Shown here piece after piece: positions 1-32,725 of a DNA stretch of 32,725 nucleotides. Both the position numbers and the translations under genes were made by a program. The DNA comes from an uncultured Myxococcales bacterium. GTDB taxonomy: Bacteria; Myxococcota_A; UBA9042. Position 1 is the first letter of the stretch; every line of letters starts with the position of its first letter. The stretch is from positions 1-32,725 of the forward strand of contig CAIPXZ010000503.1 of NCBI GenBank assembly GCA_903869075.1. Direction: 5' to 3'. The notes beneath the pieces were generated by a model. The model was not told where the DNA came from. It did no database searches and saw nothing but the letters and a program-made list of their open reading frames with translations.

Positions 1-164
1 CCCTTGGCAACGGCGCCGAGCGAGTCAACGATCCAGTTGTCGCTGCCGGCGGCAGCGGTCGAGGAAGACGCGGTGGTGACCGAACGGCCCGCCGCGCTGA
101 CGACGGCCGCACCGGCGACCGAAGTGCCCACCCGGGCCCTGAAATCGCGACGAGAGAAAGACAT
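1..164 (-). CDS. Tat-exported protein, N-terminal fragment
   Basis: This reading frame is missing from the ORF track because it runs off the window. On the minus strand an ATG at 164 opens MSFSRRDFRARVG..., followed by an Ala/Val/Ser-rich stretch. The SRRDF motif near the N-terminus, then a weakly hydrophobic segment and small residues, is what a twin-arginine (Tat) signal peptide looks like. A G-rich ribosome binding site (GGGGGTG) sits just upstream of the ATG. About 54 residues are visible and the frame has no stop before base 1. The mature part seen so far (SDNWIVDSLGAVAKG) is too short to assign a family. The gene is divergent from the methyltransferase gene. Export by Tat would mean a protein folded in the cytoplasm, often a cofactor enzyme, but that is inference. 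Confidence 0.6.
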   Translation of the reverse strand, partial: MSFSRRDFRARVGTSVAGAAVVSAAGRSVTTASSSTAAAGSDNWIVDSLGAVAK

Positions 165-267
165 AGTGACACCCCCAGAGAAAGTCCCAGTCTGCAGTCT
201 AGGGACACCCACCGCACTCTGTCAAACGGTTTTGCGGTTTCTCCGCCAAACTGCCGCGCGACAACGC

Positions 268-295
268 TTGCAACTGGCCGATCGTCGGCTACGCT
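268..295 (+). promoter_or_regulatory. possible sigma70-type promoter for the methyltransferase gene
   Basis: TTGCAA (-35-like), a 16-base spacer and TACGCT (-10-like) lie about 30 bases upstream of the start codon at 326, in the divergent gap 165-325. The match is weak and based only on reading the sequence. Nothing else is evident in this gap. Confidence 0.25.
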
Positions 296-325
296 GCGGC
301 CGTTGGCCAGGAGTTTGCCCACCGC

Positions 326-1672
326 ATGAGCCCGTTGCCGCCCTCGCCGACCGCCGTCGCGCTTCGCTGGATCGTCTGTCCGTCTGCGCACTTGCAGTCG
401 GCGCCGTGGCTGTTGCAGGCGCGGACGCGGCAGTTCCAGGTCATCGCCAGTCCGTGGTCAGCGTGGCACGACGATCGTGCGGCGATCGCGGCCTGGGCGC
501 AAACCGTCCGCCAGCATCGTCTGGTGGCGGCGCTGCTGGTGCCGCTGCCGGCGATCGGCACCCTGCCGGTGGCGGCGCTGGACGCGGCAGGGCCGCTGTT
601 GCTGATCGTCACGCCGGCGCAGGCCGACGATCTGCAGCGGTGGCCGCAGGCGCTGGCGCTGCTGGCGCAGACCCGCTGGCCGCGGCTGCGGTGGACGACG
701 CTGGGCGTGCCGACGTGCCACGCCGCGGACTGGCAGCCGGATCTGCTGCTGGTGCCACCGCCCGCGCGGCCGCTGCCGTCCGCGTGCGCGGGGTGTGGCG
801 CGGCCTTGCGCTGTGCGGGTCCGCTGCCAGACCAGGCGGTGGCGCCGCTGCCGGAGCCGGTGAGCAACCAGTTTGACCTGACCGATGGCCCGGCGGCGGC
901 CGCGCTGCTGACGATCGCCGGGTCGCCGCCGCGGCCGATGGTCCTGCAGCAGCCGCTGACGCCGGTGGTGACGGCGGCGCTGGCGCGCGGGCAGCTGTAC
1001 CTGGATCGCTCGGACAAGCCGCGGCTGGACGATTTTGCCGCGGATCTGGAGCTGCTGGTGCCGACCGCTGGCGACGCCTGGCAGCCCGCCGGCGCGCAGC
1101 CGTTCGCCGCCGAGGAAGCGCTGCTGCTGGCGCACCTGCGGGCGCTGACGGGCGTCGTCGTGGACGTGGGCGCGGGGCCGATTCGCTACGTGCAAGGCCT
1201 GGCGGCGGCGCAGGCGGCCGGGCAGCTGCGCTACGTCGCGGTGGAGCCCGAGCTGGCGGCGCTGGAGCGGACCGTCACCGTGCTGCCGGACGCGCTGTGC
1301 CTGCAGGGCACGGGCGAGCACCTGCCGCTGGCCAGCCAGAGCGCCGACGCCGTGATGATGCTGCGTTCTTTCAACCACTTGCGTGACGTGCCGCAGGCGC
1401 TGCGCGAGGTCGCGCGCGTGCTCAAGCCCGGCGGCGTGTTCCTGGCGTGCGACAACGTGGCGTTTGGCCTGTGCCGTTCGCCCACGCAGCTGGCGCGGGC
1501 GCACGCGATTCCGCTGACGGAGACGCCGTTTGAGCACTACCGCAACGCCGACGCGCCGGACGCCGCGGCGGCGCTGATCGCCGCTGTTCCCAACGAATTT
1601 CAAGTGGATACGGTGCAACCGGTTGGCCTGGGCACATCCAACCAGTGGTTCCTGCGGGCGACGCGGCGCTAA
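326..1672 (+). CDS. class I SAM-dependent methyltransferase with N-terminal extension
   Basis: The 448-aa protein has a Rossmann methyltransferase domain at about residues 275-390. Motif I is VVDVGAGP (278-285). An acidic residue follows in VAVEPEL (304-310), and a methyltransferase-11-type segment runs from SADAVMMLRSFNHL to EVARVLKPGG. The substrate cannot be told. The first 270 residues are an extension without an obvious domain. They contain C154-x2-C157-x5-C163, followed by Gly-Pro, a spacing like the CX2CX5C part of SPASM iron-sulfur domains. There is no CX3CX2C radical SAM motif, so a full radical SAM enzyme is excluded. An AGGAG sequence 12 bases before the ATG supports the start. The next gene begins 83 bases downstream on the same strand. 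The methyltransferase fold is secure and the role is unknown. Confidence 0.8.
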   Translation: MSPLPPSPTAVALRWIVCPSAHLQSAPWLLQARTRQFQVIASPWSAWHDDRAAIAAWAQTVRQHRLVAALLVPLPAIGTLPVAALDAAGPLLLIVTPAQADDLQRWPQALALLAQTRWPRLRWTTLGVPTCHAADWQPDLLLVPPPARPLPSACAGCGAALRCAGPLPDQAVAPLPEPVSNQFDLTDGPAAAALLTIAGSPPRPMVLQQPLTPVVTAALARGQLYLDRSDKPRLDDFAADLELLVPTAGDAWQPAGAQPFAAEEALLLAHLRALTGVVVDVGAGPIRYVQGLAAAQAAGQLRYVAVEPELAALERTVTVLPDALCLQGTGEHLPLASQSADAVMMLRSFNHLRDVPQALREVARVLKPGGVFLACDNVAFGLCRSPTQLARAHAIPLTETPFEHYRNADAPDAAAALIAAVPNEFQVDTVQPVGLGTSNQWFLRATRR

Positions 1673-1686
1673 ACGACGGCGGCGGC

Positions 1687-1715
1687 TTGAAGGTGGCGGA
1701 GGGTCACGGTACGCT
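1687..1715 (+). promoter_or_regulatory. possible sigma70-type promoter for the MopE-like lipoprotein
   Basis: TTGAAG, a 17-base spacer and TACGCT end about 40 bases before the preferred start at 1756. The -10-like hexamer is the same as the one proposed upstream of the methyltransferase. The match to consensus is partial. The location also argues that the ORF-track start at 1645 is too early. Confidence 0.25.
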
Positions 1716-1755
1716 AACTGGTTTGCGGGCGCTGCGATCGCGCCGGTGCATCGGG

Positions 1756-7626
<5,871 letters not shown>

Positions 7627-7627
7627 G

Positions 7628-8704
7628 ATGCCGAGAGCGGCGCGCAACCATCTGTATTTCCTGCTAGTTCTCGCGGGCTGTAGCGCGCCGACAACGACAA
7701 GCTTGGACGCCGCGGCGGCTGATGACGCGCCCGCGCCGGACGTCAGCCTCGTGGATGCGCCAGCCGAAGTCACGGCGGATGCGGCGGCGGACGCAGCGGC
7801 AGACGTGAGCGCGAGCGGCTGTCTTGCCGGCGCGATGCAGATTCTGGAGGGCGATGCCGTGGTGCCGCAGACGCTGGTGCACCTGACGTGCGATGCCGTC
7901 CACCCCGCCAGCGTGACGCAGTGCACCTGGACGCTGCTGATGCAGCCGCTGGGTTCGGCGGCGCAGGTCCAGCCCGCTGGCAACGTCAACCAGTTTACGC
8001 TGGCGCCGAACGTCGCGGGCACGTACACGCTGTGCCCGACGGCGCACTACTCGGACGGCGCGCAACACTGCGCGCTGGCTTGTGAAACCGTGATCGTGCT
8101 GCCCGACAAGGCCATCCACGCGGAGCTGACGTGGGACACGCCCGGCGCGGCGACGGCGACCGATGCGGATCCGTGCAAATCGGCACAGCCACAGCTGCAT
8201 TTTGCCCATCCGTACGCCGACGACGGCGTGGACGAAGACTGCGACGGCCAGCCGGATCCGTGGTTCGACGCCAAGTACGACTGCTACAGCCAAAACTGCA
8301 GCGCGGGCAAGGTGTTGGACTGGGGCTCGCCGGACCCGAACGTCGACGACAACCCGGACCTGAACGCTTTTGACGGCGGGCCGGACAACCTCGACCTGAT
8401 GCTGCCCGAGGACGGCAAGACCTACCGGCTGGGCGTCGTCAACCCGGCCAGCTGCGGCCCGACGACGGCGACGCTGCGGGTCTACGTGTACGGCGCGCTG
8501 CAGTTTGAGGACACGGACACCTTGCAGCCGCTCGATCTGTGGAACGTCGGCACGGCGGAATGGCCAGACGCCTCATTGGACGGCTGCAACGCCGGCAACC
8601 TCTGCAAGCCCGGCAGCGGCAAGGGCAAGTGCGTCACGCCGTGCTACAAGCCCCCGCCGGGATTGAGCATTCCCGGCGAGTGGACAAGCGCCGTCTGCCC
8701 GTAA
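7628..8704 (+). CDS. lipoprotein with single MopE-like motif, partner of the giant lipoprotein
   Basis: The 358-aa protein starts one base after the stop of the giant gene, so the two are surely co-transcribed. MPRAARNHLYFLLVLAGC is a lipoprotein signal with the lipidated Cys at residue 18. An Asp/Ala-rich stalk follows at about 20-60. A segment at about 70-155 has an Ig/PKD-like feel (ending GTYTLCPTAHYSDG). The C-terminal domain begins with a HAELTWDTPG stretch. It includes one DDGVDEDCDGQPD motif and ends with a beta-rich part (GPTTATLRVYVYGALQFE). I recognise this overall pattern from myxobacterial and bradymonad-type surface proteins, but I cannot name a family. It meets lipA tail to tail with two bases between the stops. 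A surface role next to the giant lipoprotein is inferred from operon position and the shared motif. Confidence 0.75.
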   Translation: MPRAARNHLYFLLVLAGCSAPTTTSLDAAAADDAPAPDVSLVDAPAEVTADAAADAAADVSASGCLAGAMQILEGDAVVPQTLVHLTCDAVHPASVTQCTWTLLMQPLGSAAQVQPAGNVNQFTLAPNVAGTYTLCPTAHYSDGAQHCALACETVIVLPDKAIHAELTWDTPGAATATDADPCKSAQPQLHFAHPYADDGVDEDCDGQPDPWFDAKYDCYSQNCSAGKVLDWGSPDPNVDDNPDLNAFDGGPDNLDLMLPEDGKTYRLGVVNPASCGPTTATLRVYVYGALQFEDTDTLQPLDLWNVGTAEWPDASLDGCNAGNLCKPGSGKGKCVTPCYKPPPGLSIPGEWTSAVCP

Positions 8705-8706
8705 AT

Positions 8707-9645
8707 CTAGCCGCGCGCGGTCACAAGCCCGCGCAGGAAGTGCTCGCCGGCGCGGTAGCTGGATCGCACGAGCGGCCCTGAGGCGCAGTACAAAAAGCCC
8801 AGCGCCATCGCGCGGTCATGCCAGCGTTGGAACGCATCAGGCGTAATGAATTCAACCACTTCCAGATGCCACGGCGACGGCCGCAGGTACTGGCCGAGCG
8901 TCACGGCGTCGACGTCGTGCGCGCGCAGGTCCTGCAGCGCCTGATCAATCTCAGCGTCCGTCTCGGAAAGTCCAAGCATAATCGAGGACTTGGTCACGAC
9001 CTGCGGCCTGTGCCGCTTGGCGAACTGCAGCACCTCCAGGCTCTGCTGATACGTCGCGCGGCGGTCGCGGACGCCCGGCGTGAGGCGCGCGACGGTCTCG
9101 ATGTTGTGGGCAAAAACGTCCGGCGCGCCATCCAGAACCGCTGAAATCTGCTCCTGTTTTCCCTGAAAGTCCGGCGTCAGCACCTCGACCAGCGTCTGCG
9201 GGCTTGCCGCCTTGATCGCCTGGATCGTCGCGGCAAAGTGCGCCGCGCCGCCGTCGTCGAGGTCATCGCGGTTGACGCTGGTCAGCACGACGTAGTCCAG
9301 CGCCATCAACTGCACTTGTTCCGCGGACTTGCGCGGCTCGTCGGCATCCAGCGCCGGCGGCCGCGGGTTGTTCTTGACGGCGCAAAAACGGCAGGCACGC
9401 GTGCAGGCTTCGCCCATGAGCATCAGCGTCGCGGTGCCGGAATTCCAGCACTCGCCGATGTTCGGGCACTGCGCCTCCTCGCACACGGTGTGCAACTTCC
9501 TGTCGCGCAAGCGGATTTTGATGTCTGCGTAGCGACCGCCGCCCGGCAGCGGCGCCTTCAGCCACGGCGGCAGACGCGGCCGCTCGACGCCGCGCTCGCG
9601 GTCGCGCTCACGCAAAAGCGAGGTCTTTTCAGGGGAAATGCGCAC
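8707..9645 (-). CDS. lipA: lipoyl synthase
   Basis: LipA is a radical SAM enzyme that inserts two sulfurs into protein-bound octanoyl groups to make lipoyl cofactors for 2-oxoacid dehydrogenases and the glycine cleavage system. The auxiliary cluster Cys are visible as C55, C60 and C66 (CEEAQCPNIGEC), and the radical SAM cluster as C81, C85 and C88 (CTRACRFC). The conserved C-terminal RSSYRAGE supplies the serine ligand of the auxiliary cluster. I prefer the GTG at 9645 (MRISPEKTSL..., 312 aa), which has GGAGAG five bases upstream. The ORF-track start at 9741 would overlap the upstream gene by 71 bases and add an uncharacteristic basic extension. No lipB is in the window. It probably shares a transcript with the kelch-like lipoprotein gene ahead of it (25-base gap). 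Confidence 0.96.
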   Translation of the reverse strand: MRISPEKTSLLRERDRERGVERPRLPPWLKAPLPGGGRYADIKIRLRDRKLHTVCEEAQCPNIGECWNSGTATLMLMGEACTRACRFCAVKNNPRPPALDADEPRKSAEQVQLMALDYVVLTSVNRDDLDDGGAAHFAATIQAIKAASPQTLVEVLTPDFQGKQEQISAVLDGAPDVFAHNIETVARLTPGVRDRRATYQQSLEVLQFAKRHRPQVVTKSSIMLGLSETDAEIDQALQDLRAHDVDAVTLGQYLRPSPWHLEVVEFITPDAFQRWHDRAMALGFLYCASGPLVRSSYRAGEHFLRGLVTARG

Positions 9646-9670
9646 GAAAGCTCTCCGCGCGACCCGCAGG

Positions 9671-11431
9671 TCACGGCTTGCAGGCGGCTTGGCCGGCAGA
9701 AGTGGCAAACGGCGCTGAGACAATTTGCGCCGCCGCATCAAAGGTTTCCGTGGCGGCCACTGGCGGTTGGATGCCCTGCAGCCCGCCCGTCAACAGCGCG
9801 CCGACCGGCAGCGGCAGCGCGATCTGCCCAAACCGACCGCCGATCGCCGCCAGCGTGTCCAGCTTAACCGGCGTGACGACGCCCGCCGCCGGGTCAACGA
9901 TCGGCTGCAGCAGCAGAAACCCATTGACAAGACAACCATTTTTGACCTGATCGTCGGTTTGACACTGGCTCGCGGGGTCGTCCGCCGCCTGCAGCTTGCT
10001 CAGGCTCAGCAGCCCGCCCGACAACAGCACGTAGCCGCCGTCCAGCCGCGTCGCCGCGATGCCCAAGCCACCCGGCAGCGCCGCGCCACTGGGGAGCGCC
10101 ACCTTGCTGCACACCGCGGTGCCGTGCGCGCGATCGACGACGACGGTGTAGCTCGGCGTCGCGGTCGCCCAGCCGGTGTTGACCGGGATGCCGCCGGTAA
10201 CCAGGAAGGTCAGCACGTCGCCCTGCTCGGCCAGCACGACCGCGGCGGCACCGATTGTCTGCGCGTTGGGATCGCTGACGATCTGGGCGCCGCTGACCTG
10301 CAACAGCGTGCCGCTGGTGGCGTCCTTGGCGAGGAGCTCACCAAAATTCGCAGCCAGCTTGCTGGGTTGGCCGCCCCACACGACGACGGCGCCGTCGCTA
10401 TAGCTCAGCACGTTGGGCTGAATACGGCCGACCGCCAGATGCAGCGGCGTGCCCTGAACCGGCGCACCAAGCGGCAACGCGACCCGCACGCCACCGCCCA
10501 GCGCCACGCCACCCGCGCCCAGACCGCCGACAAACACCAAGCTGCCGCCCGCCACCGCCGCGCCCGTCAGCGGCATTGTCGCTGCCTCCAGGCCGGTCGT
10601 CGGTACCAGCGTGCTGCCCGCGTTCACGTCCAGCAGCTCGATCAGCGGCGTCGCCCCGCCCGCACCCGGCAGCTCATGCGGCGCGAACAGCGTCAGCGGC
10701 AGGCTCATTGCCGTCTGGTCCAGGTGCGCCGAGCCGCCCGCCACCAGCACGTGTGTCGCGTCCACGGGCAGCACTTGCGGCCAAATCCGCGGCGCTTGGA
10801 GCGACGGCCCCGGCCGCCACTGGCCCAGCCGGTAGTCGTAGAAATCGGTCGCCGCCGACGCTGTCGCCAGCGTGCCGTCCCACTTGTCCGCGCCGCCAAC
10901 GACGATCGCGTCGCCCGATGCCAGCGCCGTGCCACCCGCGAATGCCCGCGGTGTCTGCAGGCCCGTGCCCACGCCATTGCGGCCCATGCAGGCCAGCTTC
11001 CCCGGCGGCGTCATGAACAGCTGGGCGCTCGTCTCTTCGCCCTGTTTGACAACAAAATCGCTGCCTTTGCCGTACCACACGACGCGGTTATCGACGGTGC
11101 AGGCGTAGACCTGTAGCTGCAGCTGGTTGGACACTGGCAAGGTGCCCACGCTCCAGGTGCCGTTGCCGGCGACGTCCGCGGCGCTAATGGTCAGCGTCGC
11201 CGTCTGACCAGTGTCCAGCTCGCGCCATTGCAGCGTCAGGTGGTCAATCGCGTCGGCGCTGCCCGACGGCAAGGTGCCGGTGCCATTCCAGGTCGCGGAG
11301 CAAGCTTGCGTGCCCTCCAGCGCCGCGAACTGGATCGCGATGCCGCTCGATGCCGGCACCGGGGCTGCCGCACAACCCAGCATCATTGCAGGCAAAATCA
11401 GCCAGCTTGCCCGTCGCGTCGCGTTTGCCAC
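9671..11431 (-). CDS. kelch-like beta-propeller lipoprotein
   Basis: The 586-aa protein starts with GTG, preceded by a GAGG ribosome binding site, and has a lipoprotein signal ending AMMLGC (Cys at residue 20). Residues 30-150 form a beta-rich domain with one DxDTGQTATLTI-like segment. From about 160 onward the chain contains repeated stretches of the type GGxxLxxGxAIVVGG, THVLVAGGSA, SLVFVGGLG, AVVVWGGQP and GYVLLSGG. These are degenerate kelch or galactose-oxidase-like blades, commonly of about 45-60 residues. This suggests an exported beta-propeller that binds a protein or carbohydrate, with no catalytic residues that I can identify. It is divergent from the rseP-like gene. Lipidation and the propeller fold are likely. 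The function is unknown. Confidence 0.7.
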   Translation of the reverse strand: MANATRRASWLILPAMMLGCAAAPVPASSGIAIQFAALEGTQACSATWNGTGTLPSGSADAIDHLTLQWRELDTGQTATLTISAADVAGNGTWSVGTLPVSNQLQLQVYACTVDNRVVWYGKGSDFVVKQGEETSAQLFMTPPGKLACMGRNGVGTGLQTPRAFAGGTALASGDAIVVGGADKWDGTLATASAATDFYDYRLGQWRPGPSLQAPRIWPQVLPVDATHVLVAGGSAHLDQTAMSLPLTLFAPHELPGAGGATPLIELLDVNAGSTLVPTTGLEAATMPLTGAAVAGGSLVFVGGLGAGGVALGGGVRVALPLGAPVQGTPLHLAVGRIQPNVLSYSDGAVVVWGGQPSKLAANFGELLAKDATSGTLLQVSGAQIVSDPNAQTIGAAAVVLAEQGDVLTFLVTGGIPVNTGWATATPSYTVVVDRAHGTAVCSKVALPSGAALPGGLGIAATRLDGGYVLLSGGLLSLSKLQAADDPASQCQTDDQVKNGCLVNGFLLLQPIVDPAAGVVTPVKLDTLAAIGGRFGQIALPLPVGALLTGGLQGIQPPVAATETFDAAAQIVSAPFATSAGQAACKP

Positions 11432-11546
11432 AGCATGCCTCTGCCGTCCGCGACCGCGCGGACGTCACCGTTGTAACGCCGCTCTGCCCGCGCTGCAAAT
11501 GCCCCGGCGGCCAACGACGGATCGGGAATGCACATTGCGACTCCTG

Positions 11547-11555
11547 TGCTATGCT
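11547..11555 (+). promoter_or_regulatory. possible extended -10 element for the rseP-like gene
   Basis: TGCTATGCT combines a TGn extension with a TATGCT hexamer, about 50 bases before the ATG at 11607. No good -35 box is seen. If it is real, transcription begins near 11562 and the start codon at 11607 is favoured over the upstream in-frame starts of the ORF track. Confidence 0.2.
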
Positions 11556-11606
11556 GTCATGGCCTGTGGTTGGGCCCATTCACCGCACCTGACGAGCGAT
11601 CTGTTC

Positions 11607-13376
11607 ATGCCACTGCTTTACGCGCTCTTGATGCTCGTGCCGCTCGTGCTGTTTCACGAGTTCGGCCACTTTGTCGTCGCCCGCTGGATGGGCGTGCGCG
11701 TGCTGTCGTTTTCGATCGGCTTTGGCCCTGTCGTCGCTGAATGGCAGCGCAATGGCACGCAATACGCGGTGCGCGCCCTGCCACTCGGCGGCTTCGTGCG
11801 CATGCTCGGCGACGATCCGTCAGCGCCGGCTGATCCGGAAGTGGCCGACGCGCCCGACGCTTTCACCGCCAAGCCGGTGTGGCGGCGCGCGCTGATCGTC
11901 GGCGCCGGGCCGCTGTTCAACTTCATCCTGCCGCTGTTCGTGCTGTTCGGCAGCGCGCTGGCGTTTCGCCAACAGGTCGTGCCGTCGGTGGTGGGCGCCG
12001 TGGTGCCGGGCGGGCCGGCGGCGCTGGCGGGGCTGCGCACCGGCGACCAGATCCGCGCGATCGACGGCGTGGCGGTGGCGACTTTTGACGAGCTCGTCGA
12101 CGCCGTCTCGGCGCGGCCGGGCAAGCTGACCCGGTTTTCCATCACCCGCGCCGACAAGCCGCTGGACGTGATGGTCACACCGATCCGCCAGCGGCAGATG
12201 ATCCCAGAGCTGGGGATGGTGCGCTACGTCGGGCGGATCCAGGTGCTGGCGCAGCCGGAGGCGTCGGTCGTGTCGGTGGCGCCGGGCTCGGCGGCGTGGC
12301 AGGCGGGCGTGCGCAGCGGCGATCGCGTGCGTTCGGTGACGGTCGCTGGCACGACAACGCCGGTGGAGCGGTTTTACGAGCTGGACGAGGCGCTGCGCCA
12401 CGCGCTGACGCAGCAGTTGCCGATTCAGCTGGCGGTCTCGCACCTGCGCTGGCAGACCGAAGTGAGCGGCGAGACGCTGGACAAGGCCGTCGAGCACCCG
12501 CACGACGACGCGGCGACGACGCTGACGCTGCCGAGCGCGGCGGCGAGCGACATGGCCGGGCTGGGGCTGCTGGCCCCGGGGGCGATCGTCGGTTCGGTGG
12601 AGAAAGCGACGCCGGCGGTGACGCAGGCGCACCTGCTGCCGGGCGATGAACTGCTGGCGCTGGACGGCAAGCCGCTGACCTCGCTGATGCAGCTCTACGA
12701 CGAGCTGCGGCGGCCGTTCGACGACGTGCGCGGCAAGCCGGAGAACCGCGGACGTGCGCCGGAGCTGATCGTCGCCGAGGCCAAGCAGGTGCTGAAGCCG
12801 CACACGCTGCACCTGCGCCGGGCGGTGGCCAAGCCGCTGCCGGGTCAGGCGGAATTCGTCGAGCTGGACACACAACTGACTGTGGACATTAGCCTTTCCT
12901 CGGAGCACCGGCCGCGCGCGCAGATCGGCATCGGCCCGGCGACGGACTACGCGGTGGCGCCGCTGATCGCCAACCCGCGGCCGCTGCACTCGGCGCTGAC
13001 GTGGACGGGCGAGAAATTCGTCGAGGGCGCCGAGATGGTGTTTCGCACGCTCGCCGGCCTGTTCAAGGGCGATGTGCCGGTGCGTGAGGTCGGCGGACCG
13101 CTGTTCATTGCGCAAATCGCCAACAAAAGCGCGGAGCTGGGCGCGGAGACTTTCCTCGTGACGATGGCTGGACTGTCGATCAACCTCGGCATCGTCAACC
13201 TGCTGCCGATCCCGCTTGTCGACGGCGGCCACCTGCTGTTCCTGCTGATCGAGGCGATTCGCCGCGGCCCGGTGCAGCTGCGCACGCGGCAAATCGCGGC
13301 GTACATCGGCATGACGTTTCTCGGCCTGCTGTTTTTGGTCGTGATGAAGAACGACATCGAACGGCTGATTCGCTAA
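11607..13376 (+). CDS. rseP: RseP-type site-2 protease with three PDZ-like domains
   Basis: This is an intramembrane zinc metalloprotease of family M50 that cleaves anti-sigma factors and remnant signal peptides in the inner membrane. From the ATG at 11607 it is 589 aa. The first transmembrane segment carries HEFGH (17-21). The C-terminal part has GGPLFIAQIANKS, SINLGIVNLLPIP and LVDGGH (537-542), all typical of RseP. Between them I see three PDZ-like stretches: about 126-195 (VVPGGPAALAGLRTGDQI), 218-280 (VAPGSAAWQAGVRSGDRV) and 325-405 (QAHLLPGDELLALDGK). Enterobacterial RseP has two and is about 450 aa. The ORF-track start at 11211 adds residues lying over the divergent promoter region. 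tsaB follows three bases after the stop. Confidence 0.92.
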   Translation: MPLLYALLMLVPLVLFHEFGHFVVARWMGVRVLSFSIGFGPVVAEWQRNGTQYAVRALPLGGFVRMLGDDPSAPADPEVADAPDAFTAKPVWRRALIVGAGPLFNFILPLFVLFGSALAFRQQVVPSVVGAVVPGGPAALAGLRTGDQIRAIDGVAVATFDELVDAVSARPGKLTRFSITRADKPLDVMVTPIRQRQMIPELGMVRYVGRIQVLAQPEASVVSVAPGSAAWQAGVRSGDRVRSVTVAGTTTPVERFYELDEALRHALTQQLPIQLAVSHLRWQTEVSGETLDKAVEHPHDDAATTLTLPSAAASDMAGLGLLAPGAIVGSVEKATPAVTQAHLLPGDELLALDGKPLTSLMQLYDELRRPFDDVRGKPENRGRAPELIVAEAKQVLKPHTLHLRRAVAKPLPGQAEFVELDTQLTVDISLSSEHRPRAQIGIGPATDYAVAPLIANPRPLHSALTWTGEKFVEGAEMVFRTLAGLFKGDVPVREVGGPLFIAQIANKSAELGAETFLVTMAGLSINLGIVNLLPIPLVDGGHLLFLLIEAIRRGPVQLRTRQIAAYIGMTFLGLLFLVVMKNDIERLIR

Positions 13377-13379
13377 CCC

Positions 13380-14096
13380 ATGCATTTGCTCGCTATTTCC
13401 ACCTCGACGCCGCACTGGACGGTGTGGCTGCACCGCGGCGATGGCTGGCACCGCGGCGTGGCGGCGGAGGCGGGACGCGGCACGGGCGAGCGCGCGAGCC
13501 TGACGCGGCTGGTCTGGGACCTGTTGGCGGCGGCGGAACTGCAGCCGGCGGAGCTGCAGCGCGTTGTCTGCGACGTCGGTCCGGGCAGCTTTACCGGCCT
13601 GCGGCAAGGCCTGGCGTTGGCGCGGGCGCTGGCGTGGGCGCACGGGATTCCGACGCACGCGGCGGGCTCGCTGGACGCGATGGCCTGGCAAACGCAGCCG
13701 CTGCTGCTGCCGCACGACCGACTCGTTGTGGCGCTGCCGGCGCGGGCGGACGTCGATTTCATCGCCCTGCGCGACGGCCAAACGCTGCACGAACAGGCGC
13801 TGACGGCGGCGGAAGCGCCGGCGTGGTGGCAACACGCGCAACCGACGGTGCTCGCGGTGCCTGCGGCGGATCGCACCCGGGCGCTCGCGCGGCTGGCCCT
13901 GGGCACGGGTGCACGCGTGCTGGAAGTGCAGCCGGAGGCGGAAACGATGGGTCGCTGGAGTCTTTCACAGCCCATTGCAGCGTCAGCCCTGACACCGCGC
14001 TATCTTGCGGTCTCGGAGGCTGAGGTCAACGCCGGCGTTGCGATGCCGGAAGTGACCTTGCTGGCTGAAGATCGCAGCGGTGCGCCGAATCCCTGA
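13380..14096 (+). CDS. tsaB: tRNA t6A synthesis protein TsaB
   Basis: TsaB is the non-catalytic ASKHA-fold partner of TsaD in making N6-threonylcarbamoyladenosine at tRNA position 37. The 238-aa length is normal. The N-terminal beta-strand LLAISTSTP and the signature GPGSFTGLRQGLALA (67-81) are diagnostic. The usual Asp in the first motif (AIDTST) is Ser here, a small deviation. The C-terminal 60 residues are weakly conserved, as is common in this family. It begins three bases after rseP, so the two are probably co-transcribed although their functions are unrelated. Confidence 0.92.
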   Translation: MHLLAISTSTPHWTVWLHRGDGWHRGVAAEAGRGTGERASLTRLVWDLLAAAELQPAELQRVVCDVGPGSFTGLRQGLALARALAWAHGIPTHAAGSLDAMAWQTQPLLLPHDRLVVALPARADVDFIALRDGQTLHEQALTAAEAPAWWQHAQPTVLAVPAADRTRALARLALGTGARVLEVQPEAETMGRWSLSQPIAASALTPRYLAVSEAEVNAGVAMPEVTLLAEDRSGAPNP

Positions 14097-14106
14097 TCCG
14101 GTGCGC

Positions 14107-14135
14107 TTGTCAGTCGCAGGGTGGATCGGCACAAT
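14107..14135 (+). promoter_or_regulatory. possible sigma70-type promoter upstream of the RiPP-like operon
   Basis: TTGTCA (five of six to TTGACA), a 17-base spacer and CACAAT (four of six to TATAAT) lie in the 161-base gap between tsaB and the pqqD-like gene. It competes with the sigma54-like site 26 bases downstream; both could be used. Confidence 0.35.
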
Positions 14136-14160
14136 GAACATGGGTCAGTGTCGGCTGCGT

Positions 14161-14176
14161 AGGCAACTATTTTGCA
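14161..14176 (+). promoter_or_regulatory. sigma54-like -24/-12 promoter candidate for the RiPP-like operon
   Basis: AGGCAACTATTTTGCA has the invariant GG and GC with exactly ten bases between them and a perfect TTGCA at -12. The -24 half deviates from TGGCAC at two positions. It lies about 80 bases before the pqqD-like start, a normal leader length. Sigma54 control would require an enhancer-binding protein, and none is encoded in the window. Confidence 0.4.
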
Positions 14177-14257
14177 TCAGCCGGCAACACACCCTGGAGG
14201 AGCGCGCTGGCCAGACCGACGTCGGGCCGCCGACGCCGCGCGGAGAGGCAGGACGAG

Positions 14258-14608
14258 ATGATGGCAACCACTGAAATTCGCTATCGACTGCACCCGCAAG
14301 CGGCGCATCGCAAGGTCGCGGGCGAGGTGTTCGTTGTCACCGGCGATCGCGCGTTCCATCGCATGCAAAACGCGACGGCAGTGGACCTTTTTGACGCGCT
14401 GGCGTGTGCCGACGCCGGCGCAACTGCGGAGGAACTGACCGCCCTGTTGCTGCACACCTACGACGTACCGGAGCACGAAGCCCGGGCGGACGTCGCGGCG
14501 TTTCTCGAGACGCTGCTCGCCCGCCAGCTCGCCGTTCCGGCACCCGCATCCGGCTCCCCCGGAAATCCCCCGGCTCCTGCCGCTGGCCAACCCAAGGTGA
14601 CCTCATGA
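14258..14608 (+). CDS. PqqD-like RiPP recognition element protein
   Basis: The 116-aa protein has a PqqD-type winged-helix domain at about residues 8-93. A two- to three-stranded sheet (RYRLHPQAAHRKVAGEVFVVT) is followed by helices containing MQNATAVDLFDALA, TAEELTALLLHTYDV and VAAFLETLLARQLA. PqqD proteins bind leader peptides and present them to a radical SAM enzyme. A Pro/Ala/Gly tail follows (about 93-116). AGGACGAG precedes two adjacent ATG codons (14258, 14261) and either could be the start. The gene overlaps the giant lipoprotein gene by ATGA and heads an operon holding a radical SAM/SPASM enzyme and a leader-like peptide. This makes it the likely leader-binding protein. PQQ synthesis itself is unlikely since no pqqA, pqqB, pqqC or pqqE is present. 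Confidence 0.82.
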   Translation: MMATTEIRYRLHPQAAHRKVAGEVFVVTGDRAFHRMQNATAVDLFDALACADAGATAEELTALLLHTYDVPEHEARADVAAFLETLLARQLAVPAPASGSPGNPPAPAAGQPKVTS

Positions 14609-17600
14609 CCCCCATCACCCCACGTACCGGCTCCCTGGTTGTCCCGTCCGTTCGCCTCCTCAGCTGGCTCGCCGCCGTGTGCGCCGCCATCGTGCTGCCC
14701 GCCTGCGCGCCGGACACGCCCGCGCCGCACCCGTATTGCATTTGGGAAGACGGCTGCCCCAGCGAAGATGCGCAAAATGACGGGCAAATCGGCGACGCTT
14801 CTGACGCCACCACGACCGTCGCGCGCACGCTCGTCTTTTCCCTGGACACGCAAAAAGGTCCGGTTCTTGTCGGCGACGTGACGACAGCGAAGATCGGCCA
14901 GGCGTCCGACAACGATCCGGCGCTGGCTGGCGTGCAGGTGGACGTCTCCGTGACCACCGGCAACGTGCCCGACGGCGCCGCGCTGGAAGTGTACATCAAC
15001 AGCGTCAAGGTCGGCGCGCCGGCGCAGATCCTCAACAATGCCGGGCGGATCAACGGCATCACGGTGCCGTGCACGTCGGACACCGCACCGCTGACGATTT
15101 CCGTGCGCGCCGTTGTCAACGCCGCGACGGGCGATGCCGCGGTGGGCAAGGACAAGAGCCTTGTGGTGACCTGCGGCAAGGCCTGCAAAGCCACTGTGGA
15201 CGCGCTGCCGCAGAGCTGCCTGACCCAGGATCAGGACCCAAATACGCCAGGCTTTCAGCAGACTTTCGTCGTGCACAGCGACCAGTCAGATTGCACGGAC
15301 GCGTACCTGACCGTCGTGGGTCCGCCGGGGACGCCGAGCGAGACGACGCACGTGCAGCTGAACGGCTCGACCTCGGTGCCGGTGATGGCGACGTTGGCGG
15401 TCGATGACACCGGACTGCTGGGCGTCACCGCGACGGTGATCGGCGTCGTCGAGGACACGAACAACCCGGATCGCGGCTCAATCGTCTCGGATCCGGTGAA
15501 GGCGACGATCACGACGGAATCGCCGTCAATCCTCGTGACGCAGCCGACGTCGGGCCAGCTCAAGCTGAGCGACGACACCGATCCGACCACGCCGGGCATC
15601 CAGGTCACGCTGGTCGGCACCGCCGGTGGGCTGACGCCGGCCGACAAGAATGCGATCGAGCTGTACGTCGACGGCACGCTGACGACGACGACGACGCAGC
15701 AGGCCAACGGCCAGTTCGTGATCCCGCTGAGCTTTACAACCACCGGCACGCACGCTTTGCTGATCAAGGCGACGAACGCCTGCGGTCTGAGCGGGCAAAA
15801 GTCCAAGTCTTTGGCGGTGTTTGTCGATCAGGCCGGGCTCGCGATCGTCGCGCCCAGCCAGGACGCCGTGCTGCACGTCGTCGATGATCTGGACAAGAGC
15901 ACGCCGGACGTGCTGGACCTGATGCTGTCCGTGGCGGTGACGACGGAGACCGCCGGTACGGACCTGGAAGTGTTCTGCAAGCCCAAGATTGCCAAGGATT
16001 ATCCGACCACTCCGTCCGCGACGGTGCTGTATACCGACGCGACGGTGCTGACCATCGACATCCCGGTGTCGCTGGCGATCGCCGAGCTGGGCCAGGAAAT
16101 CGAGTGCCGCGTGCAAGACAACGCGCCGAACCAGACGGTGAGCGCGCCGGTGAACTTTGTCGCCGCCTTGCCGCCGCCGTGCCTGCACGTGATCACGCCC
16201 GCCGCGGCGGTGACGGTGACGACGGCGAGCCTGGAATTCCTGCTCGAGACTTCCGGCTTGGACGGCCAGCACGTGCAGGGCTACCTGATTACGCCAGGTG
16301 GGGTGCCGCTGGATGCGGTTGACTTGGGCACGCCGGTGACCAACCACTTGGCTGGCACTTTCGCATTGCAAGACGCAGGGGTGCAGGTGCCGGACGGTGT
16401 GTACACGCTGTCCTTCCAGGCCGCCGACAAGTGGGGCAACCTCGCGGGGCAGTCGCTGTGCTCGGACGTGACGCGGACGGTGACAATCGACACGACGCCG
16501 CCGACGCTGGTGATTACGCTGCCGGTCAAGGCGACGCTGACGACGCTGGACGATCCGGACAGCGATCCGGCCAAGCCCGGCTATCAGATTGACGTGGAAG
16601 TGACGATTACCGATGCCCATTCGGTCTGCCTGGCGGTGGACGGCGTGCAGCTGGCGTGCAACACGAACATCCCGGAAGGCACGGGCGTCATCGTGTTCCA
16701 CGACGTGACGCTGCAGCCGGGCGTGACCCAGCTGGCGGTGTCCGGCGTAGACATCAACGGCAACAAGGCGGCGCCGGCACCGACGCTGGTGACGCTGCTT
16801 TCCGACGTGCCGGCCGTCAAATTCGTGGCGCCGACGGGCTCCGTGACGGTGGCCAAGGACGTGCTGACACTGACGGTGGCCGTGACCGACCCGAATTCCG
16901 GCCAGCCGGTGACGGGCGCGGCGCTGGACGTGCTGCAAAATGGCGCGTCAGTGCCGGTGACGGCGACGGAGACGGCGCCGGGCGTGTACACCTTCCAGCT
17001 GAGCGGCTTCTCCGCGGGCGTAACGACCGTGCAGGTAGGCGCGTACGCGCCGGCGGCGCCCGACAAGAAAGGATATTCCGGCGAGATTACAGTCACCTAC
17101 AAAGCGACGCAGCCGACCGCTACGATCGCCTCGCCGACCGATGGGCAAGTGCTCAACGCCGCCAACCTGACCTGCGCGCTCGGCCAAATCGACTGCGTAC
17201 TGCCGGTCGCTGCGACCTTCACAAATCTGGAAGACGGCAGCCCGGTGGAGTTGACCGTCACCTGCGGCGCCAGCGTGACAAAGTACACAAGCAGCGTGCA
17301 GGCCGGCGCCGTGAAGCTCTTGAATGTCAAGCTGTTGGATCAGAATACCTGCGACCTCGCCGTCGCTGTGACCGACGCTGCCGGCCAGACTGCGGTGTCG
17401 CCGGTGGTCCACATTACGGTCGACCGCGTCGCGCCGACGTTTGGTCTGATGAAGAGTCCCAAGGAGGCAAACGGCGCGATGACGCTGCTCGGCGCGTCGG
17501 ACCTGGACGCCGATCCGACCAACGGCATGCAAATCGATTGGTCGATGCAAGTCGCCGGCCTGCCCGCCGGCGCAACGATCAGCTGCAACGTCACCGACGA

Positions 17601-20600
17601 CCTGGGCAAGGCCGTCGGCAGCTTCTCGGCGAACGTGGCGACGACGACGCCTGACACCACGCTGGAAGTGGTCAATCTGGGCGTGATTTCGCTGCCGAAC
17701 GGCTACAACATCAAGCTTGTCTGCCAGACCAAGGACGCGGCCGGCAATCCAGCCCAGAAGACCGTCGTCGCGCAAGTGCTGGCGGACGTGCCGCAGGTGT
17801 TCATCGACACGCCGTACCCGAACGCCGACCCGTGCGCGACGAGCCCGGACTGCCCGTACGGCGGCATTTGCTACAAGAACATCTGCACCGTGCCGTGGAA
17901 CAAGACTCAGGATCGCAAGGTGAATTTGAAGTCCACCGGCCTGCCCGACGGCACGCCGGCGCGGCTGTGCTCCAACAGCCCCGGCACCACCGGCACCGCG
18001 TGCGCTGCCAGCGGCTACTTCGTGGTCGGCCAGACGACGATTCAGAAATCCACCGCGGTCGTTGACCTCAACACCCTCGCCGATGGCACCTACCACGTCA
18101 TCGCCGAGGCGTTTGACAGCACCAAGAGCGCTTGGGTGAGCTCGCTGGACACCGGCTACGTGGGCGAAAAAGAACGCCAATTGCTCATCGACACGGTGCC
18201 GCCGGCCATCACCGCCGTCACTGGCCCGGCCCTCGCGGGCGTGCCGGCCAACTGCCTGTCGCAGGCCGAACAGACCGTCGCCGACGGCTTGGCGCCGGGC
18301 GGCAAATTCCTGTTCCAGATCAGCATGGCCAACGAAGACGCAACCGTCATCCTGTTGGTCAACGGCGCCTCGGTCGGAACGGTCGCGACGGTCAACAAGA
18401 GCGCCTCGCTGGCGGTCTCGATTGGCGCGGAGGGAACTGCCACGTTCGGCGCGGTCGCCAGCGATCTGGTCGGAAATCTGAGTGATATCCAGCAGCTGCC
18501 CGCGCTGTTCGTCGACACGTTGCCGCCGCTTGCCGATTTTGCCGTGCCGACCAAGTCGCCGCTCATCATCGGCGACAACCGCGACGTCGAGGTCGTGAGC
18601 GTCAGCGATGACGTCGAGAACGAGCCGGTGACGGTCCGTGACCTGGGCCTGTTCAAAGCCGTGCAGAATTTCCTGAGCGGCCATGCCCTGTTCCCGGACG
18701 CCACGTTCGGCATCTTGAGCGACGGCTCGCACACGCTGACCGCTGACCTGCGCGACCACTGCGCCAACGCCGCGACCATCGGCACCACGCCGGTCGTGGT
18801 CGCGGTCGACACCCAGCCGCCGGTCGTCAGCATCTCGGTGCCGACCGAAGGCGCGCTGTTCACCGACAACGACGACGCAGCGCCGGCAGTCAGCGGCTAC
18901 CAGGTCGCGCTCACCTTCACCACCAGTGGCGCGACGGCGTGGAGCCTCGAGCTGGGCACCGACTGCGATTCCGGCTCGCTGAACTGCGCCGGCTTCCAAG
19001 CCATCGCCTCGGGTAGCATCGCCAACCCAGGCGGTGCCGAAGCGCCGGTGCTGGCGACGGTGCCGTTTGGCAACACGATCCACTACAAGTTCCGGCTGAC
19101 GGTGACGGACGCTGCGGGCAATTCCGCTGTCGCGACGCGCGGTTTTGACGTGCTGCTGTCGGGCTGTCTTGTCAAGCTCACGGGCCTGCCGGGCAACTCG
19201 GCGCTCAACACCCAGAACTGCCCGACGCCGGGCCAGAACTGCGCGAGCGTGGTGCTGCCGGTGACGGCGTCGTACATTGGCCCGTGCGGTTCGCCGACGG
19301 CGGTCAAGCTGCTCAAAGGCGGCGTCGTTGTGGCCAGCATCGCGCCCGTGGCGCAGGCTGCGGCCTTTGACGTGACAATCGTCGACGGCGATGCCACGGA
19401 TCTGGAAGCGGTCGTGCTGGACGGGGCGACCCAGAAAGGCTCGTCGGGCAAGCTCGGCATCGCGGCGGACCTGACGAACCCGACGGTGAGCTTTGCCGCC
19501 GGCACGGTGCTCGGCTCGCCGACGCTGTCTGGAACCACGGCGCTGCAGGGCAAGGACCAGGACCTGAACGCCGGCACGCCGGACCACCAGGTGCACTTCC
19601 AGCTGGCGTTGGCGGACACGCACTTGAACGGCGGCAAGCTCTCGGCGCTCGATCGCACGGTCGGCGGCACGACGCTGGCGCTGCCGAACGCGTCGGTGAC
19701 GGCGCCGGTCGCGCTGACTGCGGCGAACCAGTCGCTGGACGTGCAGTACGCGACGCTGCTGGCGGACCAGCTGAACACGGTGACGGCGACGGTGCAGGAC
19801 AGCTTTGGCAACACGGCGTCGGCGACGATTGCCGTGACCGTGGACTGGCTGGCGCCGGCGGGGATCACGCTGGACCCGCTGACCGCGGCGAACCTGAACC
19901 CGCGGCGGCCGTTGGCCAAGCTGACGTTCCAAGCGGTGGGCGACAACGGCGTGACGGGCAAGGCGGCGAGCTACCAGGTGCGCTATTCCAAGAAGCCAAT
20001 CGCCACGCAAGCGGACTTTGACGCGGCGTGTGACCCCGCGCAAATTACCGGCTTCACCGCCACCGTCCCCGCCGACGCCGGCAGCGCGGACAGCGTGACA
20101 ATCTCCGGTCCCGACGGCCGCAACCCGACGAACCTGTGCAAATTCATCCCGTTCACGGACAACGGCATCTCGTCCTACTACTTTGCCATCGAGGCCGTGG
20201 ACGCTGCCGGCAACAAAGGCCCGCTGTCCAACGTCGTGGCGACGGACAAGCTGCGGCTGAACTACCTGCGGATCACCAACAGCGGCGGCGTCGGCTCGAC
20301 CTACGACAACCAGGTGTACCGCGGTCGGGTGTTTGGCTTGGGCGACCTGAACGGCGACGGCTTTGCCGACGTCGGCTTGGGCGGCGGCGCCACGGCACCG
20401 TTCTGCATCCTGTACGGCCGCGCCGGCACCGCGAACATCGACCTCGCCACCGAACCGGCAACGACGCTGCAATGCTTGGCCAATCCCGGCGGCTTGGGCG
20501 GCCAGGTCGGCGCCGCGGCGGACGTCAACGGCGACGGCATCAGCGACCTTGTCATCGGCGCCCGCACCGGCAGCGGCGTCCCGCGTGAAGTCCGCGTCTA

Positions 20601-21765
20601 CCTGGGCAACAAAGGCGCGCAGCTGAACACGACGCCGGCGGTCACCATCACCGGCATCGTCGCCACGACCGCGGCGGCGCAGGGCCCGCAGCGCCTGCAG
20701 ACAGTCGGCAACTTCAACGGCGACGTCTCGGCGAGCGGCAAGCCGGTGATGGACATCGCCGTGCGCAGCGCCAAGGACCTGAACTACACGCAGTCCGAGA
20801 CTGTGTACGTGATTCCCGGCAGCGCCGGTTGGTCCAACGCCTCGCCGCTGACGATCACGGTGACAAGCGCGCTCGATCGCAGCAACAACAACATCGTGCG
20901 CGTGCGCTTGGCCGATGGCGTGAGCAACAGCACGCTGTTCGGCCAGTACCTGCGTGGCGGCAATGTGCTGCTGGAAAACAACGGCGTGGGCCAGCAGTTT
21001 GACGAGCTGGTGATCTCCCAGCAGGCCGTGCCGCAGCAGATGTACGTGCTGCGCGGCCGGCAGCTGTCGGGCGCGACGGACATCACGATGTCGATCGGCT
21101 CGACAGGGCTGCAGCCCAACGACGCTGAGGCGGTGCGGCTGTACCCGTCGAACACCGGTGCGCAGGGCTTTGCGGCGCTGTTTGACCTCGTCGAATTCGA
21201 CGGCCAACCAGGGCTGGACATCGTCGCCCAGCACGTGACGGGCCAGGCCGCCGATCATCCCGGGCTGTACTGGGTCCCGGGCGCGGGCGTGCAGACGGCG
21301 CTCGTGCCGCCGCCCAAGGATGCGGTGGCGCTGGTGGTCACGGCCGCAGTGACGGGCTTTACCGATGTGTTCACGACCAACGCCGGCTATGTGGCCTGGA
21401 CCTACAATTGGGGTCCGCAGAACATTGGCAACTTCTTTGACTACCCGAGCGCCGGGCTGCACACCGACATCGTCTACGCCCGCCCGCCCTTCACGGGTGT
21501 GGCCAACGGTGGCCAACTCGTCGCGCTGCGCATGGCGGCACCGCGTACGGAACTGTCGGGACAAGTCGGGTTTATCTATGAAGATCTGACGATTAGCGAT
21601 CCATTTGTACCCACGAACGCCGCGTTCGGGTACAACAACGCAGCGGCGACTGCGGTCGGCTTTGGCCCGGCGGGGGACTTCAACAACGATGGCTTTGTTG
21701 ATGTGATCATCGGCTCTTCGGACGGAGCTGGTGGTGTGTACGGCAGCACCGTCATCGTCTATTAA
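14605..21765 (+). CDS. giant lipoprotein with Ig-like repeats and C-terminal FG-GAP propeller
   Basis: The start is the ATG at 14605, which overlaps the pqqD-like stop by four bases and is preceded by AGGTGA. It opens a lipoprotein signal ending IVLPAC (Cys about residue 34). The ORF-track start 200 bases upstream lies inside pqqD. The protein is about 2386 aa. Most of it is a chain of Ig/cadherin-like domains with repeated entry motifs such as DDTDPTTPGIQV, DDPDSDPAKPGYQ, DNDDAAPAVSGYQ and DLDADPTNGMQ. Many domains end in VTIDTTPP or VDTLPP-type linkers. A short Cys-rich insert (CATSPDCPYGGICYKNIC) sits near the middle. The last 500 residues contain FG-GAP/integrin-alpha-like calcium loops: DLNGDGFADVGLG, DVNGDGISDLVIG and DFNNDGFVDVIIG. 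It is very probably a surface fibre or adhesin with a terminal propeller. Why it lies inside a RiPP-like operon is unknown. Confidence 0.85.
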   Translation: MTPITPRTGSLVVPSVRLLSWLAAVCAAIVLPACAPDTPAPHPYCIWEDGCPSEDAQNDGQIGDASDATTTVARTLVFSLDTQKGPVLVGDVTTAKIGQASDNDPALAGVQVDVSVTTGNVPDGAALEVYINSVKVGAPAQILNNAGRINGITVPCTSDTAPLTISVRAVVNAATGDAAVGKDKSLVVTCGKACKATVDALPQSCLTQDQDPNTPGFQQTFVVHSDQSDCTDAYLTVVGPPGTPSETTHVQLNGSTSVPVMATLAVDDTGLLGVTATVIGVVEDTNNPDRGSIVSDPVKATITTESPSILVTQPTSGQLKLSDDTDPTTPGIQVTLVGTAGGLTPADKNAIELYVDGTLTTTTTQQANGQFVIPLSFTTTGTHALLIKATNACGLSGQKSKSLAVFVDQAGLAIVAPSQDAVLHVVDDLDKSTPDVLDLMLSVAVTTETAGTDLEVFCKPKIAKDYPTTPSATVLYTDATVLTIDIPVSLAIAELGQEIECRVQDNAPNQTVSAPVNFVAALPPPCLHVITPAAAVTVTTASLEFLLETSGLDGQHVQGYLITPGGVPLDAVDLGTPVTNHLAGTFALQDAGVQVPDGVYTLSFQAADKWGNLAGQSLCSDVTRTVTIDTTPPTLVITLPVKATLTTLDDPDSDPAKPGYQIDVEVTITDAHSVCLAVDGVQLACNTNIPEGTGVIVFHDVTLQPGVTQLAVSGVDINGNKAAPAPTLVTLLSDVPAVKFVAPTGSVTVAKDVLTLTVAVTDPNSGQPVTGAALDVLQNGASVPVTATETAPGVYTFQLSGFSAGVTTVQVGAYAPAAPDKKGYSGEITVTYKATQPTATIASPTDGQVLNAANLTCALGQIDCVLPVAATFTNLEDGSPVELTVTCGASVTKYTSSVQAGAVKLLNVKLLDQNTCDLAVAVTDAAGQTAVSPVVHITVDRVAPTFGLMKSPKEANGAMTLLGASDLDADPTNGMQIDWSMQVAGLPAGATISCNVTDDLGKAVGSFSANVATTTPDTTLEVVNLGVISLPNGYNIKLVCQTKDAAGNPAQKTVVAQVLADVPQVFIDTPYPNADPCATSPDCPYGGICYKNICTVPWNKTQDRKVNLKSTGLPDGTPARLCSNSPGTTGTACAASGYFVVGQTTIQKSTAVVDLNTLADGTYHVIAEAFDSTKSAWVSSLDTGYVGEKERQLLIDTVPPAITAVTGPALAGVPANCLSQAEQTVADGLAPGGKFLFQISMANEDATVILLVNGASVGTVATVNKSASLAVSIGAEGTATFGAVASDLVGNLSDIQQLPALFVDTLPPLADFAVPTKSPLIIGDNRDVEVVSVSDDVENEPVTVRDLGLFKAVQNFLSGHALFPDATFGILSDGSHTLTADLRDHCANAATIGTTPVVVAVDTQPPVVSISVPTEGALFTDNDDAAPAVSGYQVALTFTTSGATAWSLELGTDCDSGSLNCAGFQAIASGSIANPGGAEAPVLATVPFGNTIHYKFRLTVTDAAGNSAVATRGFDVLLSGCLVKLTGLPGNSALNTQNCPTPGQNCASVVLPVTASYIGPCGSPTAVKLLKGGVVVASIAPVAQAAAFDVTIVDGDATDLEAVVLDGATQKGSSGKLGIAADLTNPTVSFAAGTVLGSPTLSGTTALQGKDQDLNAGTPDHQVHFQLALADTHLNGGKLSALDRTVGGTTLALPNASVTAPVALTAANQSLDVQYATLLADQLNTVTATVQDSFGNTASATIAVTVDWLAPAGITLDPLTAANLNPRRPLAKLTFQAVGDNGVTGKAASYQVRYSKKPIATQADFDAACDPAQITGFTATVPADAGSADSVTISGPDGRNPTNLCKFIPFTDNGISSYYFAIEAVDAAGNKGPLSNVVATDKLRLNYLRITNSGGVGSTYDNQVYRGRVFGLGDLNGDGFADVGLGGGATAPFCILYGRAGTANIDLATEPATTLQCLANPGGLGGQVGAAADVNGDGISDLVIGARTGSGVPREVRVYLGNKGAQLNTTPAVTITGIVATTAAAQGPQRLQTVGNFNGDVSASGKPVMDIAVRSAKDLNYTQSETVYVIPGSAGWSNASPLTITVTSALDRSNNNIVRVRLADGVSNSTLFGQYLRGGNVLLENNGVGQQFDELVISQQAVPQQMYVLRGRQLSGATDITMSIGSTGLQPNDAEAVRLYPSNTGAQGFAALFDLVEFDGQPGLDIVAQHVTGQAADHPGLYWVPGAGVQTALVPPPKDAVALVVTAAVTGFTDVFTTNAGYVAWTYNWGPQNIGNFFDYPSAGLHTDIVYARPPFTGVANGGQLVALRMAAPRTELSGQVGFIYEDLTISDPFVPTNAAFGYNNAAATAVGFGPAGDFNNDGFVDVIIGSSDGAGGVYGSTVIVY

Positions 21766-21829
21766 CGGCTTGGGCGAGAGTGACTCGCACCGGTCCGCAC
21801 GCGCGACGCGCCAGAATTTGGGGGTTTGG

Positions 21830-22024
21830 ATGAAGCACGAAACGACGGGGCACGATGTGGGGCGCGAACGGACGGCGCCGACGGTTGCCCGCAAGCCGTA
21901 TGAACGGCCGGAGATCGAGACGCTGGGCGGCACGCTGGCCGTGCTCTTGGCCTCGGGCTGTCTGGACATCAACTGCACGATCTGCCTGCCGGGCAATCCC
22001 GGCAACGGCAATGATCTGACGTGA
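21830..22024 (+). CDS. putative RiPP precursor peptide
   Basis: This 64-aa reading frame starts at the ATG at 21830, six bases after a GGGGG ribosome binding site. The track's longer 97-aa version overlaps the end of the giant gene and is less likely. Residues 22-33 read KPYERPEIETLG. The Y-x-x-P-x-I-x-x-x-G spacing matches the leader motif that PqqD-like recognition proteins bind in lasso-peptide systems. The C-terminal part (SGCLDINCTICLPGN...) has Cys at 44, 49 and 52 and a Gly/Asn/Pro tail. A Gly-Gly at 33-34 and a hydrophobic TLAVLLA stretch lie between leader and core. The stop overlaps the next gene by GTGA. Size, motif, Cys-rich core and position before a kinase, a radical SAM/SPASM enzyme and a peptidase make it the natural substrate. 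Its product is not known to me. Confidence 0.78.
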   Translation: MKHETTGHDVGRERTAPTVARKPYERPEIETLGGTLAVLLASGCLDINCTICLPGNPGNGNDLT

Positions 22025-22863
22025 CACCAGACCGCGTTCCCGGCGCGCGGGCGCACACCTGGGCGGCGCGGTTTGGCGATCTTGCCTTCGCCGTCGACGC
22101 GCCTGACAGCTTGGGGACGATTCGCAAGCCCTGGTACGGTTCGCCTGGTCTGGCGCCGGCGCTGACGATGACCGCGCGCCGAACTTCCGCGCCTTTTGGC
22201 GACGAAATCGCCCGTTTTCACCGTCTGGATGCGACCGGCTTCGCCTTTCAGGCGCCGTCGTGCCACGGCGAGGGCGATTGGCCCACCGCCAGCGGCGAGC
22301 TCCACCTGCATGACGCCACGCGCGACCGGCGGCAGCGCGTGACGATGTTGCACGAGTCGCTGTTCGCGGCGTGCTACGCGTGGTTGCTGCCGCGCGGCGG
22401 GCTGCTGCTGCACGCGGCGACGCTGTGGCTCGGTGGCCGCGCATTTGTCGTGGCGGGGCCGTCGACCGCGGGCAAGTCGACGCTGGCCGAGCGCTTTGCG
22501 CCCAACTGGTGGAGCGACGAGCACGCCTTCTTGCAGCGCGACGGCGATGCCTGGTTTGTCATGCGCCATGCCGAGTTCCGCGCCAACCAGGGTCCGTTCC
22601 CGTGGCGCGTACCGCTGGCCGGCCTGCTGTGGCTGGGTCCGGAGCGCACACAGTCCCGGCTGACGCCGTTGACGGTCGGCACGGCCTTGCCGCGCATCCT
22701 GCCGCAAGCGCTCGTCGCGGGGCCAGTGACCTCGGGACCGGTGTTGGACGCCGTCGCGCAGCTGAGCCGCCTCGTCCCGGTGGCCGAGCTGAGCCATTGC
22801 CTCGCGACGCCGCTGCCACAACTCGCCGCAATCATTGCCGGAGTCGCCGATGCCGCAGCCTGA
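22021..22863 (+). CDS. HprK-like serine kinase of a RiPP cluster
   Basis: The 280-aa protein starts at a GTG overlapping the precursor stop (GTGA), so translation is probably coupled. It has the HPr kinase C-terminal-like pattern: GLLLHAATLWLGGR, then a P-loop GPSTAGKST (146-154), then WWSDEHAFL with the acidic pair D166/E167 that would hold magnesium. The first 125 residues are not recognisable. True HPr kinases regulate sugar uptake with the PTS. Proteins of this shorter, divergent type lie in many RiPP clusters beside PqqD-like proteins, where their targets are usually unproven. Here the precursor has Thr and a few Ser residues, so phosphorylation of the peptide or a partner is possible but not shown. 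It overlaps the radical SAM gene by 14 bases. Confidence 0.8.
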   Translation: MTPDRVPGARAHTWAARFGDLAFAVDAPDSLGTIRKPWYGSPGLAPALTMTARRTSAPFGDEIARFHRLDATGFAFQAPSCHGEGDWPTASGELHLHDATRDRRQRVTMLHESLFAACYAWLLPRGGLLLHAATLWLGGRAFVVAGPSTAGKSTLAERFAPNWWSDEHAFLQRDGDAWFVMRHAEFRANQGPFPWRVPLAGLLWLGPERTQSRLTPLTVGTALPRILPQALVAGPVTSGPVLDAVAQLSRLVPVAELSHCLATPLPQLAAIIAGVADAAA

Positions 22864-24031
22864 GGACACAGCGCCGTACCACGCGTTCGTCGCCTCGCTG
22901 CGCGCCGCGTGGATCAAGGAAAATCGCCCGCTGGAGGCGCACCTCGACATCACGTACCGGTGCGATCTGGACTGCCAGCACTGCTACCTGGACAACCGCA
23001 CCAACTGGCCGGAGATGACGACGGCAGAATGGCTGAATGTTTTGGAGCAGTTGCAAGCCGCCGGCGTCATGTTCCTGGTGTGGAGCGGCGGCGACGTGAT
23101 CATGCGCAGCGACTTTGGCACGCTGCTCGACCGCGCTGCGGCGCTGGGCCTGATGAGCCGCGTCAAGACCCACGGCGGCCAACTGACCGCCGAGTGGGCG
23201 CAGCGCTTCGCCCGCGACAAGGTCGGCCGCGTCGACATCAGCGTCTACAGCCTGCGACCGGAGATCCACGACCGGTTGACTCGCCGGCCGGGGTCGCTGG
23301 TCAACACCCTGCGCGGCATCGCCGCGGCGCGCGAGGCCGGCATACCGGTCAAGATTTCCTGCTACGTGCAGCCGAGCACGATCAGCGAAATCGGCGAAAT
23401 TTGTCGCTATTTTGAGGACATGGGCTGCAAGATCGTCTTCAACACCAACACCGTGCTGGACCACTCGGCCTCGGAGACGCTGGCGTACCTGCAGCTGACG
23501 GACGACGACCTCGTGCGCGCGCGGGTGGAGATTTTGCGCGCCCAGCCCAGCGGTTTGCCCAAACGATTGAGTGAGCTGCCTTCGCACGCGCCGTGCGCGG
23601 CCGGGCGGACCGCGTTGTACATCAGCCCGGACGGCGAGCTGTGGCCGTGCGTCAATTTCCCGATGGCGCTTGGCAACTTGCGCGAAAAGCCGCTGCTGGC
23701 GATCTGGCGTGAGTCCACAGCGCGCGCGAGCCTCGTGGCCTGGGACAACGACCAGCGCACCGGCTGCCACAGCTGCGCCGGCAGCGGCATGTGCTTCTAC
23801 TGCCCCGGCGATGCCTTCAAAAAGACAGGCGATTTTCGCCTGGCGCCGGCGACCTTCCACGCCGCCACCCGCGCCAAGATGCGCGCGTGGGAAATCGTCC
23901 AAGGCGACACCTTCAGCGCCGACGACTGGCAGAGCGTGCCGGCGGAGGAAGCAAAGCCATTGACCCGCAAGAACTTTCATTTTCCGATTCACCGCGCCAA
24001 GCGCGGCAGCGGCAAGCGCGTCGGCCCGTGA
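22850..24031 (+). CDS. radical SAM/SPASM peptide-modifying enzyme
   Basis: The start is the ATG at 22850 (MPQPEDTAPY..., 393 aa), six bases after a GGAG ribosome binding site and inside the end of the kinase gene. The ATG at 22835 is less well placed. The radical SAM cluster is CDLDCQHC (C38, C42, C45), with SGGD (79-82) as the SAM-binding GGE-like motif. The C-terminal SPASM domain has C249, C267 and then C306-x2-C309-x5-C315-x2-C318, enough ligands for auxiliary 4Fe-4S clusters. SPASM enzymes such as AlbA, PqqE and MftC make thioether or carbon-carbon links or oxidise peptide residues. With a three-Cys core next door, a thioether (sactipeptide- or ranthipeptide-like) bond is a reasonable inference. 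The C-terminus is basic (HRAKRGSGKRVGP). The stop overlaps the next start by GTGA. Confidence 0.92.
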   Translation: MPQPEDTAPYHAFVASLRAAWIKENRPLEAHLDITYRCDLDCQHCYLDNRTNWPEMTTAEWLNVLEQLQAAGVMFLVWSGGDVIMRSDFGTLLDRAAALGLMSRVKTHGGQLTAEWAQRFARDKVGRVDISVYSLRPEIHDRLTRRPGSLVNTLRGIAAAREAGIPVKISCYVQPSTISEIGEICRYFEDMGCKIVFNTNTVLDHSASETLAYLQLTDDDLVRARVEILRAQPSGLPKRLSELPSHAPCAAGRTALYISPDGELWPCVNFPMALGNLREKPLLAIWRESTARASLVAWDNDQRTGCHSCAGSGMCFYCPGDAFKKTGDFRLAPATFHAATRAKMRAWEIVQGDTFSADDWQSVPAEEAKPLTRKNFHFPIHRAKRGSGKRVGP

Positions 24032-24435
24032 CGACGCTTGTGTGGCACGACGTGCGCGGCCGCTCGATGTGGCCGCTGGAAGCGCCGCTGCAAGCGGGTG
24101 TCGCAGTCGTGGCGACGAACGATCTGCAACCCGGCGATATCGTGGCGTTTATCGCCGGCCATGCGCCGGTGCTGTGGGTGCATCGCGTCGTGCGGGTGGA
24201 GTTTGACGCGGTCATTACCCGTGGCGATACCAACGGCTATGACGACCCGCCGGTGCCGTTTTCGGCGATCCTCGGGCGCGTCGCGGCGGTGCGCTGGGGG
24301 CCGTGGACGCTGCCACTGGCGGATCGCGGGCCGTTGGCGCGGTGGCAGCGGCGCGCAGGTCAGGCGTGGGCGCAGTTGGCGCCGGGACTGCGGCGGCGGT
24401 TCGCGCGGCAAAAAACCCGCGGTTCGGGCACATGA
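24028..24435 (+). CDS. small soluble S26-like peptidase, likely leader protease
   Basis: The 135-aa protein begins at a GTG that overlaps the radical SAM stop by four bases. It carries the signal-peptidase pattern in miniature: GRSMWPLEAPLQAG with the catalytic Ser (S13), then LQPGDIVAF, then VLWVHRVVRV, then ITRGDTNGYDD. In bacterial signal peptidase I the general base is Lys. Here the equivalent position appears to be the His of VHRVV, as in the SipW/Sec11 type. There is no membrane segment, so it should be cytosolic rather than a true signal peptidase. A basic tail (RRRFARQKTRG) ends the protein. S24/S26-like proteins of this size occur in PqqD/radical SAM clusters and are candidates for leader removal. 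The fold call is good and the substrate is inferred. Confidence 0.78.
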   Translation: MTTLVWHDVRGRSMWPLEAPLQAGVAVVATNDLQPGDIVAFIAGHAPVLWVHRVVRVEFDAVITRGDTNGYDDPPVPFSAILGRVAAVRWGPWTLPLADRGPLARWQRRAGQAWAQLAPGLRRRFARQKTRGSGT

Positions 24436-24441
24436 CGATCC

Positions 24442-24469
24442 TTGACAGAAGCAAACGCCACGGTACTGT
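24442..24469 (+). promoter_or_regulatory. sigma70-type promoter candidate for the CpoB-like gene
   Basis: TTGACA (perfect -35), a 16-base spacer and TACTGT (three of six to TATAAT) lie right after the S26-like stop. The TTG that the ORF track takes as start codon is the first triplet of this -35 box, which argues for a downstream translation start. Confidence 0.4.
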
Positions 24470-24522
24470 GGCCGAAGCGTGCGTCCGCGGCGGCGCGATT
24501 GGGTGCATCGTTGAAATCGACA

Positions 24523-25449
24523 GTGACTTCAAGCCATTTCAGCCACGTATCCACAGCCTTGATTCCGTTGGCGTTTCGTGTCGGCGCGCCGCTGTTGTTG
24601 ACGATAATGCCGGCGTGCGGCAACGATCAGCTGCTGCAGCTGCGGCACGAGGCGACCGCGATGCGCGAGGAGCTGACCGAGCTCAAGCGCAGCCAGACGG
24701 CGTCGCGTATCCAGTTTGAAGAATTACGCAATCGGCTGATCCTGATCGAGGACAAAACGGACTCCGAGAGGGTCGCGCGGGCGCGGCGCGATGAATGGAT
24801 TCCGCGGCTGCCGACTGTGAAAGTGGGCGAATCCGACGCGCACGTGGACGCGCGCGATCGCGTGGGGCTGCCGTCGGCGCTCCCCAAGATGGACGCACCG
24901 GGCAAGGACGCGCGCACGGCGAGCCAGTTGAATTCGCAGACGATTCGCCTGACGCACGACGATCCGTTGCCGGGCGAGACCACCGACGAACCCGTGGAAG
25001 TGTCCGGACCGGCAGATGAGGCGCCGCCCCAGGCGAGCGGCACCAAGGCCAAGCTGGATCCGACGGCGTCGCTGTATGAAAAAGGCAAGTCCCTGTTTGA
25101 TCAGGGACAAATCACCGAATCGCGGCGGGTTTTTGAGACGCTGCACCGCCAATACCCGCGCCACGATCTGGCGGACAACGCGCTGTACTGGATTGGCGAA
25201 GGCTATTACGCGCAGGCGCAGTGGCTGACGTCGGCGCAGGCGTTCCTGCGGGTCGCCAAGGAGTACCCGCGTGGCAACAAAGTACCGGACGCGATGCTGA
25301 AAATGGCGCTGTGCTACCGCAAGCTGGGCGACGACCACGGCGCGGACGACGTGCTCAAGCAGCTGACGCGGCTGTACCCGGGCACGGAAGCGGCGGACAA
25401 GGCGACGGCGATGAAGAAAGCGACGACGGACGGCGCAGTGCAGCCCTAA
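24523..25449 (+). CDS. CpoB/YbgF-like TPR lipoprotein
   Basis: The C-terminal 120 residues are TPR repeats of the YbgF/CpoB type: SLYEKGKSLFDQGQ, RRVFETLHRQYPRHDLADNALYWIGEGYYAQ, AQAFLRVAKEYPRGNKVPDAMLKMALCYRKLG and VLKQLTRLYPGTEAADKA. The N-terminal part has a lipobox (LTIMPAC) followed by a coiled coil (QLLQLRHEATAMREELTELKRSQ), which is the usual CpoB order. CpoB links the Tol-Pal system to peptidoglycan synthesis during division; many homologues are soluble periplasmic, but this one looks lipidated. I use the GTG at 24523 because the TTG at 24442 would give a 58-residue signal and overlaps a -35-like box. TTG codons at 24559 and 24568 are alternatives. No tolA, tolB or pal is adjacent; instead a LysM protein follows after 36 bases. 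Confidence 0.78.
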   Translation: MTSSHFSHVSTALIPLAFRVGAPLLLTIMPACGNDQLLQLRHEATAMREELTELKRSQTASRIQFEELRNRLILIEDKTDSERVARARRDEWIPRLPTVKVGESDAHVDARDRVGLPSALPKMDAPGKDARTASQLNSQTIRLTHDDPLPGETTDEPVEVSGPADEAPPQASGTKAKLDPTASLYEKGKSLFDQGQITESRRVFETLHRQYPRHDLADNALYWIGEGYYAQAQWLTSAQAFLRVAKEYPRGNKVPDAMLKMALCYRKLGDDHGADDVLKQLTRLYPGTEAADKATAMKKATTDGAVQP

Positions 25450-25485
25450 CCGGCGGCGCGAAGTGTGGCCGCAAGTGGAGCGAGA

Positions 25486-26649
25486 ATGACGGGCAAGTTC
25501 GCCAAATTCTTCAAGACATTCATGCCGCTGGCGGTCATCTTGGCAGCCGTGACCGCGCAGGCGCAGGAGATGCCGGATCGCGCGGCGCCGACGATCGCCG
25601 TGCAGCAGTCGGCGGCGAGCGGCGAGCGGACGTACGTGGTGGAAGCCGGCGACACGCTGTGGAGCATCGCCGAAGGCCTGTACGATGAGCCGTGGTACTG
25701 GCCGTCGCTTTGGTCGTACAACCCGCAAATCACCAATCCGCACTTGATCTACCCCGGCGACGTCATCTACCTGAGCCGCAAAAATGCCCAGAGCCAGGCG
25801 GAAAAGACAATCTCATTCGCCACTTCGCGCTACGAGCCCAAGCCCAAGAGCGGCATCGAGCTTGTGCGGCGCGTCGGCTACATCTCCTCGCGCGATTATC
25901 GCGAGTCCGGCGTGCTGGAGGCGAGCCGCGAAGAACGCAATATGCTCGGGCAGTTGGACGAGGGCTATGTGCGCTTCAACACGCGCCGCTGCGCCGAGGA
26001 CGACAAAGCCAAGGCCGAACGCGACGCCTTTCGCGCCAACGAAGACGGCGACACCAAGCGCGATGAAAAGAAGTCCGACGAGGACGAGGATGAAGCGCTC
26101 GTCGGTCCGTGCGTCCGCGACGGCGACCGCTACACGCTGTACCGCGTCGAGAGCGAGATCATCCACCCGGTAACCGGCAAGCGCGTTGGCTACAAAATCA
26201 ACTTCTTGGGCGACGCCAAGGTGCTGAGCACGGTGCGGCCGCTGGTCAGCGTTCTCATCACGCGCTCGCACAGCGAGATCAGCCGCGGCGACTTGCTGAC
26301 CAACGTCTTTGAGCCGCTGCAGCTTGTGACGCCGACGCCGAATAAGGTGCAAGTGGCCGGCGTAATTGTGGATTTCCATCACGAGACGAGCGCCGCGGGC
26401 GCCTTCAGCTACGTCTACATCGACAAGGGCGCTGACGACGGCGTCGAGAAGGGCAACCGGTTTGAGATCGTCTGGCGCGGCGACGGTCTGGCGCGTGGCA
26501 ACGTCTCGAATCTGAAAGACTATCCCGATGAGCAGATCGGCGTTGCGCTCGTCGTTGAAGCGTACGATCGCCACAGTCTGGCGCTGCTGACCTCGACCGT
26601 GCGGGAGCTCGAGCGCGGGATGCCGGCGATCATGGCCAAGGGTTTCTGA
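25486..26649 (+). CDS. exported LysM-domain envelope protein
   Basis: The start is the ATG at 25486 with GGAG five bases upstream; the track start seven codons earlier lacks this. The 387-aa protein has a Sec signal (MTGKFAKFFKTFMPLAVILAAVTAQAQ). One LysM domain spans about 49-96 (YVVEAGDTLWSIAEGLYDEP... to PGDVIYL), which binds peptidoglycan glycan strands. An acidic, charged linker (KRDEKKSDEDEDE) lies near 195-205. The C-terminal half is beta-rich with a segment (VAGVIVDFHHETSAAGAFSYVYIDKG) resembling a type often seen behind LysM in deltaproteobacterial proteins. Two Cys (about C168 and C209) flank the acidic linker. Together with the CpoB-like gene upstream it suggests an envelope or division role. 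Confidence 0.82.
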   Translation: MTGKFAKFFKTFMPLAVILAAVTAQAQEMPDRAAPTIAVQQSAASGERTYVVEAGDTLWSIAEGLYDEPWYWPSLWSYNPQITNPHLIYPGDVIYLSRKNAQSQAEKTISFATSRYEPKPKSGIELVRRVGYISSRDYRESGVLEASREERNMLGQLDEGYVRFNTRRCAEDDKAKAERDAFRANEDGDTKRDEKKSDEDEDEALVGPCVRDGDRYTLYRVESEIIHPVTGKRVGYKINFLGDAKVLSTVRPLVSVLITRSHSEISRGDLLTNVFEPLQLVTPTPNKVQVAGVIVDFHHETSAAGAFSYVYIDKGADDGVEKGNRFEIVWRGDGLARGNVSNLKDYPDEQIGVALVVEAYDRHSLALLTSTVRELERGMPAIMAKGF

Positions 26650-26664
26650 CCGCGCATCGCGCGT

Positions 26665-26694
26665 TTGCCTCGCGGCAGCAACGAGTAGTACAGT
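26665..26694 (+). promoter_or_regulatory. possible promoter of the FHA/AAA operon
   Basis: TTGCCT, an 18-base spacer and TACAGT lie in the 116-base gap before the FHA gene, which otherwise shows only GC-rich sequence with a 9-base direct repeat (GCGGCGCAA). The match is weak. Confidence 0.22.
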
Positions 26695-26765
26695 CGCCGC
26701 AGCAGCCGGTAGCGGCGCAACGTCAGCGTGCGGCGGCGCAAGCCGTCAGGGGCGGGGCCTGAGCG

Positions 26766-28658
26766 ATGTACCTGGAATGGCTCGACAACGACGGCGAGTT
26801 GGCGCGGCACCCGCTGGATCCGGCGATGGAGGCGGTGACGATTGGCCGCGGCGCGGCGTCGACCATCTATTCCAAGGAAACATCGGTTTCGCGCAACCAC
26901 GCCCGCATTGGCTGGGAGCCTTCCGGCTATTATATCAAAGACTTGGGGTCATCGAACGGCTCGTTCATCAACGGTGAGCGCGTCCAGCGCGGCACGTTGC
27001 GCGAGGGCGACGTCGCGCGCTGTGGCGAGGTGCTGGAGATCCGGATCTGCGCCGGCGCGCCGCCGGACGCCAAGAAGAAGACGCTGCAGATCGCTGAATC
27101 GGGCCTGCAACGTCAAGTGCAGCCGACCGCGCCGGCGACGGGCCAGGATCGCGAGGCGCTGGTGGCGGCGGCGCGCGCGGCGCGGCTGGGGCAGAGTCCT
27201 GCGGGCATGCGCACCGATGCGCGGCCGGTCGAGCGGGCGGCGCCGCCGGTGCCCCCGCGACCGCAGCCGACGGCGGACCCGCGCGGCAGTGCCCCGCGGC
27301 CGGATCCGCGGGTGTTGACGCCTCCGCCGGTGGCCGAGCCGACTTTTCGCGCGCCCGCGGTGGGGCCGACGCCGGACGCGCAGCGGCGGATCGCCCAGTT
27401 GGAGGACCAGCTGGCGGCAGTGCGGACGGCGCTGGCCAAGGCCGAGAACGACGCCAAGGCCGTCGAGGCGCGCTCGATGCGCTACAGCGTGGAGCTGGAC
27501 GGGCTGAGCGACAAGTACGTCAAGCTCAAGGAACACAACCAGATTCTCGGCCAGGAGCTGGACAAGACCCGCAGCGAGCTGCGCAGCCGCGAGGACGAGG
27601 CGTTTGAGGCAGGCCGCGCGGTCGAGGAGCTGAAGACGCAAATCGGCCAGGCGCGCGAAAAAGCCGCGGACGCGACCGAGCAGCTGTCCGGCCTCAAGGT
27701 GCGGATCACGCAAAAAGACCGGCAGATTGAGGAGCTGCAGCGGCAGCTGGACCTGCTCGAGTACGAGCTGCGTGCGGCGCGGGACGAGAACGACAGCCTG
27801 CAGTCGAGCTTCAACCGCGAAGGCGGCGACCTCAGCCGGCTGGAGCGCAAGATCAACTTGCTGCAGGAAGTGATCCAGGAAAAGGAAGCGCTGATCGAGC
27901 AATTGCGCATCGATCTCCGCGACAAGGACACGGAGATCCGCCAGGTGCGTATGGGCGTCGGCATCTCGGATCTGGAGCACGAAAAGCGCCGGCTGCTGGA
28001 GGATTACCACCTGGCGACGCGGCGCGTGGACGAACTGAACGACCGGCTGCTGCAGCAGACGCGGCAGACCGAGGCGCTGAAGACCGAGGTGGACGCCGCG
28101 CGCGAGGCGTTGGAGCGCAAGCCCGCGGCGATCGCCGACGTGACGGAGCATCCGGACTTCAAGGCGAAGCTGCGCGAGGTCGAGCGTGCGCGCGATGAGG
28201 TGAGCCAGCTGCAGCGCGATTTGGCGAAGTCCGACCTGAAGCTGGAAGCGGCGACGGCGGATGCCAGCCAGCACAAAGCGGCGCTGGCGGAGCTGCAGGC
28301 GGCGCACAAGCGCGCGGAAGTGCTGGAACAAAAGCTGCTGGACACCGAGGCGCGGCTGAACGACGCGCTGACGACGCCGAAGACTGCCGCCCTGCCCGAC
28401 AATTTGGCGGACGGCATCGAGAGCCTGCTGGACGCGGCGGTGGCGGCGCGCTCCAACGCGGCGGTGGTGCGGCGCTATGCCGGCGACCTGCAGGCGGAGC
28501 GCGCCAAGTGGCCGGAGCTGGCGGATACGCTGGAGCTTGTGAACGATATCGCGAGCGTGCTGGCGAACGATCTCGCTGAACAGGCGCGGTCGATCGAGGT
28601 GCTGCACCGGCAGGTGCTGGCCGCGAGCCCGCAGCCGCCGGAAGGAAAATCCGTATGA
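26766..28658 (+). CDS. FHA-domain protein with long coiled coil
   Basis: The 630-aa protein has an N-terminal FHA domain (about 22-97) with the phosphothreonine-binding features IGRG (26-29), SVSRNHARI (40-48) and GSSNGSFING (61-70). A Pro/Arg/Ala-rich linker follows at about 110-200. The next 330 residues are charged heptad-type sequence predicted to form a long coiled coil (for example QIEELQRQLDLLEYELRAARDE). The last about 90 residues form a less charged helical cap. FHA domains read phosphothreonine, so a Ser/Thr kinase partner is expected elsewhere in the genome. The gene overlaps the AAA+ gene by ATGA, so the two proteins probably act together, perhaps as scaffold and motor. No membrane segment or export signal is seen. 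Confidence 0.85.
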   Translation: MYLEWLDNDGELARHPLDPAMEAVTIGRGAASTIYSKETSVSRNHARIGWEPSGYYIKDLGSSNGSFINGERVQRGTLREGDVARCGEVLEIRICAGAPPDAKKKTLQIAESGLQRQVQPTAPATGQDREALVAAARAARLGQSPAGMRTDARPVERAAPPVPPRPQPTADPRGSAPRPDPRVLTPPPVAEPTFRAPAVGPTPDAQRRIAQLEDQLAAVRTALAKAENDAKAVEARSMRYSVELDGLSDKYVKLKEHNQILGQELDKTRSELRSREDEAFEAGRAVEELKTQIGQAREKAADATEQLSGLKVRITQKDRQIEELQRQLDLLEYELRAARDENDSLQSSFNREGGDLSRLERKINLLQEVIQEKEALIEQLRIDLRDKDTEIRQVRMGVGISDLEHEKRRLLEDYHLATRRVDELNDRLLQQTRQTEALKTEVDAAREALERKPAAIADVTEHPDFKAKLREVERARDEVSQLQRDLAKSDLKLEAATADASQHKAALAELQAAHKRAEVLEQKLLDTEARLNDALTTPKTAALPDNLADGIESLLDAAVAARSNAAVVRRYAGDLQAERAKWPELADTLELVNDIASVLANDLAEQARSIEVLHRQVLAASPQPPEGKSV

Positions 28659-30307
28659 GCCAGTCGCCCGTCGCTGAAGCCGTGGCGCAGTCGCCGCATC
28701 GCCCCGTGCCGGCGGCGGTGGATGAGCTGCACTACCTGATCCGCGCGCAGTACAAGCTGCTGTACGTCGTCTCCGCCGAGGAGGAGCGCGTGGAGCGCTG
28801 GCTGGGCGAGCTGGCGACGCTGGAGAGCACGCCGCTGCGGGAGCGTTGGGACGTGACGGCGTGGCAGGCGCGGCAGCTGATTCACTGGTCGTGCTCGCAG
28901 GGCTTCCGCTGCGCGTCCATGGACGTGCCCGGCGACGTGCGCGACCCGATCCGCGCGCTGGACTGGATCGCCAACAACCTGCAGCGCGACGCCATCGTGG
29001 TGCTGCGCGATTTCCATCCGTTTTTGAACGATCCGATGGTGGCGCGCCGCGTGCGCGACCTGCCGCACCTGTTCGCCGACGGCACCGCCAAGCGCTCGGT
29101 GGTTTTCCTCAGCCCGATCGTCAAGATCCCGGCGGAGATGGAAAAAGACCTCGTCGTCGTCGATTTTGACCTGCCGGATCGCCAGACCCTGGAGGACATC
29201 GTCCGCGATCAGGCGTTCGCCGGTGCGGCGTCGGCGCGTTTTGGCAAGAATTTCCGCAAGGTGCTGGAGAGTCCGGAGCTGCAGCGCGAGATCGCCGAGG
29301 CGGCGCTGGGCTTGACCGAGCAGGAAGCGCGGCAGGTGTTCCAAAAAACCAGCGTGCGCGACAAGGGCTTTCACCTGCCGACGATTTTGCAGGAAAAAAA
29401 GCACATCATCCGCAAGTCAGGAATTCTCGAGTTTTACGAGACGACGCTGGGCATGGAGTCCGTCGGCGGTCTGCAGCTGATGAAGGACTGGCTGAACAAG
29501 CGGCGCCACGCGTTCTCGCCGGCGGCGCAGGCGTTCGGCCTGCCGGCGCCCAAGGGCATCCTGCTGCTGGGCGTGCCGGGCTGCGGCAAGTCCTTGTCTG
29601 CCAAAGCGATTTCCCAGGCCTGGCAGATGCCGCTGCTGCGGCTGGACGTCGGCAAGGTGTTCGGCTCGCTCGTCGGCTCGTCGGAAGAGAACATGCGCAA
29701 GGCCATCAAGACCGCGGAAGCCGTGGCGCCGGCGATTTTGTGGCTCGATGAGCTGGAAAAAGGCTTCTCCGGCACCAAGTCGTCGGGGCAGTCCGACGGC
29801 GGCACGACGGCGCGCGTCTTCGCGACGTTCCTGACGTGGCTGCAGGAAAAGTCCTCGCCCGTGTTCGTGATCGCCACGGCCAATGACGTGAGCCAGCTGC
29901 CGCCGGAGCTGTTGCGCAAGGGCCGGTTTGACGAAATTTTCTTTGTCGACCTGCCGAACAAGGCGGAACGCGAGGAGATTTTGCGGATCCAGCTGAAAAA
30001 GCGCCGCCGCGACGGCGCGACATTTGACATGAAGCGCCTTGTCGATGCGACGGCGGGCTTCTCGGGTTCGGAACTCGAGGAAGCGGTCGTCGGCGCGCTG
30101 TACGACACTTTTGACGTGAGCCAAGGCCAGGCGGACATCCACACGGACGAGCTCGTGGCGGCGTGCCGCGAGGTGATTCCGCTGAGCCAGACGATGCGCG
30201 AGCGGCTGGCGGAGATGCGCGAGTGGTCCAAGTCGCGGGCGCGGCGGGCGTCGCCACCCGATGACGCGCCGCCGGGTGCGGAACAGGCGCCGCGGCTGGA
30301 GATGTGA
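28655..30307 (+). CDS. Ycf46-like AAA+ ATPase
   Basis: The 550-aa protein has an N-terminal domain (about 20-180; YLIRAQYKLLYVVSAEE...VVLRDFHPFL) with the features of a degenerate nucleotide-binding fold. The C-terminal AAA+ domain has Walker A GVPGCGKS (306-313), Walker B ILWLDELEK (361-369), sensor 1 in VIATAN (405-410) and an arginine-finger-type RKGRFDE (421-427). The Ser in SVIGS-like positions and the order of domains match the Ycf46 family of plastids and cyanobacteria, whose molecular job is not settled. A GGAAGGA ribosome binding site precedes the ATG, which overlaps the FHA stop by ATGA. The next gene encodes a DUF1257 (Ycf35-like) protein, which strengthens the assignment. The ATPase call is firm; substrate and process are unknown. 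Confidence 0.9.
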   Translation: MSQSPVAEAVAQSPHRPVPAAVDELHYLIRAQYKLLYVVSAEEERVERWLGELATLESTPLRERWDVTAWQARQLIHWSCSQGFRCASMDVPGDVRDPIRALDWIANNLQRDAIVVLRDFHPFLNDPMVARRVRDLPHLFADGTAKRSVVFLSPIVKIPAEMEKDLVVVDFDLPDRQTLEDIVRDQAFAGAASARFGKNFRKVLESPELQREIAEAALGLTEQEARQVFQKTSVRDKGFHLPTILQEKKHIIRKSGILEFYETTLGMESVGGLQLMKDWLNKRRHAFSPAAQAFGLPAPKGILLLGVPGCGKSLSAKAISQAWQMPLLRLDVGKVFGSLVGSSEENMRKAIKTAEAVAPAILWLDELEKGFSGTKSSGQSDGGTTARVFATFLTWLQEKSSPVFVIATANDVSQLPPELLRKGRFDEIFFVDLPNKAEREEILRIQLKKRRRDGATFDMKRLVDATAGFSGSELEEAVVGALYDTFDVSQGQADIHTDELVAACREVIPLSQTMRERLAEMREWSKSRARRASPPDDAPPGAEQAPRLEM

Positions 30308-30319
30308 CGGGAGGGCCAG

Positions 30320-30730
30320 ATGTCGCATTTCACAACGGTGCAGACCAAGATTACCGACCTCGTCCGCCTTGAAAAAGTGCTGACGGAGCTGAAGTTCAAC
30401 TTCACCAAGGCTGAACTCGGCCAAGTGGTTCAGGTCAAAGGCTATTTGGGTCAAAAGACCGACGCCCAGCTTGTCATCCACGCCTCGAAAACCTACGAGA
30501 TTGGCGTGAACGTCGACGCCAAGACCGGCGCCGTCAACTTCGTCGCCGACTGGGAATTCGTTGAAACAACGGCCGGTTATAGCCAAGACGAGTTCACCCG
30601 CAAGGTCATGCAGCGCTACGCCTACCACACCGTCAAGGACGAAGTGACAAAGCGCGGCTACACGCTGGAGGAAGAAACCGTGGATGGTCAAGGCCATATC
30701 CACGTCAAAGTCTCGTCGTGGGGGGACTGA
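30320..30730 (+). CDS. DUF1257 (Ycf35-like) protein
   Basis: The 136-aa protein starts MSHFTTVQTKITDLVRLEKVL and ends with a HVKVSSWGD segment. It contains YGVNVDA-like strands (YEIGVNVDAKTGAVNFVADWE) and a Tyr-rich helix (MQRYAYHTVKDEVTKRGYT). This full-length pattern is that of DUF1257, the Ycf35 family of cyanobacteria and algal plastids, whose function is unknown. GGGAGG lies five bases before the ATG. The gap to the AAA+ gene is 12 bases and to the DUF2997 gene three bases. I expect a cytosolic partner or regulator of the AAA+ ATPase because the two families co-occur, which is inference. Confidence 0.88.
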   Translation: MSHFTTVQTKITDLVRLEKVLTELKFNFTKAELGQVVQVKGYLGQKTDAQLVIHASKTYEIGVNVDAKTGAVNFVADWEFVETTAGYSQDEFTRKVMQRYAYHTVKDEVTKRGYTLEEETVDGQGHIHVKVSSWGD

Positions 30731-30733
30731 AGC

Positions 30734-30937
30734 ATGGCACAGCGGCGCGAAATCCAGTTTACGATCGACGACAACGGCGAAGTGTCGATCCAGGTCGTCG
30801 GCGTCAAAGGTGCCGAGTGCGAGCGGCTGACGCGCGAGATGGAGGCGGCGCTCGGCATCGTGCAGAGCCGTCAGCACACGAGTGAGTACTGGCAAACTGC
30901 TGAAACGACGACGAAAATCGATCAGGGTGACGGCTAG
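30734..30937 (+). CDS. DUF2997 small protein
   Basis: The 67-aa protein MAQRREIQFTIDDNGEVSIQVVGVKGAECERLT... has the short beta-hairpin followed by a helix (CERLTREMEAALG) typical of DUF2997. This family often neighbours DUF1257 in cyanobacteria. A GGGGG run upstream can serve as ribosome binding site. The single Cys is in the conserved GxxC position. The function is unknown. It is co-transcribed with its neighbours, and the next start codon follows its stop directly. Confidence 0.85.
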   Translation: MAQRREIQFTIDDNGEVSIQVVGVKGAECERLTREMEAALGIVQSRQHTSEYWQTAETTTKIDQGDG

Positions 30938-31657
30938 ATGCCGCAGACCCGCGGCCGCGACATGCTGGCGCAGCCCCGCGCCTGGCCGCTCGCGCGCGCG
31001 ATCGCCCAACGCCAGCGGTTTTCGCGCGCCCACCTGCCGCTGGACACCCGGCAGCGGCGCATCGACCGCTTCTGCGTGTTTACCGCCCACGACTTCCAGC
31101 CCGATCGGCTGGGCGCGTGGCTGGAGACACACGCGACGTTCAAGGAGACGTATGCCCGCGGATTCCGTGTGAAATCCGACAACGAGATCCCCGGCGACGT
31201 GCTGGAGGCGATCCAGCACGAGCACATGCCGCAGTTCAACCTGCGCAACATCGGCCGCGCCGAGCGCGACGTGGAGCTGGATGATCCGCTGCCGCTGGAG
31301 CGCCAGCGCGGGCTGGGCGGGCAGCTGGGCGCGGAACTGGACGAAGTGCGCGCGGCGCACGTGCCCAAGCCGCAGCTGGCGGAGGTGTGGTCGGTGCGAC
31401 TGATGGGCCGCGTGCGCGGTAGCTTTCGGCGAATTCTCTTGGAAGATCCGTGGGAAGCGCGGCTCGGCCCGGACGCGACATCGGGTCACGACGGCCGCAG
31501 CTACCAGTTCGTCGCCGAGGGCACGCACCCGCACGACTTGCCGGACGCCTGGTGGGGTCCGCAGCCGGTGCCGCTGGCCGAGCACCACGTCGCCGCGCCG
31601 CCAGGCGAAGAAGACACGGGCGACGTGATGGCGATGATGCGCGAGCTGACGCGGTAG
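30938..31657 (+). CDS. protein of unknown function, last gene of the FHA/AAA operon
   Basis: The ATG follows the DUF2997 stop with no gap, and AGGGTGA within the previous gene is a plausible ribosome binding site. The 239-aa protein is not one I recognise. It is rich in Arg, Leu and Pro, has no signal peptide or membrane segment, and has only one Cys. The middle (residues 45-80) looks globular, with FCVFTAHDFQPDRLGAWLE and FKETYARGFRV. The C-terminus is acidic and Trp/His-rich (WWGPQPVPLAEHHV) and ends in a short helix, DVMAMMRELTR. It could be a specific partner of the AAA+ module. After it comes a 126-base gap. Confidence 0.7.
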   Translation: MPQTRGRDMLAQPRAWPLARAIAQRQRFSRAHLPLDTRQRRIDRFCVFTAHDFQPDRLGAWLETHATFKETYARGFRVKSDNEIPGDVLEAIQHEHMPQFNLRNIGRAERDVELDDPLPLERQRGLGGQLGAELDEVRAAHVPKPQLAEVWSVRLMGRVRGSFRRILLEDPWEARLGPDATSGHDGRSYQFVAEGTHPHDLPDAWWGPQPVPLAEHHVAAPPGEEDTGDVMAMMRELTR

Positions 31658-31703
31658 CAGCGGCAAACTTGATAGAATCTTGAGAAGCAAGTCGGCGCGC
31701 GCG

Positions 31704-31712
31704 TGGTAGATT
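31704..31712 (+). promoter_or_regulatory. possible extended -10 element for the permease gene
   Basis: TGGTAGATT (TGn plus TAGATT) lies about 72 bases before the permease start in the 126-base gap. No clear -35 box is seen. A small CTTG...CAAG hairpin sits upstream at about 31679-31691. I found no riboswitch-like fold by eye. Confidence 0.2.
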
Positions 31713-31783
31713 TTGCACAACGGTGGTCGGCGGCGCGACGCACTCGCCCGCACCGGCCACGGCACTTGGCAGGGCTTGCAGCG

Positions 31784-32725
31784 ATGCGCATCCTCGACTG
31801 GCTGCTGGGCAAACCGATACCGGACGATCGCGCCGATTCCGAGCGGATCGGCCCGGCGACGGGCGTGGCTGTGCTCGGCCTGGACGCGCTGTCGTCGGCG
31901 GCGTATGGCCCGGAAGCGGCGCTGACGCTGCTGATTCCGCTGGGAGCGGCCGGACTTGCGTGGGCGACGCCGCTGACCGGGCTCGTCATTCTGGTGCTGC
32001 TGCTGGTGTTCCTCTCCTACCGCCAGACGCTGGCGGCCTATCCAGGCGGCGGTGGCTCGTACACGGTCGCCAAGGAGAACCTCGGCCGCAACGCCGCGCT
32101 CGTCGCCGGTGCCGCGCTGGCGCTCGACTACATCCTGAACGTCGCTGTCGGCATCTCGGCGGGCGTCGGCGCGCTCATCTCGGCGGTGCCGGAGCTGCTG
32201 CCGCACCGGCTCGCGCTGTGCCTGGCGATCCTACTGGTATTGACAGTTGTCAATCTCCGTGGCGTGCGCGAGTCCGGCGTAGCGTTCATGCTGCCGACCT
32301 GGACGTTCGTCGTCACGCTCGCCGGCGTGCTCGCGCTCGGCGCGTGGCGCACGTGGAGCAGCGGCGGCCACCCGATCGCCATCGAGGCGCCTCCGCCTTT
32401 ACCCGCCGCCGTAGCGCCCATCAGCGCCTGGATCCTCGTGCGCGCCTTCGCCAGCGGCTGCACCGCGCTCACCGGCGTCGAAGCCGTCAGCAACAGCGTC
32501 CCGGTGTTCCGCCCGCCGACCGTCGCCAACGCTGAACGCACGCTGACCATCATCGTCGTCGCGCTGCTCGGCTTGCTCGCCGGCGTCGTCTGGCTCTGCC
32601 AAGCCTACGGCATCGCCGCCACCGACCCCAACGGCGCCGCCTACCGCAGCGTCCTGTCCATGCTCATCGCTGCCGTCGTCGGCCGCGGACCGCTCTACTT
32701 CCTGACCATGGCCTCGGTCGTCACG
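31784..32725 (+). CDS. APC-family permease, KimA/YdaO-like, N-terminal part
   Basis: This frame is open to the window edge and so is absent from the ORF track; the 31723-32535 entry there is a shadow in another frame. About 314 residues are visible: MRILDWLLGKPIPDDRADSE, then VAVLGLDALSSAAYGPEA, then LAAYPGGGGSYTVAKENLGRN, and several hydrophobic transmembrane stretches. The DALSS-xAYG motif after a short cytosolic start and the YPxGGGSYxVAxxNLG loop are typical of the KimA/YdaO branch of the APC superfamily. KimA of Bacillus imports potassium with protons, so potassium or amino-acid uptake is expected. The substrate is not fixed by the sequence. No strong ribosome binding site is seen (GGGC eight bases upstream). 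It may be independent of the operon upstream. Confidence 0.85.
   Translation, partial: MRILDWLLGKPIPDDRADSERIGPATGVAVLGLDALSSAAYGPEAALTLLIPLGAAGLAWATPLTGLVILVLLLVFLSYRQTLAAYPGGGGSYTVAKENLGRNAALVAGAALALDYILNVAVGISAGVGALISAVPELLPHRLALCLAILLVLTVVNLRGVRESGVAFMLPTWTFVVTLAGVLALGAWRTWSSGGHPIAIEAPPPLPAAVAPISAWILVRAFASGCTALTGVEAVSNSVPVFRPPTVANAERTLTIIVVALLGLLAGVVWLCQAYGIAATDPNGAAYRSVLSMLIAAVVGRGPLYFLTMASVVT

What the first reader, a model, noticed from the sequence alone, without database searches (positions are those of the whole stretch)
26766..31657. FHA, Ycf46-like AAA+, DUF1257, DUF2997 and an unknown protein form one operon
Ycf46, Ycf35 (DUF1257) and DUF2997 are best known from cyanobacteria and plastids, yet this genome shows no sign of photosynthesis here. 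Joining them to an FHA coiled-coil scaffold and a new 239-aa protein suggests a phosphorylation-tuned ATPase machine with a general role not tied to photosynthesis. Spacings are -4, 12, 3 and 0 bases.
Basis: partly seen in the sequence, partly recalled or inferred. Interest (0 to 1): 0.78.

Follow-up and report, generated by a model that had tools for sequence, protein, structure and literature searches.

The report
Injection-machine ATPase operon with phosphopeptide sensor
Five neighbouring genes in an uncultured myxobacterium-like bacterium, including relatives of proteins known mainly from cyanobacteria and plastids, turn out to be an accessory motor-and-sensor set that travels with phage-tail-like contractile injection machines, which gives several orphan protein families a testable job.

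Summary
Five co-directional genes lie at 26766-31657: FHA/coiled coil, Ycf46-like AAA+, DUF1257, DUF2997 and a 239-aa protein, with spacings -4, 12, 3 and 0. The 239-aa protein is a real, unnamed family (invariant QxxLRN motif). FHA-AAA-DUF1257-DUF2997 is conserved across several Myxococcota families.

The module is tied to contractile injection systems (CIS). Of 44 Myxococcota genomes with the CIS-type module, 43 carry a CIS sheath, against 47% of the sample. In one myxobacterium a complete CIS cluster runs without strand change into FHA-FHA-FHA-FHA/coiled coil-AAA-DUF1257-DUF2997. In Bdellovibrionota AAA-DUF1257-DUF2997 sits between the CIS tube and baseplate genes. In Planctomycetota and Spirochaetota parts of the module lie beside CIS genes. 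The window's genome has the matching cap and sheath genes on another contig.

Best explanation: a phosphothreonine-read, AAA+-driven module that assembles, loads or recycles the CIS, analogous to but not homologous with the T6SS Fha/ClpV pair. CIS linkage is shown by genomics; the mechanism is inferred. AAA-DUF1257-DUF2997 triads also occur on plasmids without CIS, so the core biochemistry is not CIS-exclusive. I found no earlier report of this link.

The parts
26766..28658 (+). FHA-domain protein with long coiled coil, 630 aa; proposed phosphothreonine-reading scaffold
   Evidence: Pfam FHA 2.4e-16 at residues 24-83; G27, R28, R43, H45, N64, G65 conserved in at least 85% of 33 homologues; FHA genes directly upstream of the AAA in 51 of 60 loci with room
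28655..30307 (+). Ycf46-like AAA+ ATPase, 550 aa: N-terminal region of about 265 aa without a Pfam match, one AAA domain at 302-432
   Evidence: Pfam AAA 9.7e-30; Walker A GxxGxGKS, Walker B DE, sensor-1 N and LLRKGRFDE invariant or nearly so in 38 homologues; full-length match to phrog_8638, 1.2e-137
30320..30730 (+). DUF1257 (Ycf35-like) protein, 136 aa
   Evidence: Pfam PF06868 7.2e-19; confident AlphaFold2 model, pLDDT 91, pTM 0.80, no significant PDB fold match
30734..30937 (+). DUF2997 protein, 67 aa
   Evidence: Pfam PF11211 8.5e-17; directly downstream of DUF1257 in 76 of 79 loci with room
30938..31657 (+). 239-aa protein of an unnamed family, invariant QxxLRN motif and W172; proposed lineage-specific adaptor
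   Evidence: no Pfam, NCBIfam, PADLOC or PHROGs match; same slot in 48 of 72 loci; invariant columns; third-position substitution bias; low-confidence model, pLDDT 60

Best explanation
The operon is the detached accessory module of a phage-tail-like contractile injection system (CIS). Shown by comparative genomics: the module and one CIS subtype (short Pvc16_N cap, a sheath of about 400 aa plus one of about 600 aa, FHA proteins at the 3' end) occur together, and in several lineages the module lies inside or beside the CIS cluster. Inferred: the FHA/coiled-coil protein binds a threonine-phosphorylated CIS or envelope component and recruits the Ycf46-like AAA+ ATPase. The ATPase, with DUF1257 and DUF2997 (and in many Myxococcota the 239-aa protein) as adaptors, remodels CIS proteins during assembly, effector loading or recycling of spent sheath. 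Phosphorylation would thereby gate when the machine is built or fired. This would work like the T6SS threonine-phosphorylation pathway (PpkA/PppA/Fha with ClpV) and like the eCIS ATPase Pvc15, but with unrelated or distantly related parts. The confidence given is for CIS linkage; for the specific phospho-gated ATPase mechanism it is about 0.35.
For: Co-occurrence in 189 Myxococcota genomes: DUF1257 48, Pvc16_N 77, both 43 (Fisher 5e-16); with sheath 46 of 48 (1e-16). Without four genomes with odd copies, 43 of 44 have a sheath and 40 of 44 Pvc16_N. In family f2 the 3 genomes without DUF1257 lack both CIS markers and the 7 with it have both. All 17 further DUF1257 genomes from four phyla have a sheath. 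Fused cluster on one 51,058-base contig (G189:C352, L208+L133): Pvc16-sheath-tube-sheath-tube-hub-GPD-gp25-BaseplateJ-Tail_P2_I/PASTA-L133:179 protein-FHA-FHA/vWA-FHA-FHA/coiled coil-AAA-DUF1257-DUF2997. Bdellovibrionota: sheath-tube-AAA-DUF1257-DUF2997-GPD-gp25-baseplate in G203 and G425, linked again in G446. Planctomycetota: divergent cap and sheath beside the AAA; DUF1257 in 8 of 10 genomes with two sheath hits. Spirochaetales: DUF1257 inside CIS clusters; Treponema succinifaciens plasmid AAA, 53% identical, flanked by VgrG/Pvc8 and gpV genes, with DUF2997 beside another gpV. The window's genome carries cap and sheath at G000:C307. The family's CIS cluster itself ends in FHA and FHA/vWA genes. 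Catalytic and FHA residues conserved.
Against: In the window's family the operon is not next to the CIS cluster: another contig here, 188 kb away in G016. AAA-DUF1257-DUF2997 triads without CIS occur on plasmids of Paenibacillus, cyanobacteria and Manganitrophus. Phages with a related AAA include Mycobacterium and Pseudomonas phages. Cyanobacteria carry DUF1257, reported for Prochlorococcus as well (PMC4284462), so the core biochemistry is not CIS-specific. No kinase or PP2C gene lies in the operon. Co-occurrence within a phylum is partly shared ancestry; Fisher tests ignore it. Seven of 17 DUF1257 Planctomycetota lack a sheath. No experiment tests the mechanism.
Confidence: 0.8

Rival explanations
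1. The operon is a general protein- or redox-homeostasis module, as Ycf46/Ycf35/DUF2997 may be in cyanobacteria, and its association with CIS is phylogenetic hitchhiking plus occasional gene proximity.
For: Triads without CIS on plasmids, some with a 4Fe-4S protein; cyanobacterial cluster DUF2997-ycf35-fed7 (PMC4284462); Ycf46 reported in CO2-use regulation (Jiang 2015, cited in PMC12172450).
Against: Physical linkage to CIS genes in four phyla, including embedding between tube and baseplate genes; concordant presence and absence within family f2. The divergent Myxococcota copies L063, L070 and L072 group with the non-CIS plasmid copies; L070's genome has no CIS, though those of L063 and L072 carry other CIS.
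Confidence: 0.13
2. A narrower version of the best explanation: the Ycf46-like AAA is the CIS ATPase of this subtype and replaces the canonical winged-helix Cis15/Pvc15 ATPase as effector loader.
For: WHD-AAA (PF22977) lies within 30 kb of a sheath in 17 of 42 module-lacking CIS genomes but 1 of 42 module-bearing ones (p 2e-5). No AAA in the fetched G045 CIS cluster. Pvc15 likewise has one working ATPase domain and loads payload (PMC11495950).
Against: Both ATPases occur in the same cluster in G189 and G203; WHD-AAA genes exist elsewhere in most module-bearing genomes; match lists were truncated and MAGs are fragmented; phylogeny not controlled.
Confidence: 0.3
3. The operon is an anti-phage defence system built on an IetA-like AAA ATPase.
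For: PADLOC IetA profiles match the AAA domain (8.9e-24); one plasmid triad lies near RloB and zeta-toxin genes.
Against: The PADLOC match covers only the AAA core and is far weaker than the full-length match to phrog_8638; no nuclease or protease partner; the operon is vertically conserved with CIS rather than island-like.
Confidence: 0.03

Closest known systems
Type VI secretion threonine-phosphorylation pathway (PpkA, PppA, Fha) with ClpV
   Same: FHA scaffold plus AAA+ ATPase serving a contractile nanomachine; Fha1 is needed for ClpV1 foci in Pseudomonas (PMC5995506)
   Different: The AAA is a single classical AAA domain, not a ClpB-type double ring; no kinase or phosphatase in the operon; the CIS genes are eCIS-like, not T6SS
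eCIS ATPase Pvc15/Cis15
   Same: AAA+ ATPase encoded with an eCIS; one working ATPase domain
   Different: Pvc15 has an N domain and tandem AAA domains (PMC11495950); the window protein has no winged helix and one AAA domain, and both kinds coexist in G189 and G203
Cyanobacterial cluster DUF2997-ycf35(DUF1257)-fed7, and Ycf46
   Same: DUF1257 and DUF2997 as neighbours; AAA of Ycf46-like architecture
   Different: No ferredoxin here; FHA and the 239-aa protein absent there; the reported cyanobacterial cluster does not include the AAA
eCIS clusters of Myxococcota MAGs (PMC11937823)
   Same: Phage-tail-like cluster in Myxococcota, tube gene strongly transcribed, proposed role in predation
   Different: The passages read name no FHA, AAA, DUF1257 or DUF2997 module

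Membership tests
CIS accessory module | Genome also encodes CIS sheath and cap | tested here: met
   G000:C307 cap (Pvc16_N 6.3e-21) and sheath (4e-23); 43 of 44 CIS-type module genomes have a sheath
CIS accessory module | Physical linkage to CIS structural genes | tested here: inconclusive
   Met in Myxococcota G189 and L076, Bdellovibrionota, Planctomycetota, Spirochaetota; not met in the window's own contig or family
T6SS threonine-phosphorylation pathway | FHA protein with phosphothreonine-binding residues | tested here: met
   G27/R28, R43, H45, N64/G65 conserved
T6SS threonine-phosphorylation pathway | Ser/Thr kinase PpkA and PP2C phosphatase PppA in the same cluster | tested here: not met
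   None in the operon; PP2C only near some distant loci
T6SS threonine-phosphorylation pathway | ClpV-type (ClpB-like, two AAA domains) ATPase | tested here: not met
   Single classical AAA domain
Cis15/Pvc15 ATPase | N domain plus tandem AAA domains | tested here: not met
   No WHD (PF22977) and one AAA domain in P0002, against WHD plus AAA in two stretches in L133:8608-10755
Ycf46 | N-terminal domain without Walker A followed by one catalytically intact AAA domain | tested here: met
   full-length alignment at about 41% identity to AAA proteins of cyanobacterial plasmids
Ycf46 | Orthology with chromosomal or plastid Ycf46 | not testable with these tools
   No chromosomal cyanobacterial or plastid sequence was available as a named reference
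DUF1257 (Ycf35) | Pfam PF06868 over its cut-off | tested here: met
   68.4 bits against cut-off 22.2
DUF2997 | Pfam PF11211 over its cut-off | tested here: met
   61.2 bits against cut-off 24.1
Cyanobacterial fed7 cluster | 4Fe-4S ferredoxin in the cluster | tested here: not met
   None among the five genes or their flanks

The most novel reading that the evidence does not exclude
Ycf46-like AAA with DUF1257 and DUF2997 is a second class of CIS ATPase module, distinct from Cis15 and ClpV, placed under FHA/phosphothreonine control in Myxococcota. Its cyanobacterial and plastid relatives would then be remodelling ATPases for large protein assemblies rather than photosynthesis factors.
Probability: 0.35. 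Interest if true: 0.85.

Novelty: new variant of a known kind. Interest (0 to 1): 0.72.

Why it matters
Ycf46, Ycf35/DUF1257 and DUF2997 are widespread conserved proteins without a biochemical role. Tying them to contractile injection systems in four phyla gives a concrete setting in which to test them. It suggests that eCIS-like machines of predatory and environmental bacteria may have phosphorylation-gated ATPase control comparable to T6SS. It also adds an unnamed adaptor family (QxxLRN motif) and a marker for finding this CIS subtype in fragmented MAGs.

Tried and rejected
Chance ORF for the 239-aa gene: rejected. Photosynthesis link: no support found in the window. Fold-based hints: the 239-aa model was too poor to search; the DUF1257 model was confident but had no significant PDB match, and its one viral match is unnamed. 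Sequence search of PDB with the 239-aa and DUF1257 profiles: nothing significant. A 239-aa relative in Planctomycetota (L145:3847-4680, motif KPFHLWNVER): hhalign probability only 21%, left open. Simple replacement of Cis15: not upheld everywhere (G189 and G203 have both). Anti-phage defence: rejected as main reading. PP2C/kinase linkage as evidence for a phosphorylation pathway: PP2C clusters in 9 loci, but the background rate was not measured, so it is not used.

Full report
Observation. The window is contig C503 of a 6.27-Mb Myxococcota MAG (named relatives are mostly Myxococcota). Five plus-strand ORFs are at the stated coordinates with gaps of -4, 12, 3 and 0 bases. Pfam confirms FHA, AAA, DUF1257 and DUF2997; the 239-aa product matches nothing. 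Upstream on the same strand are a YbgF/CpoB-like TPR protein and a LysM protein; downstream is an APC-type permease.

Is it one unit? In 40 loci from Myxococcota genomes with DUF1257 the order recurs. The 239-aa ORF has homologues in the same slot with an invariant QxxLRN motif and a third-codon-position substitution bias. With named loci added, 80 distinct loci give AAA upstream in 70 of 74, DUF2997 downstream in 76 of 79, FHA upstream in 51 of 60, the 239-aa family downstream in 48 of 72, and all five in order in 33 of 54 with room. The 239-aa gene is the least conserved member.

Neighbour lists of distant loci showed a CIS sheath, tube and Pvc16_N in L076 and the Planctomycetota loci, and eCIS_core (DUF4157) directly after DUF2997 in Kofleriaceae-like loci. 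I then tested co-occurrence. In 189 Myxococcota genomes DUF1257 is in 48, Pvc16_N in 77, both in 43 (p 5e-16); a sheath is in 46 of the 48 (p 1e-16) although only 89 of 189 have one. Four genomes (G039, G134, G142, G185) have unusual copies; L063, L070 and L072 from three of them group with plasmid copies in the AAA tree. Without those four, 43 of 44 have a sheath. Fisher values ignore shared ancestry, so concordance within families matters: in family f2, 7 genomes have DUF1257, cap and sheath, and 3 have none of the three. In the window's own genus G021 lacks DUF1257 and cap but has sheath hits, so concordance there is not perfect.

Physical linkage. G189:C352 (51,058 bases, the length of L133's contig) carries one unidirectional cluster: Pvc16_N, sheath, tube, sheath, tube, hub, GPD, gp25, Baseplate_J, Tail_P2_I/PASTA, a 514-520-aa CIS-cluster protein, FHA, FHA/vWA, FHA, FHA/coiled coil, AAA, DUF1257, DUF2997 and a WHD-AAA. 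In the window's family the CIS cluster of G045 ends with the same 514-aa protein, FHA and FHA/vWA, then unrelated genes. The window operon therefore looks like the distal part of such a cluster, split off. In Bdellovibrionota G203 and G425 the triad lies between tube and GPD/gp25/baseplate genes; in G446 DUF1257 is 5.8 kb from a sheath. In Planctomycetota the triad faces a divergent cap-sheath operon; DUF1257 is in 8 of 10 genomes with two sheath hits and in 10 of 31 with any. Excluding the three genomes that led me there, 7 of 14 DUF1257 genomes have a sheath against 21 of 181 others (p 1e-3). In Spirochaetales DUF1257 sits in CIS clusters without a detected AAA, and the Treponema succinifaciens plasmid carries a 53%-identical AAA between VgrG/Pvc8 and gpV genes. 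All 17 DUF1257 genomes checked outside the first sample have a sheath. The window's genome has cap and sheath on C307.

What works and how. The AAA has invariant Walker A, Walker B (DE), sensor-1 N and LLRKGRFDE in 38 homologues, with one Pfam AAA domain after an N-terminal region of about 265 aa without a Pfam match. The FHA keeps the residues used for phosphothreonine binding (role from established knowledge of FHA domains). In T6SS, Fha scaffolds respond to threonine phosphorylation and are needed for ClpV foci (PMC5995506). In eCIS, Pvc15 loads payload using one working ATPase domain (PMC11495950). By analogy the FHA protein recruits the ATPase to the CIS. Whether the work done is assembly, effector loading or recycling is not resolved. 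WHD-AAA is near the sheath in 17 of 42 module-lacking but 1 of 42 module-bearing CIS genomes, which hints at replacement, but G189 and G203 have both.

Limits. Triads without CIS on plasmids, related AAA proteins in phages of Mycobacterium and Pseudomonas and DUF1257 in cyanophages show that the biochemistry is broader than CIS. The 239-aa model is poor. The DUF1257 model is good but has no significant PDB match. Gene calls in loci came from a simple codon-model script, checked by HMM or Pfam for key genes.

Known or new. Only three held papers mention DUF1257 or DUF2997, none of them a CIS paper by title and abstract. No held paper pairs a non-T6SS CIS with FHA as far as the titles and abstracts show. 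Myxococcota eCIS are described as strongly transcribed and possibly predatory (PMC11937823). The literature held is open-access only, so earlier reports cannot be excluded.

Noticed in passing
L077 (G079:C56:24000-40000), DUF1257 at 8115-8558 minus: Phage-like region carrying divergent DUF1257, DUF2997 and an AAA gene in a same-family genome.
   Followed up: no
L228 (Prochlorococcus phage P-SSM2, 147690-148070): T4-like cyanophages carry a DUF1257 homologue annotated as hypothetical, next to small unknown genes before gp43.
   Followed up: partly
L002 (G000:C196:9468-10052): A second, contig-end-truncated AAA fragment 43% identical to the window AAA lies elsewhere in the same genome.
   Followed up: no
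L219, L221, L222, L223, L224, L225, L226 (plasmids): AAA with DUF1257 and/or DUF2997 on plasmids of Bacillota, Actinomycetota, Nitrospirota and Cyanobacteriota, several with a 4Fe-4S single-cluster protein and no CIS genes in view.
   Followed up: partly
L066:8963-9622 and 12 similar Kofleriaceae-like loci: An eCIS_core (DUF4157) protein gene follows DUF2997 in loci that also carry several FHA genes upstream of the AAA.
   Followed up: partly
L145:3847-4680 and L147:3340-4167: Planctomycetota protein upstream of the AAA with motif KPFHLWNVER, possibly a remote relative of the 239-aa family.
   Followed up: partly
L191:6009-7550: A 514-aa protein family recurs between Tail_P2_I/PASTA and FHA genes in these CIS clusters; no Pfam match.
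   Followed up: partly
window 22021-24435: HprK-related protein, radical SAM/SPASM protein and a signal-peptidase-like ORF in a row, reminiscent of a SynChlorMet-type peptide-modification cassette.
   Followed up: no
window 24442-26649: YbgF/CpoB-like TPR and LysM genes sit just upstream of the operon and keep that place in much of the window's family.
   Followed up: partly
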